From assembly GCF_041261205.1 (NCBI RefSeq), contig NZ_JBGCCH010000003.1, forward strand, positions 558,001-622,000: DNA of 64,000 nt. Reading direction: 5' to 3'. The stretch's first letter is position 1. Every line of letters starts with the position of its first letter. Shown here piece by piece: positions 1 to 64,000 of the stretch. The stretch comes from Catenulispora sp. MAP5-51. Lineage in GTDB: Bacteria > Actinomycetota > Actinomycetes > Streptomycetales > Catenulisporaceae. Both the position numbers and the translations under genes were made by a program. Under the pieces are notes generated by a model. The model was not told the origin of the DNA, did no database searches, and saw only the letters and a list, made by a program, of their open reading frames with translations.

Positions 1-379
1 GCTCGGCGGCGAGCAGTCCGGCCACGTGATCCTCACCGAGCACGCCACCACCGGCGACGGCACCCTGACCGCGCTGCACCTGCTGGCGCGGGTCGCCGAG
101 ACCGGCAAGCCGCTGGCCGAGCTCGCCGCGGTGATGACCAAGCTGCCGCAGGTGATGATCAACGTGAAGGACGTGGACAAGGCCCGGGCCGCGACCAGCG
201 CGGAGCTGGCGCAGGCCGTGAAGGAGGCCGAGGCCGAGCTCGGCGACAGCGGCCGGGTGCTGCTGCGCCCCAGCGGGACCGAGCCGCTGGTGCGGGTGAT
301 GGTGGAGGCCGAGGACGGCGAGGTGGCGCGGCGGCTGGCCGAGCACCTGGCCGGGGTGGTCAAGGCCACGCTGGGCTGA
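1..379 (+). CDS. glmM: Phosphoglucosamine mutase, C-terminal part (partial)
   Basis: The gene enters from the left edge, reading from base 2, and only the last ~125 residues are present. GlmM interconverts glucosamine-6-phosphate and glucosamine-1-phosphate on the way to UDP-GlcNAc and peptidoglycan. The first visible residues, GGEQSGHV, match the sugar-binding loop of phosphohexomutases, and [15 protein letters not shown] near the end is the phosphate-binding loop of domain 4. The TGA stop is at 377-379. The same pathway continues at glmS (9868), so the usual actinobacterial glmM-coaA-glmS order is present but interrupted by the block at 520-8693. Confidence 0.93.
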
Positions 380-395
380 GGCCCGGCGGCGCGCG

Positions 396-429
396 GCGCC
401 ACTGACTCGCACAAGCGTGTCAGTGGCGC
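396..429. terminator. Bidirectional hairpin between glmM and pfk
   Basis: An 11-bp perfect stem (396-406 with 419-429) encloses a 12-nt loop between two convergent genes. There is no clear U-tract, which is common for actinomycete terminators. Confidence 0.55.
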
Positions 430-519
430 GCGCTATACACGTACATGGGGGTGAATCGCCCTAACACAATGCCGGATGCCGGATGCCAGCGTTGCCCGCC
501 CCCGCCCCGGCAGCCCCCC

Positions 520-1839
520 TCACAGCATCCGCTTGGGCTGCCCCGTCGTCTCCAGCACGTTCATCCAGAGCTGCCCGTGCGGGTCCACCACGTTCCGGCT
601 CGCCGTCGCCAGCTCGATCGGCAGGTGCACCATCCGCCCGCTCCACTGGCCGACCACCATCGACGTGAAGCCCGCCATGCCGGCGTGCGTCGCGGCCTGC
701 GCCAGGCGCGTGCAGTACACCGCGTCGAAGGCGTTCGCCGGGACCGAGCGGATCTCGTAGCCGGGGTCCACGTACCGCACCGACAGCGGCTCGTCCCCGA
801 ACGACTCGACGATCCGCCGCTTCAGCAGCGCCCCGATGTCGTTCAGCTTCGAGTTCCCCGAGGCGTCGGTCTGGTCCGAGGCCGGGAAGTGCTCCTGGCC
901 GGCGCCCTCGGCGACCACGACCACCGCGTGTCCTTGCTGCTCGACCTTCTTCTTCAGCCGCGACAGGAACACGTCGACGTCGAAGGGGACCTCGGGGATC
1001 AGCGTGAAGTCCACGTCGTGGCTGGCCAGGGTCGAGTAGCAGGCGATGAAGCCGCTGTGCCGCCCCATCAGCTTCACCAGGCCGACGCCGTTCTCCGTCG
1101 AGGACGCCTCGATGTGCGCCGCGCGTATGGACTGCGCGGCCTGGCCGAACGCGGTGTGGAAGCCGAAGGAGCGGTCGATCCAGGGGATGTCGTTGTCGAT
1201 GGTCTTCGGGATGCCGACCACCGCGATGCGCTCGCCGCGGGCGCGGGCCTCGTCGGCCAGCTTCTGGGCGCCGCGCAGGGTGCCGTCGCCGCCGATCACG
1301 AACAGGATGTTGACCCCGAGCCGGACCATCGTGTCCACGCCCACCTTGGGGTCCTGGTTGCCGCGGGAGGTGCCCAGGATGGTGCCGCCGCGGTTCTGGA
1401 TGTCGGCGACCGTCTGCTCGGTGAGCTCCATCGGCTCCGAGCCGTCGGTGAGGCCCTTGAAGCCGTTGCGGAAGCCCAGGACGCGCTTGACGCCGTAGGC
1501 CCGCCCCAGGTGCAGGACCAGGCCGCGGATCACGTTGTTCAGGCCCGGGCACAGGCCGCCGCAGGTGACGATGGCGGCGGTGACCTCGGACGGCTCGAAG
1601 AACAGCTTCCGGCGCGGGCCGCCGGGGTTGAAGGCCGGCAGGCCGGCCACGTCCACGTCGCGCTTGTTCGCTATGCCCTGGACCACGTCGAGCAGGACCC
1701 GGTCGGTCTCGGTGACGTAGTGCCACGTCTCCTCGCGCTCGCCGAGCAGGTCGGCCAGCGGCGTGTCGACGGTGCGGTCTCCCAGGCGCGTGATGGCCAG
1801 ATCATCGGAAGTGATGGTGAGAAGATCGGCCGTGTTCAT
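520..1839 (-). CDS. 6-phosphofructokinase, long (clade X-like) type
   Basis: A 439-residue phosphofructokinase, which would phosphorylate fructose-6-phosphate to the 1,6-bisphosphate in glycolysis. It is about 100 residues longer than the compact E. coli-type PfkA, with an N-terminal extension of about 85 residues before the nucleotide site. Visible motifs are CGGLCPGLN, GGDGTLRGA and PKTIDND. The second Gly of GGDG is typical of ATP users (PPi users have GGDD), while the Lys of PKTIDND is shared with PPi enzymes and with long ATP-dependent forms of trypanosome type. ATP is the more likely donor, but this needs an assay. The ATG at 1837-1839 is the natural start. It is transcribed divergently from the ABC operon, with an 11-bp tandem repeat array in the shared upstream region. 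Confidence 0.88.
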   Translation of the reverse strand: MNTADLLTITSDDLAITRLGDRTVDTPLADLLGEREETWHYVTETDRVLLDVVQGIANKRDVDVAGLPAFNPGGPRRKLFFEPSEVTAAIVTCGGLCPGLNNVIRGLVLHLGRAYGVKRVLGFRNGFKGLTDGSEPMELTEQTVADIQNRGGTILGTSRGNQDPKVGVDTMVRLGVNILFVIGGDGTLRGAQKLADEARARGERIAVVGIPKTIDNDIPWIDRSFGFHTAFGQAAQSIRAAHIEASSTENGVGLVKLMGRHSGFIACYSTLASHDVDFTLIPEVPFDVDVFLSRLKKKVEQQGHAVVVVAEGAGQEHFPASDQTDASGNSKLNDIGALLKRRIVESFGDEPLSVRYVDPGYEIRSVPANAFDAVYCTRLAQAATHAGMAGFTSMVVGQWSGRMVHLPIELATASRNVVDPHGQLWMNVLETTGQPKRML

Positions 1840-1907
1840 GAGTTCACGCTAACAAGACTCAGCGGATCCGCCGCGACCGGTCCACCATCCGGCCCGCGCA
1901 GGCCGCG

Positions 1908-1984
1908 ACGCCGATCGGACGCCGATCGGACGCCGACTGGACGCCGACTGGACGCCGACTGGACGTCGATCGGACGTCGATCGG
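1908..1984. repeat. Seven tandem 11-bp repeats in a divergent promoter region
   Basis: Seven contiguous 11-bp units: acgccgatcgg twice, acgccgactgg three times, acgtcgatcgg twice. The array lies between the start of the phosphofructokinase gene (1839, minus) and the ABC ATPase gene (2104, plus). The 11-bp period is about one helical turn, so every unit faces the same side of the DNA. Confidence 0.9.
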
Positions 1985-2103
1985 AGGGGGTGCGGGGGCT
2001 CCGGGCTACTCCCGGCGGGCTATGCCGTCATCCTTATGGCCTACGGGCATCGGCGACTTCAAGCTGAAGCGCGGCGGGCCCTCGGCTCTCTACCGTTGAC
2101 ACC

Positions 2104-3345
2104 ATGACCACAGCCACGGCACCAACGGCCTCGCGGGGCGTCCCGGCCGCCTCCGCCGCCGTGATCGAGGCCTCGGGCCTCACCAAGCGCTACAACGGCG
2201 CGGCCCGGGGCGCGGTGACGGCGCTGGACGGCCTGACCCTGTCCGTCCCGGCCGGCGTCATCGGGCTGGTCGGGGCGAACGGCGCGGGCAAGTCGACGCT
2301 GATCAAGATCCTGCTCGGGCTGCTGTCCCCGACCTCCGGGTCGGCCGCGGTCCTCGGGTACGACGTCGTCGACCAGGCCGAGCGCATCAGGACCCTGGTC
2401 GGCTACATGCCCGAGCACGACTGCCTGCCGCCCGACGTGACCGCCACCGAGTTCGTCACGCACATGGGCCGCATGGCCGGCCTGCCCCCGACCGCCGCCA
2501 AGGAGCGGGCCGCCGAGTCGCTGCGCCACGTCGGCCTGCACGAGGAGCGCTACCGCCTGATCGGCACCTACTCCACCGGCATGAAGCAGCGCGTGAAGCT
2601 GGCCCAGGCCCTGGTCGGCGACCCGCGCCTGCTGCTGCTGGACGAGCCCACCAACGGCCTGGACCCGGCCGGCCGCGAGGCGATGCTGGACCTCGTCGAG
2701 CGCATCGGCGCCGAGTTCGGCATCTCCATCCTGGTCGCCTCCCACCTGCTCGGCGAGATCGAGCAGATCTGCGACTCCCTGGTCGCCATCGAGTCCGGCA
2801 AGCTCCTGCGCGCGGCCTCCATGTCGGCCTTCACCAAGGCCAGCGCGGTGCTGGCGGTCGAGGTCGACGAGGGCGCGGCGAAGCTGGCCGCGGCGCTGCG
2901 CGGCGCCGGGCTCACGCCGCACCGCGACGGCCGGGCCCTGCTGGTCCGCCTCGGCGCGACCGACGAGGAGTCCGACCGGGTGTACGACGCGATCCGGGAC
3001 GCGGTGGCCGACCTGGGGCTGCCGCTGAACCGGCTGGAGCGGCGGCGGCACCGGGTCGAGGAGCTGTTCGCCGACGAGGAGTTCGACGAGTTGGACGGTC
3101 CTGACGAACTGGACGGTCCCGACGAGCGCGACGAGCCCGGCCTCGCCGCCGCAGCCCAGGGCTCCGCAGCAAACCCGGGCCCGGTCGCCGCCGCTGGAGC
3201 TGCTGGAGCTGCTGGAGCTGCTGGAGGTCCCGCAGCCGCAGCACCTCCGGCATCGGCACCTGTCGCCGCCGCCGAAGCCGCAGCACCCCCGGCCCCCGCC
3301 GCCACAGCCGCCGAAGCCGCCGAGAGCGAGACCGACCATGAGTAG
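2104..3345 (+). CDS. ABC transporter ATPase with long Ala/Pro-rich C-terminal tail
   Basis: ATP-binding subunit of an ABC-2-type exporter, 413 residues. Walker A GANGAGKST is at 57-65, the signature STGMKQR at 157-163 and Walker B LLLLDEP at 176-182. A normal ATPase of about 310 residues is followed by a roughly 90-residue low-complexity tail: first Asp/Glu-rich DELDGPD repeats, then Ala/Gly/Pro. The tail contains four in-frame 9-bp repeats (gctggagct, 3193-3228) that probably grew by slippage. The stop overlaps the permease start by 8 bases, which implies translational coupling. This is the first gene of a four-gene operon built of two ATPase/permease pairs. The substrate cannot be read from sequence. 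Confidence 0.9.
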   Translation: MTTATAPTASRGVPAASAAVIEASGLTKRYNGAARGAVTALDGLTLSVPAGVIGLVGANGAGKSTLIKILLGLLSPTSGSAAVLGYDVVDQAERIRTLVGYMPEHDCLPPDVTATEFVTHMGRMAGLPPTAAKERAAESLRHVGLHEERYRLIGTYSTGMKQRVKLAQALVGDPRLLLLDEPTNGLDPAGREAMLDLVERIGAEFGISILVASHLLGEIEQICDSLVAIESGKLLRAASMSAFTKASAVLAVEVDEGAAKLAAALRGAGLTPHRDGRALLVRLGATDEESDRVYDAIRDAVADLGLPLNRLERRRHRVEELFADEEFDELDGPDELDGPDERDEPGLAAAAQGSAANPGPVAAAGAAGAAGAAGGPAAAAPPASAPVAAAEAAAPPAPAATAAEAAESETDHE

Positions 3346-4294
3346 CGAAACCGCCACCGCCGGCTCGCCGTCCGGCGTCATCCACGACATCGGCTACCGC
3401 ACCTACACCGGCGACCGCGTCGGCCGGCTGGGCATCGTCCGCGCCCTGTACTGGCACAGCCTGCGCTCGGCCTGGGGCCTGGGCCGCGGCCCGCGCGCCA
3501 AGATCGTGCCCTTCATGGCCCTGGTCATCATGTGCCTGCCGGCCATCGCCAACGCCTTCGCGGTCTCCCGGACCGGCGTGCACGCCATCCGCTACGACGA
3601 GTACATGTACAGCTTCCAGCTGGTCCTCGTCCTGTACCTGGCGGCCGTGACCCCGGAGCTGATCTCCCGCGACATCCGCAACCGCACCCTGCCGCTGTAC
3701 TTCTCGCGGCCGCTGCGCCGGACCGACTACCCGATCGCGAAGGTCAGCGCGCTGATCACCGCGATGCTGGTGCTCACCGCGATCCCCGAGCTGCTGCTCT
3801 ACGTCGGCACCATCGGCTCGCTGCACGGCGGCTCCGCCGTCTGGGCCGAGACGCGGGCCTTCATCCCCGGTCTGGAGCTGGCGCTGCTGTACTCCGTCGT
3901 GTTCAGCGTGCTGGCCGCGGTGCTGTCCTGCTACACCGGCCGCCGTGCCTTCGCCACCGGCGCCGTCGCGGTGTTCTTCTTCGGCTCGTGGGTCATCTCC
4001 TCGGCGCTGGTCCACCTGACCGGGTTCCGGCCGCACTACCACCACAACGCCGACGGCAGCGGGTACTTCGTGAACCCGGACTCGGTCGGCGCCGGCCCCA
4101 AGGCCTCCGGCCTGTTGAGCCCCGCCAACCTGCTCGAGGGGCTGAAGGAGTGGATCGTCGGCCGGGCCCCGAAGAACCCCGACGTGCCCTACCCCGGCGG
4201 CTTCGGCGTCGCGTACCTGGCCGTGGTCGTGGTGCTGTGCGCGCTGGCCTTCCTCCTCCTGATTCGCCGCTACCAGAAGGCGAGCCTGCTGTGA
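3338..4294 (+). CDS. ABC-2-type transporter permease
   Basis: Integral membrane subunit, 318 residues, with about six hydrophobic segments (the first near residues 57-75, the last just before the C-terminal Arg/Lys cluster). A short cytoplasmic N-terminus and an ABC-2-like segment (residues around 105-125: PELISRDIRNRTLPLYFSRP) are visible; this PxxISRD...L..SRP pattern is common in ABC-2 permeases that pair with CcmA-like ATPases. The start overlaps the upstream ATPase and the stop overlaps the next ATPase start (GTGA at 4291-4294). It presumably pairs with the ATPase at 2104. Confidence 0.87.
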   Translation: MSSETATAGSPSGVIHDIGYRTYTGDRVGRLGIVRALYWHSLRSAWGLGRGPRAKIVPFMALVIMCLPAIANAFAVSRTGVHAIRYDEYMYSFQLVLVLYLAAVTPELISRDIRNRTLPLYFSRPLRRTDYPIAKVSALITAMLVLTAIPELLLYVGTIGSLHGGSAVWAETRAFIPGLELALLYSVVFSVLAAVLSCYTGRRAFATGAVAVFFFGSWVISSALVHLTGFRPHYHHNADGSGYFVNPDSVGAGPKASGLLSPANLLEGLKEWIVGRAPKNPDVPYPGGFGVAYLAVVVVLCALAFLLLIRRYQKASLL

Positions 4295-5277
4295 CCATCG
4301 ACGACATCCCCGTGCAGCGCGAGACCGCGCCGGCCCCGGTGCCGCCACCGCCGGGCGGCCCGGCCGAGATCGTGCTGGACAACGTGACCCACTGGTACGG
4401 CAACGTGGTCGCGGTCAACGACATCACCATGACCATCGGCCCGGGCGTGACGGGCCTGCTCGGTCCGAACGGCGCCGGCAAGTCCACGCTGCTGCACCTG
4501 GTCTCCGGCTTCCTGTCGCCCTCGCGCGGCACCGTCACCGTGGCCGGACAGACCGCGTGGCGCAATCCCGGCATCTACAAGGTGATCGGCCTGGTGCCCG
4601 AGCGCGATTCGGTCTACGCCTTCCTGACCGGCCGGCAGTTCGTCACCGCGACGGCCAAGCTGCACAAGCTGCCCGACATCGACGCCGCCGTGGCCCGCGC
4701 GCTGCACATGGTCGAGATGGACACCGAGGCCGCCGACCGCCGCATCGACACCTACTCCAAGGGCATGCGCCAGCGCATCAAGGTGGCCGCCGCGCTCGTC
4801 CACGACCCGCGCGTGCTGCTGCTGGACGAGCCCTTCAACGGCATGGACCCGCGCCAGCGCATGCACATGATGGACCTGCTGCACCGGCTCGGCGAGGCCG
4901 GCCACACCATCGTGTTCTCCTCGCACATCCTGGAGGAGGTCGAGCGGCTGTCCGGCACGGTGCAGGTCATCGTGGCCGGCCGGCTGGCCGCCTCCGGCGA
5001 CTACCGCACCATCCGCCGGCTGATGACCAGCCGTCCGCATGTGTTCCAGGTCGCCTCCAGCGACGACCGGCGGCTTGCCGCCGCGCTGATCGGCCGGCCC
5101 TCGGTGAACGGCGTGGAGCTGAACCCCGCCGGCGGCCTGGAGGTGCGGGCCGGCGACTACGGCGCGTTCAGCCGGGAGCTGGCGGCCGTGGCGCGCGAGC
5201 AGGGCGTGCGGCTGCGCACGGTGCTGCCCGCCGACGAGTCGCTGGAGTCCGTGTTCACCTATCTGGTGGCGTCGTAA
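4291..5277 (+). CDS. ABC transporter ATPase
   Basis: Second ATPase of the operon, 328 residues, started at GTG 4291 because it forms a GTGA overlap with the permease stop. The longer in-frame reading back to 3532 is only an overlap with the permease. Walker A GPNGAGKST is at 58-66, the signature SKGMRQR at 156-162 and Walker B VLLLDEP at 175-181; the D-loop reads FNGMDPRQR rather than TNGLDP. The C-terminal ~100 residues are the variable domain seen in CcmA/NatA-like ATPases. A 13-base gap separates it from the second permease, its likely partner. Confidence 0.9.
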   Translation: MTIDDIPVQRETAPAPVPPPPGGPAEIVLDNVTHWYGNVVAVNDITMTIGPGVTGLLGPNGAGKSTLLHLVSGFLSPSRGTVTVAGQTAWRNPGIYKVIGLVPERDSVYAFLTGRQFVTATAKLHKLPDIDAAVARALHMVEMDTEAADRRIDTYSKGMRQRIKVAAALVHDPRVLLLDEPFNGMDPRQRMHMMDLLHRLGEAGHTIVFSSHILEEVERLSGTVQVIVAGRLAASGDYRTIRRLMTSRPHVFQVASSDDRRLAAALIGRPSVNGVELNPAGGLEVRAGDYGAFSRELAAVAREQGVRLRTVLPADESLESVFTYLVAS

Positions 5278-5290
5278 GGAGCTGACACAG

Positions 5291-6085
5291 ATGTCTACCG
5301 TCTTCAACCCCACGATCGCCGCCATCACTTTGCGCGGCCTGCTGGGCCGGCGCCGCTCGCTGCTGATCGCGCTGCCCCCGGCGATCCTGCTGGCCCTGAC
5401 CATCGGGCTGCGCGCCGCCACGAACATCAACAGCTCGCACGACTTCGGCTGGCCCGGCGTCGTCCTCGGCCAGATCGGGCTGGTCACGCTGCTGCCGCTG
5501 ACCGCGATGATCATCGGCACCTCGGTGCTGGGCACCGAGGTCGACGACGCCTCGATCCTGCACCTGCTGGCCACCCCGGTCAGCCGGGCCACGGTGATGT
5601 TCACCAAGTGGATCGTGGCCTCCGGCGCGACCCTGGTGTTCGCCGTGGTGCCGATAGCGGCCGCGGCCTTCATCGGCACCTCCGGCTACGTCGACAACCC
5701 CGGCCCGCTGGACATGACGTTCACGCCGATCAAGGGCGACGCCACCGAGGCGGTCGGCGTCATCGTCGCCGCCGCGGTCGGGGCCCTGGTCTACAGCGCG
5801 TTCTTCCTGTTCCTGTCGGTGGTGACCAAGCGCTCGGTGGCCGTGACCCTGATCTACATCCTGGTCTGGGAGAGCCTGCTCACCCGCTATGTCAGCGGCC
5901 TGCGTCTGCTGTCCATCGGCCAGTACGAACTGGGCCTGGCCGACAAGATCGGGCACCTGCCGAACCTCGGCGCGAACCTCTCGATGAGCACATCGGTGAT
6001 CATGTCCGTCGCGTTCACGGTCGTGGCGCTGGGCTACGGCACACGGCGCCTGCAGTCCTTCCGTGTATCAGGTGAGGCGGCCTGA
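5291..6085 (+). CDS. ABC-2-type transporter permease
   Basis: Last gene of the exporter operon, 264 residues, with about six membrane segments. One lies near residues 15-35 and a pair surrounds a TSVLGTEVDDASI segment typical of ABC-2 permeases of the NatB/YhaP class. An AAGGAGCTG ribosome site precedes ATG 5291. With the ATPase at 4291 it makes the second half-transporter; two ATPases and two permeases suggest either a heteromeric exporter or two related exporters expressed together. Confidence 0.85.
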   Translation: MSTVFNPTIAAITLRGLLGRRRSLLIALPPAILLALTIGLRAATNINSSHDFGWPGVVLGQIGLVTLLPLTAMIIGTSVLGTEVDDASILHLLATPVSRATVMFTKWIVASGATLVFAVVPIAAAAFIGTSGYVDNPGPLDMTFTPIKGDATEAVGVIVAAAVGALVYSAFFLFLSVVTKRSVAVTLIYILVWESLLTRYVSGLRLLSIGQYELGLADKIGHLPNLGANLSMSTSVIMSVAFTVVALGYGTRRLQSFRVSGEAA

Positions 6086-6113
6086 CACACACCTGCGGGA
6101 ATAGGCTCCGCGC

Positions 6114-6953
6114 ATGGAAAGCGTGCGTCGCGAGCCTGTTCCCGTTCTGCGCGGCCTCGTGCACCACTACCACGGTTTCCGCTTCCCGGACGTCGTAGAG
6201 CGCTCGCGCCTGGAGCTGCCCTGCGGCGCCGTCACGGTGCTGATCGCCTTCGCCGAACCGATCCGGATCGGCCTGGCCTCGGACGGCGGGACGCGGACCT
6301 TCCAGCGGGCTTCCTTCCTGTCCGCGGGCCGCGCGGTGGCCGCGATCGGGCGGCACCGCGGGCACATCCACGGCCTCGAGCTGACCCTCAGCCACCCCGG
6401 CGCGCACCGCGTCCTCGGCCTGCGCATGGCCGAGCTGGCCGCCGGCTTCCCGACGCTCGGCGAGGTGCTGGGCCGCGAGGGCGAGCTGCTCGTCGAGCAG
6501 CTCGCCGGCCTGCCGGGCTGGGAGGCGCGGTTCGCCCGGCTCGACGCCTATCTGACCCGACGCGCGGCCGACTCCCGCGTCCTGCCGGCCTGGCAGGTGA
6601 CGCGGGCCGCGCATCTGGTCGCGGCCGGCTGGCCGCTGCGCGACATCCAGCGGGACGTCGGCTGGGGCGAGCGGCATCTGCGCTCGCGGTTCCTGGAGCA
6701 GGTCGGGATGTCGCCGAAGGCGATGGCGCGGGTGCTGCGGCTTCAGGCCGCGCTGCGCGCGTACCTGGCCGGGTGCGGCTGGTCGCAGGCCGCGTTCCTG
6801 GCGCGCTACCACGACCAGGCGCACCTCGGGCACGACGTCAAGGCGATCACCGGGCTGACGCCGGGACGGTTGGCGGAGTTGCGGCGCGGTGCCCCACCGG
6901 GCTCCGCACTCGATCGGCTCCCCGGACGGGTGACCAGCGTGTTGTTGGGCTGA
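6114..6953 (+). CDS. AraC-family transcriptional regulator
   Basis: A 279-residue protein whose C-terminal half carries two helix-turn-helix units of the AraC type. The first is around residues 165-200 (ATG-distal text QVTRAAHLVAAGWPLRDIQ, then GERHLRSRFLEQVGMSPK) and the second around 215-250 (CGWSQAAFLARYHDQAHLGHD). The GMSPKAMARVLRLQ segment is the conserved linker. The N-terminal half resembles the ligand-sensing domain of small AraC regulators, but I do not recognise a ligand. It lies 28 bases downstream of the ABC operon on the same strand and could regulate it. Confidence 0.87.
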   Translation: MESVRREPVPVLRGLVHHYHGFRFPDVVERSRLELPCGAVTVLIAFAEPIRIGLASDGGTRTFQRASFLSAGRAVAAIGRHRGHIHGLELTLSHPGAHRVLGLRMAELAAGFPTLGEVLGREGELLVEQLAGLPGWEARFARLDAYLTRRAADSRVLPAWQVTRAAHLVAAGWPLRDIQRDVGWGERHLRSRFLEQVGMSPKAMARVLRLQAALRAYLAGCGWSQAAFLARYHDQAHLGHDVKAITGLTPGRLAELRRGAPPGSALDRLPGRVTSVLLG

Positions 6954-7218
6954 CGCCGCGCCCGCGGTACCGGACGCGTCCGCCCCCGGCCGCGTCCGCC
7001 CCCCGGCACTCACGGCCGTCGCACTCTGATCCGAACCGAACCCGGCGCGGAGACCCTCCGTCTGTTTCCCACCGCCCCGGCGGCGGCCCACGCGTCAGGA
7101 TCGCCGCCGCCGCGCGGCCGTGTCTTGTAGAAAACGGAGACATCCAGCTCACCGCTTCCAACCGATCCGACGGCCACGGCATTGAGTACTGGTGAGTCGG
7201 CCATGAACGGGAGGGTGG

Positions 7219-7722
7219 ATGAGCGACGAGGAGGACTTCCGACAGTTCGCCGCGAGCCGCCAGAAGCAACTGCTGCGCAGCGCGTATCTGTTGTGCGGGG
7301 ACTGGCACGGCGCCGAGGACCTGGTGCAGACCGCCTTCGGGCAGATGTACCGGTCCTGGCGCCGGGTCAAGCGCGTCGAGCATCCGGACGCCTACGCCAA
7401 ACAGGTGCTGTACCGATGTCACCTGTCGGCGACGCGCAAGAAGCGGTTCGCGACGGTGCCGATCGACTCGGTGGCCGAACCGCTCGCGCCGGGCGACGGC
7501 TTCGGCGACGGCACCACCGGCGTCCTGCTGGAGGCGCTCGCCGGGCTTCCGGACCGGGCGCGGGCCGTGGTGGTGCTGCGGTTCTGGGAGGACTACTCGG
7601 TCGCGCAGACCGCCGACGCCCTCGGCATCTCGGAGGGGACCGTGAAGAGTCAGAGTTCGCGGGCCTTGGCGATGCTGCGGTCCCGGATCGGCGACTCGCT
7701 CAGTGACACCCGTCGAGACTGA
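7219..7722 (+). CDS. SigE-family (ECF) RNA polymerase sigma factor
   Basis: A 167-residue ECF sigma factor. Region 2 is at about residues 15-50 (core CGDWHGAEDLVQTAFGQMYR) and region 4 at about 110-145 (SVAQTADALGISEGTVKSQS). The size and the EDLVQ...MYRSW pattern match the SigE family TIGR02983, abundant in actinomycetes. ATG 7219 has a GGGAGGG ribosome site. The gene at 7737 follows after 14 bases and probably encodes a cognate membrane partner or target. The 265-base gap upstream shows no further gene. Confidence 0.9.
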   Translation: MSDEEDFRQFAASRQKQLLRSAYLLCGDWHGAEDLVQTAFGQMYRSWRRVKRVEHPDAYAKQVLYRCHLSATRKKRFATVPIDSVAEPLAPGDGFGDGTTGVLLEALAGLPDRARAVVVLRFWEDYSVAQTADALGISEGTVKSQSSRALAMLRSRIGDSLSDTRRD

Positions 7723-7736
7723 CGAAGGAGGAATCC

Positions 7737-8693
7737 ATGACGGAGCATGAGCGCGATGATGTCAGGGCCCTGTTTCGGGGCGTCGATCTGGAGGACGTCC
7801 CCAGCACGCGCGACCTGATCGGCCCCGCGGTGGCTTGGGGGGACGGACGCCGCCGGCGCGACCGGTGGGCGGCCGCCGGGGTGACCGGCGCCGTGGCCGC
7901 GGTGGCGGTCGCCGGGGTCGTGGCGCTGCGGCCCGGCGGTGGCGGGCCGGGATCGGTCGCGCCGGGCCGGGCCGCGATTTCGAGCTCTTCGAAGCCGGCC
8001 GCGCCACCGACGACCGCCATCCAGCCTGTGCTGCCCCCGCTGTTCGGGACGATCCGCCAGCGCCAGCAGGAACTGCTGGACTCGCTGGACCCGTATCTCC
8101 CGGCCGGAGTCCGGATCGCCTGCCGGCACTTCGGCAACGACGACAACCTTTGCACGAGCCTGATTCTCACCGGTCCGGCCGGGACCAACAACGGACAGTG
8201 GGCCCCAGGCAGCCACAACTATCAGCCGCCGCCCGCCGACGCGAAGTACGACCACCCCCACACGGCGACCGCGGCGATCCCCCTGGTCTCCGGAACGGTT
8301 CAGGTGCCCGGCGGGGCCGTCCTGGTCACCTCGACCGACACCGAGGCGCAGCAGCCCTTGTCCGACAAGACCATGGTGGCCAACCCCACAGCACTGACTT
8401 TCCACACCGCGGTGTACGAGTTCATCCCCTCCGGCATCGCCCCGGCGTTCAGCATGCAGCTGACGGAGTTGGTCCGGGACATGCCCTGGAAGCCCGGCGC
8501 CGAGGTTCCCGACTCGCACGCCTTGTGGGGCTTCGACCAGAACGGTCCGCTGTTGAGCCCGCAGCAGTTCGGGACACTGGCGACTTCGCCGACCTTCGGA
8601 ATGGTCTGCCAGCAGCTCGCGGACCTGAACCTGGAGGCGGAGGCGACGTCGTCCGGGGTGCCGTCGACCCCGCCGTCCACCTCGTCGCGCTGA
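7737..8693 (+). CDS. Single-pass membrane protein paired with the sigma factor
   Basis: A 318-residue protein in an operon with the SigE-type sigma factor (AAGGAGG ribosome site before ATG 7737). Residues 1-45 are cytoplasmic and acidic then Arg-rich. One membrane segment follows at about 46-66 (AAAGVTGAVAAVAVAGVVAL), then a long Pro/Ser-containing extracytoplasmic region with two or three Cys. The layout fits an anti-sigma-like regulator, but no ZAS zinc motif is visible in the N-terminus, so the anti-sigma role is inference from position. The stop codon lies in the first unit of a 10-bp tandem repeat. Confidence 0.75.
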   Translation: MTEHERDDVRALFRGVDLEDVPSTRDLIGPAVAWGDGRRRRDRWAAAGVTGAVAAVAVAGVVALRPGGGGPGSVAPGRAAISSSSKPAAPPTTAIQPVLPPLFGTIRQRQQELLDSLDPYLPAGVRIACRHFGNDDNLCTSLILTGPAGTNNGQWAPGSHNYQPPPADAKYDHPHTATAAIPLVSGTVQVPGGAVLVTSTDTEAQQPLSDKTMVANPTALTFHTAVYEFIPSGIAPAFSMQLTELVRDMPWKPGAEVPDSHALWGFDQNGPLLSPQQFGTLATSPTFGMVCQQLADLNLEAEATSSGVPSTPPSTSSR

Positions 8694-8725
8694 GTCGCGC
8701 TGAGTCGCACTGAGGCGCACTGAGA
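8681..8725. repeat. 10-bp tandem repeat over a stop codon
   Basis: Units tgagtcgcgc (8691-8700), tgagtcgcac (8701-8710) and tgaggcgcac (8711-8720) follow a partial copy. Each unit begins with TGA, and the first TGA is the stop of the membrane-protein gene. Confidence 0.8.
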
Positions 8726-8795
8726 GCCCGATGCGCGGGCCGGAACTCGACTTCGACCCGCGCATCGCTCTGCCCGGGGAGGGACCAGGCAGCGA

Positions 8796-9782
8796 TCAGG
8801 GCTTGCGCAGCCGCACCCGCTCCACCCGGTGATCAGCACCCTTCAGCAGCACCAGCCGCGCCCGGCCGCGGGTCGGCAGGATGTTGTCCATCAGGTTCCG
8901 CTCGTTGATCGAGGTCCAGATCTCCAGCGCCAGTCCGCGCGCCGCCTCGTCGGACAGCGAGGCGAACTTGTGGAAGTAGGACTGCGGGTCGCTGAACGCC
9001 GTCGAGCGCAGCGCCAGGAACCGGTCGGTGTACCAGGTCTTCAGGTCCGAGCGGCGCGCGTCGAGGTAGATCGAGAAGTCCAGGAAGTCCGACACCGCCA
9101 GCGAGGTCCGGCCGTCGGCCCGGGTGCGGGCCGGCTGCAGCAGGTTCAGGCCCTCCACGAGCAGGATGTCCGGCCGCTTCACCTCCACGCACTCGCCCGG
9201 GACGATGTCGTAGACCAGGTGCGAGTACACCGGCGCCTCCACCGCCTCCTGGCCGGACTTCACCGCCGACAGGAAGCGCAGGAACGCGCGCTGGTCGTAG
9301 GACTCCGGGAAGCCCTTGCGCCCCATCAGGCCGCGCCGCTCCAGCTCCGTGTTCGGGTACAGGAAGCCGTCGGTGGTGATGAGGCCCACTTCGGGGTGCT
9401 CCGGGCTGCGGGCGAGAAGGTCGCGCAGGGTGCGGGAGAACGTGGACTTGCCCACCGACACCGAGCCGGCGATGCCGATGACGAAGGGCGGCGCGGTCTC
9501 CGGCGTCCACTGCCCCTGCCGGTCCCCGCCGCCTGCGCCCGCGGCGAAGGAGGCGATGGTGCCGCGCAGCTCCGACGTGGCGCGTACGTACAGGCTGAGC
9601 AGCTGTGTCAGCGGCAGATAGACATCGCGCACCTCGTCGATGTCGGTGACGTCGAGCAGGCCGCGCAGCCGCTCGATCTCGGGCTCGGTCAGCGGCATCG
9701 GGGTCAGGTCCCGCAGGGCGGCCCACTCTTCCCGGCTGAACTCCAGGAAGGGACTGGGAGCAGACGGCGCGCTATTGGTCAC
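8796..9782 (-). CDS. coaA: Type I pantothenate kinase
   Basis: Phosphorylates pantothenate, the first step of coenzyme A synthesis. The 328-residue protein has Walker [10 protein letters not shown] at 106-114 and the type I features [14 protein letters not shown] and the [10 protein letters not shown] strand. I start it at GTG 9782 ([10 protein letters not shown]): the in-frame extension to 9869 would collide with the glmS start and lacks family similarity, whereas the GTG leaves an 85-base divergent promoter region shared with glmS. Its place between glmM and glmS is normal for actinomycetes. Confidence 0.93.
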
Positions 9783-9867
9783 CCGTCTAACCCTACCGAC
9801 TGGTAGGCATGCCCCGAGTGGTCTGTACCAATCCAGGTCACCGGGCATACCACTATGCTCTGGACCC

Positions 9868-11757
9868 ATGTGCGGAATCGTGGGTTACGTAGGCTCCCAG
9901 CAAGCCCTGGGCATCGTGATAGAGGGTCTGCGTCGGATGGAGTACCGGGGCTACGACTCGGCGGGCATCGCCGTGGTCGACCGGTCCGGCGGCGAGGCCG
10001 TGCTGGCCGGGGCCAAGAAGGCCGGGAAGCTGGCGAACCTGGAGAAGGAACTCGACGTCCGCCCCCTCCCGGCGTCGACCACGGGCCTGGGCCACACCCG
10101 CTGGGCCACCCACGGCGGACCCACCGACGCCAACGCCCACCCGCACTTCAGCGCGACCGACGGCGCCTACAGCGCCACCACCGGCAAGGTCGCGGTGATC
10201 CACAACGGCATCATCGAGAACTTCGCGCGCCTGCGGGCCGAGCTGGCCGGCCAGGGCCTGGAGTTCCTGTCCGAGACCGACACCGAGGTCGTCGCACACC
10301 TGCTGGCCCGCGACTTCGACGCGGCCGGCGACGGCGACCTGGGCGCCGCGATGCGCCGGGTCGTGAACCGGCTGCAGGGCGCCTTCACCCTGGTCGCCGT
10401 GCACGCCGACGCCCCCGACGTGGTGGTCGGCGCCCGCCGCAACTCCCCGCTGGTGATCGGCGTCGGCGAGGGCGAGGCGTTCCTGGCCTCCGACGTCTCG
10501 GCGTTCATCGCGCACACCCGCGAGGCCATCGAGATGGGCCAGGACCAGGTCGCCGAGGTCTTCCGGGACGGCTCGGTGAAGATCACCACCTTCGACGGCG
10601 AGGTCGTCGAGGGCAAGCGGTTCCACGTCTCCTGGGACGCCTCGGCCGCCGAGAAGGGCGGCTACGACTGGTTCATGCAGAAGGAGATCGCCGAGCAGCC
10701 GCAGGCGGTCGCCGACACCCTGCTGGGCCGGGTCAACGCCGACGGCAAGCTGAAGCTCGACGAGATGCGGCTGTCCGAGGACGAGCTGCGCGCCGTCACG
10801 AAGATCATCGTGATCGCCTGCGGCACCGCCTACCACGCCGGCCTGATCGCCAAGTACGCCATCGAGCACTGGACCCGGATCCCGGTCGAGGTCGAGCTGG
10901 CCAGCGAGTTCCGCTACCGCGACCCGATCCTGACCAAGGACACGCTGGTGATAGCGATCTCGCAGTCCGGCGAGACCATGGACACCCTGATGGCCATCCG
11001 GCACGCCCGCGAGCAGCACTCCCGGGTCCTGGCGATCTGCAACACCAACGGCTCCACGATCCCGCGCGAGTCCGACGGCGTGGTCTACACCCACGGCGGC
11101 CCGGAGATCGGCGTGGCCTCCACCAAGGCGTTCCTGACCCAGCTCACCGCCTGCTACCTGGTCGGCCTGTACCTGGCGCAGGTCCGCGGGGTGAAGTTCA
11201 ACGACGAGGTGGCCGAGGTCCTGACCCAGCTGTCGGACTCCCCGGCGGCGATCGCCGAGACCCTGAACCGCATGGAGCCGGTCCGCAAGCTGGCCCGCTC
11301 CATGGTCGGCGCGCGCACGGTGCTGTTCCTGGGCCGCCACGTCGGCTACCCGATGGCCTTGGAGGGCGCGCTCAAGCTGAAGGAGCTGGCCTACATCCAC
11401 GCCGAGGGCTTCGCCGCCGGCGAGCTCAAGCACGGCCCGATCGCCCTGATCGAGCAGGACCTGCCGGTGGTGGTCGTGGTGCCCTCGCCGAAGCGGCCGC
11501 TGCTGCACGACAAGATCGTCTCCAACATCCAGGAGATCCGGGCCCGCGGCGCCAAGACCATCGTCATCGCCGAGGACGGCGATGACGTGGTCGCCCCCTA
11601 CGCGGACTTCCTGTTCCACGTCCCGGAGCTGCCGATCCTGCTCCAGCCCCTGGTGGCCACCGTGCCGCTGCAGGTGTTCGCCGCCGAGCTGGCGGACGCC
11701 CTGGGCTACGACGTGGACCAGCCGCGTAACCTGGCGAAGTCGGTCACGGTGGAGTAG
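9868..11757 (+). CDS. glmS: Glutamine-fructose-6-phosphate aminotransferase (isomerizing)
   Basis: Makes glucosamine-6-phosphate from fructose-6-phosphate and glutamine. The 629-residue protein starts MCGIVGYVG, so Cys2 becomes the N-terminal nucleophile of the glutaminase domain (residues 2 to about 235). Two SIS sugar-isomerase domains follow, with SQSGETMDT and the C-terminal KSVTVE tail typical of GlmS. The 20-residue linker and all core motifs look intact. A longer in-frame reading back to 9640 overlaps coaA and is rejected because Cys must be residue 2. A TATGCT box ends 8 bases before the ATG, so the mRNA may have a very short leader. No glmS ribozyme leader is present. Confidence 0.97.
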
Positions 11758-11783
11758 GTCGAGCAGGTCGGATAAGGACGCGC

Positions 11784-12134
11784 ATGATCCTGGGTGTGGG
11801 CATCGACGTGGTGGACGTCGAAAGGTTCGCGGCCTCGCTGGCCCGCACCCCGGCTCTGCGGGAGAAGCTGTTCACCCCCGCCGAGCGCGAGCGCGGCACG
11901 GCCTCCCTGGCGGCCCGCTTCGCGGCCAAGGAGGCGCTGGCCAAGTCCCTCGGCGCACCCCGAGGCCTGCGCTGGCACGACGGCGAGGTGGTGACCCTGC
12001 CCGACGGCCGCCCGGAACTGCGCGTCACCGGGACGGTCGCGGCCCTGGCCGAGTCACGTGGGATCCGGACGTTCCACGTGTCGCTGTCGCACGACGCCGG
12101 GATCGCTTCGGCGGTGGTGATCGCCGAGGGGTGA
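11784..12134 (+). CDS. acpS: Holo-[acyl-carrier-protein] synthase
   Basis: Transfers 4'-phosphopantetheine from CoA to acyl carrier proteins. The 116-residue protein has the family's two signatures: the Mg-binding [12 protein letters not shown] near residues 4-15 and [12 protein letters not shown] near 47-58. It lies 26 bases after glmS on the same strand. It fits functionally with coaA (CoA supply) and is a standard member of this locus. Confidence 0.95.
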
Positions 12135-12166
12135 GCTGGGGCTCTGCACGACACCCGGGATGCCTC

Positions 12167-12214
12167 ACCGCCCCTGCCCGCCGAGCGGCTCTACCGCCCC
12201 TGCCCGCCGAGCGG
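12167..12214. repeat. Two near-adjacent 23-bp direct repeats
   Basis: The 23-bp unit that begins accgcccctgcccgccgagc occurs at 12167-12189 and again at 12192-12214, in the gap after acpS. Confidence 0.8.
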
Positions 12215-12282
12215 CGCCCCAGGCCGTCCTGCGGGCCGCGTCCCCGACCGTCCGCCGGGCCCGCGCCCGGCCGGACCCGGCC

Positions 12283-12924
12283 TCATCGCGGCAGCGACTG
12301 CTGCCGGGCCCGCTGCGCCAGCCGCTCGCGCCGCCGCTGCGCGAACCGCGAGAGCCGCCGGACCCGCAGGTTCGTGTGCTCGGCCTGGCCGCTGATGGTG
12401 AGCCGGATCGCGTCGGGCGCGGCCGGCCCGAAGGCGGGCTGGCCCAGGTTGGCGTGCCGGGTCGCCAGTCCCGTGGTGTCCATCACCGTCCCGGCGGGCA
12501 CCAGGATGCGCAGGTTCGCGTGCCGCACGTCCAGCACCACCTCGACCTCGCGGGCGCCGCTGAACACCGCCTCGGTGAAGTCCAGCAGGACGTTGCCGTG
12601 CCGCACCGTCACGTTCAGCTGCCGGGGCACCAGCCACTCGCCGCGCTTGTGTGTGTTCCCGTGCGAGATGGTGATGTTCTGCGAAGCCTGCGCCTCGGTC
12701 CGGCGCGCCGGGCCCGCCTGCTGCGCCGAGGGCGGCAGGTCCTTGGTGAGCCGGTCCAGCTCGCCGTAGGTCCGGGCGCTCATCGCCGCCTCGATGCGCT
12801 GGTCGAGCTCGTCGCCGTCGATGCGGCCGTCGCCGGCGGCCACCCGCAGCTGGTCGACGATGATGTCGCGGTCTTCGTGCGAGGCACGCATCTCTGCTCG
12901 CGGCAGCTCTTCCTCCCCTGACAT
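12283..12924 (-). CDS. DUF1707 domain protein
   Basis: A 213-residue protein started at ATG 12924; upstream in-frame codons overlap the next gene and have a different composition. Residues 10-60 match the DUF1707 pattern (RASHEDRDIIVDQLRVAAGDGRIDGDELDQRI followed by TYGELDRL, written here as motif positions 12-65), a putative winged-helix-like domain common in actinobacteria. Residues 95-175 resemble the beta-helical cell-wall-active antibiotic-response domain with repeated VRHGN/RHANL units. The C-terminus is Arg-rich. The exact role is unknown. It is divergent from nnr, 46 bases apart. Confidence 0.82.
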   Translation of the reverse strand: MSGEEELPRAEMRASHEDRDIIVDQLRVAAGDGRIDGDELDQRIEAAMSARTYGELDRLTKDLPPSAQQAGPARRTEAQASQNITISHGNTHKRGEWLVPRQLNVTVRHGNVLLDFTEAVFSGAREVEVVLDVRHANLRILVPAGTVMDTTGLATRHANLGQPAFGPAAPDAIRLTISGQAEHTNLRVRRLSRFAQRRRERLAQRARQQSLPR

Positions 12925-12970
12925 GGCGGAGATCCTATCGAGGCCTGCCGGGCCATGACAGGGTGGACGC

Positions 12971-14506
12971 ATGCTGACGGCGCATTCGGTCGACCAGGTC
13001 CGGCACGCTGAGGCGGCGCTCATGGCGCGCCTGCCCGACGGCGAGCTGATGCAGCGTGCTGTCTCCGGCCTGACTGCGGAGTGCGTCAGGCTGCTGGGAC
13101 GGGTGTACGGCGCGCGCGTCGTCGTGGTCGCCGGCAGCGGCGACAACGGCGGCGACGCCCTGTACGCCGCCGCCCGCCTGGCCCGGCGCGGCGCGAAGGT
13201 CGAAGCCGTGCTGCTCGACGAGGCGCGGGCCCACGCCGGCGCCCTGGCGGCCGTGCGAGCCGCCGGCGGACGGGTCAGCGCGGCGGGGGAGTGGCGCTAC
13301 AGCGGAGCGGACCTGGTGCTGGACGGTGTCGTCGGCATCGGCGGACGCGGAGGCCTGCGACCGGACGCGGCAGCCGCCTTCGGCCAGATCCAGGCCGCCG
13401 AGAACTCCTACATCGTCGCCGTCGACCTCCCCAGCGGCATCGACGCCGACACCGGCGAAGTCGCCGGCCCCGCGGTCCACGCCGACATCACCGTCACCTT
13501 CGGCACCTACAAGCCCGGCCTGCTCATCTCTCCGGGCGCCGAACACGTCGGCGACCTCCGCTTCGTCGACATCGGCCTCGCGCCGTACCTGGAAGGCGGA
13601 GGCGACCCGGTCCTGGAGGCCCTGGAAGCCGCCGACGTCGAAGCGCTCCTGCCCACGGCCTCCGCCGAGAGCAACAAATACCGCCGCGGCGTCGTGGGCC
13701 TGGCCGCCGGCTCGCCCCGCTACCCGGGCGCGGCCGTCCTCGCGACCGGCGCGGCCCTGCGCAGCGGCGCGGGCGCCGTCCGCTTCGTCGGCGAACGCGA
13801 GGTCAGCGACGGCGTCCTGGCCCGATACCCGGAAGTGCTGATCGGCCAGGGCCGGGTCCAGGCCTGGGTCGTCGGCCCCGGCATCGGCCCGGACGGCGCC
13901 GACCGCGTCGCCGAGGCCCTGGCCGCCGAGGTCCCGGTCCTCGTCGACGCCGACGGCCTGGCCGCGCTGGCCGCTCTCAAGCCCCAGGACCGCGACCGGC
14001 CGACGCTGCTCACCCCGCATTCCGGCGAGGCGTCACGCCTGCTCGGCGAGCCCTGGAGCGCCGAGCGCATCGAGGCCAGCCGCCTGGCCGCCGTGCGCGA
14101 ACTCGCCGACCGCTTCGGCTGCACGGTCCTGTTGAAGGGCTCGACCACGCTCGTCGCCGACCCCGGCAGCCCCACCGTCCGGGTCAACCGCACCGGCACC
14201 CCGGCGCTGGCCACCGCGGGCTCCGGCGACGTGCTGTCCGGGCTCGCGGGCGGCCTGCTCGCCTCCGGCCTGGCCGCGCGGGACGCCGCCAGCGTCGGCG
14301 CCTACCTGCACGGCGAGGCAGCCCGCGACGTCCAACGCCGGCACCCCGGCCGCCAGCTCATCGCCGGGGACCTGGTCGAAGCGCTCACCGCGGCGCCCGC
14401 GGCGCCCGTGGCGCCCGCTACGACCGAGACGTCTGCGGCGCCCGCACCGTCCGGAAACCCCGCGACAGCAGGCACGCCAACCCCAGCACCTCGACGGCCC
14501 CGCTGA
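12971..14506 (+). CDS. nnr: Bifunctional NAD(P)H-hydrate epimerase / ADP-dependent dehydratase
   Basis: Repairs hydrated NAD(P)H: the N-terminal domain epimerises R/S-NAD(P)HX and the C-terminal domain dehydrates S-NAD(P)HX. The protein is 511 residues. The YjeF_N domain (1 to about 205) carries AGSGDNGGDALYAA near 50-63 and VDLPSGIDADTG near 153. The ribokinase-like dehydratase domain (about 225-480) has LTPHSGEASRLLG and TPALATAGSGDVLSG. The last ~25 residues are an Ala/Pro/Thr tail encoded where the gene overlaps the convergent MFS gene by 89 bases. It sits before alr as in related genomes. Confidence 0.93.
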   Translation: MLTAHSVDQVRHAEAALMARLPDGELMQRAVSGLTAECVRLLGRVYGARVVVVAGSGDNGGDALYAAARLARRGAKVEAVLLDEARAHAGALAAVRAAGGRVSAAGEWRYSGADLVLDGVVGIGGRGGLRPDAAAAFGQIQAAENSYIVAVDLPSGIDADTGEVAGPAVHADITVTFGTYKPGLLISPGAEHVGDLRFVDIGLAPYLEGGGDPVLEALEAADVEALLPTASAESNKYRRGVVGLAAGSPRYPGAAVLATGAALRSGAGAVRFVGEREVSDGVLARYPEVLIGQGRVQAWVVGPGIGPDGADRVAEALAAEVPVLVDADGLAALAALKPQDRDRPTLLTPHSGEASRLLGEPWSAERIEASRLAAVRELADRFGCTVLLKGSTTLVADPGSPTVRVNRTGTPALATAGSGDVLSGLAGGLLASGLAARDAASVGAYLHGEAARDVQRRHPGRQLIAGDLVEALTAAPAAPVAPATTETSAAPAPSGNPATAGTPTPAPRRPR

Positions 14507-15683
14507 TCCCGAACGCCGCCCGCAGCCCCAGCGCCCCCACCATGAGGCCCATCAAGCCCATGGTCAGCGGCACGATCCCGAGCGTGATCAGCGTCGTGAC
14601 ACTCCCGACCCGCCCCCGGAACGCGTCGTCGCACTCCGCCTGCATGATCACCGTCGTGGGCACTCCCATGGCGCTCGACAGGACCCCGACCACCGCCGCT
14701 GCCGCGACCGCCACCCCCAACGCGGGAGCCAGCGCCATCGCCGCCCCCGCAGCACCCTGAACCGCCCCGGCCCAGGCCAGCCAGACACCGAGCCCGCCGC
14801 GCACCCGCACCTTCGCCATCACCACCGCGCCCACGGCCGCCCCGACCCCGAACCCGGTCAGCAACAGCCCGATCCCGGGCGCGCCCCACCCGCGCCGCGT
14901 GGCCAGCAACGCCGCGCCGACGTTCAGCGGCCCGACCATCCCGATGTTGGTCAGCGCCAGCCAGATCACGAACGGCCCCAGCACCGCGTGCCGCCGCAGA
15001 TACCCGAGCCCTGCGACGAAGCTGCGCCCGAACGGCTCCTTGCGCGTCGCCCGCGCTTCCGGCGCGGCCTCACCGGAGCGCAGCCCCACCAGACTCGCCA
15101 CCGACACCGCGAAACTCACCGCGTCCACCACCAGCGCCGCCGCCAGCCCCGCCGAGGCCGCGACCATCCCGCCCAACGGCGCCCCGACCGTCAGCGCCAG
15201 CCGCCCCGACAACGTCCACAGCACCGCGCCGCCCGAGTACTGATGCGGCTCCAACAGCCGCGGCCGCAAGGCCGTCGACGCCGGCATGAACAACGCGTCC
15301 ACGATCCCGAACACCACCGCGACCACCGCCAACAGCCCCAACCCCGGCGACGCCACCGCCGCGAACGACGCGGCCCCCAGACACACCGCCATGCGCAGCG
15401 CGTCGCTGCCGATCATCAGCTTCCGCGCGTCGAAGCGGTCGACGATCACCCCGCCGAACAGCACCAGCAGCAGCCGCGGGATCGCAGAGACCGACAACAC
15501 CAGCCCCGCAGCCGCCGGCGAGGCCGACCGCACCGCCGCGTAGGACAGCGCGACGTACCAGACCTGATCCCCGAGGGCGCTCAGCGTGGCGCCGCCGAGC
15601 AACCGCAGGTACCGCGTGTTCCGCACGGCCGGTATCGGTCGCGAGACGGCCGGTGTGGCCGGTGTGGCTATGACAGCAGTCAT
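14418..15683 (-). CDS. MFS transporter
   Basis: A 421-residue membrane protein with about 12 hydrophobic segments and the MFS inter-helix motif region VIVDRFDARKLMIGSDALRM near residues 60-80. Its family of bacterial drug/metabolite exporters (MFS_3-like, enterobactin-exporter-like) is common in actinomycetes. It is co-transcribed with the upstream ArsR-type regulator (28-base gap), which suggests substrate-responsive control. The 3' end runs 89 bases into the 3' end of nnr on the other strand. Confidence 0.87.
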   Translation of the reverse strand: MTAVIATPATPAVSRPIPAVRNTRYLRLLGGATLSALGDQVWYVALSYAAVRSASPAAAGLVLSVSAIPRLLLVLFGGVIVDRFDARKLMIGSDALRMAVCLGAASFAAVASPGLGLLAVVAVVFGIVDALFMPASTALRPRLLEPHQYSGGAVLWTLSGRLALTVGAPLGGMVAASAGLAAALVVDAVSFAVSVASLVGLRSGEAAPEARATRKEPFGRSFVAGLGYLRRHAVLGPFVIWLALTNIGMVGPLNVGAALLATRRGWGAPGIGLLLTGFGVGAAVGAVVMAKVRVRGGLGVWLAWAGAVQGAAGAAMALAPALGVAVAAAAVVGVLSSAMGVPTTVIMQAECDDAFRGRVGSVTTLITLGIVPLTMGLMGLMVGALGLRAAFGISGAVEVLGLACLLSRGFRTVRAPQTSRS

Positions 15684-15711
15684 GATGAATCCCCTTGAGG
15701 CCGTCCGGATA

Positions 15712-16314
15712 TCAGGGCTGTTCCGGGAAGGCGTGCAGGAACAGGAACACCTGTTCCCGCCCGTCCACCGGCTGCTCCTCAGGGCGCAGCGCGGGATCCC
15801 GCCGCCCGAGCGCCGCCCACTTGCGCATCACCGCGTTCAGCTCCTCGCTGAGCCCGCGCACCTCGTCCGGCGTCAGCCGCAGGTTCGTGCTCGTCGAGGT
15901 CGCGGCGCCCTGCCACTCCGGCGACCACTCCGCCTTCCGAGTGACATACGCCTCCAGCCGCTCGAACTGGTCCCGCACGGTCTGCGCGAACGCGGCCTCG
16001 GCCACGGCCTGCCCCTCCGGCGTCCGGAAATCAGCACTCGACCAGCTGAAGGACCCCTGCGGCACCCGCCACCACCGCTCCCGCCGGTCCCGGGCCAGCT
16101 CCGGCACCTCCTCGATGAAGCCGCGCTTGCCCAACTCCCGCAGGTGGTAGCTGATCTGCCCGGGATCGGCGCCGTCCAGGTGCGCGGCCAGGATCGTCGT
16201 CGTCGACGGCCCGAGCTGCGTCAGCAGCCGGTACAGCCGCTGGCGCAGCGGGTGCGACAAGCCCTTGAGGACTTCGGGATCGGTGATGCGGCGCGGTTCG
16301 GTCACATCCGCCAC
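15712..16314 (-). CDS. ArsR-like winged-helix transcriptional regulator
   Basis: Residues from about 8 on read DPEVLKGLSHPLRQRLYRLL, then an HTH with DPGQISYHLRELGKRGFIEE, the typical ArsR/helix-turn-helix_20 fold; a further ~110 residues form a ligand or dimer domain. It is followed by the MFS gene and probably controls it. The in-frame extension begins at a TTG (16341) lying across a palindrome. I prefer GTG 16314, which leaves the palindrome upstream as an operator; GTG 16305 is also possible. Length is ~200 residues. The ribosome site is weak, so a leaderless message is plausible. Confidence 0.82.
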   Translation of the reverse strand: MADVTEPRRITDPEVLKGLSHPLRQRLYRLLTQLGPSTTTILAAHLDGADPGQISYHLRELGKRGFIEEVPELARDRRERWWRVPQGSFSWSSADFRTPEGQAVAEAAFAQTVRDQFERLEAYVTRKAEWSPEWQGAATSTSTNLRLTPDEVRGLSEELNAVMRKWAALGRRDPALRPEEQPVDGREQVFLFLHAFPEQP

Positions 16315-16322
16315 CGTAGATA

Positions 16323-16338
16323 CAGAAGAACTCTTCTG
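16323..16338. promoter_or_regulatory. Candidate operator of the ArsR-MFS operon
   Basis: The palindrome cagaaga-ac-tcttctg has 7-bp arms. A further cttctgc half-copy lies at 16348-16354. It sits immediately upstream of the chosen GTG of the regulator, in the position expected of an autoregulatory operator. Confidence 0.5.
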
Positions 16339-16424
16339 CAAGCTTTCTTCTGCATCTCGGCGAAGAAGAAGCGGGACCCATCAGAGTGAGGTCCCGCTAC
16401 TCCGAACGACTTACGTCCGCCGCC

Positions 16425-17303
16425 TCACGGCTTCCAGATGAACAGCATCTCCCCGAGGCTCCGGTACCCGATCGACGCGTACAGCCGCTCCTGCTCAGGA
16501 CCTGCGGGCGACAGCCACACACAGTCCAGCCCCGCCACCTCCAGCAGATGCCGCGACAGCTCCGCGGTGACCGCGGCCCCGGCCCCGCGCCGCCGGAACG
16601 CCGGCCGCGTCCCGATCCCGCCGACCTCGGTCGTCCCGGCGATCGCCGGTCCGCAGCCGCCGGCGGCCATCGGCACGCCGGGGTGCGGGCTGTCGGCGGT
16701 ACCGCGAGCCAGTACCGTGAACTTCCCGGCGTCCACCATCGTCCGCAGGCCCGCGATCTCGTCGGAGAGGTCGGCGTCGTCCAGCGGCTCGTCGCCGCGT
16801 TCCCCGAACGCCTCCTGCTGCGCTATCGCGACGCCGCGCAGCTCCTCGTCCGTCGCCGTTCTGTCCAGCACCTTCACCTCGATGCCGGCCAGCTCGGCCG
16901 GTGCGGCCAGTTCGGTGGAGGTCACCACCATGAACGGCAGCCGCTGCTGCACTTCGAACCCGGCCGCCAGTAGCGCCTCCTCGACGCCCGGCGCGCCACC
17001 CGGTGCGAACTCCAGCCGCGGAGTCCGCTCCCGCTTCGCGAAAGCCGCGAGCAACGCCTCGACGTCCTCGGACGTCACTACAGCGTTGGCCTCTGGAACC
17101 GCGTAGTTCATGAAGGGATGGGGGTTGCCGGCGTCGAAGCCGATGTGGAACGGCCCACACGCCTCGTTCACCGCCCGACTGCGCGCGTTGCCGTGCAGGT
17201 AGCCGTTGACCTTCGCTTCCAGCGATTCCAAAATCAAGAACCCCCACTGTTGAGCAGGGCCACGAGGGCCCTGGACCCGGCCCGTGGAGACGGCCGTCAC
17301 CAT
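16425..17303 (-). CDS. GNAT-family N-acetyltransferase
   Basis: A protein of about 290 residues with the GNAT acetyl-CoA site in the C-terminal half: VGGIGTRPAFRRRGAGAA (motif A, near 225-245), then GLDCVWLSPAGPEQERLYASIGYR, the classic strand-loop ending of the fold. The N-terminal half is a second, more divergent GNAT-like region, so this may be a tandem-GNAT protein. ATG 17303 is the first good start; TTG 17237 (LESLEAKVNG) is an alternative. It is divergent from alr with a 32-base gap, so promoters must overlap or one message is leaderless. The substrate is unknown. Confidence 0.82.
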   Translation of the reverse strand: MVTAVSTGRVQGPRGPAQQWGFLILESLEAKVNGYLHGNARSRAVNEACGPFHIGFDAGNPHPFMNYAVPEANAVVTSEDVEALLAAFAKRERTPRLEFAPGGAPGVEEALLAAGFEVQQRLPFMVVTSTELAAPAELAGIEVKVLDRTATDEELRGVAIAQQEAFGERGDEPLDDADLSDEIAGLRTMVDAGKFTVLARGTADSPHPGVPMAAGGCGPAIAGTTEVGGIGTRPAFRRRGAGAAVTAELSRHLLEVAGLDCVWLSPAGPEQERLYASIGYRSLGEMLFIWKP

Positions 17304-17335
17304 CAAGACCGCGACAGCCTGGCAGACTACCGTCG

Positions 17336-18517
17336 ATGACAGACCTGACCGCCACCGATTTTCCGTCCGGCGCCACGTTGCGCGCCGAGGCGCGGATCGA
17401 CCTGGACGCGATCCGCGCGAACACCCGCCGCGTCGGCCAGATCGTCGCCGGATCCGGGGCCGGGGTCATGGCGGTCGTGAAGGCCGACGCCTACGGCCAC
17501 GGCGCCGTCCCGTGCGCCCGCGCCGCCAAGCAGGCCGGCGCCGCCTGGCTCGGCACCGCCCTGCCGGAGGAGGCGCTGCAGCTGCGCGCCGCCGGGCTGA
17601 CCGGCCCGATCCTGGCCTGGCTGCACCCGGCCGGCGGGCCCTGGGACGAGCTGATCGCCCACGAGATCGACGTCACCGCCTACGCCCCCTGGGTGCTGGA
17701 GGAGATCACCGCGGCCGCGCAGCGCCTGGGCATCCCGGCGCGCGTGCAGCTCAAGGCCGACACGGGCCTCGGCCGCGGCGGCACCCAGCCGCACGACTGG
17801 CTGGAGCTGGTCGAGCTGGCCGCCAAGGCCGAGGCCGCCGGGCACATCCGGGTCACCGGCGTGTGGTCGCACTTCGCCTGCGCCGACGAGCCCGGCCACC
17901 CCTCCATCCAGGCTCAGCTGGACGTCTTCCACCAGGCGCTGGCCATTGCGGACCACGCGGGCCTGCGCCCGGAGGTCCGGCACATCGCCAACAGCCCGGC
18001 CACCCTGAGCCTGCCGGAGTCGCACTTCGACCTGGTCCGGGTGGGCCTGGCGCTCTACGGCCTGACGCCCCTGCCGGACACCGCCCCCGAGGACTTCGGC
18101 CTGCGCCCGGCGATGACGCTGGCGGCGCGCGTCGCGCTGGTCAAGAACGCCCCGGCCGGGCACGGCGTGTCCTACGGCCACATCCACCACACCGCGGCGG
18201 CCACGACCCTGGCGCTGGTCCCGCTCGGCTACGCCGACGGCCTGCCCCGCAACTCCTCCAACGCCGGCGAGGTCCTGATCGGCGGCAAGCGCCACCGGGT
18301 CGCCGGGCGCATGGCGATGGACCAGTTCGTCGTCGACCTCGAAGACCCCGACGCCGTCCGCGACGTGCACGTCGGCGACGAGGTGGTGGTCTTCGGCCCG
18401 GGCGACCGGGGCGAGCCGACCGCCCAGGACTGGGCGCGGGCCACCGGCACGCTGAACTACGAGATCGTCACCCGCATCGGTCCGCGTGTCCCGCGGGTCT
18501 ACCTCGGGAACTCGTGA
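17336..18517 (+). CDS. alr: Alanine racemase
   Basis: A PLP enzyme converting L-alanine to D-alanine for peptidoglycan, 393 residues. The PLP lysine is K49 in VVKADAYGHG. The second catalytic residue is the Tyr of GVSYGHIHHT near residue 281. The substrate-loop MAMDQFVVDL is near 324. Its place in the glmS-acpS-nnr-alr order is normal for actinomycetes. Confidence 0.96.
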   Translation: MTDLTATDFPSGATLRAEARIDLDAIRANTRRVGQIVAGSGAGVMAVVKADAYGHGAVPCARAAKQAGAAWLGTALPEEALQLRAAGLTGPILAWLHPAGGPWDELIAHEIDVTAYAPWVLEEITAAAQRLGIPARVQLKADTGLGRGGTQPHDWLELVELAAKAEAAGHIRVTGVWSHFACADEPGHPSIQAQLDVFHQALAIADHAGLRPEVRHIANSPATLSLPESHFDLVRVGLALYGLTPLPDTAPEDFGLRPAMTLAARVALVKNAPAGHGVSYGHIHHTAAATTLALVPLGYADGLPRNSSNAGEVLIGGKRHRVAGRMAMDQFVVDLEDPDAVRDVHVGDEVVVFGPGDRGEPTAQDWARATGTLNYEIVTRIGPRVPRVYLGNS

Positions 18518-18569
18518 CGTAAGGGGCCGGGGGGTATCACCGCCGGGACCGTCGAGCGGAAGGGGCGTC

Positions 18570-19727
18570 ATGGCAGCGAGCACCGCGAAGAAGGCGAGCA
18601 TCGCCGGGGCCGCGGTCGGCGTGATCGCCGCCGGGGCGGCCGCCGGCTTCGCCATCGAGCGCGCCACCATCGGCCGCGCGGTCCGCCGGCTGGCCGAGCC
18701 GCGCCGCCTGGCAGAGCCCTACGGCACCCTGCGCGGCAGGCCCCTGACGGTCCGCGCCGAGGACGGCGTCGGGCTCTACGTCGAGGTCGACGGCCCGCAG
18801 ATGTTCAGCAGCGGCGCCGGCTGGGCCCGCCGCCGCCCGGCCGGCCGCGCCGACGCCGGCCCCACCCTGGTGTTCTGCCACGGCTACGCCCTGCACCAGG
18901 ACACCTGGCACTACCAGCGCGCGGAGTTCACCGCGACGCACCGCTGCGTGTTCTGGGACCAGCGCGGCCACGGCCGCTCCGAGCGCGGCACGGCCGCCTC
19001 GCACACCATCGACCAGATAGGGCGTGACCTGTACACCGTCCTGGAGGCGGTGTGCCCGGACGGCGACGTGGTCCTGGTCGGCCACTCCATGGGCGGTATG
19101 ACGATCATGGCGCTGGCCGCCGAGCACCCCGAGCTGTTCGGCGGCCCGGAGGCCGGCGAGCACGCCCGGGTGCGCGGCGTCGTGCTGTGCTCCACCACCG
19201 ACGGCCACTGGAACGAGATGACGCTCGGCCTGCCCGCGCGGGCCGCACAGCTGTTCCAGCGCACCGCCCCCGGCGTGTTCGCGCTGCTGGGGCGCGGCCA
19301 CACGCTGGTGGACCGGACCCGCCGCGCCGGCACGGACCTGGCGCAGCTGCTGACCCGCCGCTACGCCTTCGCCTCCGACGTGCCGCCGGCCCTGGTCCGC
19401 TTCACCGACGAGATGCTCTCCAGCACCCCGATGGACGTCATCGCCGACTTCTTCCCGACCTTCTCCATGCACCAGAAGGACATCTCGCTGCCCACGCTGG
19501 GCCGGGTGCCCGTGGAGATCATCGTCGGCGACCACGACCTGCTGACCCCGGCGTTCCACAGCGAGCGGATGGCCGCCGCGATCGACGCCGCCGCGCCGGA
19601 CGATGCCGGGCATGCCGGCCTGGAGATCGTCCCGGCCGGCGGCCACGTGCTGCCGCTGGAACACCCCGACGCCGTGGACAGCGCGATCCGGCGGGTCCTG
19701 GCCCGCGCGGACACATCAAGTCATTAG
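18570..19727 (+). CDS. Alpha/beta hydrolase
   Basis: A 385-residue protein. The N-terminal ~35 residues contain one membrane segment (IAGAAVGVIAAGAAAGFAIE), so it is probably anchored or exported. The alpha/beta-hydrolase core shows the oxyanion motif CHGYALHQDTW near 108, the nucleophile elbow VGHSMGGM near 170, a catalytic Asp in VGDHDLLTPAF, and a final His in GGHVLPLEHP. ATG 18570 is chosen because a GGAAGGGG ribosome site precedes it. A hydrolase between alr and tsaE is conserved in related actinomycetes. The substrate is unknown. Confidence 0.9.
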   Translation: MAASTAKKASIAGAAVGVIAAGAAAGFAIERATIGRAVRRLAEPRRLAEPYGTLRGRPLTVRAEDGVGLYVEVDGPQMFSSGAGWARRRPAGRADAGPTLVFCHGYALHQDTWHYQRAEFTATHRCVFWDQRGHGRSERGTAASHTIDQIGRDLYTVLEAVCPDGDVVLVGHSMGGMTIMALAAEHPELFGGPEAGEHARVRGVVLCSTTDGHWNEMTLGLPARAAQLFQRTAPGVFALLGRGHTLVDRTRRAGTDLAQLLTRRYAFASDVPPALVRFTDEMLSSTPMDVIADFFPTFSMHQKDISLPTLGRVPVEIIVGDHDLLTPAFHSERMAAAIDAAAPDDAGHAGLEIVPAGGHVLPLEHPDAVDSAIRRVLARADTSSH

Positions 19728-19801
19728 GTCCATGAGGACCAGTAGGCCCATTAGGCCTAATCACCCTGCGCGTCGTGCGTTGACCGCACAATCTGGGAGC
19801 T

Positions 19802-20524
19802 GTGCAGACAGCGGAGGCCGCCGGCCCGCCCGGGACTTCGGAGTTCGACGACGTCTGGGTCGTCATCCCCGTCTACAACGAGGGCTCGGTGATCGCCGAC
19901 GTCGTCGCCGGAGTGCTGCCCACGTTCCCGAACGTGGTGTGCGTGGACGACGGTTCGCGCGACAACTCCGCCGAGCACATCGTCGGCACGGCCGCGCACC
20001 TGGTCACCCATCCGGTGAACCTGGGCCAGGGTGCCGCGCTGCAGACCGGCCTGGAGTACGCGCTGCTGCAGGACGGCTCGGAGTACTTCGTCACCTTCGA
20101 CGCCGACGGCCAGCACCGGGTCGAGGACGCCGCCGAACTGGTGCGGGCCGTCCGTGACGGCGGCGCCGACGTGGCCCTGGGCTCCCGCTTCCTCAGCGGC
20201 ACCGTCCACGTGCCGTGGCTCAAGCGCGCGCTGCTGAAGACCGTCGCCGCGATCAGTCCCGCGGCCCGCCGCCTGCAACTGACCGACGCGCACAACGGCC
20301 TGCGGGTCCTGAACCGGGCCGCCGCCTCGCAGCTGAAGATCACCATGAACGGCATGGCGCACGCCTCGGAGATCGTGGACTACCTGGCGCGCTCGGAGCT
20401 GGCGGTCACCGAAGTGCCGGTGACCGTGCTCTACACCGACTACTCCAAGGCCAAGGGGCAGTCCCTGATCAACGGCGTCAACATCCTGTTCGACCTGTCC
20501 CTGCGGTCCCGGAGGACGCCATGA
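19802..20524 (+). CDS. Family 2 glycosyltransferase, DPM1-like
   Basis: A 240-residue GT2 enzyme resembling polyprenyl-phosphate sugar synthases. The nucleotide-binding start is VVIPVYNEGSV near 20-30, with VDDGSRDNS near 50, the metal-binding DADGQH near 100 and GSRFLSG near 125. GTG 19802 is the start. The gene overlaps DUF2304 by ATGA. Two small hairpins (19727-19740 and 19743-19759) lie just upstream. It is the first gene of a four-gene plus-strand glycan operon. Together with DUF2304 it probably makes a lipid-linked sugar donor for the GT-C enzymes nearby (inference). Confidence 0.88.
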   Translation: MQTAEAAGPPGTSEFDDVWVVIPVYNEGSVIADVVAGVLPTFPNVVCVDDGSRDNSAEHIVGTAAHLVTHPVNLGQGAALQTGLEYALLQDGSEYFVTFDADGQHRVEDAAELVRAVRDGGADVALGSRFLSGTVHVPWLKRALLKTVAAISPAARRLQLTDAHNGLRVLNRAAASQLKITMNGMAHASEIVDYLARSELAVTEVPVTVLYTDYSKAKGQSLINGVNILFDLSLRSRRTP

Positions 20525-20895
20525 TCATTCAGGCCATCCTGCTGGTGGTCTCGGCGGTCTTCCTGCTTCTGTTCATCCGGAACTGGTACTCGGTGCAGAC
20601 CAGGGCCCTGAAGCGGCTGGCGTTCCTGATCTTCATCGGCATGATGGTGGTCGCGATCCTGCGGCCCAACTGGGTGAACTCCCTGGCCCACAAGGTCGGC
20701 GTGGGCCGCGGTACCGACCTGGTGGTCTACGTGCTGGCGGTGGCCTTCGTCTTCGTCTCGGTGAACACCTACTTCCGGCTGAAGACCCAGGAGGCGCGGT
20801 TCACCGAGCTGGCCCGGGCCATCGCGGTGCGGGACGCGACCGAGCTGAACGCGCGGCGGCTCGGCCGCCCTCCGGTGCGCGAGGTGCGGCGATGA
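20521..20895 (+). CDS. DUF2304 family membrane protein
   Basis: A 124-residue protein with three predicted membrane segments: about 2-22, about 35-50 and about 68-85. The last ~40 residues are Arg/Glu-rich. The ATG forms an ATGA overlap with the glycosyltransferase stop, and its own stop overlaps the next ATG the same way. DUF2304 proteins are regularly paired with DPM1-like GT2 enzymes; a scaffold or modulator role is the usual inference. Confidence 0.87.
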   Translation: MIIQAILLVVSAVFLLLFIRNWYSVQTRALKRLAFLIFIGMMVVAILRPNWVNSLAHKVGVGRGTDLVVYVLAVAFVFVSVNTYFRLKTQEARFTELARAIAVRDATELNARRLGRPPVREVRR

Positions 20896-22787
20896 GCGCG
20901 GCGACGGACGCGGCGATGAGCGGCGCCAATGGGCTGACCGGCGGCGACAAGGTCCTGATCACCGGCGGCGCCGGCTTCCTAGGCTCCGCCGTCGCCTCGG
21001 CCTGCCTGGAGGCCGGCCTGGTCCCGGTGGTCCTGGACAACCTGTCCACCGGCCGCCGCGAGCTCACCGAGGGCCGGCTCTTCTACGAGGGCGACATCGC
21101 CGACCCCGCCCTGCTCGACCAGGTCTTCGCCGAGCACCCGGACATCACCGCGGCCGTGCACTGCGCCGCGCTGACGATCGTGCCGGAGTCGGTCGCCAAC
21201 CCGATCCGGTACTACCGCGAGAACGTCACCAAGACCCTGGAACTGATCGAGGGCCTGGTCCGCAACGGCTGCCGCCGCCTGCTGTTCTCCTCTTCCGCCT
21301 CCGTTTACGCCGCCGGATCGGCGAGCCCCTACGCGCGCACCAAGGCCATCACCGAGTGGGTCCTGGAGGACGTGGCGCGCACCGGGGACCTGCACGCCAT
21401 CGCGCTGCGCTACTTCAACCCGATCGGCACCGATCCCGAACCGCCGCACGACCTGGGAAAGGCGGGCACCGCCTACCGGAGCGACGCGCCTTTCCACCTC
21501 GCCGGCGTGGACTGGCTGAACCGCGACGCGGTTCCCGTCCGCTACGCCATCCGGGTGGGGGAGCTGGCCGAGGTGCACGTCGCGGCATTGGTGGACTTCG
21601 ATGCGATCGTGGCGCGCCACGAGTCCGGCACGGTCCCCTACGAGGTGATCAACTTCGGCGCCGGCGACGGTACGACAGTCAACTCCGCCAAAGACCGACG
21701 GCTCCTCGGCTGGACGCCGAAGTACACCGTCGGCGTGGGCATCCGCGACGCGCTCACCTGGGCCCGCGTGCGTGCCGGCCTGCCCGCGCCGACCCGGTCG
21801 GCCGCCGCCCGGCCTGCTTCGGTCGTCGACGTCCTGATGCCCTACTACGGCGACGTCGCCATGATGCAGGAGGCGGTGCGCAGCGTCCTGGCCCAGCGCG
21901 ACCCGCACTGGCGCCTGACCGTGGTCGACGACGGCACCGAATCCGGCGTCCCGGAGTGGTTCGCCGGCCTGATCGCCGAACACGGCCCCGACAAGATCCG
22001 CTACCAGCGCAACGAGGCCAACCTCGGCATCACCGAGAACTTCCAGAAATGCCTGAGTCTGGTCACCCATCCGCTGGTCACCATGATCGGCTGCGACGAC
22101 CGCATGCTCCCGGACTACATCGGCACGGTCCGGGCCCTGATGCGCGACTACCCCCGCGTCTCGCTGGCCCAGCCCGGCGTCGAGGTCATCGACGGCGACG
22201 GGCAGGTCGTCGAACCCTGGGTCGACAAGGTCAAGCGCCGGGTCTACGCCCCGCGCGTGCACGGCGCCCTCGTGCTGGGCGGCGAATCCCTGGCCGTGAG
22301 CCTGCTGCGCGGCAACTGGATGTACTTCCCGGCCATCTGCTGGCGCGCCGAGGTCATCACCGAGGTCGGGTTCAACCCGAACCTGCGCGTGGTCCAGGAC
22401 CTCGCGCTCACCCTGGAGTGGGTGCGTGCCGGCGCGCAGATCGTGGTCAGCGACACCGTCTGCTTCCAGTACCGGCGACACGCCGTCAGCGTCTCCAGCG
22501 AACGGGCCTTCAGCGGCGAACGCTTCGCCGAGGAGCGCGACTTCTTCCTCGACGAGGCCGTCCGGATGGAGGGCCTGGGCTGGCGGCACGCGGCGCGCGC
22601 GGCCCGGGTGCACCTGTCCTCGCGGCTGCACGCGGCGACGCTGCTGCCCGGAGCGGTGCGGCGGGGCAGCCGCGACGGAGTGCGGGCGCTGGCCGGCTAC
22701 GCGTTCGGGCCGAACCGGCGCGGTGGGCCGCCCGGAGGACCGGCTGGGGGGACAGCTGGGGGCCCGGCCGGGGGAGCGGCCCGGTGA
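20892..22787 (+). CDS. Fused GalE-like epimerase and family 2 glycosyltransferase
   Basis: A 631-residue protein with two enzyme domains. Residues 20 to about 300 form an extended SDR: GGAGFLGS at 27-34, DNLSTGRR near 48, the catalytic SSSASVYA and YARTK (YxxxK), and LRYFNPIGTDP. Compared with GalE, the substrate segment after LRYFNPIG is shortened and the usual RDYVHVxDLA reads PVRYAIRVGELA. Residues about 315-600 are a GT2 domain: VLMPYYGDVAMMQEAVRS, VVDDGTESG, and CDDRM in place of a DxD. A Gly/Pro tail ends the protein. ATGA and GTGA overlaps couple it to both neighbours. It may make and transfer one sugar (inference). Confidence 0.85.
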   Translation: MSAATDAAMSGANGLTGGDKVLITGGAGFLGSAVASACLEAGLVPVVLDNLSTGRRELTEGRLFYEGDIADPALLDQVFAEHPDITAAVHCAALTIVPESVANPIRYYRENVTKTLELIEGLVRNGCRRLLFSSSASVYAAGSASPYARTKAITEWVLEDVARTGDLHAIALRYFNPIGTDPEPPHDLGKAGTAYRSDAPFHLAGVDWLNRDAVPVRYAIRVGELAEVHVAALVDFDAIVARHESGTVPYEVINFGAGDGTTVNSAKDRRLLGWTPKYTVGVGIRDALTWARVRAGLPAPTRSAAARPASVVDVLMPYYGDVAMMQEAVRSVLAQRDPHWRLTVVDDGTESGVPEWFAGLIAEHGPDKIRYQRNEANLGITENFQKCLSLVTHPLVTMIGCDDRMLPDYIGTVRALMRDYPRVSLAQPGVEVIDGDGQVVEPWVDKVKRRVYAPRVHGALVLGGESLAVSLLRGNWMYFPAICWRAEVITEVGFNPNLRVVQDLALTLEWVRAGAQIVVSDTVCFQYRRHAVSVSSERAFSGERFAEERDFFLDEAVRMEGLGWRHAARAARVHLSSRLHAATLLPGAVRRGSRDGVRALAGYAFGPNRRGGPPGGPAGGTAGGPAGGAAR

Positions 22788-24463
22788 GCGGACCTGGAGC
22801 GCTGGAGCCGCCGTTGCCGCCCCTGCCTCCGCCTTCCCTCCCTCCGCCCCCGCCGCCTCCCCCTCCGCCGCCGTCAGGACCGGAGCCGGCGCCGATCCTT
22901 CCTGCCGAGCCGCCTCAGCGCCGCGGAGCGAAGGTGCGGCGGCGCCTCGCCTCTGTCCTCGGCCGTCCCTGGCTGCTGGCCCTGGTCGGCTTCTTCATGG
23001 TCTCCGCCGGCTGGGCCTTCGCCTCGCCGATGTCCACCTCGCCGGACGAGCCGTCGCACATGGTGAAGGCGGTCGCGACCGCGCGCGGCGAGTTCGTGAA
23101 CTCCACCACGCGCCACGAGATCACCAACGGATTCGAGAAGACCTGGCTCGGCTATCCGTTGCCGGCCAAGTACGGGACCCTCGACGCGATGTCGGGCTGT
23201 TTCCGCTTCCAGCTGCTGTCCGCGGCTTGTGGACAGAAGTTCGGGACCGACAACTCCACCGCGATCGTGGAGACCTCCGCGGGTAACTACAACCCCCTGT
23301 ACTACTTCCCTGTAGGACTGCCCAGCTTGTTCCTCCCGGGAGTCTCAGCGCTATACGGAATGCGCCTGGCCTCGGCGCTACTGAACTCGGCACTGCTCGC
23401 CGCGGCGGTGGGCCTGGCCGCCGGTTGGCGCCGTCCCGGCTGGCCGGTGCTCGGCGTCGTGGCGTGCGGTACCCCGATGGCGCTCTTCCTGAGCGGCACG
23501 GTGAACCCCAACGGGATGGAGGCCAGCGCCGCCGTCCTGGCCTGGACCGCCGCCATGTCCCTGGCGCTGGACGACGACCCGAAACCGGGCCAGGTGACGC
23601 GGCGCGCGATCGGGCTGGCCGTCGGCGGCGCGCTGCTGGCGAACACCAGGAGTCTGGGCATCGCCTTCGTGGCCTCCGTGCTGATCGCGCTGGTGATCAT
23701 CGCCGGCCCGCGCAAGCTGGTCTGGCTGGCGCGGTTCCGCGCGGTGCAGGCCATGATGGCGGTGCTGGTGCTGGGAGGCGTCGCGGCGTTCCTGTGGAAC
23801 CGCTACGCCGACACCCTCACGCCCTCGAGCCTGTCCTTCCCGGACCTGAAGGCCGGGACGGTGTTCAACGAGGTGTTCTGGAGCTCGGGGACCTACATCA
23901 TCCAGGTGGTCGGCACCCTCGGCTGGCTCGATGTGGCGCTGCCGCCGGGCACCACGATCGCCTGGTTCGCCGTGGCCGGGCTGCTCGTCCTGTGCGCCTT
24001 CGGCGTCGCCCGATGGCGGGAGGCGGTGGTGATCGCGCTCCTGATCATCGGCACCGTGGCGATCCCGCTGGTCGCGCAGGTCCTGGAGGCCAAGCGCTTC
24101 GGCATCGGCTGGCAGGGCCGCTACATCCTGGCCTGGGTGCTCGGCCTGCCGGTGCTGGCCGGACTGCTCATGGCCCGCCGGATCGGGGCCGACCTGCCGA
24201 ACGCGCTGGAGCGACGGGCCCCTGTCGTGGCCACGGTCGTGCTGGGACTGGCCGGCCTCGGCGCCTTCTACTGGTCGATGACGCGGTACGCCCACGGCGG
24301 CTGGCGGAAGTACGCGATCGCGCCGATCGAGTGGAGCCCGCCCGGCGGGTGGGTCCTGTGGTGGATCGTCTACGCGGCCGGACTCGCGGCGCTGGTCGCC
24401 GCTGTCGCGGTCCGTCGGCGGGACGCGCTGTGGCGTCCGCCGCCGGCCCCGCCGGCTCCCTGA
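22784..24463 (+). CDS. DUF2142-type polytopic membrane protein (putative GT-C)
   Basis: A 559-residue protein started at GTG 22784, which overlaps the preceding stop; the reading back to 21356 lies inside the epimerase gene. Residues 3-48 are a striking polyproline stretch with an Arg-rich end. The first membrane helix is near 65-85, then a large exoplasmic loop with SPDEPSHMVKAVATARG (the acidic catalytic loop region of GT-C folds), then ten or so further helices and a second extracytoplasmic segment. The SPDEPSH...GE motif is typical of DUF2142. A polyprenyl-linked sugar donor, as the neighbouring GT2 might make, is the likely substrate. Confidence 0.82.
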   Translation: MSGPGALEPPLPPLPPPSLPPPPPPPPPPPSGPEPAPILPAEPPQRRGAKVRRRLASVLGRPWLLALVGFFMVSAGWAFASPMSTSPDEPSHMVKAVATARGEFVNSTTRHEITNGFEKTWLGYPLPAKYGTLDAMSGCFRFQLLSAACGQKFGTDNSTAIVETSAGNYNPLYYFPVGLPSLFLPGVSALYGMRLASALLNSALLAAAVGLAAGWRRPGWPVLGVVACGTPMALFLSGTVNPNGMEASAAVLAWTAAMSLALDDDPKPGQVTRRAIGLAVGGALLANTRSLGIAFVASVLIALVIIAGPRKLVWLARFRAVQAMMAVLVLGGVAAFLWNRYADTLTPSSLSFPDLKAGTVFNEVFWSSGTYIIQVVGTLGWLDVALPPGTTIAWFAVAGLLVLCAFGVARWREAVVIALLIIGTVAIPLVAQVLEAKRFGIGWQGRYILAWVLGLPVLAGLLMARRIGADLPNALERRAPVVATVVLGLAGLGAFYWSMTRYAHGGWRKYAIAPIEWSPPGGWVLWWIVYAAGLAALVAAVAVRRRDALWRPPPAPPAP

Positions 24464-24464
24464 G

Positions 24465-24490
24465 TGCGGGTTTCGCTTAGCGTTCCCGCA
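24465..24490. terminator. Hairpin between convergent glycan genes
   Basis: A tgcggg/cccgca stem encloses an inner cgc-tta-gcg stem, located between the ends of the DUF2142 gene and the convergent GT-C gene. Confidence 0.4.
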
Positions 24491-24525
24491 GTGCGATTCC
24501 CTTAGCAGCTACTTCGGCGGATCCC

Positions 24526-26115
24526 TCAGTGGTTCCGCGGCCCGGCGAAGTTATTCATCCAGGACTGGTCCCCGGTGGCCGAGCACTCGTGGTCCGGCGC
24601 GTACTTCGGGCAGCTGCCGTCGGGCTTGCGCATCGTCTGCGCCACATAGGCGAGGATCTTGTAGCTGTTCGTCTTAGCGGGCATCCAGTAGTCGGACACC
24701 GACGACGCGGCGCTCCCCAGCACCAGCAGCACCGCCGCCAGCACCCCGACATGCGCCCCGAGCCGTGACGGAAGCGGCGGCCAGGCCCCCAGCCGCGACG
24801 CGGCGAAGGCCGTCGCCGCCGCGCCCAGCACGAGGATGCAGTACAGCAGCTGGTTTCCGGTCCGCGGCCACAGCTGCACGGTCCCGGTCGCCCACATCCG
24901 CGAGGCGACCTCCATCCGCCACAGCCAGGTCCCGGCGAACACGCACGCCACCGTCACCGCCAACGGCCGCCGCCACCCCAGCCACAGCGCCACGCCGAGC
25001 CCGGCGAACGTCAAGACGCTGAACAGCCCCACCCCGGCCAACTCGCCCGGCGGTGGCCACTGCCCCACATCCCCGGGCATGTCGGTCCGCCACATGGAGA
25101 AGAACGCCGGGTCCGTATAAGCGTCGAAGCCATAAGCGCGGTCCACGTTGCCGGAGCCTGTGAGGTCCTTGACGTACCAGCCGCACAGCACCCCGAACAC
25201 CGCCACGGTCACCCCGACGAACGCCAGCAGCTTCCAGACCCGCTCCTTCGCCCAGGGGAACAGCAGGAGCACAGCGGCGACCAACCCCGGCGCGCTCCAC
25301 AAGGAGGACCCCGGGTAGATCAGGAACAGGACGGAGTACAGCAACCCGAACAGCACCGCGCTGACCAACACGCGGCGCCACGCCATGTCCCCTACCCGCA
25401 TGGTGTGCCGCACCGAGACCACGAACACCGGCAAAAGCGCGATCATCACAATGGCGCCGTACGGCTTGTAGGGATCGATGATCGCGTAGGCGGGCACCAC
25501 CCCCACCACCAGAGCCCACACCGGACTGAGCACGAAGCGCCACGCCACATAAGCCGCCGGCCCGGTGGCCGCGGCACCCCCGATCTCCATGTCCCGGAAC
25601 GCCGAAGCGGTGTCGCCGTGATGGAACAGCTGAGCCCACCACGCCAGCGCATGCAGCGTCAGCGGCGGATACGTCGGATTCGGATTGCCGTGCCCATGCA
25701 CGATCGACGCCGACCACTCCACCAACCGCCCGGTATCCCCGGACAAACCGAACAGCGGCCACGGCGTCCCCTTCAACGCCACCACAATCCCCCCGGCCAG
25801 GAACCCCGACGCCAACCCCGCCAAAGCGGCGCACACCACATGCTTCACCGCCCGATACCGCCGCCCCCCACGCCACCGATGCGCACCCATGAGCACCGCC
25901 AACAGCACCACCCCCAGCACGGTGAACCGCACCTGCAACGCCGCCAACGCACTGACCTGCCCAGTCCGCGCCAGCGGATCCACGTCGATGAAGCGCGCCA
26001 GCACCGGCATCACCGCCGCACCGGCCAACGCGGCGACGACCTCGCCGACCGGCACCGCCGCACGCCGCAGGGTCGGGCGGACCTTCGGCCACCGCCCCGC
26101 TGTTCCGCCGGTCAC
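24526..26115 (-). CDS. GT-C integral membrane glycosyltransferase, AftA-like
   Basis: About 529 residues, with about 11 membrane helices and a soluble C-terminal end containing SCPKYAPDHEC. The conserved-looking loop after helix 4 (VEWSASIVHGHGNPNPTYPPL) and DPYKPYGAIV recall AftA-type arabinofuranosyltransferases. This is a memory-based resemblance, so the donor and acceptor are uncertain. I start at GTG 26115, which forms a GTGA overlap with the small frame upstream; a TTG-initiated extension to 26241 runs through repeats of this same 5' end. It is the last gene of a minus-strand operon with the flippase. Confidence 0.72.
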   Translation of the reverse strand: MTGGTAGRWPKVRPTLRRAAVPVGEVVAALAGAAVMPVLARFIDVDPLARTGQVSALAALQVRFTVLGVVLLAVLMGAHRWRGGRRYRAVKHVVCAALAGLASGFLAGGIVVALKGTPWPLFGLSGDTGRLVEWSASIVHGHGNPNPTYPPLTLHALAWWAQLFHHGDTASAFRDMEIGGAAATGPAAYVAWRFVLSPVWALVVGVVPAYAIIDPYKPYGAIVMIALLPVFVVSVRHTMRVGDMAWRRVLVSAVLFGLLYSVLFLIYPGSSLWSAPGLVAAVLLLFPWAKERVWKLLAFVGVTVAVFGVLCGWYVKDLTGSGNVDRAYGFDAYTDPAFFSMWRTDMPGDVGQWPPPGELAGVGLFSVLTFAGLGVALWLGWRRPLAVTVACVFAGTWLWRMEVASRMWATGTVQLWPRTGNQLLYCILVLGAAATAFAASRLGAWPPLPSRLGAHVGVLAAVLLVLGSAASSVSDYWMPAKTNSYKILAYVAQTMRKPDGSCPKYAPDHECSATGDQSWMNNFAGPRNH

Positions 26116-26367
26116 GGTGCCCCACTTTCGCCAGCCGGGACCGCGGCCCGCCGCACCGCCGCCCCGACCGCCGGCCAGCGCCCCGCTGTTCCTGGCCCGC
26201 CGGTCATCCTGCTCTGCCCTCGCCAGCCAGGACCGGGGCAAGCCGCACCGCCGAGCGCCCCGCCGCCCGCCGCCCCGCCATTCCTGTCCCGCCGGTCATC
26301 CCGCTCCGCTCTTCCGCGCCCGCTCGGCCCCGCTGCCGGGGGAACGACCGAGATCGCCGCCGGTCAC
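26095..26367 (-). repeat. Degenerate tandem copies of the GT-C gene start
   Basis: Four segments each begin (minus strand) with A/GTGACCGGCGG, at 26367, 26299, 26207 and 26115. The spacing is 68, 92 and 92 bases. The 26207 copy would encode MTGGPGTAGRWP then RRAAVPAGE; the true gene reads VTGGTAGRWP then RRAAVPVGE. The similarity shows they derive from duplication of the gene's 5' end. Confidence 0.75.
26112..26207 (-). CDS. Small frame coupled to the GT-C gene (doubtful)
   Basis: A 31-codon frame beginning ATG 26207 and ending TGA 26112-26114, which overlaps GTG 26115 of the GT-C gene. It is a partial copy of that gene's N-terminus. It may serve only as a translational relay; no function is claimed. 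Confidence 0.25.
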   Translation of the reverse strand: MTGGPGTAGRWPAVGAAVRRAAVPAGESGAP

Positions 26368-26398
26368 GGCCGGATCGATCATCGAACCCTGTCTTCAT
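26204..26398 (-). CDS. Small Arg/Gly-rich frame bridging flippase and GT-C (doubtful)
   Basis: A 64-codon frame. Its ATG at 26398 overlaps the flippase stop by ATGA, and its stop at 26204-26206 overlaps ATG 26207. The composition is Arg/Gly-rich and the second half is another degenerate copy of the GT-C gene start. It may be an expressed leader that keeps ribosomes moving between two large genes, or debris. Confidence 0.25.
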   Translation of the reverse strand: MKTGFDDRSGRDRRRSRSFPRQRGRAGAEERSGMTGGTGMAGRRAAGRSAVRLAPVLAGEGRAG

Positions 26399-27777
26399 CG
26401 AACCCGGCCCTTGCGCACGTGCCGCGCCGCCCCGCCGCCCCACCGGCCGCCCATGGCCCGCACCGGCTCCGGCACGCCCTCCGGCGCCCCCTCCGTCGGC
26501 CCCTCGGGCGCCCCCTCCACCGTCCGCAGCGCGTGCGCCAGTCCCCACGCCATGACCAGCACCACCGTCACCGGCCCCCCGACCCCGCCGGCGGCGGCCG
26601 CGTGCAGCGGATCCACCGGCAGCTCCACCAGGACCGCCAGGACCGCCGCCCCCGCGCCCCAGGCGATCGGCACCAGTCGGTGCCGGTCCATCGCCACCAG
26701 CGTCGGCTGCAGGATCGCCGCCGCCATCAGGAAGACCGTCCCGATCCCCAGGACCGCCAGCAGCTCGTGCGACAGCACCGCCTTCGTCCCGAAGAACACC
26801 CGCAGCAACCACGGTCCGGCCAGCGCGAGTACCGCCGTGCCGGCCACCCCCAGCGCTGCCACCGCTCCCAGCGCCACCCGCACCCGGGCGCGCAGTGCCG
26901 CGTGGTTCCCGCGTGCCGCCGAACGGGTGAGGTCGGGCAGCAGCATCGCCTGGATCGGCGAGATCAGCAGCAGCGGGATCCGCACCAGCACGAACGCCTG
27001 CCCGAACGCCGCCGCGACCGCGTCGGAGTGCGTCAGCCGCGTACTGGCGACCAGCGGCGGCAGGTTCGCCACCAGCTGGGTCAGCAGACTGCCGGCCACC
27101 AGCAGCGCCAGCCCGCCGGCCGCCGAACGCTCCCCGGTCTCGAACGAGGAGACCTCGACGTCCATCCGGTCCCGCGCGCCGTCCTCGAACCCCTCGCGCA
27201 GCCACCACAGCCCGGCCAGCGTCGCGAACCCCTGCGCCGCGGCGAACGCCAGCGCGTACGCCCACGCCGGCCCGCTCCGCGCGGTGAGCACGAACACCGC
27301 CACGCACGGCACCAGCCGCCCCAGCCCCTCGGTCGCGAGCGTCGCCGCGTACCCGTGGAATTCCTGCCGCCCGCCCAGGATCCCGCGCACCCAATAACAG
27401 GCCGATCCCACCCCCGCCGCGAGGACGAGCGCGCCGAACAGGTCCCACTGCCCCCGCAGCGGACCGGACACCAGTACCGGAGACAGCGCCAGGAGCGCCA
27501 CCAGCGTCACAGCGAACAGACACGCCGCGTGCAGCCGCGCCGTCCGCGCCACCGGCGCCACCGGCCGCCGCTCCGCGATCGCCCGGCTCGTCGCCCGGCT
27601 GGTCTCCTGCTCCAGCCCGACGAACACCCCGAGCGTCACCAGCCCGGCCAGGAAGTACAGCGAGGACAGTGCGGCGGCTTCGGAGGGCGTCGAGGAGTGC
27701 CCGGTGACCGCCAGGAACACATACCCTGACAAACCCACCAGCAGCAGCCCCGCCGCCATGCCGACGGAGGCCCTCAT
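26395..27777 (-). CDS. Oligosaccharide flippase-like membrane protein
   Basis: About 460 residues, with 12-14 membrane segments and the MATE/MOP-type duplicated layout. Segments such as VGSACYWVRGILGGRQEFHG, then GLALLVAGSLLTQLVANLPP near 220-240 resemble polysaccharide-biosynthesis (Wzx-like) flippases. ATG 27777 is chosen because GGAGGTGA lies 5 bases upstream; GTG 27783 is in frame too. It is divergent from tsaE. It would move a lipid-linked glycan across the membrane for the GT-C enzymes. Confidence 0.85.
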   Translation of the reverse strand: MRASVGMAAGLLLVGLSGYVFLAVTGHSSTPSEAAALSSLYFLAGLVTLGVFVGLEQETSRATSRAIAERRPVAPVARTARLHAACLFAVTLVALLALSPVLVSGPLRGQWDLFGALVLAAGVGSACYWVRGILGGRQEFHGYAATLATEGLGRLVPCVAVFVLTARSGPAWAYALAFAAAQGFATLAGLWWLREGFEDGARDRMDVEVSSFETGERSAAGGLALLVAGSLLTQLVANLPPLVASTRLTHSDAVAAAFGQAFVLVRIPLLLISPIQAMLLPDLTRSAARGNHAALRARVRVALGAVAALGVAGTAVLALAGPWLLRVFFGTKAVLSHELLAVLGIGTVFLMAAAILQPTLVAMDRHRLVPIAWGAGAAVLAVLVELPVDPLHAAAAGGVGGPVTVVLVMAWGLAHALRTVEGAPEGPTEGAPEGVPEPVRAMGGRWGGGAARHVRKGRVR

Positions 27778-27940
27778 GCTCACCTCCGGTGCGGGAGTCC
27801 TCGGCGCCGATCATGCCCTGTCCGGAACATGGGTAATCAGAGCTGAAAGCGGTATATGTCCGCAACGCTAAGAGTTGCCACCCTGTGGCACCGCGACCTG
27901 CGCGACTCCTGAGATCCGCACGGCCCGGTACGGTGGACCC

Positions 27941-28489
27941 ATGTCGGTGATCCCTGACCAAGTCGGACCCGGGCTGCCCGGACCCGTCCTGGAGACCCCG
28001 GTCGCGACCGCGGGCGAGATGAAGGACCTCGGCCGCCGCCTCGGCGCGCGGCTGCGCCGCGGCGACCTCGTGGTGCTCACCGGCGGCCTCGGGGCCGGCA
28101 AGACGACCTTCACCCAGGGGCTCGGCGAGGGCCTGGGCGTCCGCGGCCCGATCACCTCGCCGACGTTCGTCATCGCCCGCGTGCACCCCTCGGCCGCCGG
28201 CGGCGGGATCCCGCTGGTGCACGTCGACGCCTACCGGCTCGGCTCCCTGGACGAGCTCGACGACCTGGACCTGGACGCCTCGGTCGAGCAGTCGGTGACC
28301 GTCGTGGAGTGGGGCGAGGGCAAGGCCGAGGTCCTGACCGACGACCGGCTCGACATCGTCATCTCGCGGGAGTTCGCCGAGGAGCTCGACGAGCCCGGCG
28401 ACTCCGACGTGCGCTGGGTCGTGATGCGCGGCATCGGGGAGCGGTGGACCGACCGCGACCTGGCCGCGCTCGAGGACGCGGCCGGCTGA
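27941..28489 (+). CDS. tsaE: tRNA t6A biosynthesis ATPase TsaE
   Basis: The ATPase that supports the TsaB-TsaD complex making N6-threonylcarbamoyladenosine at position 37 of ANN-decoding tRNAs. The 182-residue protein has Walker A TGGLGAGKTTFTQGL near 47-61, SPTFVIAR near 74 and HVDAYRL near 93. The family-typical EWGEG is near 127. ATG 27941 is preferred; the longer in-frame reading begins in the divergent promoter region. tsaB, rimI and tsaD follow downstream. Confidence 0.95.
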   Translation: MSVIPDQVGPGLPGPVLETPVATAGEMKDLGRRLGARLRRGDLVVLTGGLGAGKTTFTQGLGEGLGVRGPITSPTFVIARVHPSAAGGGIPLVHVDAYRLGSLDELDDLDLDASVEQSVTVVEWGEGKAEVLTDDRLDIVISREFAEELDEPGDSDVRWVVMRGIGERWTDRDLAALEDAAG

Positions 28490-28513
28490 CCGGAGGAGCG
28501 TGCAGAGCTCTTA

Positions 28514-28553
28514 GAGGTCTGCCCTACGCCACCGAGGTCTGCCCTACGCCACC
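28514..28553. repeat. Perfect 20-bp tandem duplication over a stop codon
   Basis: The 20-mer gaggtctgccctacgccacc occurs at 28514-28533 and 28534-28553. The second copy includes the stop (28544-28546, minus strand) of the adjacent exported-protein gene, so a second stop lies just beyond. Confidence 0.95.
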
Positions 28554-29173
28554 ACGACCACCTGCGTCTGCAGCTGCGCGAACTGCCACACCGCCAGCGC
28601 GTCGTTCTGCGTCAGCCGCACCCCGCCGGTCTTCGCCTCCGGCTTCGGCGGCAGCTGGTCGCCGCCCAGCGAGGCGACCGCCTCCATGGCGAACTTCGTG
28701 GTGTCGCTCTTCGGGCCCCACAGCACCTCGTACTGCACGGCGACCCGGTCGGCGGACTGGTTGTTGGAGATCCGCTTCGACACCGCGTAGGTGCCCGCCG
28801 GCGGCGTCACCGTGCCCGGCACCACCTGCGCCGTCATCTGGACCTTCTCATCGGCGCCGACCAGCCAGATCCGCGCCTTGGACAGGCTGTACACCATGCG
28901 CTTGCCGGTGCCGCTCGAAGCCGGCAGCGCCAGCGCCGGGTCCGGAGCCGGGGTCACCGTCTGGCCGGCCGAGTTCGTCGAGGCCGGCGCCTGCGGCTGG
29001 GCGGCGGCCGCCACCGGGGGCTTCGCCGGCGCCGAACCATTCGCCTGCATGGCCAGCACGCCCACCCCGACCAGGGCCGCGGCCGTGATCAAGACGACCG
29101 AGGCCATCGGGTTCACGCGGCCGCGCGTCGCCCGCGCAGGTGAGCGCGGGGCGTTCTGCTGCTGGCTGGTCAT
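28544..29173 (-). CDS. Membrane-anchored protein with L,D-transpeptidase-like fold
   Basis: A 209-residue protein. The Arg-rich N-terminus is followed by a signal anchor at about 23-43 (MASVVLITAAALVGVGVLAM), a Pro/Ala linker, and a beta-rich domain. The domain opens with RMVYSLSKARIWLVGADE and PPAGTYAVSKR, which resemble the start of YkuD-type domains. No HXX...SHGC catalytic motif and no Cys is visible in the domain, so it is probably not catalytic. ATG 29173 is 28 bases from the divergent tsaB start. It lies within the t6A cluster on the opposite strand; no functional link is evident. Confidence 0.7.
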   Translation of the reverse strand: MTSQQQNAPRSPARATRGRVNPMASVVLITAAALVGVGVLAMQANGSAPAKPPVAAAAQPQAPASTNSAGQTVTPAPDPALALPASSGTGKRMVYSLSKARIWLVGADEKVQMTAQVVPGTVTPPAGTYAVSKRISNNQSADRVAVQYEVLWGPKSDTTKFAMEAVASLGGDQLPPKPEAKTGGVRLTQNDALAVWQFAQLQTQVVVVA

Positions 29174-29201
29174 GGGTCGTATGGTGCCAGAAAGATAGGC
29201 T

Positions 29202-29864
29202 GTGCGGGTGCTCCTGCTCGCGTTCGACACCGCAACCCCGGCCATCACCGTCGCCCTGCACGACGGCGCGGACGTCCTCGCCGAATCCACCACCGTGGAC
29301 GCGCGGCGTACCGGAGAACTGCTGGCCCCCGGCATCTCCGCGGTCCTGACCGCCGCCGGGCGCAAACCGGGCGAGCTCACCGGAATCTCCGTCGGAGTCG
29401 GGCCCGGCCCGTTCACCGGACTGCGCGTGGGATTGGTCACGGCGCGCGCCCTCGGCGACGCCCTCGGCATCCCGGTACACGGCGTCTGCACCCTCGACGT
29501 GGTCGCTTATCAGTCCGGCAGCACGGAGCCCTTCGCCGTCGCCACCGACGCGCGCCGCAAAGAGGTCTACTGGGCGCAGTACACGGACCACCTGACCCGC
29601 TCCACAGAGCCGGACGTGGCGCACCCCGCCCTCATCGCCGAACGCCTCACCGGACTCCCGGTCGCGGGGGAGGGCGCGCGCCTCTACCCAGACGCGTTCC
29701 CCACAGCGATCGAGCCCCGCCACCCCTCTGCCGCGGCTCTGGCAGAACTCACTATCAAGCGTCTGCAAAGCGATCCCGGCTCCCTGCTCTTCCCCGAGCC
29801 GCTCTACCTGCGCCGCCCGGACGCCGTCGAACCAGGCACCCGCAAGCGTGTCTCCACAGGCTGA
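29202..29864 (+). CDS. tsaB: tRNA t6A biosynthesis protein TsaB
   Basis: An ASKHA-fold partner of TsaD, 220 residues. The N-terminus LLAFDTATPAITVALHDG and GVGPGPFTGLRVGLVTAR (near 66-83) are the family signatures. It starts at GTG 29202. The stop is 7 bases before the chosen rimI start. Confidence 0.95.
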   Translation: MRVLLLAFDTATPAITVALHDGADVLAESTTVDARRTGELLAPGISAVLTAAGRKPGELTGISVGVGPGPFTGLRVGLVTARALGDALGIPVHGVCTLDVVAYQSGSTEPFAVATDARRKEVYWAQYTDHLTRSTEPDVAHPALIAERLTGLPVAGEGARLYPDAFPTAIEPRHPSAAALAELTIKRLQSDPGSLLFPEPLYLRRPDAVEPGTRKRVSTG

Positions 29865-29871
29865 CGGCACT

Positions 29872-30351
29872 ATGTCCACGATGGCGCCGACGCTGCGTCC
29901 GTTCCGCTGGTGGGACATCGAGGCGGTTCGGCGGATGGAGCAGGACCTGTTCCCCGAGGACCCCTGGTCCGTGGAGATGTTCTGGTCCGAGCTCGCGGAC
30001 GTCCCGCACTCCCGCTACTACGTCATCGCGGATGCCGACGGGGACATCGCCGGCTACGCGGGCCTGATGTCCCAACCCGGCGCCGCACAGGGCACGGTCG
30101 AGGGCTGGGTCCAGAACATCGCGGTGGCCCGCGCGCACCAGGGCCGGGGACTCGGGACGGTCCTCCTGGAGGCGCTTCTGGAGGAGGCACTGCGCAGGAA
30201 GTGCGTAGACGTCTGGCTGGAAGTGCGCACAGACAACGACTCCGCGAAGCGCCTGTACACCCGCCACGGCTTCGAGTCCGTGGGCATCCGCCGCGGCTAC
30301 TACCAGCCCGGCAACCACGACGCGCTGATCATGAGGAAGGCACTGGCGTGA
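29872..30351 (+). CDS. rimI: Ribosomal protein alanine N-acetyltransferase RimI
   Basis: A GNAT enzyme acetylating the N-terminus of a ribosomal protein (S18 in E. coli), 159 residues. Motif [24 protein letters not shown] is split around residues 80-102 (core QGRGLG). [20 protein letters not shown] lies near 117-136, and the C-terminal [12 protein letters not shown] is typical of RimI. I choose ATG 29872; GTG 29848 would overlap tsaB. It overlaps tsaD by GTGA. The tsaB-rimI-tsaD order is widespread in bacteria. Confidence 0.94.
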
Positions 30352-31415
30352 CGGCACTGCACCGATCGAAGAACCCGACCGACGAACCGTTGGTCCTCGG
30401 CTTCGAGACCTCCTGCGACGAGACCGGCGTCGGCATCGTGCGGGGCAACACCCTGCTCGCCGACGCGGTGGCCTCCAGCGTGGACGAGCACGCGCGCTTC
30501 GGCGGCGTCGTGCCCGAGGTCGCCAGCCGGGCGCACCTGGAGGCAATGGTGCCCACCGTGCAGCGCGCGCTGAGCGAGGCCGGCGTGACCCTGGCCGACA
30601 TCGACGCCATCGCCGTCACCGCCGGCCCGGGCCTGGCCGGCGCCCTGCTGGTCGGCGCGGCCGCGGCCAAGGGCTACGCGCTGGCGCTGGACAAGCCCAT
30701 CTACGGCGTCAACCACCTCGCCGCGCACATCTGCGTGGACCAGCTCGAACACGGCCCCCTGCCCGAGGGCTGCGTCGCCATGCTCGTCTCCGGCGGCCAC
30801 TCCTCGCTCCTGTTCGTTCCCGACGTCACCGGCGACGTCCAGCCCCTGGGCCAGACCATCGACGACGCGGCCGGCGAGGCCTTCGACAAGGTGGCGCGCG
30901 TCCTGGGCCTCGGCTTCCCCGGCGGCCCGCTGATCGACAAGGCGGCCCGCGACGGCGACCCGGACGCGATCGCCTTCCCCCGCGGCCTCACCGGTCCCCG
31001 CGACGCGCCCCTGGACTTCTCCTTCTCCGGGCTGAAGACCTCGGTCGCCCGCTGGGTCGAGAAGCGCGAACGCGCCGGGGAGAAGGTCCCGATCGCCGAC
31101 GTCGCCGCCTCCTTCCAGGAAGCGGTCGTGGACGTCCTCACCCGCAAGGCCATCCTGGCCTGCAAGGAGCGGGGCGCGGACCACCTGCTCATCGGAGGCG
31201 GCGTCGCCGCCAACTCCCGCCTGCGCGTCCTGGCCGAGGAACGCGCCGCCAAGGCCGGCATCCGCGTCCGCGTCCCGCGCCCCGGGCTGTGCACCGACAA
31301 CGGCGCCATGGTCGCCGCGCTCGGTTCCGAACTGGTCCGCCGCGGCCGCACGCCTTCCGAGCTCGACTTCCCCGCAGACTCCTCCCAGCCAGTAATGGAA
31401 GTGATCGCCCGATGA
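30348..31415 (+). CDS. tsaD: tRNA N6-threonylcarbamoyladenosine synthase TsaD
   Basis: A metal-dependent ASKHA enzyme transferring the threonylcarbamoyl group to A37 of tRNA, 355 residues. The N-terminal [17 protein letters not shown]-type metal-site segment ([12 protein letters not shown]; a second His in NHLAAHI), VSGGHSSLL and the C-terminal [13 protein letters not shown] are all present. GTG 30348 overlaps the rimI stop. The long in-frame reading from 29910 is a shadow of rimI. Confidence 0.96.
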
Positions 31416-31711
31416 CCGGTCCCGGCGGCAAGACCGCGAAGAACCAGACCCTGATGTGGGAAGTCCGCTGCGAGCCGGGTAAAGCGCCGGCCGTGGAGGA
31501 GTGGGTCCGCGCGATCATCGTCCCCCCGCTATGGGAGGACGAAGAGGTGGCCTCCTACAACGCGTACAGCGCAGTGGGGCAGGACGGAGAACGGGTCGTG
31601 GTGGTCATCGACTACCTCGGCGCGGCCCCCGCCACCCTGGCGGCCGACCCGCCGGAGCGGCTGATCGCCCGCCCTCCCCATGCCTGGGTCTTCCAACGCC
31701 TCGACGTGTGA
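31412..31711 (+). CDS. Small conserved-looking protein (unknown)
   Basis: A 99-residue protein whose ATG overlaps the tsaD stop by ATGA, which argues it is translated. Visible features are [20 protein letters not shown] near the N-terminus, a [24 protein letters not shown] strand pair (split near 46-70) and [10 protein letters not shown] at the end. The size and layout recall small antibiotic-biosynthesis-monooxygenase-like (ferredoxin-fold) proteins. This is only a resemblance. Confidence 0.72.
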
Positions 31712-31817
31712 ATGTCCCTGGATTGGCTCTCTTAAGCAACTCTTCAGGTTCTGAAAACGTCCTTCCTCGGTAGTGAAACGAGGTGGGCTCCGGGGGCCCG
31801 CCGGACTGAACCGAGGC

Positions 31818-32837
31818 ATGAGCGTGACGTACGAGGACCAGGACCTTCCCATAGGCTGCGGCTGCGAAGACCACGATCTGACCCCGTCCCCAGGCGGGGC
31901 GTTCGCCAACGCCTCCCGTCGGCGCTTCCTGCGAAGCGCCGCAGGCCTGGCGGTGGCCGCGCCCGCCCTCCTGGCCGCCGCCTGCGGTTCGAACAGTTCC
32001 TCCGCGTCAGGCGCGAAGCAGAACAGCGGAGGCGGCGCGCCAGCCACCACCGGCAGCAGCAGCGGGTCCCCGGGCGCCCCCTCGCAGCCCTCCACCGGCT
32101 CCTCCAGCAACAGCTCGGGCCTGCCGGGCCCCGAGACCGCAGACGCGGCCCTGCTGGCCTCCCGCTACGACGGCCTCAAGCCCTTCGCGCCGGCCCCGCC
32201 GCCCCCGGCGACCAAGCCGGTGAACACCAACGTGGACCTCCCGCCGGTGATCAGCCGCATCCCGACGGACCAGAAAATCTGCTTCCTCACCATCGACGAC
32301 GGGGCGGAGAAGGATCCTGCCTTCCTCCAGATGGTCAAGGACTTCCGCGTACCCATCACGATGTTCCTGGCCGACTGCTTCATCCAGGACGACTACAGCT
32401 ACTTCACCCAGCTCCGCGACACCGGGTACTGCACCATCCAGAACCACACCCTCCACCACCCCGACATGACGACCCTCAGCGCTCAGCGCCAACTGGCGGA
32501 GGTCACCGGGCAGCAGCAGAAGCTCGTCAAGAACTACGACGCGCACCCCTACCTCTTCCGGGCGCCCTTCGGGAACTCCAACAAGGCCACCCAGCAAGCC
32601 TGCAAGCAGAACGGCCTCAAAGCCATCTGCTACTGGCGGGCCACCTTTCAGAAGCAGGGCTTCCAGTGGCAGGCGGCCGACAAGAAGCTCCGCCCCGGCG
32701 ACATCCTGCTGGCGCACTTCCGCGGCCCCAAGGCCAACGGCAAGGGCTGGCCGGAGATGCACGAACTGATGACCAACCTCTTCCGCATCGTCCAGGAGCA
32801 GGGCTACACCTTCGCCCGCCTGGAGGACTACGTCTGA
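31818..32837 (+). CDS. Tat-exported lipoprotein polysaccharide deacetylase
   Basis: A 339-residue protein started at ATG 31818. The twin-arginine signal SRRRFLRSAAGLAVAAPALL is followed by a lipobox LAAAC near residue 57, so it is a Tat-exported lipoprotein. A Ser/Gly/Pro linker precedes a NodB domain from about residue 150: TIDDGA (for TFDDG), NHTLHHPDM (metal HxxxH), RAPFGNSN and LLAHF. The catalytic set looks complete. It would deacetylate a cell-wall or capsular glycan outside the membrane. The residue preceding DDG is Ile instead of Phe, a mild deviation. Confidence 0.87.
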   Translation: MSVTYEDQDLPIGCGCEDHDLTPSPGGAFANASRRRFLRSAAGLAVAAPALLAAACGSNSSSASGAKQNSGGGAPATTGSSSGSPGAPSQPSTGSSSNSSGLPGPETADAALLASRYDGLKPFAPAPPPPATKPVNTNVDLPPVISRIPTDQKICFLTIDDGAEKDPAFLQMVKDFRVPITMFLADCFIQDDYSYFTQLRDTGYCTIQNHTLHHPDMTTLSAQRQLAEVTGQQQKLVKNYDAHPYLFRAPFGNSNKATQQACKQNGLKAICYWRATFQKQGFQWQAADKKLRPGDILLAHFRGPKANGKGWPEMHELMTNLFRIVQEQGYTFARLEDYV

Positions 32838-32868
32838 GGCGGTGCTCGGCGCCGCCCCGACGCGCCCC

Positions 32869-32895
32869 CTGGCACTCCACTTGACCGAGTGCTAA
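32869..32895. promoter_or_regulatory. CIRCE operator 1 (HrcA)
   Basis: ctggcactc-N9-gagtgctaa against the consensus ttagcactc-N9-gagtgctaa: the right arm is perfect and the left arm matches 7 of 9. The spacer contains TTGACC, the candidate -35 box, so HrcA binding would block polymerase. Confidence 0.88.
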
Positions 32896-32910
32896 ACGCG
32901 CGCCTAGTCT
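32881..32910 (+). promoter_or_regulatory. groES-groEL promoter
   Basis: TTGACC (32881-32886), an 18-base spacer and TAGTCT (32905-32910) fit a vegetative sigma promoter. It overlaps CIRCE 1 and is followed by CIRCE 2. Confidence 0.7.
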
Positions 32911-32914
32911 CGCT

Positions 32915-32941
32915 TTGGCACCCTCGCACCGAGAGTGCCAG
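32915..32941. promoter_or_regulatory. CIRCE operator 2 (HrcA)
   Basis: ttggcaccc-N9-gagtgccag is a second CIRCE-like inverted repeat. It lies 46 bases after the first and just downstream of the -10 box, in the likely transcript start region. Confidence 0.82.
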
Positions 32942-33033
32942 CGCGATACGGCCGGACCCTGGCACCCGCGACGACAGGTTCCGCAACCAGTTCACCATCG
33001 CCGATCCGTCACGCGAACGAAAGGTCACACATC

Positions 33034-33330
33034 GTGGCTACCGTTGCCATCAAGCCGCTCGAGGACCGCGTCGTCGTCAAGCCGCTCGACGCCGAGCAGA
33101 CCACCGCCTCCGGCCTCGTCATCCCGGACACCGCCAAGGAGAAGCCGCAGGAGGGCGTCGTCCTGGCCGTGGGCCCGGGCCGCTGGGAGGACGGCAAGCG
33201 CGTCGAGCTCGACGTCAAGGAGGGCGACATCGTCCTCTACAGCAAGTACGGCGGCACCGAGGTCAAGTACAACAACGAGGAGTACCTCGTCCTGTCGGCG
33301 CGCGACCTGCTCGCGATCGTCAACAAGTAA
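33034..33330 (+). CDS. groES: Co-chaperonin GroES
   Basis: The 10-kDa lid of the GroEL chamber, 98 residues. The N-terminus [15 protein letters not shown], the mobile loop [18 protein letters not shown] and KYGGTEVKY are the standard motifs. The start is GTG 33034; reading further upstream crosses the CIRCE-containing leader. groEL follows after 94 bases. Confidence 0.97.
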
Positions 33331-33403
33331 GACTCTCAAGCTGCGTTTCCGCCCCGGGCGGCCGGGGTCCCGGCCTTCATGCCGGGGCGGATTTTTCTCT
33401 TAA

Positions 33404-35053
<1,650 letters not shown>

Positions 35054-35108
35054 GGGCTCGCCCGCGCTATAGCGGACGCCTATAAGAGAGCGCGCTTAAA
35101 GAGAGCGC

Positions 35109-35149
35109 AGCGGGCGGCACTGTACGGAATCCGTACAGTGCCGCCCGCT
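35109..35149. terminator. Perfect 20-bp inverted repeat, bidirectional terminator
   Basis: The 20-nt arm 35109-35128 is exactly complementary to 35130-35149, with one central base. It lies between convergent groEL and the whiB-like gene. Confidence 0.85.
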
Positions 35150-35177
35150 GTTCAATGCCCGGCTCGCGTGCAGCCGC

Positions 35178-35660
35178 CTACGGCTTCGTCTTCGCCTTGG
35201 CGTGCATCCCGGCCGAGACGGTGTTCGCCGGCCGCGTCATCGTCATCCCGTTGCTCGGTGCGGTGGCCGGCGCGCCCGAGGGCTTGGCCTGCAGCTTCAC
35301 CGGCACCTTCGTCGGCGGCTTGCGCGTCGGCTTGGTGTTCTTCGCCGACGCCAGCGCGGCGAGCTTCGCAGCCCGCGCAGCCGACTTCTCCCGTGCGTAG
35401 TACTCGTCGCGCTCTTCCTCGGTCATGCCGCCCCACACCCCGTAGGGCTCGTGGACCCGCAGGGCGTGTTCCCGGCACGGCTTGCATACCGGGCAGTGCA
35501 GACACACCTCTTTCGCGGCCTCTTCCCGTGAGGTCCGCGCCTGGCCCCGCTCGCCTTCCGGGTGGAAGAACAGGTCGCTGTCGGTACCGCGGCACGAGCC
35601 GCGCAGCTGCCAGTCCCAGAAGTCCGCGTTCGGACCCGGGAGACGGGAGACGTCGGCCAT
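35178..35660 (-). CDS. WhiB-family iron-sulfur transcription factor
   Basis: A 160-residue WhiB-like protein. The four cluster cysteines are C23, C53, C56 and C62 (spacing 29, 2, 5), and the turn GVWGGMTEEER at about 75 is the family's GVWGG motif. After residue 88 a basic Ala/Lys/Pro-rich tail of about 70 residues, longer than in most family members, probably binds DNA. WhiB proteins bind a 4Fe-4S cluster and contact the main sigma factor. Its nearness to bldM fits a role in development, but the subtype (WhiB1/WblE or other) is not assignable from sequence alone. Confidence 0.92.
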   Translation of the reverse strand: MADVSRLPGPNADFWDWQLRGSCRGTDSDLFFHPEGERGQARTSREEAAKEVCLHCPVCKPCREHALRVHEPYGVWGGMTEEERDEYYAREKSAARAAKLAALASAKNTKPTRKPPTKVPVKLQAKPSGAPATAPSNGMTMTRPANTVSAGMHAKAKTKP

Positions 35661-35976
35661 GGCAAACCCTTCCTTCCGCCGACCTTCCCCACCGGTGAAC
35701 CCGCAGGTCAGTCGTCCTGTTGTCGGACGACCGACGGCGAGTCGCTGGATGGAGTGGTCTTCGGCTGCATCGTGTTGGCCGCAGCCGCAGCGGGTGCATG
35801 ATCCCGGTGAGAGTGAGTCGGGACATGCATCGGTGCCGCGGCGGCGGCCCTACCTCGTGGTGAACCAGGTGTCAGTTGTCCAATACCTGATCCGGCGAGC
35901 GGTCATACCGATCATGCCCCGAACCGTGCTCGATTGTCACTGAGTTGTCGCAATCGACTACGGACTGTGAGCAACG
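35661..35976. other. 316-base region upstream of the whiB-like gene
   Basis: Contains the whiB-like promoter region and no convincing coding frame. The segment is more AT-rich than its surroundings near 35870-35950. I see no strong hairpin or repeat. Confidence 0.4.
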
Positions 35977-36372
35977 GTGAGCGGGTGGACCGCTCACCGG
36001 AACGAGAGGCGCGGCGACGTGAGCGGGCTCCCCGTGGATGACGGTGGCTGGGAAGGCTGGGACGGTTGGGACAGCAGGGGCGGCAGAGACGGTAGAGACG
36101 GCAGGGACGAAGACGGGTGGGTGCGGGCCTTGGACGCCGGCCGGCTCCCCGAGAGCGGTGGCGGTGGCGGTGGCGGACGCGGCGGACGCGGCGACAGCAG
36201 GGGCAGCCGGGGCGCACGGGACGACGGTGACAGCCGGGACAAGGTGGACGAGACCCCCGCGGGGGCCCCGGAGGACCGGCCCTGGACCCCGATCCCGCGT
36301 CAGGCGAAGGCGGCCGAGCCGGGCCTGATCCCGAAGCAGCGCCGTCTGAAAAAAACATCGCGGAGCGCGTAA
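35977..36372 (+). CDS. Low-complexity Gly/Asp/Arg-rich protein (uncertain)
   Basis: A 131-residue frame starting at GTG 35977; GTG 36019, preceded by GAGAGGCG, may be the real start. The N-terminal half is Asp/Gly/Trp/Arg repeats (DGRDGRDED), then a nine-Gly run, then a more ordinary end with RPWTPIPRQAKAAEPGLIPK and a Lys/Arg C-terminus. High GC3 supports coding, but the opposite strand also has a long open frame, so this is uncertain. The position before bldM is where relatives carry short unknown genes. Confidence 0.4.
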   Translation: MSGWTAHRNERRGDVSGLPVDDGGWEGWDGWDSRGGRDGRDGRDEDGWVRALDAGRLPESGGGGGGGRGGRGDSRGSRGARDDGDSRDKVDETPAGAPEDRPWTPIPRQAKAAEPGLIPKQRRLKKTSRSA

Positions 36373-36576
36373 CGCTTTCGGGTGAAGCTCGTTTTCCATC
36401 TCGGAGTGACGATGGCCCGCGCTTCAGCCCGCCGCCCGGCGGCCTCCCACGGAGGCGCTTCGCGCAGCGGTCCGCACTTGGGCGGGTGGCGAAGCGGTGC
36501 GAACCATCGACTACGGGGACCTGTCCGCCATAAGCTCAATAGGTGTCACAACCTCACGAATGTGGAGGCTTGACCA

Positions 36577-37188
36577 ATGACGTCCATCCTAGTCTGCGAC
36601 GACTCCCCGCTGGCCCGGGAGACGCTGCGACGCGCCGTGGCGACCGTGCCCGGCGTCGACAAGGTCACCACCGCCAACAGCGGCGAGGAAGTGCTGCGCC
36701 GGTGGACGGCCGACCGCTCCGACCTGGTCCTGATGGACGTGCGGATGCCGGGCCTGGGCGGCGTGGAGACCGTGCGCCGGCTGCTGTCCAACGACCCCAA
36801 CGCCCGGGTGATCATGCTCACCATGGCCGAGGACCTGGACGGCGTGGCGCTCGCGGTGGCCACCGGGGCCCGCGGCTACCTGCACAAGGACGCCTCGCGC
36901 GCCGAGCTGCGGGCCACCGTCAGCCAGGCCCTGGCCGACCCGACCTGGCGGCTGGCCCCGCGCCGGCTGCGCCCGGCCGAGATCGGCGCCGTCCCCACCC
37001 TGACCGCCCGGGAGATCCAGGTGCTGGAGGGCATGAGCCACGGCCGCTCCAACGCCGAGATCGGCCGGGACCTGTTCCTCTCGGAAGACACGGTGAAGAC
37101 CCATGCGCGCAGGCTGTTCAAGAAGCTCGGCGCCTCCGACCGGGCGCACGCCGTGGCGCTCGGGTTCCGCTGGGGCCTGGTCCGCTGA
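36577..37188 (+). CDS. bldM: BldM-type response regulator
   Basis: An orphan NarL-type regulator required for aerial hypha formation in Streptomyces, where it acts as a homodimer or with WhiI. The 203-residue protein is recognisably BldM along its length. The receiver domain has DD at 8-9, the phosphoacceptor-position D54 in LVLMDVRMPG, and K104. The LuxR-type HTH is LTAREIQVLEGMSHGRSNAE near 140-160 and the C-terminus ends GFRWGLVR. No kinase gene is adjacent; in Streptomyces, activity does not need D54 phosphorylation. A weak AGG-containing ribosome site precedes ATG 36577. guaB follows directly; the sigma gene sigD that separates them in Streptomyces is absent here. Confidence 0.93.
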   Translation: MTSILVCDDSPLARETLRRAVATVPGVDKVTTANSGEEVLRRWTADRSDLVLMDVRMPGLGGVETVRRLLSNDPNARVIMLTMAEDLDGVALAVATGARGYLHKDASRAELRATVSQALADPTWRLAPRRLRPAEIGAVPTLTAREIQVLEGMSHGRSNAEIGRDLFLSEDTVKTHARRLFKKLGASDRAHAVALGFRWGLVR

Positions 37189-37331
37189 GGGCGGCCCGGC
37201 CCCGGCCGGACCGGGGAGCGGGTACGGCGCGCTGTGCCGGTGTGATTCCGAGCACGCCGGAGGCGATCATCCGTTGATCGGTTTGGTCGGGCCGGATTCC
37301 TGGGGGAAGATTGCTTATCGGTCCCCCTTGA

Positions 37332-38843
<1,512 letters not shown>

Positions 38844-38859
38844 CCACATAGAGCACCGC

Positions 38860-38887
38860 ACGGCCCGACGCTGTAGCGTCGGGCCGT
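38860..38887. terminator. Hairpin between guaB and guaB3
   Basis: 13-bp arms acggcccgacgct/agcgtcgggccgt close on a 2-base centre. It suggests guaB3 is read largely from its own promoter. Confidence 0.7.
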
Positions 38888-38933
38888 AAGTACGTCCGCA
38901 GGACGTCCGAAGGAAAGAGTTGAGGTACTCCAG

Positions 38934-40043
38934 GTGACCGAGGTCGAGATCGGCCGGGCCAAGCGTGGCCGCCGCGCCTACGGGTTCGACGATGTGGCAG
39001 TCGTTCCGTCGCGTCGCACCCGGGACCCCGAAGAGGTCTCCATCGCCTGGCAGATCGACGCCTACCGCTTCGACACGCCCTTCATGGCCGCGCCGATGGA
39101 CAGCGTCGTGTCCCCGGCGACCGCCATCCAGATCGGCAAGCTCGGCGGCGTGGGAGTCCTCAACCTGGAAGGTCTGTGGACCCGCTACGAGAACCCTGAG
39201 CCGCTGCTCCAGGAGATCGCGGACCTTCCGGCCGACGCTTTCACCAAGCGCATGCAAGAGATCTACAGCGCGCCGGTCCAGGCCGAGCTGATCTCCGCGC
39301 GCATCAAGGAGATCCGCGCCGCCGGCGTCACCGTGGCGGGAGCACTGTCGCCGCAACTCACAGCGGAGTTCCACTCCGTGGCCGTGGCCGCGGGTCTGGA
39401 CCTGCTGGTCATCCGCGGGACCACGGTGTCCGCCGAGCACGTGTCGGCCAACGCCGAGCCGCTGAACCTCAAGCAGTTCATCTACGAGCTCGAGATCCCC
39501 GTCGTGGTCGGCGGCTGCGCGACCTACCAGGCGGCGCTGCACCTGATGCGCGCTGGCGCCGCGGGCATCCTGGTCGGCTTCGGCGGCGGCTCGACTCAGA
39601 CCACCCGCGACGTCCTGGGCATCGCGGTGCCGATGGCCTCCGCGGTCTCCGACGTCGCCGCCGCGCGCCGCGACTACCTGGACGAGTCCGGCGGCCGCTA
39701 TGTGCACGTCATCGCGGACGGCGCCATGGGCGTCTCCGGCGACGTCACCAAGGCGATCGCCTGCGGTGCCGACGGGGTGATGATCGGCTCGCCGCTGGCC
39801 CGCGCCGCCGAGGCGCCGGGGCGCGGCTTCCACTGGGGCGCGGAGGCGTACCACGGTTCGGTCCCGCGCGGGCACCGTACAGCGGTCGGCACTGTGGGGA
39901 CGCTGGAGGAGATCCTCGTCGGTCCCTCCTACTCCCCGGACGGCACCATGAACCTGGCCGGCGCGTTGCGTCGGGCGATGGGGACGTGCGGCTACACCGA
40001 GCTCAAGGGCTTCCAGCGCGTCGAGGTCACCATCGCCACCTGA
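38934..40043 (+). CDS. guaB3: GuaB3 family IMP dehydrogenase-related protein
   Basis: A 369-residue TIM-barrel paralogue of IMPDH that lacks CBS domains. In actinobacteria it regularly accompanies guaB. Visible are the substrate-site-like PFMAAPMDSVVSP near 51, GGCATYQAALHLM near 194 and GILVGFGGGSTQTTRDVLG near 212. The standard GSICTTR catalytic loop is replaced by GGGSTQTTR, without the Cys, so it may not act as an IMPDH despite its frequent annotation. It starts at GTG 38934 after AAGGAAAGAG. Confidence 0.92.
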   Translation: MTEVEIGRAKRGRRAYGFDDVAVVPSRRTRDPEEVSIAWQIDAYRFDTPFMAAPMDSVVSPATAIQIGKLGGVGVLNLEGLWTRYENPEPLLQEIADLPADAFTKRMQEIYSAPVQAELISARIKEIRAAGVTVAGALSPQLTAEFHSVAVAAGLDLLVIRGTTVSAEHVSANAEPLNLKQFIYELEIPVVVGGCATYQAALHLMRAGAAGILVGFGGGSTQTTRDVLGIAVPMASAVSDVAAARRDYLDESGGRYVHVIADGAMGVSGDVTKAIACGADGVMIGSPLARAAEAPGRGFHWGAEAYHGSVPRGHRTAVGTVGTLEEILVGPSYSPDGTMNLAGALRRAMGTCGYTELKGFQRVEVTIAT

Positions 40044-40129
40044 GTTGTTCCGCACCTTGTGATCGGCTTCACGGGTGATGTGGCACAACTGATCGCGTGT
40101 AGTGCCCTGTTCTGGGGCACGCTTGTAGC

Positions 40130-41839
40130 GTGCGTAGTTTGCGGTTGGGTCCAGTAGAGCGGGAGGCGGCGCTGACCGCCATGGCCGAGCGTGAGCTCGA
40201 CGTCGTGGTGATCGGCGGCGGCGTGGTCGGAACCGGCACGGCGTTGGACGCCGCGACCCGGGGTCTGAGTGTGGGTCTGTTGGAGGCGCGGGACTGGGCG
40301 TCGGGAACGTCCTCCCGCTCCTCCAAACTCATCCACGGCGGGCTCCGTTATCTGGAGATGCTCGACTTCGGCTTGGTGCGCGAAGCGCTGACCGAGCGCG
40401 GTCTCCTGTTGGAGCGGCTGGCTCCGCACCTGGTGCGCCCTGTGCCGTTCCTGTATCCCTTGACGGGCCGTATGTGGGAACGCCTTTACGCCGGCTCCGG
40501 TGTGGCTCTGTACGACGGGATGGCTACGTCGTCGAGCCACGGCAGAGGTCTGCCTCTGCACCGCCAGCTGACGCGCCGCAGTGCCTTGCGCATCGCGCCC
40601 GCGCTTAAGCGTTCCTCGCTTGTGGGGGCGATCCAGTACTACGACGCACAGGTCGACGACGCGCGCTACGTCACCTTCCTGGCGCGTACCGCGGCGAGCT
40701 ACGGCGCGCACGTGGCGTCCCGGGCTCGCGTCACCGGCTTCTTGCGCGAAGGGGAACGCGTCACCGGCGTCATCGTCAAGGACCTGGAGACTGGCAGGAC
40801 GCTGGAGATCCGCGCCAAGCAGGTCGTGAACGCCACCGGTGTGTGGACCGACGAGACGCAGGCATTGGTGGGGGAGCGCGGACGCTTCCATGTGCGCGCC
40901 TCCAAGGGCATCCACCTGGTTGTCCCCAAAGACCGCATCCACTCCTCGACCGGACTCATCCTGCGCACGGAGAAGTCCGTGCTCTTCGTCATCCCGTGGG
41001 GCCGGCACTGGATCATCGGGACCACCGACACCGACTGGACTCTCGACAAAGCGCACCCGGCTGCTTCGCAGACCGACATCCAGTACCTGCTGGACCATGT
41101 GAACGCGGTGCTTAACGTTCCTCTGTCTCGGGCCGACGTGGAGGGTGTGTACGCCGGGCTCCGTCCGTTGCTCGCGGGGGAGTCGGATGAGACCTCGCAG
41201 CTGTCCCGGGAGCACGTCGTCGCGCACGTCGTCCCCGGCTTGGTGGTGGTCGCCGGCGGCAAGTACACGACCTACCGCGTGATGGCCCAGGACGCCGTCG
41301 ACGCGGCCGTCCACGGCCTCGGAGGCGGCGTGCCGGCCTCCATCACCGAGAACGTCCCGCTGCTCGGAGCGGACGGCTACAAGGCCGTGTGGAACAACCG
41401 CGGACGCATCGCCGAGCGCAGCGGACTGCACGTGGCACGCGTGGAGCACCTCCTGCGCCGCTACGGTTCGCTGATCGACGAGGTCCTGGAGCTGATGACC
41501 GAGAAGCCCGAGCTGGCCGAGCCGCTTCCCGGTGCCGAGGACTACCTGAAGGCGGAGGTCGTGTACGCGGCCGCGGCCGAGGGCGCGCTGCACCTGGACG
41601 ACGTCCTGGCGCGCCGCTTGCGGGTCTCCATCGAGACCTTCGACCGGGGCGTCGGCGCCGCCGAGCCCACCGCGCGTCTCATCGCGCCGGTCTTGGGCTG
41701 GACCGAGGAGCAGGTCAAGCGCGAGGTGGAGCACTACGTGACGCGAGTGGCCGCGGAGCGGGAGTCGCAGGAGCAGCCGGACGACGCCACCGCGGACGCC
41801 GCGCGGCTCGGCGCCCCGGACATCGTGCCGGTGCAGTAA
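40130..41839 (+). CDS. glpD: Glycerol-3-phosphate dehydrogenase (FAD)
   Basis: Oxidises sn-glycerol-3-phosphate to dihydroxyacetone phosphate and passes electrons to quinones at the membrane. The 569-residue protein has an FAD site VVVIGGGVVGTGTALDAATRG near 24-44 (shown in part: VIGGGVVGTG) and the GlpD signature RSSKLIHGGLRYLE near 64-77. The C-terminal DAO_C-like domain starts near 390. An upstream GTG 40130 is used; an internal ATG (MAERELDVV) is possible. GPX follows after 51 bases. Confidence 0.94.
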   Translation: MRSLRLGPVEREAALTAMAERELDVVVIGGGVVGTGTALDAATRGLSVGLLEARDWASGTSSRSSKLIHGGLRYLEMLDFGLVREALTERGLLLERLAPHLVRPVPFLYPLTGRMWERLYAGSGVALYDGMATSSSHGRGLPLHRQLTRRSALRIAPALKRSSLVGAIQYYDAQVDDARYVTFLARTAASYGAHVASRARVTGFLREGERVTGVIVKDLETGRTLEIRAKQVVNATGVWTDETQALVGERGRFHVRASKGIHLVVPKDRIHSSTGLILRTEKSVLFVIPWGRHWIIGTTDTDWTLDKAHPAASQTDIQYLLDHVNAVLNVPLSRADVEGVYAGLRPLLAGESDETSQLSREHVVAHVVPGLVVVAGGKYTTYRVMAQDAVDAAVHGLGGGVPASITENVPLLGADGYKAVWNNRGRIAERSGLHVARVEHLLRRYGSLIDEVLELMTEKPELAEPLPGAEDYLKAEVVYAAAAEGALHLDDVLARRLRVSIETFDRGVGAAEPTARLIAPVLGWTEEQVKREVEHYVTRVAAERESQEQPDDATADAARLGAPDIVPVQ

Positions 41840-41890
41840 TCGGGGCACGCGCGCGGGAATCCGTTCAAGCTCGCGTGCTTTGATACCGGC

Positions 41891-42379
41891 ATGAGCCTTT
41901 ACGACATCCCGATCAACACCCTCGACGGCAAGCCGGCCTCTCTGAAGGACTACGAGGGCAAGGCCGTCCTGCTCGTCAACGTCGCCTCGCGCTGCGGCCT
42001 CACGCCGCAGTACGAGGGTCTGGAGCGCATCCACGAGCGCTACGCCGACCGCGGCTTCACGGTCCTCGGCGTCCCCTGCAACCAGTTCGGCGGGCAGGAG
42101 CCGGGCACCTCCGAGGAGATCCAGGAGTTCTGCTCCGCGACCTACGGCGTGACCTTCCCGCTCACGGAGAAGATCGAAGTCAACGGCGACGCCCGGCACC
42201 CCCTTTACACCGAGCTCACCCAGACGACCGACGCCGAGGGCAACAACGGCGACATCCAGTGGAACTTTGAAAAGTTCCTGATCGGTTCGGACGGAACGGT
42301 CCTCAAGCGCTTCCGCCCGCGCACCGAGCCGGAGGCGCCGGAAGTGACCGAGGCCATCGAAGCCGCGCTCCCGGCGTAG
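41891..42379 (+). CDS. Glutathione peroxidase-family thiol peroxidase
   Basis: A 162-residue GPx-fold protein with Cys, not selenocysteine, as the peroxidatic residue in VNVASRCGLTPQY near 38. The catalytic tetrad is completed by the Gln of CNQFGGQEPG and the Trp of WNFEKFLI near 135. Bacterial Cys-GPx proteins usually depend on thioredoxin (or mycothiol-linked reductants in actinomycetes) rather than glutathione, so the name is conventional. Confidence 0.94.
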   Translation: MSLYDIPINTLDGKPASLKDYEGKAVLLVNVASRCGLTPQYEGLERIHERYADRGFTVLGVPCNQFGGQEPGTSEEIQEFCSATYGVTFPLTEKIEVNGDARHPLYTELTQTTDAEGNNGDIQWNFEKFLIGSDGTVLKRFRPRTEPEAPEVTEAIEAALPA

Positions 42380-42423
42380 TTACAGGTAGTGACATACGCG
42401 GCTGATCACGCCAGGATGGCGCT

Positions 42424-43398
42424 ATGCCGCATTGGACTCCGGAGGAAATGCCGGATCTGACGGGGCGAGTCGCCATGGTCACGGGGGCCAGCAGCGGTAT
42501 CGGGTTCCACACGGCCTTGGAACTCGCGCGTCACGGAGCCCGGACCCTGCTCGCCGTCCGTGATCCGGGCAGGGGAGAGTACGCGCGCGAGCGGATCACC
42601 GCGGTGATCCCCTCCGCGCGCGGACTCGTCGAGGTCGTCCACGTCGACCTGGCGAGCCTGGACTCGATCGAGGACGCGGCCGCGGACCTGGCCGACCGCA
42701 CGGCGGCGGTGGACGTCCTGGTGAACAACGCCGGCGTGATGGTCCCGGACGGCCGCACCACCTCCGACGGTTTCGAGCTCCAGTTCGGGACCAACCACCT
42801 GGGCCACTTCGCGCTCACCGGCCGGGTGCTGCCGCTGCTGCTGGCCGCCGAGTCCCCGCGGGTCGTCACCGTCTCCAGCCTCACGCACCGCCGCGCCCGG
42901 CCGGTCTGGGATTTCGAGCCCGCGGCGGAGAACGCTAAGGAGTCCTACAGCGAGGCCGAGTGGCACCGCCACCGGGTCTCCGCTTATGGCCGCTCCAAGC
43001 TCGCCAACCTCCTCTTCGCACGAGAGCTGGACCGGAGAGCCAAAGGCGCGCGGTTCAGCTTGGCCAGCGTCGCCGCGCACCCCGGCTATACGGCTACCGG
43101 CCTGTTCACCAAGACCTCCTTCAGCCGGCACCACCGCGTCGTGTCCGGACTGTCGCATTTGGTGACCTGGGCGACCGGCCAGAGCTCTGCCACCGGCGCG
43201 TGGCCCTCGCTGTACGCCGCGACTCATGTGGACCTCTTCGGCGGCGAGTACATAGGACCGCGCGGGCCTGGGGAGATGCGCGGGGCGCCCGCACAGGCGG
43301 TCATGAGCGCGATAGCTCAGGACGAGACTGTGGCCGCCGCCTTGTGGGACCAGTCCGTGGCCGCGACCGGCGTGGGATACGAGGAACTGTCCCGCTGA
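42424..43398 (+). CDS. Short-chain dehydrogenase/reductase
   Basis: A 324-residue SDR of the retinol-dehydrogenase-like type, a common annotation for such actinomycete proteins. The nucleotide site MVTGASSGIGFHTALELA is near residues 19-36, NNAGVMVPDG near 102, and the catalytic YGRSKLANL near 189. The C-terminal region TGLFTKTSFSRHHRV and GGEYIGPRGPGE forms the substrate loop. No neighbour indicates its substrate. Confidence 0.9.
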   Translation: MPHWTPEEMPDLTGRVAMVTGASSGIGFHTALELARHGARTLLAVRDPGRGEYARERITAVIPSARGLVEVVHVDLASLDSIEDAAADLADRTAAVDVLVNNAGVMVPDGRTTSDGFELQFGTNHLGHFALTGRVLPLLLAAESPRVVTVSSLTHRRARPVWDFEPAAENAKESYSEAEWHRHRVSAYGRSKLANLLFARELDRRAKGARFSLASVAAHPGYTATGLFTKTSFSRHHRVVSGLSHLVTWATGQSSATGAWPSLYAATHVDLFGGEYIGPRGPGEMRGAPAQAVMSAIAQDETVAAALWDQSVAATGVGYEELSR

Positions 43399-43495
43399 GC
43401 GGCCCCGAAAGATCCGCGAAGGAGCGGGGAACCGGCGCGACAGTCGCTGCGTCCAAATGCCAGTGACAATGTCGTCGGCTAGGAGATGGAGCGAA

Positions 43496-44041
43496 ATGAA
43501 GCCCCTGGTGAAGTCCGTGGCGACCACCGCCGTCGTGCTCGCGGCGCTGGCCGGGTGCGCATCCCGCAGCTCGGGAGGTACCGACGCGTCCGGCCCCGGT
43601 GCGGGTGGCGGGTCCACCTCCTCGGCGTCGTCGCCGGTGTCGCCGCCCTCGTCGTCGTCCGCCAACCCGAGCGCCCCGTCGAGCACCGGCGCCGGCCAGA
43701 CCGGCGGCTCGAGCTCGTCCGGCTCCTCGAACCCGTCCAACCCCTCGGACCCCGGCACGGTGAAGTACGTCCCGCTGCAGGGCCTGTCCCTGGACAAGGA
43801 CGGCGTCACCCTGGTCACCGAGGTGAGCTGGGGCGGCTGCAACGACCAGCCGCAGCTGGTGATCAAGAGCCAGGACGCGTCCAAGGTCGTGGTCGAGCTG
43901 AAGACCGTCTCTCACTACCGCGTCGGGATCATGTGCCCGGACTTCTCCCGCGACGGCCAGTCCACCGTGAAGCTGGACGCCCCCCTGGGCTCCCGCCAGG
44001 TGATCGACGGCGTCAAGAACGCGGCCATCAGCGTCAGCTGA
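43496..44041 (+). CDS. Small secreted lipoprotein (unknown)
   Basis: A 181-residue protein started at ATG 43496 after AGGAGATGG. The signal peptide KSVATTAVVLAALAGC has a lipobox (LAGC at about 17-20). A ~70-residue Ser/Gly/Pro linker then a compact C-terminal domain of about 90 residues begins KYVPLQGLSLDKDGVTLVTE and contains paired Cys (GGCNDQ and IMCPDF), which could form a disulfide. The in-frame upstream ATG 43457 would disrupt the signal. Function unknown. Confidence 0.82.
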   Translation: MKPLVKSVATTAVVLAALAGCASRSSGGTDASGPGAGGGSTSSASSPVSPPSSSSANPSAPSSTGAGQTGGSSSSGSSNPSNPSDPGTVKYVPLQGLSLDKDGVTLVTEVSWGGCNDQPQLVIKSQDASKVVVELKTVSHYRVGIMCPDFSRDGQSTVKLDAPLGSRQVIDGVKNAAISVS

Positions 44042-44056
44042 CGTCCGCCCCGATAG

Positions 44057-44103
44057 CGTCGGGCCCCTTCCGTAGTGCCTGGGACGACGGAAGGGGCCCG
44101 ACG
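44057..44103. terminator. Strong hairpin after the lipoprotein gene
   Basis: A 17-bp perfect stem (44057-44073 with 44087-44103) and a 13-nt loop lie 16 bases after the lipoprotein stop. Confidence 0.85.
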
Positions 44104-44171
44104 TCATGCCGGTCTCCACGTGTTGCCATCGATGGCTGACACCGGCGGGTTTTTCTGGGAGGCTCGTCGCC

Positions 44172-45824
44172 ATGACCGCCGACACCATCGATCCCGGCAA
44201 CGGCATATCCGAGGACGCTCAGGACGTGCCGGCCGGCGCTGGTCCCCAGGAGGCCACCCGCCTCGACAGCATCCACACCCGACTGTCCGCCGACCTGGTC
44301 GAGCGGCTCATCGGGAAAGTGGCCATCCACGGGGCGGTGGGCGGTCGGACGCAGTCCTACAGTCCGCTCACCGGTGAACTCATCGCCGACTTCCCCGCCA
44401 GCGCGCCGCAGGACGTCCGCGCCGCCTACGCCAAGGCCCGCGCCGCACAGCTGGAGTGGGGCCGCACCGCCATCACGCACCGGACCAAGGTCGCCGCCCG
44501 CCTGCACGACCTGATCCTGGAGCGCTCCGACCAGCTGCTGGACCTCGTCCAGATAGAAACCGGCAAGGCCCGCAAGCACGCCCTGGACGAGATCCTCTCG
44601 GCCGCCGCCGCGACCCGCCACTATGCGTACGCCTCTCGCGGCTACATCCGCAGCAAGCGCCGCCGCGGCGTCCTCCCGGTCCTGACGAAGGTCACCGAGA
44701 ACCGCGTCCCCAAGGGCGTCATCGGCATCATCACGCCGTGGAACTATCCGCTGGCGCTCGCCGTCTCCGACGTCATACCGGCGCTCATCGCGGGCAACGC
44801 CGTGGTGCACAAGCCGGACACCCAGACCGCGCTCACCGGTCTGCGGCTGCGCGAACTGGCCGTGCAGGCCGGGCTGCCGGAGGACCTGTGGCAGGTGGTC
44901 GTCGGCGACGGACCGGTTGTCGGTCCCGCGGTCGTCGCGGACGCCGACTACGTCGCCTTCACCGGTTCCACCGCCACCGGGCGCACTGTGGCCCAGGCCG
45001 CCGCTTCCCGGCTGATCGGCTGCTCGCTGGAGCTCGGCGGCAAGAACGCCATGCTGGTGCTCGACGACGCCGACATCGAGAAGGCGGTGTCCGGCGCGGT
45101 GCGTGGCTGCTTCTCCTCCGCCGGACAGCTCTGCATATCCATAGAGCGCATATACGTGCACTACACCAAGTACGACGAGTTCCTGTCGCGGTTCCTTACA
45201 GAGGTCCGCGCTATGCGTTTGGGCTCCGGCCTCGACTACTCCGCGGACATGGGTTCTCTGACGAACACCAAGCAGCTCGAGAACGTGACGCTGCATGTGG
45301 AGGACGCCAAGGCGAAGGGCGCGAAGGTGCTCTCCGGTGGCCGACGCCGTGCGGAGATCGGTCCGCTGTTCTACGAGCCGACAGTGCTCGGAGACGTCAA
45401 GACCACCATGCGCGTCTACGGCGAGGAGACCTTCGGACCGGTGGTGTCCGTGTACTCCTTCAAGAGCGAGGGCGAGGCGGTGGCGGACGCGAACAACACG
45501 CCGTACGGCCTGAACGCCTCGATGTGGACCCGCGACCACAAGCGCGCCCGCGAGATCGCCCGCCAGCTGCACGCCGGCACCGTGAACGTCAACGAGGCGT
45601 ACGCCGCGGCCTGGGGCTCGGTCGACTCTCCGATGGGCGGCATGGGCCAGTCCGGGCTCGGGCGGCGCCACGGCGCCGAGGGCATCCTGCGCTTCACCGA
45701 GGCCCAGACCGCGGCCCGGCAGCGACTGCTGCCGATCGCGCCCTGGTTCGGGATGCCGGAGGAGCGCTGGGGCGCCCTGATGCTGCGCTCGCTGAAGCTT
45801 CTCAAGGTCTTGCGGATGAAGTAA
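44172..45824 (+). CDS. NAD(P)-dependent aldehyde dehydrogenase (succinic semialdehyde type)
   Basis: A 550-residue aldehyde dehydrogenase, started at ATG 44172; the frame continues upstream but overlaps the terminator. Motifs are ITPWNYPLALAVSDVIPAL (about 185-203), AFTGSTATGR (about 262-271), the general base in SLELGGKNAM (about 290) and the nucleophile Cys in FSSAGQLCISIERIY (about 323). Succinic-semialdehyde dehydrogenase (GabD2-like) is the most common annotation for this subgroup, but the substrate is unproven. The stop codon is the first base pair of the 250-bp palindromic element. Confidence 0.9.
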   Translation: MTADTIDPGNGISEDAQDVPAGAGPQEATRLDSIHTRLSADLVERLIGKVAIHGAVGGRTQSYSPLTGELIADFPASAPQDVRAAYAKARAAQLEWGRTAITHRTKVAARLHDLILERSDQLLDLVQIETGKARKHALDEILSAAAATRHYAYASRGYIRSKRRRGVLPVLTKVTENRVPKGVIGIITPWNYPLALAVSDVIPALIAGNAVVHKPDTQTALTGLRLRELAVQAGLPEDLWQVVVGDGPVVGPAVVADADYVAFTGSTATGRTVAQAAASRLIGCSLELGGKNAMLVLDDADIEKAVSGAVRGCFSSAGQLCISIERIYVHYTKYDEFLSRFLTEVRAMRLGSGLDYSADMGSLTNTKQLENVTLHVEDAKAKGAKVLSGGRRRAEIGPLFYEPTVLGDVKTTMRVYGEETFGPVVSVYSFKSEGEAVADANNTPYGLNASMWTRDHKRAREIARQLHAGTVNVNEAYAAAWGSVDSPMGGMGQSGLGRRHGAEGILRFTEAQTAARQRLLPIAPWFGMPEERWGALMLRSLKLLKVLRMK

Positions 45825-46072
45825 GAGCGTGCGCGGGTCGGTGGCCGGGCGGAAAATCGTCGGAGCTCCGAGCCTGGCCGCACCGGTGCCTTGCCGTGCG
45901 CTGCGCTTACGGCAAGCCCATCGCCCACGATGCTCGTGCCAAAAGCGCCTCCGGCGCGGGCCGGGTCGAGGGCGATGGTCCGGCGCGCCCAGCCTCGTTC
46001 CCGACGAGTTTTCCGTTCGCTACGGCGGCGCTGCCGCCTCGCCAGACCGGCCACCGACCCGCGCACGCTCTT
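45823..46072. repeat. 250-bp fold-back element with 26-bp terminal inverted repeats
   Basis: A perfect 26-bp arm (45823-45848) is repeated inverted at 46047-46072. Nested inside are ggaaaatcgtcgg (45851-45863) against ccgacgagttttcc (46001-46014), an 18-bp imperfect pair (45869-45886 with 45980-45997), ccatcgccc/gggcgatgg (45918-45926 with 45970-45978) and an apex gcgcc-tcc-ggcgc at 45945-45957. Side hairpins lie at 45890-45916 and 46027-46041. Together they fold the whole segment into one long branched hairpin. It may be a MITE-like element, a structured RNA, or an elaborate terminator. No gene is seen in the 382-base gap. Confidence 0.8.
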
Positions 46073-46218
46073 CCCGTTCCGCAGAACGGGTGACGCCACG
46101 GCCGATCGGTTCCGCTCGTCGGCGCCGGACGCTACGGTGGTGGTCCGGCGTCACCCAAGGTCACCGACCGCCTCCTCTGTGACGTCACCGCATCGCACCA
46201 GAGGGGATGGTGATCCGC

Positions 46219-46587
46219 ATGACGGAACCCGCCTCGTCCGCGTTCGTCCCCGCGCCCGGCGGCGCGGCGTCCACCGGGCCGGCCCAGTTCGGCGCGACCC
46301 TGGACGTGATGGCGCAGGCCGCCGCGCACGTCGCCACGGTCAACGAGGAGATCGCGGCCCTGCTGGCCACCCTGCTGGCCCAGCTGGAACCGATCGCCTC
46401 CACCTGGAAGGGCGCCGCCTCGGGCGCCTTCCAGAACCTGCACCAGCGCTGGAACGCCGACGCCCGCAAGCTCAACGCCGCGCTCGGCGGCATCGCCGAG
46501 TCCCTGTCCGGCACCCACCGCCGCTACTCGGCGGCCGAGGAGTCGAACACCACCGCCGTCAACCGCGTCGCCGGCCTGATCGGCTGA
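46219..46587 (+). CDS. WXG100-family protein (EsxB-like)
   Basis: A 122-residue helical-hairpin protein with the turn motif STWKGAASGAF (W-x-G) at the centre, the mark of WXG100 proteins. These form heterodimers or homodimers secreted by ESX/type VII systems. ATG 46219 is preferred to ATG 46207, whose ribosome site would be too close. The second esx gene follows after 14 bases with GGGAGGAA. Confidence 0.87.
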   Translation: MTEPASSAFVPAPGGAASTGPAQFGATLDVMAQAAAHVATVNEEIAALLATLLAQLEPIASTWKGAASGAFQNLHQRWNADARKLNAALGGIAESLSGTHRRYSAAEESNTTAVNRVAGLIG

Positions 46588-46601
46588 GGGAGGAACCGCC
46601 C

Positions 46602-46898
46602 ATGGGCTACGGAGGCGAACTGCTCGTCCACGCCGAGACGCTGTCCTCGGCGTCGCAGAATGTGGCGTCGGCGCACAACGAGCTGAACAGCAAGCTGCAC
46701 GACCTGCGCACCCTGCTGCAGCCGCTGACCCAGACCTGGAGCGGCCAGGCGGCCGCGGACTACCAGGAGCGGCAGCGGCAGTGGGACCAGGCGCAGGCGG
46801 ACCTGAACGAGGTCCTGCAGCAGATCGGGAAGGTCCTGGAGGTCGCCCAGCAGCAGTACGGCGACGCCGAGCGGGCGAACATCGACGTGTGGGGCTGA
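46602..46898 (+). CDS. WXG100-family protein (EsxA-like)
   Basis: A 98-residue partner of the previous gene with the turn TWSGQAAADYQ and long helices rich in Gln/Ala. No EccC, EccD or other ESX core gene is visible in the window, so the pair is probably served by a secretion system encoded elsewhere. A terminator follows at 46903. Confidence 0.9.
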   Translation: MGYGGELLVHAETLSSASQNVASAHNELNSKLHDLRTLLQPLTQTWSGQAAADYQERQRQWDQAQADLNEVLQQIGKVLEVAQQQYGDAERANIDVWG

Positions 46899-46902
46899 GC
46901 CG

Positions 46903-46926
46903 GCCGGTCCGCATCGCGGGACCGGC
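46903..46926 (+). terminator. Hairpin after the WXG100 operon
   Basis: An 8-bp stem (ggccggtcc-type arm 46903-46910 with 46919-46926) immediately follows the second esx gene. It separates the esx operon from the attenuated chorismate mutase unit. Confidence 0.6.
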
Positions 46927-46956
46927 TGGACCGCGCGCCGGACACCGTGGCACCAT
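46927..46956 (+). promoter_or_regulatory. Candidate promoter of the chorismate mutase leader
   Basis: TGGACC (46927-46932), an 18-base spacer and CACCAT (46951-46956). A start about 7 bases downstream would fall on the leader ATG at 46963, giving a leaderless leader peptide. This would explain the lack of a ribosome site. Confidence 0.4.
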
Positions 46957-46962
46957 GACGGC

Positions 46963-47028
46963 ATGCTCGCCAACCGCCGATTTTTCTATGGCTACGGACC
47001 AGGGTCCCTAGCCATCGTCGGCTGCTGA
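46963..47028 (+). CDS. Leader peptide with Phe-Phe-Tyr-Gly-Tyr (attenuator)
   Basis: A 21-codon frame: MLANRRFFYGYGPGSLAIVG plus Cys, stop TGA 47026-47028. Three consecutive aromatic codons (ttt ttc tat) and a fourth (tac) within five codons sit at 46981-46995, in the left arm of hairpin 1:2. The aromatic codons match the pathway of the next gene, chorismate mutase. No Shine-Dalgarno is visible; leaderless translation is proposed. An overlapping frame from ATG 46955 has no such enrichment. Confidence 0.72.
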   Translation: MLANRRFFYGYGPGSLAIVGC

Positions 47029-47085
47029 GCAGAACAAGCCAACGAGCGCCTCGGACCCCTTCCGGTCCGGGGCGCTCGCTTTTTG
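46976..47085 (+). promoter_or_regulatory. Ribosome-mediated transcription attenuator
   Basis: Three exclusive helices are visible. 1:2 pairs gccga (46976-46980) with tcggc (47018-47022), atggct (46988-46993) with agccat (47010-47015) and ggacc with ggtcc inside. 2:3 pairs 47002-47022 with 47038-47058 in one unbroken register (15 of 21 pairs, including gggtcc-ggaccc, tcgt-acga and ggc-gcc). 3:4 is the terminator 47043-47078 plus U-tract. A ribosome stalled at the Phe/Tyr codons covers arm 1, frees arm 2 and prevents termination. Confidence 0.75.
47043..47085 (+). terminator. Attenuator terminator before chorismate mutase
   Basis: A 15-bp stem (cgagcgcctcggacc with ggtccggggcgctcg, one T-G wobble) with a 6-nt loop, followed by a run of T (47080-47084). 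It is 56 bases upstream of the chorismate mutase ATG. Confidence 0.9.
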
Positions 47086-47140
47086 GCGGGGGCCGCCGGG
47101 CCGGTCGGAGCCCGGGTGCGAGCCCCGAGGAGCCCCGCCC

Positions 47141-47491
47141 ATGACTGCCAGCGCCAGCGCCACCGCCGAACCGACCTCCCCCGACGCCGCCTCCGACTCT
47201 GTCCCGCCCGGCTCTGTCCAGCCCGATTCTGTCTCGCCGGGCCAGCCGACCCCGGCCGGCGTCCGCACCGGCCGCGCCCAGATCGACGACCTGGACGCCC
47301 GGATCCTGGCCCTGATCACCGAACGCGTCAGCACCGCCGCCGACATCCAGGCCGCGCGCATCGCCGAGGGCGGCCGCCGCCTGGACCTCAAGCGCGAGAC
47401 GGAGATCATCGCCCGCTACCGGACCGCGCTGGGCCGTCCCGGCGTGACCGTCGCGATGGCGGTCCTGGAGCTGTGCCGGGGGCGCGTCTGA
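47141..47491 (+). CDS. Chorismate mutase (AroQ class)
   Basis: Converts chorismate to prephenate, the branch point to Phe and Tyr. The 116-residue protein has an unstructured Ser/Pro/Ala N-terminus of about 42 residues, with small direct repeats in the DNA. The all-helical AroQ domain then begins GRAQIDDLDARILALITERV, with the active-site Arg, Lys and Asp/Glu candidates RAQID, AARIAEGGRRLDLKRE. Its expression appears to be controlled by the aromatic leader attenuator just upstream. Confidence 0.9.
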   Translation: MTASASATAEPTSPDAASDSVPPGSVQPDSVSPGQPTPAGVRTGRAQIDDLDARILALITERVSTAADIQAARIAEGGRRLDLKRETEIIARYRTALGRPGVTVAMAVLELCRGRV

Positions 47492-47772
47492 GGCATGTGA
47501 GGCCTGTCCGAGCCGCCGCGGGGTGCCTGCCGGTCACCTCCCGGGCGCTTTCCCCCAGACCCCCACGAACCTCGCGCGCGGGCCTTGCACGAACCTTGCT
47601 CGCGGGCCGTAACCGCCGGGTCCCCGGCTCGTTGAACCGCTCGAATCACCGGTGCGGATCGCGGAGCCCGGTCGGCGCTCCACGCTCATGCGCCCGGCCG
47701 GTGAAGGCGATGTGGGACACCTCGCCGGTGCCAGTGGTCCAACCGCAGGGGACAGCGGGCCGGCCACCAGGG
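47492..47772. other. Intergenic region after chorismate mutase
   Basis: Between the convergent chorismate mutase and DUF6918-like genes I see no credible gene. A 21-base imperfect direct repeat (cacgaacctcgcgcg..., at 47564-47584 and 47588-47608) and the terminator at 47773 are the only structures. Confidence 0.5.
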
Positions 47773-47815
47773 AAAAAGCGGCGGCTGCCCCGGGGACGCC
47801 CGGGACAGCCGCCGC
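47773..47815 (-). terminator. Intrinsic terminator of the DUF6918-like gene
   Basis: A 17-nt arm pair (47778-47794 with 47799-47815, one mismatch) reads on the minus strand as a strong hairpin followed by TTTTT (47777-47773). It lies 12 bases past the stop. Confidence 0.88.
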
Positions 47816-47827
47816 GGCACCGCACAA

Positions 47828-48262
47828 TCAGGCGGTGTACTTCTCGACGATCTTGCCCAGCTTCGGCAGCGCCTTCTCGATGTTGTCCTGCCCCTTGGGC
47901 CGAACCTGCTCGTAGGCCTTGCGCAGCGTGGCACGGTCGGACTGAGCAGCCCGCTCGTCCGTCACCCCGAGCAGCGCGTTCGACACCTCCGGCCCCCTCC
48001 CGGCCAGGTAGTCGCCGAACGAACCGCCACCGGCGGAAACGAAGTCCGCGTGGAACGGCTCCAGCCGCGCCACGAAGTCGTCGACCAGAGTGTCCACGGC
48101 ATCCGGCACGATGTCGGACTTGAACGCGGTGACGACCTTGTAAGCGCCCTTCACCATCAGCCCCGAGTCCTTGACCTGCTCTTCGACCAGCTGCGCGCAG
48201 TCATTGACGACCTGCGGCCGGTTGGTCGGATTGAGGAGGCTCTCCTGCAGAGTCTGTCCCAT
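47828..48262 (-). CDS. DUF6918-like protein of unknown function
   Basis: A 144-residue mostly helical soluble protein. The pattern LQESLLNPTNRPQVVNDCAQLV at the start, IVPDAVDTLVDDFV in the middle and a closing helix with KALPKLGKIVEKYTA resembles a family I know as DUF6918. It has no catalytic motif and no signal. It has its own terminator and an upstream 241-base region rich in C on the plus strand. Confidence 0.78.
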   Translation of the reverse strand: MGQTLQESLLNPTNRPQVVNDCAQLVEEQVKDSGLMVKGAYKVVTAFKSDIVPDAVDTLVDDFVARLEPFHADFVSAGGGSFGDYLAGRGPEVSNALLGVTDERAAQSDRATLRKAYEQVRPKGQDNIEKALPKLGKIVEKYTA

Positions 48263-48503
48263 TGTTTATGTCCTCGAACGCGGTAGAGGGTAGACCGCAC
48301 CGGACCGGACACACAGCCCGGGGCCCGACATACGGCCGAGTAGTGAGCGCTTAGGTTACCGTAACCAGCCCGGCCGCCAAGACGCCTTCCACCACCTCGC
48401 CCTCAGACATCTGACAGCACCACCCCGCCCAGGCATAGCAACAGAAATTCCCACCAGAACACCCCCAAGCCCTCCACCCCACCCCCACGCCCCGCCCTAA
48501 GGT

Positions 48504-48989
48504 GTGAAGGTGAGCAACCCCCACACCCCACCACCCCTCACCGAAGCCGAAGCCGCCAAAATCCTGGCCGAAAACTTCGCCCCCTGGATCCAAACCCTCA
48601 ACCTCACCGTCGAGAAAACAACCCCCACCACAACAACCCTCCGCCTCCCCTGGAACAAAGCCCTAGCCCGCGAAGGCGGCACCCTCTGCGGCCAAGCCCT
48701 CATGGCAGCGGCAGACACAGCAACAGTCATCGCCATCAGCGCAGCCCGAGGCACCTTCTGCCCCATGACCACGGTCCAGCAGAACACGACCTTCCAACGC
48801 CCAATCAAGGACGCAGACGTCCTGATCACGGCCCAGGTCACAAAGCTCGGCCGCAGCCTGGCCTTCGCAGACATCACAATGACGGCGGCAGCGAAGGAGG
48901 CGGGAGCGGGAACGACCGCGGAGCCGACGGGCGCACCCCCAGCCCCACCAGCAGCACACGCCACAACCGTCTACGCACTCCTCACCTGA
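48504..48989 (+). CDS. PaaI-like hotdog-fold thioesterase
   Basis: A 161-residue hotdog protein, likely an acyl-CoA thioesterase. The fold's central helix EGGTLCGQALMAAADTATVI is near 56-75 and the family's Asp/Glu-bearing loop is followed by TVQQNTTFQRPIKDADVLI. The C-terminal ~30 residues are Ala/Pro-rich. GTG 48504 or GTG 48510 is the start. Codons here favour A- and C-ending forms and the coding strand is very poor in G, unlike neighbours. It is the last chromosomal gene before the tRNA and the conjugative element. Confidence 0.82.
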   Translation: MKVSNPHTPPPLTEAEAAKILAENFAPWIQTLNLTVEKTTPTTTTLRLPWNKALAREGGTLCGQALMAAADTATVIAISAARGTFCPMTTVQQNTTFQRPIKDADVLITAQVTKLGRSLAFADITMTAAAKEAGAGTTAEPTGAPPAPPAAHATTVYALLT

Positions 48990-49054
48990 CACCCCAGCCC
49001 CGCCGCACCCACCGAAACAATGGCGCAACCCCCACCGCGGACCTGATATCGTTT

Positions 49055-50989
49055 CTACGTCCCGAGCCCCCGTAGCTCAGGGGATAGAGCACCGCCCTCC
49101 GGAGGCGGGTGCGTAGGTTCGAATCCTACCGGGGGCACGCTGCAGACCGGCCCGGTTGAATCTTCAACTAAGCCGGTCGTTTCTTTTCCCGAACTGATGC
49201 GGATTGCCTGGTCAGCCAGGTTCCGAGCGATCCCCAGAGCCTCGAAGAACACCGTCGCGCTGACCTTGACGCTCCTGGTCTCGAAGTCGTAGTGGATCTC
49301 CAGGCGGAAGACGTCGTAGAGCCGCCGTTGTAGTTCTTCCGGCAGTTTCGAGACGTCGATCTCCCCGAACGGGAGGGTGTCGAGTAGGTTGGGGTTCTCT
49401 TGCTCCGAGACCGTCTTTTCGACGGCCTTGAGTTGTTCCTGGAGTGCACGTTTCTCCGCCCTGACCTCGGCGATGCGGGACTGGATGTCCCGAACGAACT
49501 CGTCGTCGACTTCGTCGGCGATCTCCAGAGACCGCATCAGCTTTCGGCGACGATTCTCCCGATCTGAGATCTGCTGTTGGATAGCGGTGAGGCGCGCGGC
49601 TCGCTCGGTCTGGGCTGTGGACTCGCCGGCGCCGAGGGCTTCCGCGGCGAGGAGGAAACGGTCCGAACCTAGGATCCGCAGCGCGAAGAACTTGCTGACG
49701 ATCGATTGGAGCGCGTCCTCCCGGATCAGAGCCACAGATCGGTGGGGTGCGTCGACGCGGCTCTTCTTTGGTGCGCAGGCGTAGTAGTGCGTAGTTCGCC
49801 GCACTCGGCCGTTCATGCGAAGCCCACACTTGGAGCACCACACAAAAGATCGAAACGGGTAGACCTGTGTGGCGTGGGGAAGCGCGCTGTTGGCTCCAGG
49901 CGCTTCTCTGACTCGTTCCCGGCGTTGTGCTGCGCCGACCGACCGAAGGTACGTATCGACCGAAACGATTGCCGGATGGGTCGGCTCCGGGGACCACACC
50001 CAGTCCGAGGCTGCGTTGACCCGCCCTCCTGATTTCGTCGCACGCCGATTCCAGACCATGTAGCCGGTGTACTTCGGGTTGTGAAGGATGTCGCGGACCG
50101 CGGACGAGGTCCAGTAGCCCTTTGCGCGGGCCGGATCCGGCGGAACAGGTGGCGGGTTGAGCGTGAGATCGCTATTGAGCTGTTCGGCGATGACCTCGTA
50201 CCCCATGGCCAGCGTGACGCGCCATTGGTAGATCTTTGCGACGATGGGAGCGCGCACGCGGTCGAGGGCGAGCCGGGTCTTGGTCTTGCCCTCCGCTCGC
50301 CTGGCGGGCACTGGATGCGGGATCCGCTCTGCGCGGTAGCCATAGGGCGGGATGCCGACGTTGAATCCCTGCTCGGTGTGCTGTTCGAAGCCGCCCCAGG
50401 CCTTCTCGAGCATGTCCAGCACGTACCACTCGGCGACGCCTTGTTTTACGCGGCGTGTGAGGATCTGTGTCGCTTTGTTCCCCCGGCGGCCGGTGAGGAT
50501 GATCGGCTCGTCAGCGGCCAGCAAGACAATGCCGGCACGCTCCAAGCGATGCTCGATCAAAGTGCCGTAGTAGGTCCGCCGTGCGATGCGATCGATCGAC
50601 TCGCAGATCACCCCGTCGAACTGGGCGTTGCCGGACTCGGCCGCTTCCAGGAGGTCGGCGATTCCCCCGTCGCGGCGGACTGGGATGTCGAATGCCTCGT
50701 GCGCGCGGGAGCGACCGCGAAGCGCCAGGTCTTTGCGGCCTGATTCGATGTCGTAGTAGTGCGCGACGATCACGACACCGTCAGGCAGTGCGTTCTCGCA
50801 GGTCCGGAGTTGGCGGGGGATGGAGATGGTCGGATCCTGCTGATCCTCGGTCGAGGTTCGCGCCAACAGGGCCAGCCGAAGGGGTCCGGTGTCGGGCTTG
50901 CCGTTCGACCTTGACCGAGCCGGTCTCAGGCCGGCGGTTGCTTCAGACGGATGCGGAAATCGTCCGGGCGAGTTTGGGTTGCCACCCAT
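49055..50989 (-). CDS. Large serine recombinase (element integrase)
   Basis: A 644-residue site-specific recombinase. ATG 50989 has a strong AGGAGGTG ribosome site; the frame is open further upstream but covers other genes. The N-terminal resolvase domain starts LRLALLARTSTEDQQDP (catalytic Ser in RTSTEDQ), and VICESIDRIARR is near 125. The recombinase domain (GIPPYGYRAERI to WNRRATKSGGR) follows, then a zinc ribbon WCSKCGLRM...YYACAP, then a coiled coil of about 100 residues. The final ~27 residues are encoded by the antisense of the entire tRNA-Arg gene (PPVGFEPTHPPPEGGALSPE) and end at TAG 49055. In the excised circle the C-terminus would differ. Confidence 0.93.
   Translation of the reverse strand: MGGNPNSPGRFPHPSEATAGLRPARSRSNGKPDTGPLRLALLARTSTEDQQDPTISIPRQLRTCENALPDGVVIVAHYYDIESGRKDLALRGRSRAHEAFDIPVRRDGGIADLLEAAESGNAQFDGVICESIDRIARRTYYGTLIEHRLERAGIVLLAADEPIILTGRRGNKATQILTRRVKQGVAEWYVLDMLEKAWGGFEQHTEQGFNVGIPPYGYRAERIPHPVPARRAEGKTKTRLALDRVRAPIVAKIYQWRVTLAMGYEVIAEQLNSDLTLNPPPVPPDPARAKGYWTSSAVRDILHNPKYTGYMVWNRRATKSGGRVNAASDWVWSPEPTHPAIVSVDTYLRSVGAAQRRERVREAPGANSALPHATQVYPFRSFVWCSKCGLRMNGRVRRTTHYYACAPKKSRVDAPHRSVALIREDALQSIVSKFFALRILGSDRFLLAAEALGAGESTAQTERAARLTAIQQQISDRENRRRKLMRSLEIADEVDDEFVRDIQSRIAEVRAEKRALQEQLKAVEKTVSEQENPNLLDTLPFGEIDVSKLPEELQRRLYDVFRLEIHYDFETRSVKVSATVFFEALGIARNLADQAIRISSGKETTGLVEDSTGPVCSVPPVGFEPTHPPPEGGALSPELRGLGT
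49066..49137 (+). tRNA. tRNA-Arg (anticodon CCG), element attachment site
   Basis: A 72-base cloverleaf: acceptor gcccccg/cgggggc, D arm gctc/gagc, anticodon stem ccgcc/ggcgg with loop ctccgga (anticodon CCG), T stem gtagg/cctac with loop ttcgaat, and discriminator A. CCA is not encoded. It is complete and functional-looking although the integrase gene runs through it on the other strand. Its 3' part is the likely attachment core. Confidence 0.95.
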
Positions 50990-51123
50990 CGAGCCACCTC
51001 CTGAACAATGCGGATCTGCTGGGCTCGAAGCGAGTCCGCAGCTTCTCCTGTCTCGCTCTTGACCTCGTAATAGACGACTGGGTCGTCTGCTCGGGAAAAG
51101 TTGGATCGATCGTAAGGCGGCAT
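50926..51123 (-). CDS. Small protein between methyltransferase and integrase
   Basis: A 65-residue acidic/Arg protein beginning MPPYDRSNFSRADDPVVYYE, with one amphipathic helix (SLRAQQIRIVQEVARWVA). Its ATG 51123 overlaps the methyltransferase stop (ATGA) and its 3' end overlaps the integrase start by 64 bases, so all three genes are translated as a unit. It could be an integrase accessory such as a directionality factor. No HTH is obvious. Confidence 0.7.
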   Translation of the reverse strand: MPPYDRSNFSRADDPVVYYEVKSETGEAADSLRAQQIRIVQEVARWVATQTRPDDFRIRLKQPPA

Positions 51124-51773
51124 CAGGCGCGCGGGTCCTCGCATGCCCCTGCTTTTCCACTTGCGGGTACTGAATCGCAGATTTTGTAAACAGAGAATGG
51201 CGCTTCAGCAGTGGATGTGGTAGTGACAGCAGCGAACCCCGCACCAAGGGCTGATTCGTGGGCCATTTCATCGAGGTCGAATCGGCGGCCGTCGTGCCTG
51301 ACCGGCACGGTGATGACGACGAGGTGTCCACCAGGCCGCAGCAGCTCGCGGCACTGCCTGAAGACAACCGTGAATCCGGTGGCCAGATCGTCGAGGTCTC
51401 CGCACACCGTCTCCGGATCGTTGACGGAACGGGCTGTGCCATTCTGAGGCGAGGCGATCACTAGCGCTACACGGCCTTTGACATCGGGGCCGACCAGCTG
51501 GCTGACCTTGAACGGGTCGCCATGGACAGCGACCGCGTACCCGCGGCTCATTGAGCTACCCGTCGCTGCTTCGATCCGCCGCTGCGCCATCTCAGCCCAG
51601 TACTTCTGGTGCTCGACGCCGATCGCCAACCGGTCAGCCTCGATGGCTGCCACCAAAGTGTAGCCAGCGCCGCACATCGGGTCGATGATCAGATCGCCGG
51701 GACCTGTGAAATCGGCGATCGCACGGTGCGCGTACTCGTGTAGAGACCAGGGGGAGCGGCGGTTGTGGGCCAT
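51123..51773 (-). CDS. DNA methyltransferase-like protein with an altered catalytic motif
   Basis: A 216-residue SAM-dependent methyltransferase fold related to N4/N6 DNA methylases. SAM motif I is DLIIDPMCGAGYT near 25-37, and the N-terminal HEYAHRAIADFTGPGD is typical of this group. Motif IV, normally (D/N/S)PP(Y/W), reads ASPQNG, so catalysis is doubtful. The start is ATG 51773 with AAGGAGG upstream; the longer reading to 52055 crosses the promoter region. It is common cargo next to integrases in actinomycete elements. The three-gene unit methylase, small gene, integrase is transcribed leftwards. Confidence 0.82.
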   Translation of the reverse strand: MAHNRRSPWSLHEYAHRAIADFTGPGDLIIDPMCGAGYTLVAAIEADRLAIGVEHQKYWAEMAQRRIEAATGSSMSRGYAVAVHGDPFKVSQLVGPDVKGRVALVIASPQNGTARSVNDPETVCGDLDDLATGFTVVFRQCRELLRPGGHLVVITVPVRHDGRRFDLDEMAHESALGAGFAAVTTTSTAEAPFSVYKICDSVPASGKAGACEDPRA

Positions 51774-52214
51774 CACGTGGTGCCTCCTTGATGGGCGGTC
51801 TGTTCGGGACTCGCCAAAGAAGGCCTGGTAGACGGCGTGAAACTGTCTGCAGGAGCGACCGGTTTCACTCGTATGGCGGCAGGAGCCGGCGTGAAACGGA
51901 CGTGAAATCGGGACGGATTGCACGGGCGTCGGCTGACGTCGATGTCCGCTGGTTGGAGGCATCGGAGTGAACTTGTACGCCTTCCGGTTCACCCTTGGTC
52001 TGAGAAGGGCCGAGGGCGGCGTGGTGTGAAAAGCGCTGCTGGGGTTCCGAGACAAGGCGACGGTGCCATGGGACTCCTGATGTGAAACGAATCGAAAATC
52101 GGCTCTCGATTTACAGCCTGCGCGGCTGTATTCGATGGCTGATTGATGGGCTTTTCATGACCCGGGTCGTAGCTGGAATAGCAATCGCTACTCCACGACC
52201 TGGAGGTCATCGAA
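51774..52214. promoter_or_regulatory. Divergent regulatory region of the element
   Basis: A 441-base gene-free region between the leftward integrase unit and the rightward transfer operon. It holds six GTGAAA motifs: at 51837, 51863 (inverted), 51891, 51902, 52026 and 52082. It also has a 7-bp hairpin tacagcc/ggctgta at 52112-52130, a perfect palindrome gacccgggtc at 52159-52168 and gacct-gg-aggtc at 52197-52208, which overlaps the ribosome site of the next gene. Confidence 0.6.
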
Positions 52215-53030
52215 ATGGTAAACAGCTCGGTCTTCGCTTCGATCACGCGTGACTTCAACACATTGGCAGAAGGGCCTACCTGCTTGATCGGAGGTTCTTC
52301 CAAGGCGATGCGACCGCTGCCTTTGACCGAGACCAAGGCGCTGGTTCTGGCACGGACGACTTCACCGGAATTGCGTGACCAGCTGTGGTCGGCGATGGTC
52401 ATTGCATCGCGGACTGAGGGCGACGAATGGAAGACGGTGGCCGTCGCCATGGCACTGCCAGGCCTGGCCAATCTCACTCGGCAGGTCGTCCGCGACTACG
52501 CGGAGACGGACTACGAGGACGTGTGTGCGGAGGTCGTCGCGGCCTTCCTCGGAGCGCTTCGAAGTGTCGACATCGATCGGCCCGCGATCCTGACCCGGAT
52601 GTACTGGGCTACCTACCGGGCAGTGCGGCGGTCCGCCTATGCCGAGGTGTTGGCGACGAAGGCCAGCGCAGCTGCGGCCGCAGCAGCAGAAGTTGCCCAC
52701 GCGGGCGGTCACCCGGACTTCGTTCTGGCCCGACTCATCGCAGACTCTGTGATCACCGAATCCGAGGCGGATCTGATCTCGGCAGTCCGTCTGGACCGAC
52801 GTTCGCTCGGGGATGTTGCTGAGCCGTTGGGGATCAGCGCGAACGCGGTCATGCTCCGACTGCGGAAGGCCGAAATGCGCGTCGCGGCGCACCTGACAGG
52901 CACCGGGACTGGCTCCCGTCGGGCCTTCAAGCGGGGCCGAAAGGGTGAAGTCGGAATCGGGTCGGACAGTTCTGGCCCTCGGAACAGGACTTCTGTCGTC
53001 GAGGAACCGCCCGGGGACCTCGCCGCCTAG
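52215..53030 (+). CDS. Sigma-factor-like regulator at the head of the transfer operon
   Basis: A 271-residue protein. The middle (residues 90-150) is helical, with YEDVCAEVVAAFLGALRSVD resembling sigma region 2. Residues 190-225 are a region 4-like HTH (DRRSLGDVAEPLGISANAVMLRLRKAEM, core ISANAVMLRLRK). The C-terminal 45 residues are a basic, disordered tail. GGAGG is 8 bases before ATG 52215. I take it as a sigma-like or HTH regulator controlling transfer genes; its sigma function is not proven. The pilin gene follows after 26 bases. Confidence 0.72.
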   Translation: MVNSSVFASITRDFNTLAEGPTCLIGGSSKAMRPLPLTETKALVLARTTSPELRDQLWSAMVIASRTEGDEWKTVAVAMALPGLANLTRQVVRDYAETDYEDVCAEVVAAFLGALRSVDIDRPAILTRMYWATYRAVRRSAYAEVLATKASAAAAAAAEVAHAGGHPDFVLARLIADSVITESEADLISAVRLDRRSLGDVAEPLGISANAVMLRLRKAEMRVAAHLTGTGTGSRRAFKRGRKGEVGIGSDSSGPRNRTSVVEEPPGDLAA

Positions 53031-53056
53031 CGCGGATCCGACGAAGGACGATCTCC

Positions 53057-53446
53057 ATGACTCTGACTCCCCAGACCCGTCCGCGCCACCGCCGCCGCCC
53101 CAGCGCAGTTCACCATCGCCGCCGCGCTGTGCTGCTGCTCGTCATCTCGGCGGTACTGATGATCTTCGCGTGCACGCGGGCTCCGGCAACGACCGTCTCA
53201 TACGAAGCGGCCGCAACGCTTCCCCAGGTCGTCGGCAACATCACTACGTGGGTCGTCGGGATCCTCGCCGCGGTGGCGACCATGTTCGTCACGATCGGCG
53301 GTCTCCGCTACGTGCTGGCCGGCGGTGACCCCAGCGAGGTCGAGAAGGCCAAGCGGGCGCTGAAGTCGGCGACTTTCGGCTACGGGCTCGCGATGCTGGC
53401 ACCAACGCTGGTGACTGTGCTGCAAGGTCTCGTCGGGGCCCGCTGA
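53057..53446 (+). CDS. VirB2/TrbC-type T4SS pilin-like protein
   Basis: A 129-residue protein. The Arg/His-rich N-terminus and a first hydrophobic segment (about 26-42) look like a long signal. Two more membrane helices follow, about 57-82 and 105-125. Between them GGLRYVLAGGDPSEVEKAKRAL is a hallmark of the T4SS pilin family (PF18895-like). The predicted product is the conjugative pilus/channel subunit. A GAAGGACG ribosome site precedes ATG 53057. Gap to the next gene: 5 bases. Confidence 0.88.
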   Translation: MTLTPQTRPRHRRRPSAVHHRRRAVLLLVISAVLMIFACTRAPATTVSYEAAATLPQVVGNITTWVVGILAAVATMFVTIGGLRYVLAGGDPSEVEKAKRALKSATFGYGLAMLAPTLVTVLQGLVGAR

Positions 53447-53451
53447 CCGGC

Positions 53452-55050
53452 ATGTTCCCGAACATGCGGCGTGCGGTGGCGACGGGCCGACGAGTTGTTC
53501 TCGTCGCCGCGGTGCTCGTCGTGCTCCTGCTGTCCGGTGTCGGATCCGCCGCTGCGGATCCGACACCGGGGCCGCCAGCGCCTTCGCCAGTGACGCCGTC
53601 GCCGCTGCCAGGGATCTACGGACCTGGATTCGGCCCGGACTCGTCAGTCCCTCCTCCGAGTGGTCCGGCCCCGGGGCAGGACGAGCCCAACAAGCAGGAT
53701 CCCGGCTTCTTCGATATCCCGGGCCAGATCGAGAAGGCGATCGACACCTGGTTTGGGCACCTGGTCAAGCAAGCCCTCGAACCTGTCCTGAAACTGCTCG
53801 GCACGACGCTGTTGGCCTCGCCGAACCTTACCGACGGCCGGATCAGCCAGCTCTGGGACGGCGTCCTCATCACGGCCAACACCGTCTACGTGCTCTTCGT
53901 CCTGGTGGGCGGGCTGACCGTCATGGGCCACGAGACCGTCCAGTCCCGGTACGCGGTCAAAGAGATCATTCCGCGCCTGGTCATCGGCGTCGTCGCTTCC
54001 AACGGCTCGCTGTGGCTGATCAACCAGCTCATTGGCGTCGGGAACGCGTTGTCCGCCGCGCTGCTGACCGGACCGGTATCGACCCAGGGCGTAGGCAACG
54101 TGCTGACCTCGACGCTGACGGACAACGTGCTTTTGTTCGGTGCAGGCAACCTGTTCATGCTGCTCATCGGTCTGGCGATCGCGGTTCTCGGCGTAGCGCT
54201 GCTGATTACGTATCTGATCCGCTCGGCCGTGCTGATCGTGCTGACCGCCGGCTCACCGCTGGCGTTCGCCTGCCACGCCCTGCCGTGGACGGAAGGCGTC
54301 GCCAAGCTGTGGTGGCGGGCGATCATCGGCTGCGTCGCGATCCAGGTGTTGCAGGCGCTGGTGCTGATCACGAGCATCCAGATCTTCTTCGATCCGCAAG
54401 CGACCAACGTCTTCGGGCTGCCTACCGGCGGCGGCCTCCTCGATTTGTTGATCTGCCTGTGCCTGTTCGTCGTCCTGCTGAAGATTCCCGGCTGGGTGCA
54501 GCGCATCGTGATGGGACGCTCGCCGTTCCACCCCAGCATGGTCGGCCGCATGGCCCACGCGTTCATCTATTACAAGACCTGGGGCTTGATGCGTCGAGGC
54601 TTCCGCTTGCCGAGCCGTGGTGGCGGTGGCGGTGGCGGTGGCGGTGTGTGGTCGTCCCGGTCCGGGCCTCCGCCCACCGGTGGCGCAGTCGCCCTGTTCA
54701 CAGGCCCACGCCCCGGCGGTGGAGGTGGATTGGGAGGGTGGCGGCCCAAGCCGCCCACCATGACCGCCACTCAGGAACGGCCGCCCGATACACCGGAGTC
54801 CGGCGCCGCTCAAAGTCCTCGCCCGCCCGGCCCGGGGCCGCTGCCGCCACCTGGACCGGCGCGCCGGCTGCCGCCCGCGTTGCCACCCGGTCGCAGCACT
54901 CGTCTCGATCAACGCCACCGTGCCACGGTCGCGAGCCCACCTGCGCGTGGCGAGCAGACCCCGCTCTTCCCGGCACCTGAGCCTCCGCGCCGGGTCCCGA
55001 AGCCACCGACCACGCAAGGAGCCCGAGAACGTGGCAGACAGCATCGATGA
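53452..55050 (+). CDS. VirB6/TrbL-like polytopic T4SS membrane protein
   Basis: A 532-residue inner-membrane channel component. A signal peptide (about 12-35, ending SAAA) is followed by a Pro-rich stretch, an amphipathic region near 85-115 and 5-6 membrane helices between about 140 and 355. TYLIRSAVLIVLTAGSPLAF near 250 is a typical VirB6/TrbL element. Beyond 385 the protein is a long Gly/Pro/Arg-rich cytoplasmic tail, including a nine-Gly run. Its 3' end overlaps the PrgI-like gene by 20 bases. Confidence 0.85.
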   Translation: MFPNMRRAVATGRRVVLVAAVLVVLLLSGVGSAAADPTPGPPAPSPVTPSPLPGIYGPGFGPDSSVPPPSGPAPGQDEPNKQDPGFFDIPGQIEKAIDTWFGHLVKQALEPVLKLLGTTLLASPNLTDGRISQLWDGVLITANTVYVLFVLVGGLTVMGHETVQSRYAVKEIIPRLVIGVVASNGSLWLINQLIGVGNALSAALLTGPVSTQGVGNVLTSTLTDNVLLFGAGNLFMLLIGLAIAVLGVALLITYLIRSAVLIVLTAGSPLAFACHALPWTEGVAKLWWRAIIGCVAIQVLQALVLITSIQIFFDPQATNVFGLPTGGGLLDLLICLCLFVVLLKIPGWVQRIVMGRSPFHPSMVGRMAHAFIYYKTWGLMRRGFRLPSRGGGGGGGGGVWSSRSGPPPTGGAVALFTGPRPGGGGGLGGWRPKPPTMTATQERPPDTPESGAAQSPRPPGPGPLPPPGPARRLPPALPPGRSTRLDQRHRATVASPPARGEQTPLFPAPEPPRRVPKPPTTQGARERGRQHR

Positions 55051-55930
55051 CGACGCGATCCCGATTGTGCGCATCCCGGCCGACGTGGACCAGCCCGACA
55101 AGATCGTGGCAGGACTCACTGCTCGCCAGGCCGCAGTGCTGGGTACTGCCACCGTGGTGCTCTGGCTCGGCTACCAAGCCTGTCAGCGCGCCGTTCCGCC
55201 GACCGTCTACCTGGGCTTCGCGGTGTTGGTACTGCTTGCGACGGCAGTCGTGGTGACGATGTCGCACGAGGGCGTCCCGTTGGATCGGCTGCTGGCGGCA
55301 TGGCTCCGGTTCACGCGAACGCCGAAGCGGCAGGTCTTGGCCCCGGAAGGCCTTCCCAACGTGCCTGCAGCGTTCTTCCGGGAGCGAGGGCCGCACGCTT
55401 CCGAGTACGACTCGCCTGTGCAACAGGTCACTGAGGCGGGAGTCCTTAACCTAGGTGCCGACGGAGTGACAGCGCTCGCGGAGTGCACGACCGTGAATCT
55501 GGCCCTCATGTCCCAGCGCGAGCAAGGCGTCATCCTGGCCGGATTCGCGCGCTGGTTGAACAGCCTGACCGGCAGCGTCGCGATCACCGTCCGGACCCGG
55601 CCGGCGGATCTGTCGGCCTTCGGCGACTCGATCCGCGACCAGGCGGCCGGCCACCCGCACGAAAACGTTCGCGCTGCTGCCCGCGAACACGTCGCGTTCC
55701 TCGCCCACCTCGCGACCGACGGGCACCTGTTGAACCGCGAGGTCACTCTCGCCGTCCACGAACGTTCCCAAAACGCAGTGTCGCGCCTCCAACGCCGCAT
55801 TGAGGACGCTGACGCGCTGCTTGGCTCCGCAGGAGTGTCCGCGACCTCTCTCACGGAATCCGCGACGCTCGCGCTCCTCGACGAGGCCTTCAATCCCGTC
55901 GCGCCCCTCGCCACGTCTTCGGAGACCTGA
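55031..55930 (+). CDS. PrgI/SCO6880-like T4SS protein
   Basis: A 299-residue protein started at GTG 55031, which has AAGGAG upstream. The N-terminus IVRIPADVDQPDKIVAGLTARQAAVLG (core IPADVDQPDKI), followed by two closely spaced membrane helices (about 38-55 and 58-78), is the PrgI-type pattern. The remaining ~210 residues are soluble. In Gram-positive T4SS, PrgI is regularly encoded beside VirB4, as here (2-base gap), and is thought to anchor or modulate it. Confidence 0.83.
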   Translation: MADSIDDDAIPIVRIPADVDQPDKIVAGLTARQAAVLGTATVVLWLGYQACQRAVPPTVYLGFAVLVLLATAVVVTMSHEGVPLDRLLAAWLRFTRTPKRQVLAPEGLPNVPAAFFRERGPHASEYDSPVQQVTEAGVLNLGADGVTALAECTTVNLALMSQREQGVILAGFARWLNSLTGSVAITVRTRPADLSAFGDSIRDQAAGHPHENVRAAAREHVAFLAHLATDGHLLNREVTLAVHERSQNAVSRLQRRIEDADALLGSAGVSATSLTESATLALLDEAFNPVAPLATSSET

Positions 55931-55932
55931 CG

Positions 55933-57699
55933 ATGCTGAAGAACCTCCTCCCGCCCAGTAGGCAACGAACCGCCTCGTGGATCGGACCGGCAAGCCTCGG
56001 GATCGGCACGCGCACGCTCAACATCGGCGACGACTTCGCGATGAGCTTCGCCGCGGTCGACTATCCGGCAGAGGTCATGCGTGGCTGGCTGGACCCGCTC
56101 ACCTCGTACGCCGGCCGACTCGACCTGGCCCTGCACATCGAACCCGTCCCGTCGAACGAAGCAGCCGACCGGCTACGGCGCCAACGTGCCCGCCTGGAGT
56201 CCAGCCGTCGCCGTGGCTTCGACCGCGCGGCGCTGGACGATCCCGACCTCGAAGCCGCAGCGGCTGACGCACGCGAGCTGGCCTACCGCGTCTCGTCCGG
56301 GGCGGGGAAGCTGTTCCGTGTCGGGATTTACCTCACCGTCCATGCCGCCAGCGAAGGAGAGCTGGCCGCCGAGGCCGCCCGGGTCCGGGCGATCGCCGAC
56401 AGCATGCTGCTCAAGCTCGTGCCGCTCACCTACCGCGCCGTCGAAGGCTGGTGCGCGACGCTCCCGCTCGGTATCGACACGGTGCTCATGCGCCGGACCT
56501 TCGATACGGAGGCGCTGGCGACCTGCTTCCCCTTCGCCTCCACCGACCTCCCGCTCCCACGCGAAGCCGACTCCGCAGTGCTCCTCGGCACCAACGCCAC
56601 CGGAGCCGGCGCCATGCTGTGGGACCGCTGGTCCCTGCCGAACTTCAACTCGGTCACCCTTGCCAGCTCCGGCGCGGGGAAGTCGTACGTCACCAAGCTC
56701 GAAGTGCTGCGCTCGCTCTACCGGGGAGTCCGCGTCCTGGTCGTCGACCCGGAAGACGAGTACGACCGGGTCGCGGCAGCCGTCGGCGGAACCTGGATCG
56801 CGCTCGGCGTCGAAGGTGTCCGCATCAACCCCTTCGACCTGCCCAGACAGTCCGTCGGCGCCGATGCGCTCAAACGACGAGCGCTGTTCGCGCAGACCGT
56901 CGTTGCGGTCCTCCTCGGGTCTGCTCTGACTGCCGACGAGCGTGCGGCACTGGATGCTGCGGTCCTGGCCGCCTACAAGGCCAAGGGCATCACCGAGGAC
57001 CCGGCGACCCAGCACCGGCCTGTGCCGACGCTCGCCGACGTGGTCAACGAGCTCCGAGACGCGGAGCCATCGGCAAGTCGCTCCATCGCCGAACGCTTGA
57101 CGCCACACACGCAGGGCTCGTTCGCCGGTCTCTTCAACGGCCCGACCACCGTGGAAACCGGCGGCCACCTCACAGTCTTCGCCCTGCGTCACCTACCCGA
57201 CGAACTCCGCGCAGTGGGCATCTTGCTGACCCTCGACGTGATCTGGCGCGAGATCTCAGGCCCGGAGGAACGCCGCAAGCGCCTGGTCGTCGTCGACGAA
57301 GCCTGGCAACTCATGTCCCTGCCGGACGGCGCCCGATTCCTGTGCCGGATGGCCAAGTCGGCACGGAAGTACTGGGCCGGCCTCGCTGTGGTCTCGCAGG
57401 ACGCCGCGGACTTCCTCGGAACCGACTTCGGGCTGGCCGTCGTGGCGAACTCAGCCACCCAGATCCTGCTCCGCCAGTCGTCCCAGGCGATCGACCACGT
57501 CGCGAACGCCTTCCGGCTGTCAGCGGGGGAGCGCGCGTTCGTGCTGTCCGCGGCACGCGGGCAAGGGCTCGTTCTGTCGGGGACCACGCGCGCTGCCTTC
57601 GCATCCGTCGCCTCGGTGACCGAGCACGACCTCGTCACGACCGATCCCGCCGAGATCGCAGCACTTGCCAGGTCCGCCAATGTCGAGGAGCTTGCGTGA
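55933..57699 (+). CDS. VirB4-type conjugation ATPase
   Basis: A 588-residue T4SS energising ATPase. After an N-terminal domain of about 230 residues come Walker A ASSGAGKSYVTK near 245 and VVDPEDEYD. Walker B is RLVVVDEAW near 452, then a SARKYWAGLAVVSQDAADFL segment with the conserved Gln. It would power pilus or channel assembly at the membrane. The GTG of the next gene overlaps its stop. Confidence 0.93.
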   Translation: MLKNLLPPSRQRTASWIGPASLGIGTRTLNIGDDFAMSFAAVDYPAEVMRGWLDPLTSYAGRLDLALHIEPVPSNEAADRLRRQRARLESSRRRGFDRAALDDPDLEAAAADARELAYRVSSGAGKLFRVGIYLTVHAASEGELAAEAARVRAIADSMLLKLVPLTYRAVEGWCATLPLGIDTVLMRRTFDTEALATCFPFASTDLPLPREADSAVLLGTNATGAGAMLWDRWSLPNFNSVTLASSGAGKSYVTKLEVLRSLYRGVRVLVVDPEDEYDRVAAAVGGTWIALGVEGVRINPFDLPRQSVGADALKRRALFAQTVVAVLLGSALTADERAALDAAVLAAYKAKGITEDPATQHRPVPTLADVVNELRDAEPSASRSIAERLTPHTQGSFAGLFNGPTTVETGGHLTVFALRHLPDELRAVGILLTLDVIWREISGPEERRKRLVVVDEAWQLMSLPDGARFLCRMAKSARKYWAGLAVVSQDAADFLGTDFGLAVVANSATQILLRQSSQAIDHVANAFRLSAGERAFVLSAARGQGLVLSGTTRAAFASVASVTEHDLVTTDPAEIAALARSANVEELA

Positions 57700-60230
57700 T
57701 CCCAGGAACAGACTTGACCCATCTGCTGGCTGAACTGAGCCACCTCGCTGCCTCGGCGTCAGCATGGTGGCCTCAGGCCGCCACAGTGGCGGGCGCGACG
57801 GCCGCATTGACCGGCACGGCTCGCCGCGCAGTCCTGAGGCTTCGCACCCGTGCCCAGCTGCGCGACGCGCGACTGATCCGAATCCTGCTGCCGCCATCGG
57901 TCGATCCCCATGCTGGCCCAGCGTTCTGGGCGAACCTCCACGGCTTGGTCAGGCCACCGCGGCATCGCGCGTGGCCAGGCCAGCCGCACCTCTCGTTCGA
58001 GTTCTCCTTCAGCTCTGAGGGAACCCAGATCGCGCTGTGGGTACCCGGGCTCATCCCTCCCGGCATCGTCGAGCGCGCGGTTGAAGCCGCATGGCCGGGC
58101 GCCCAGACCGAGACCGTTCTGTCGGTCGGGGCACCCATCCCAACCCGCGCGCTGGTTGCTGCCAACGGGATCTCGGAGCTGCGTCCGGTCCGCGCAGTCG
58201 GCGGACGCCTTCGGCTGGCACGGCCCGAGATCCATCCGCTCCAGGACAGGTTCTCAACCGATCCGCTGCGCGCACTGCTCGGCGCCTGCACCGACCTCCG
58301 GCCTGCGGAGTACGCATGCGTCCAGGTGCTGGCGCGTCCCGCAGCCGGCCGTCGTCTGCGGCGTTTCCGCAGCACCCTACGAAACTTCCACAAGCCACCT
58401 ACGTCCAGGACCTCAGCCAAGACGACATTGTTCGACCTGACCACGCGAGGACCGCGTGGCCGGACCACTGCGGTGCGCGCTGATCTGGAGCACTCTGCAG
58501 AACTGCGTGCTGCGATGACGAAGAGCGTCGGGCCACTGTGGGAAACAGCCATCCACTACGCCGTCGTGACCACAGCACCGCCGCCGTCACAGGCAGCAGA
58601 ACGACGCTCGGAAGCCGGCCGCCTCCGAGGCCTCGCGCACGCCCTCGCGTCAGCCTTCGCCGTCCATGCCGAGCGCAACTGGTGGGCCCGCAAGCACCTG
58701 CCGCAGCTGCTCTGCGCGGCCACCGAGCGGCGCTTCATCCGTGGCGAGCTGCTCAGCTTGGCCGAGCTGGCCGCCATCGCTCACCTGCCCTACGACACGG
58801 ACGCCCCGGGAGTGATCCGGGCAGGCGCCAAGTCAGCGGCGGCCCCGCCTTCAGTGGCCGCTCCATCCCCGTCGGCAAAGCCGCTGGGCCGGTCCGACGT
58901 CGGCGGCTCGCGGCCGGTGGGTCTGGCCGTCGCCGACGCCCGCCACCACCTCCACATCGTCGGCAAGACTGGCTCCGGCAAGTCGTCACTGCTGGCGAAC
59001 TTGATCCTGGCCGATGTCGAGGCGGGCCGCGGCGCGGTCGTCATTGACCCGAAGGGCGACCTCGTGTCGGCGCTTCTCGACCGGCTTCCCGAGCGAGCCA
59101 TCGACCGCACCGTGCTCATCGACCCGGAGCGCGAAGGGATCCGGCCAGCGATGAACGTTCTGAGCGTCGGCAGCGATCAAGAGATCCCGCTCGTCGTGGA
59201 CAACCTCGTCAGCATCTTCCACAAGATCTATGGCGCCTACTGGGGTCCCCGTACCGATGACATCCTCCGCTCTGTCGCGCTGACCCTCCTGAAGACCCGC
59301 GGCGAAAGCGCATCCCCGACGCTCGCCGACATCCCGGGCGTGCTCCTGTCGGGCGACGCCGCGCGGCTGTCGATCACCAGCGGCCTGCGCGATCCCATGT
59401 TGGCGAGCTTCTGGGAGTGGTATGCGCAGCTCTCTGACGGTGCCCGCGCGCAGGTGATCGGGCCGCTCATGAACAAGCTGCGAGCGTTTCTCCTGCGCGA
59501 CTTCGTCAGGCAGACCGTAGCCGCCTCGACATCGAACTTCGAGATGGCTGATGTCCTCAACGGTGGAGTCCTGCTCGCCCGCCTGCCCAAAGGCATCCTC
59601 GGCGAGGAGACCACCCGCCTTCTCGGCTCGCTGATCGTGGCCGGCGTCTGGCGCGCGGCGCAGGCCCGTGCCAGGCAGGCCGAGGAGCAGCGTCGCGACA
59701 GCTCGCTCTATCTCGACGAGGGCCAGAACTTCCTCACCCTCGCACATCCGCTGGAGGACATGTTCGCCGAGGCTCGTGCCTACCGACTGTCCATCGCCTT
59801 CGCCCACCAGAACCTCGGCCAGCTCTCGACGGAACTTCGCGAAGCCCTCTCCGCCAACGCGCGCTCCAAGTTGTACTTCAACGCCTCGCCCGAAGACTCC
59901 CGCCTCTTGGAACGGCACACGGTGCCGACCCTCAGCGCTTACGACTTGGCCCACCTCGGCGGCTACCAGGTCGCCGCGAGGCTCGTGTCCGGAGGGCAGG
60001 AGACTCGGGCTTTCACGCTGAAGACTCAGCCCATGCCGCCGGCAGTCCCCGGCCGCGCGGACGCGGTGCTCAACGCCGCCGCCGCGCGCTGGCCCGCCGT
60101 CTCCGACGTACCTGCGCAGCGTTTGGCCGCCGATCCCCGCTCCCACCGCCTTTCGGCACCGGGGCTGGCCGACACTCTCGAACTCGAACTCGATCCCCAG
60201 CTGCTGCTCAACGAAAGCGGTGAAGCGTGA
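57696..60230 (+). CDS. VirD4-like coupling ATPase (DUF87/HerA-type)
   Basis: An 844-residue ATPase, the likely type IV coupling protein that brings the DNA-relaxase complex to the channel. A membrane-proximal hydrophobic N-terminus (residues 15-45) and a ~370-residue non-conserved domain precede Walker A VGKTGSGKSS near 424-431, AVVIDPKGDLV near 446 and Walker B SLYLDEGQN near 670, with a sensor-like Q near 695 (AFAHQNLGQL). GTG 57696 overlaps the virB4 stop; the much longer reading from 56451 lies over virB4. It overlaps the next gene by GTGA. Confidence 0.9.
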   Translation: MIPGTDLTHLLAELSHLAASASAWWPQAATVAGATAALTGTARRAVLRLRTRAQLRDARLIRILLPPSVDPHAGPAFWANLHGLVRPPRHRAWPGQPHLSFEFSFSSEGTQIALWVPGLIPPGIVERAVEAAWPGAQTETVLSVGAPIPTRALVAANGISELRPVRAVGGRLRLARPEIHPLQDRFSTDPLRALLGACTDLRPAEYACVQVLARPAAGRRLRRFRSTLRNFHKPPTSRTSAKTTLFDLTTRGPRGRTTAVRADLEHSAELRAAMTKSVGPLWETAIHYAVVTTAPPPSQAAERRSEAGRLRGLAHALASAFAVHAERNWWARKHLPQLLCAATERRFIRGELLSLAELAAIAHLPYDTDAPGVIRAGAKSAAAPPSVAAPSPSAKPLGRSDVGGSRPVGLAVADARHHLHIVGKTGSGKSSLLANLILADVEAGRGAVVIDPKGDLVSALLDRLPERAIDRTVLIDPEREGIRPAMNVLSVGSDQEIPLVVDNLVSIFHKIYGAYWGPRTDDILRSVALTLLKTRGESASPTLADIPGVLLSGDAARLSITSGLRDPMLASFWEWYAQLSDGARAQVIGPLMNKLRAFLLRDFVRQTVAASTSNFEMADVLNGGVLLARLPKGILGEETTRLLGSLIVAGVWRAAQARARQAEEQRRDSSLYLDEGQNFLTLAHPLEDMFAEARAYRLSIAFAHQNLGQLSTELREALSANARSKLYFNASPEDSRLLERHTVPTLSAYDLAHLGGYQVAARLVSGGQETRAFTLKTQPMPPAVPGRADAVLNAAAARWPAVSDVPAQRLAADPRSHRLSAPGLADTLELELDPQLLLNESGEA

Positions 60231-61039
60231 CATCGACTCGACAGGCGCTGCTCACCGCAGCGAATCGGCTCACGGAGCGCGATCGGCGAATCCTCCACCT
60301 CCTCGGTCAACATCAAGTGCTGACCACCCACCAGATCACCCGAGCCTTCTTCGACAACCCCAGGGTCGCTCGTCGCCGAGTGCAGATCCTGGCCGAGGTC
60401 GGACTCATCGACTGCTTCCGGCCGGCGCTGCTGATCGGCACCAGTCCGAAGCACTGCGTGCTGACGGCCCTTGGCCTTCACGCCGTCGCCGGGCTCGACG
60501 ACGGCCACGAGCAGCCAGTGCCGCGTGCAGGGGAGCTGGGCCGGCTCACGGTGCGGGCTGACCTCGGGCACCTCGTCGGTGTGAACGACGTCTTCTGCGG
60601 GCTCCTTGGCTCGGCACGGACGATGACCGACGCTTCGCTGGAGATCTGGTGGTCCGAGCGCGCATGCGCCAAGGCCTGGGGCACGTACGTACGCCCCGAC
60701 GGGTTCGGCCGCTGGCACGAAGGCCCCCGCACCGTCGACTTCTTCCTTGAGTACGACACCGGCACCGAGCACAGCCCCAAGATCCTCGCCAAGCTGCCCG
60801 GCTACGAAGCGGTGGCCGCCGCCACCAGCATCGTCACCCCGGTCCTGTTCTGGCTCCACTCACCACGTCGAGAGCAGGCCCTGCACCAGCGCCTCGCACG
60901 TACGCACCAAACCGTCCCCATCGCCACCGCGGCCGGCGATTCCGCAGGAGCCGATCCTTCGGGTGCCGTCTGGCGACGGGTCGGCGCCGAATCCGACGCC
61001 CGCGTATCGCTAGCCGACCTGGCGGGGGTGTGGACGTGA
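60227..61039 (+). CDS. Replication-relaxation family protein
   Basis: A 270-residue protein of the family first described from plasmid replication-relaxation genes (PF13814). The N-terminal winged helix is at residues 15-70 (LTERDRRILHLLGQHQVLTT, DNPRVARRRVQILAEVG). The C-terminal nuclease-like core includes TVDFFLEYDTGTE. Such proteins are widespread in actinomycete plasmids and integrative elements; a role in nicking or controlling transfer is inferred. GTG 60227 overlaps the coupling ATPase stop. No conserved relaxase HUH motif is visible in it. Confidence 0.85.
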   Translation: MTSTRQALLTAANRLTERDRRILHLLGQHQVLTTHQITRAFFDNPRVARRRVQILAEVGLIDCFRPALLIGTSPKHCVLTALGLHAVAGLDDGHEQPVPRAGELGRLTVRADLGHLVGVNDVFCGLLGSARTMTDASLEIWWSERACAKAWGTYVRPDGFGRWHEGPRTVDFFLEYDTGTEHSPKILAKLPGYEAVAAATSIVTPVLFWLHSPRREQALHQRLARTHQTVPIATAAGDSAGADPSGAVWRRVGAESDARVSLADLAGVWT

Positions 61040-61980
61040 CGGTCGGGCGCATCGCAGTGGCAGCGTCGACGGCGTTTCTGCTGGTCGTCCTGCTGCTGTC
61101 CGCAGCGGCCGCCGCAGTCGTGGAATCGCTGACGGCAGCGCCCTGGGACTCGCTCGATCTGTTCGCCAGCTCGGGAGAACACCAGATGCCCGCCGCCGAT
61201 GCCGAGATCCCGCCCCAGATATACGGGCTCTACCACGAGGCGGCAGCGAGCTGCCCCGGCTTGCCCTGGACCGTGCTCGCAGGCTTCGGCGAGGTGGCAT
61301 CCGGTCACGGCCGGCAGGTCGGCGATCGCGGCGTCATGGGCATCTCCCGTGCGCAGTTCGATCGCTATGCCAGTCCTACTCCCGCTGGCGGGGCCATGCC
61401 GACTTCCCCACTCGATCCCGTCGATGCGACCTTTGCTGCCGCGAGGCTGATGTGCGGTTCGGGCTCGGCCCTCGACGTGAAATCTGCCGTGGGCCGAGCC
61501 GAAGCCGATCCCGCTGCCGCGGTGCGGATCATCGAACTTGCAGACGTCTACGCACACGCGCCTCGGGCCGGCTCATTCCTCGCAGCCGCGGCACAATCCG
61601 CGCCCAGTTCGGCTGCACGGCTTGCGGTCGAGTATGCGGGTGCTCAGCTCGGTCTGCCCTACGTCTGGGGAGGTAACGGGCCCGACCGTAGCGACGCCAG
61701 CGGCTTCGACTGCTCCGGTCTCACTCAAAGCGCATACCAGGCGGCAGGTATTGCTATTCCGCGTACCGCTACGGAACAATTCCATACAGGGCGAGCGGTT
61801 GACGCCTCGGATCTGCGAGCGGGCGACTTAGTGTTTTACGGCGATCCAAACGGATTTCTTCATCATGTCGCCATCTATCTGGGTCGCGGAATAATTATTG
61901 ATGCGCCGCACACCGGTGCCGTAGTCCGCTTCGACCCCGTCGCGGCTGCCGACTACGCCGGCGCACGGCGTGAGTCCTGA
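61036..61980 (+). CDS. NlpC/P60 cell-wall hydrolase of the transfer system
   Basis: A 314-residue exported protein. GTG 61036 makes a GTGA overlap like its neighbours; GTG 61030 is also in frame. The N-terminal hydrophobic anchor is at residues 8-35. A transglycosylase-like segment follows with Glu in LAGFGEVASGHG near 85 and GVMGISRAQF. The C-terminal NlpC/P60 domain has the nucleophile Cys in FDCSGLTQSA near 227 and the His in FLHHVAIYLG near 276. The two domains would cut glycan and peptide bonds to let the channel through the wall (VirB1-like role). Last gene of the operon. Confidence 0.9.
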   Translation: MTVGRIAVAASTAFLLVVLLLSAAAAAVVESLTAAPWDSLDLFASSGEHQMPAADAEIPPQIYGLYHEAAASCPGLPWTVLAGFGEVASGHGRQVGDRGVMGISRAQFDRYASPTPAGGAMPTSPLDPVDATFAAARLMCGSGSALDVKSAVGRAEADPAAAVRIIELADVYAHAPRAGSFLAAAAQSAPSSAARLAVEYAGAQLGLPYVWGGNGPDRSDASGFDCSGLTQSAYQAAGIAIPRTATEQFHTGRAVDASDLRAGDLVFYGDPNGFLHHVAIYLGRGIIIDAPHTGAVVRFDPVAAADYAGARRES

Positions 61981-62512
61981 CCGGCATTTCACGCGGTCCG
62001 ACGGCTGGTCCGATGTCCGCGCCTTAGGGGTCCGCTTAGACCGGACCGCCTATCGGCCGCATAAAAGGCCAGGTAGACGGCCAATTTGACCCTGTCCGCG
62101 TAAAGCGGACCGATCGTGGCTTCCCGATGGGGAGTCTCTTCAGCCTCGGCGCGCCCGCACGTGCTGCCGCCGCTCGGCCTCCGCGATGCGCCGCTCGTCC
62201 CGCTGCTCGCGCCCGATCGGTCTCTCGACCTCTCGAATTGCAATTCACTTCCTCTTCGAGAACTGGGGTCGCAGTTTCTCATTTCTCGGTCCGAGGGTCA
62301 AAAACCCGTACTCTGAATGGGTGAAGAATGGGGTGATTTGCGCTTGCTTGGGGGATTTCGATGGTGAATGATGGGTATATCAAGAAGTGAGGGGAACGGG
62401 AGAACGTCGAATCCCGAAAGGGCTCGGCAAGCGCGCGGGAACGCGCTCACCGAGCGACGGGCTCCCTGACCGCTCCACCAGTACGCCGTCAAACGCCCAG
62501 CAAGGAGCAGCC
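61981..62512. other. Gene-free region with repeats: candidate oriT/promoter region
   Basis: No convincing gene in 532 bases. GTCCG occurs repeatedly at 61996-62110, including hairpins ggtccg-cttagac-cggacc (62029-62047) and gtccgc-gtaaa-gcggac (62094-62110). The 62280-62390 part is AT-rich. A double-stem hairpin gctcgg...ccgagc with inner agcgcg...cgcgct spans 62422-62455, upstream of the next gene. Nicking origins often have such inverted repeats, but no known nic sequence is recognised. Confidence 0.4.
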
Positions 62513-62743
62513 ATGAACCCTGACCACATTCTCTCGCAGCTGCGCGAGCTTTCCGCGCACGCCATGCTGAAGAAGACCGAGCCGCCCCGAGGCGGCTGCC
62601 AGTCCCCTGACTGCGGACACAAGTACCGCGCCGAGACGATGGCCGCGCGGTTCCTGGAGCTCGACGAATCGCTTTCCCACGGCGGCATCTACCCGACCGA
62701 TTGGGCCACCCCGCTGATCCCGGCACAGCGCACCAAGCGCTGA
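62513..62743 (+). CDS. Small unknown protein with paired Cys
   Basis: A 76-residue protein with CAAGGAGCAG before ATG 62513. It starts MNPDHILSQLRELSAHAML and contains GGCQSPDCGHKYRAETM, a Cys pair that could bind metal, followed by an acidic end. I do not recognise the family. It is the first gene of the second rightward unit of the element. Confidence 0.68.
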   Translation: MNPDHILSQLRELSAHAMLKKTEPPRGGCQSPDCGHKYRAETMAARFLELDESLSHGGIYPTDWATPLIPAQRTKR

Positions 62744-62898
62744 CCTCCCGCGCGGCCTGATGCCGCGCCCTTGACCGGCCGCCGGGCCTACCCCCTTCCC
62801 GCCAGGCCCGGCGGTCGCCCCTCTCACCACCACTTCAACGTGCGGTGGCCCAGCCGTGCCCGAGTGCGGCCGGCGTGCCACTGGAACGGAGCTTCGTT

Positions 62899-63276
62899 AT
62901 GCCTGTTTTCACTCCCGAGCAGCAGCCGGATGTCTGGCCCCTGCTGCGCGCGGCTGGTTTTCAGCAGCGTCACGTGCCCGCCCGGGCCGGTGCGCGTCCG
63001 TCACAGCAGATGCGCATGTTCTACATGGCCCCGGACCACCTCGTCGTGCTTCTGGAGTTCGTCGTCCAGCGTCCGACGCGGGACGTCAAGATCACCGAAC
63101 TTGCCGTCTATCCCGAGCTGACCGATCTAAGGGTTGCGACAGCGCCTCCCGTGGAGCGCGCGCATGCCCGGTTCTTCGGGATCCCGTTCGAGCCGCGCAC
63201 ACCCGTCTCCGTGATCGGCGCCGCCACCATCGCGGCGCTGACCGTGAGTGTCCCGCGCCGATCCAAGCGGTACTGA
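62899..63276 (+). CDS. Unknown element protein
   Basis: A 125-residue protein starting MPVFTPEQQPDVWPLLRAAG after an ACGGAG site. It has a soluble core with MFYMAPDHLVVLLEFV and a hydrophobic segment close to the C-terminus (SVIGAATIAALTVSVP), then a basic end. Not recognised; the preceding long ORF text upstream of ATG 62899 has no ribosome site. Confidence 0.65.
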   Translation: MPVFTPEQQPDVWPLLRAAGFQQRHVPARAGARPSQQMRMFYMAPDHLVVLLEFVVQRPTRDVKITELAVYPELTDLRVATAPPVERAHARFFGIPFEPRTPVSVIGAATIAALTVSVPRRSKRY

Positions 63277-63294
63277 GGGAAGGGAACAAGACTC

Positions 63295-63885
63295 ATGACC
63301 TCAGCACGCATTGCGAAGACGGCTGTCGCGCAGTCAGTCCTGCTCGTCGAGGAGCTCACCGCACGCGGCTGGACCGCGAATCGGCATCCGGTAAACGACA
63401 AGGACGTGGCGCAGTCAGCGCTTCTCATTCCTCCGAGCGGCGCCCTGCCGGTGAAGATCACGGTCGTCACGTATCCGGACGACGCAGCCCAACTCGTCGA
63501 ATTCATCTACGAGCCGTCACGCGGCACGGGCAAGTGGAGCAGCGGCGACGCACGTTCCTACTGGCGCATGAGCGTCTTCGACGCCCCGGCCACCGCGATC
63601 GTCGCAGCCGCGCACGTCGCGATCACCGGCGGGCCCGGCCCGACCTTTGACACCGCCGGGCAGGAGGGATGGGAGACCTGCGTCAACCACACCGCTGCCG
63701 GTCATCTGGAGTCCACCGCCTTCGTCCACCCCACGGGTCAGGTGGCGGCGGTCTTCCACTACCCCGATACGCCGGGGGAGTGCGGCGCGTGGCTGATGTT
63801 CGCCCCGTCCTGCCACGCGGACGCCACCGGGCACACGCCCGCGCGTGTCGTCCGCGCACTCGCGGAAAACCTCCTCGTCCTCTGA
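63295..63885 (+). CDS. Unknown element protein
   Basis: A 196-residue protein, ATG 63295 with AGGGAAGGGAAC upstream. Its first half has a beta-rich ITVVTYPDDAAQLVEFIYEP region, the second half VFHYPDTPGECGAWLMFAPS. It is 18 bases after the previous gene and clearly in the same unit. Size and layout resemble conserved hypothetical proteins (possibly DUF317-like) of actinomycete mobile elements, but I cannot assign it. Confidence 0.68.
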   Translation: MTSARIAKTAVAQSVLLVEELTARGWTANRHPVNDKDVAQSALLIPPSGALPVKITVVTYPDDAAQLVEFIYEPSRGTGKWSSGDARSYWRMSVFDAPATAIVAAAHVAITGGPGPTFDTAGQEGWETCVNHTAAGHLESTAFVHPTGQVAAVFHYPDTPGECGAWLMFAPSCHADATGHTPARVVRALAENLLVL

Positions 63886-63946
63886 CCTCCTGCCGCCGGG
63901 CGCAGGAGCGCCCGGCGGCTCCCGAACGCAACGGAGCCACCCTGTG

Positions 63947-64000
63947 ATGGAACTGAGCTCAGACGTACAGCGGTACATCAGTGAGTCCCTGCTGGCCGAC
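63947..64000 (+). CDS. Start of a further element gene (partial)
   Basis: Eighteen codons (MELSSDVQRYISESLLAD) run to the right edge from ATG 63947; ACGGAG lies upstream. Too short to identify. Confidence 0.5.
   Translation, partial: MELSSDVQRYISESLLAD

Follow-up and report, generated by a model that had tools for sequence, protein, structure and literature searches.

Chorismate mutase makes the common precursor of phenylalanine and tyrosine and marks the point where their synthesis leaves the shared aromatic pathway. The stretch of 64,000 nucleotides analyzed here (the window), from a Catenulispora genome of 10.9 Mb, carries a chorismate mutase gene preceded by a short reading frame with clustered aromatic codons and by several potential RNA hairpins, which raises the question of whether and how the supply of the two amino acids sets expression of this gene. 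We consider it highly likely that the region acts as a ribosome-mediated transcription attenuator, through which the amount of charged Phe and Tyr tRNA determines how strongly chorismate mutase is expressed.

The gene lies at 47141–47491 on the forward strand, as do all elements of the attenuator given below. Its product matches Pfam CM_2 (1.9e-9), the NCBIfam equivalog NF005894 (96.7 bits at a cut-off of 73) and PDB entry 2qbv (2e-11), the intracellular M. tuberculosis enzyme Rv0948c, and is therefore assigned as an AroQ-delta chorismate mutase. The sequence GAGGAG at 47127–47132 is its Shine-Dalgarno element, an assignment made in 11 of 13 Catenulisporaceae loci. The gene stands alone, as the likely gene that follows it runs in the opposite direction, and it is not the sole chorismate mutase-like gene there, given a second, canonical CM_2 gene in the same genome (G000:C27:98920-99153, locus L199, 83.8 bits). 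The type II DAHP synthase is encoded on a different contig from the window. No aromatic leader was noticed at the prephenate dehydratase, the DAHP synthase or the second CM_2 gene, loci L198 and L199 having been scanned in the wrong frame or strand. Upstream of the attenuator lie a WXG100 (ESX-like) gene (46207–46587) and a similar-sized gene with no Pfam match (46601–46898), the latter conserved beside chorismate mutase in several Catenulispora. Elsewhere in the window, the 3' end of a large serine recombinase ORF (49055–51442, reverse strand) overlaps a tRNA-Arg(ccg) gene on the opposite strand (49066–49138, forward), and because of this overlap we regard the ORF as probably part of an integrated mobile element attached at tRNA-Arg.

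The leader peptide ORF MLANRRFFYGYGPGSLAIVGC occupies 46963–47028 and comprises 21 codons, from the ATG at 46963–46965 to the TGA at 47026–47028. Phe-Phe-Tyr-Gly-Tyr at codons 7–11, as given in the initial annotation, can be read directly from the sequence: TTT (46981), TTC (46984), TAT (46987), GGC and TAC (46993), together spanning 46981–46995. The minimum free energy fold of 46927–47100 consists of helix 1:2 and the terminator (−86.4 kcal/mol, z −3.39, none of 200 shuffles being as low), and thus contains both the 1:2 helix that had been drawn at 46976–47022 and the 15-bp terminator with U-tract. In this fold, segment 1 (46987–47001) is the 5' arm of hairpin 1:2 and segment 2 (47002–47022) its 3' arm, and the helix extends outward with a CCGAT side pairing to a ATCGTCGG side. 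Terminator hairpin 3:4 (47043–47078) has 15 bp, with arms at 47043–47057 and 47064–47078 and a loop of 6, and is followed by the U-tract CTTTTT (47079–47084); a terminator scan of 46800–47200 found this hairpin as its one terminator-like site, with 0.2 expected. Segment 2 also provides the 5' arm of the antiterminator, whose 3' arm is segment 3 (47038–47058), identified by fold and duplex scores and overlapping the 5' arm of the terminator. The single 2:3 register is also where it had been placed: pairing 47002–47022 with 47038–47058 gives 15 standard pairs of 21 and is the minimum free energy fold (−24.6 kcal/mol) when a ribosome occupies the Tyr codon and the 3' arm of the terminator is absent. 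Its statistical support is weaker than that for 1:2.

We suppose that the leader is translated without a Shine-Dalgarno element. A −10 hexamer, CACCAT (46951–46956), ends 6 nt before the leader ATG, with a possible, weak −35 element, CTGGAC, at an inferred position (46926–46931) 19 nt before it; a consensus scan of the region found no sigma-70 promoter. Among the 117 leaders described below, 116 have a hexamer [TCG]A...T ending 5–8 nt before an in-frame start codon, a figure favored by our choosing, in leaders with several possible starts, the one with a −10 box. The spacing is 6 nt in 74 leaders and 7 nt in 36 (110 together), with CATACT, CATGCT and CACACT as the most frequent hexamers, and 11.6% of all starts in the same regions have such a hexamer at 6–7 nt. 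The profile of leaders with a single possible start is unaffected by this choice and, where enough upstream sequence is available (n = 38), shows A at −11 in 76% and T at −7 in 79%. This placement of the −10 box leaves no space for a Shine-Dalgarno element before the start, and because of it the leader is probably translated leaderless, as had been suggested, from an RNA beginning at or beside its ATG, which in the window would put transcript initiation at or near 46963.

These parts would combine into a switch as follows. RNA synthesis would begin at the leader ATG or right beside it, giving a leaderless RNA on which a ribosome would load. With phenylalanine and tyrosine plentiful, the ribosome would reach the stop codon and mask segment 2, leaving terminator 3:4 to form; were no ribosome to start, hairpin 1:2 would form and the terminator would form as well. 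With either amino acid scarce, the ribosome would stall on the TTT/TTC/TAT/TAC cluster and cover segment 1 (46987–47001), upon which segment 2 would pair with segment 3, polymerase would read on into chorismate mutase and the gene would be derepressed.

Conservation of the leader was assessed at 142 distinct chorismate mutase loci, assembled from class-wide searches and fetched loci after removal of duplicates. We counted ORFs of 9–60 codons that contain F.{0,1}YG, FY[QPAEG] or FYYG and lie 60–420 nt upstream of the chorismate mutase core; this motif was defined after the first loci had been seen, so that the count is descriptive, and the controls use the identical motif. An aromatic leader ORF precedes the AroQ-delta (Rv0948c family) gene at 117 of the 142 loci. 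The same count gives 1 for the 142 reverse complements and averages 1.2 per 142 (maximum 4) over 20 dinucleotide-shuffled sets. The aromatic codons are thus conserved in relatives, as the initial annotation had demanded of its reading, and far beyond the genus: the leader occurs in 13 GTDB families of the class Actinomycetes (f1, f2, f3, f6, f14, f16, f20, f23, f33, f37, f39, f48 and f50). By our own assignment, f2 is Streptomycetaceae (gene similarity being among the grounds) and genus g13 of f6 is Mycobacterium, the g13 enzyme being nearly identical to Rv0948c. All 13 Catenulisporaceae genomes that have the gene carry the leader and a strong hairpin; locus L018, in which a longer chorismate mutase N-terminus placed the leader beyond the scan range, was counted by eye. 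An order-wide search with the exact pattern CGATTTNNCTATGGC recovered the leader in Catenulisporaceae and in a single other family; it is too strict for Streptomyces, as the leaders there use TTTACCTATGGC, and its four Streptomycetaceae matches looked like chance. Also in Streptomycetaceae, a frame CGATTTGCCTATGGC (RRFAYG) lies near position 1500 of locus L037, on the reverse strand, with an SsgA-like gene about 110 nt downstream, and is probably a chance occurrence. In 120 genomes from across the phylum, seven matches to AroQ-delta chorismate mutase were obtained, all in the class Actinomycetes.

In a midpoint-rooted protein tree of the enzyme (77 columns, many forks open), leaders occur on either side of the root. 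Loci without one include a single clade of 11 rows in other genera of f6, which we take to be nocardial- or corynebacterial-like and which contains a 2.3-Mb Corynebacterium-like genome (L173), as well as four second chorismate mutase copies in f20 and two in f2. Decayed leaders precede the gene at L140, L148, L149 and L153, all in the mycobacterial-like genus g13; that of L140, CGATTCATCTACGGG, is accompanied by no clear terminator. The decay suggests that some mycobacterial-like species lost attenuation recently, and control appears dispensable in these four species and the one clade, where the leader is decayed or absent. The pattern is most simply read as descent from an ancestral leader, with one main loss and scattered later ones.

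The geometry of the leaders is constrained at one end. The last Tyr codon is followed by the stop after 10–13 codons in 107 of 117 leaders, while anything from 6 to 50 codons separates the start from the last Tyr, as expected if what matters is where the ribosome sits when it is on the control codons or on the stop codon. Of 31 diverse representatives, 30 have hairpin 1:2 starting immediately downstream of the Phe/Tyr codons. For a covariation count we excluded the sole exception, L059, and aligned the other 30 by sequence only with MAFFT; RNAalifold on the gapped alignment A3 returned no structure, and the stated structure was counted instead. The pairs of 1:2 are formed in 84.2% of cells, versus 36.6–55.8% with the partners slid, and both sides have changed in 28 cells versus 11.8 in shuffles; one pair is GC in 15 sequences and CG in 10, and the next position shows six standard pair types. 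Covariation of 1:2, which had been put forward as a test of the attenuator, is therefore seen between families. A covariance model of this hairpin (R1) has the leader as its top match in the window (E 0.0006), whereas genome-wide it gives 28 matches up to E 10, with aromatic codons in none of the six inspected, unspecific because the model is too short. With the leader and hairpin kept across so many families, a shortage of phenylalanine or tyrosine is very probably sensed by a stalled ribosome.

The choice among synonymous codons is skewed. In the aromatic cluster of the 117 leaders TTT:TTC is 125:28 and TAT:TAC is 90:62, compared with 1:27 and 0:100 in the chorismate mutase cores (Fisher test, shared ancestry ignored, p 8e-16 for Phe and 3e-27 for Tyr), and the likely genes of the 64-kb window give 5:320 and 25:238. 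A or T is the last base in 22% of non-aromatic leader codons. We infer from these counts that slow, wobble-decoded codons have been selected for, with a need for unpaired A/U-rich RNA ahead of the hairpin as an alternative cause of the bias.

To model the switch, the ribosome-free RNA was folded up to the terminator loop, with the 3' arm still untranscribed. For the window, the probability that the 5' arm of the terminator is sequestered is 0.68 with a ribosome at Tyr, 0.04 without a ribosome and 0.00 with a ribosome at the stop, and sequestration is higher in the stalled than in the ribosome-free state in 13 of 13 Catenulisporaceae. Over 20 diverse representatives outside f20 the mean occupancies are 0.67, 0.37 and 0.12 for the same three states; the stalled value exceeds that with segment 2 shuffled in 18 of 20 (p 2e-4) and that without a ribosome in 15 of 20 (p 0.02). 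As full-length equilibrium folds favor the terminator in every ribosome state, the switch must be kinetic, like that of known attenuators. The 2:3 duplex itself scores z of about −1.7 in Catenulisporaceae, −1.0 in Streptomyces and −0.5 in mycobacteria, and native 2:3 partners pair slightly better than swapped and modestly better than shuffled ones. Hairpins following the leader have a median of −28.2 kcal/mol, from a picker that mis-picks a few loci, versus −11.8 kcal/mol in control upstream regions. Several Catenulispora relatives have weak U-tracts (CCGTTGG).

Taken together, the class-wide codon conservation, the covariation of 1:2 and the folding of the stalled state support the layout of ribosome-mediated attenuation that had been claimed for this locus, and other accounts of the same parts can be weighed against them. 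The same sensor could act, at least in some families, on another output, either translational by masking of the Shine-Dalgarno element or Rho-dependent. The case for this comes from f20, where leader and 1:2 are kept while there is neither a U-tract terminator nor an antiterminator signal, so that the stalled-ribosome model fails, and where the chorismate mutase Shine-Dalgarno GAAAGG sits inside a possible GGGCCT...AGGCCC hairpin; loci of this kind without a U-tract are L055, L057, L060–L063, L065, L066, L069 and others. However, the computed accessibility of the Shine-Dalgarno element does not differ between ribosome states in f20 (0.51, 0.54, 0.51), and accessibility was dropped as the f20 output; the window and its relatives have the 15-bp terminator, and there the element is likewise equally accessible in all states (0.39, 0.38, 0.41). 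We thus regard a different output as improbable.

That F(x)YG is conserved between families could also be taken to indicate a nascent-chain arrest peptide of the TnaC or ErmL kind, sensing a small molecule through F-x-Y-G rather than tRNA charging. The residues flanking the motif vary by family, however, and do so even within Streptomyces by natural frameshift: in the Streptomyces-like loci L078, L110, L111 and L128 a 1-nt insertion within the loop of 1:2 changes the frame after TyrGly and turns a GCHGRAA-like C-terminus into a RLPWSCC-like one. Because these four insertions rewrite the peptide and keep the RNA, and with the GG at the start of hairpin 1:2 accounting for the Gly of the motif and the synonymous TTT/TAT bias indicating decoding rather than amino acid sequence, we judge an arrest peptide to be very unlikely. 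Less credible still, to the point of being nearly negligible, is the idea that the terminator serves a transcript from the WXG100 region, where a gene ends just upstream at 46898, and that the short ORF is fortuitous, for the ORF, its codons, the −10 box and the hairpin stay with chorismate mutase despite other upstream genes, for example a divergent UvrD-like sequence in f6.

Returning to attenuation by a stalled ribosome, a wider evolutionary scheme, to which we would give an even chance, has an ancestral leaderless Phe/Tyr leader with rare, wobble-decoded UUU and UAU codons traveling with the AroQ-delta chorismate mutase since early Actinomycetes, with intrinsic termination as its output in Catenulispora, Streptomyces and mycobacteria and, in f20, a different output that may be translational. 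AroQ-delta enzymes are under allosteric control through DAHP synthase (reviewed in PMC11802643); the attenuator would add a layer of expression control, apparently missed in well-studied Streptomyces and mycobacteria, at a step that supplies precursors for many natural products. Since use of the rarest Phe codon is conserved, the leaders form a clean natural test case for the tuning of attenuation by synonymous codons, and the leader losses and output changes between families are natural experiments.

As far as the searchable literature and Rfam go, the initial annotation was right that such control is not known for a stand-alone chorismate mutase in actinobacteria. No leader before chorismate mutase was found in the openly accessible literature; Rfam, including its Phe leader, gave no relevant match in the window up to E 10 and none at the gathering cut-off in 8 loci of other families. 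A reannotation of S. lividans by RNA-seq lists eight attenuators, none for Phe/Tyr or chorismate mutase (PMC8079986), and Seliverstov 2005 (PMC1262725) describes trp, trpS, leuS, ilvB, cys and leuA elements in actinobacteria, with no element for Phe/Tyr or chorismate mutase named in the abstract. The Streptomyces leaders trpL, ilvL, leuL, thrL, alaL and metL are mostly leaderless leader peptides with hairpins, and in this resemble the present, probably leaderless one. The leaderless poly-Cys ORFs of mycobacteria, described as acting by translation attenuation (Canestrari 2020, as cited in PMC13236596), are likewise actinobacterial and amino-acid-sensing and differ in the amino acid and the genes. 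The uORFC-13-1 motif before Acholeplasma aroF, with a run of Phe codons and a terminator (PMC8632094), shares the uORF, the terminator and the aromatic pathway, yet belongs to another phylum and another gene and has a ribosome binding site.

Set against the trpL/pheL type, the locus has a short leader ORF with codons for the amino acids of the pathway (FFYGY in the window), mutually exclusive 1:2, 2:3 and 3:4 helices, with weak support for 2:3 at the level of sequence, a U-tract terminator before the gene, which f20 lacks, and a stop codon placed for masking of segment 2, with the 5' arm of the terminator free when the ribosome is there. The enterobacterial pheL/pheA system likewise has a Phe-rich leader and a terminator/antiterminator pair ahead of a gene with chorismate mutase activity; it differs in that pheA encodes a fused chorismate mutase-prephenate dehydratase and its leader has a Shine-Dalgarno element. 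The aroR leader of C. glutamicum is leaderless, as the present one probably is. According to Neshat et al. 2014, as relayed in PMC11802643, its Phe-Tyr-Phe peptide controls aroF in response to Phe limitation. On the present reading, both are actinobacterial attenuators with aromatic leaders before a gene of the aromatic pathway, but aroR controls the DAHP synthase aroF while the present leader precedes chorismate mutase, and the Corynebacterium-like L173 sits in the leader-free clade with no leader before its chorismate mutase gene. The class of mechanism is known from pheL, trpL and C. glutamicum aroR, whereas the family before chorismate mutase, as judged from Rfam and the searched papers, is apparently undescribed and would be set apart by its probably leaderless translation and its conserved rare codons.
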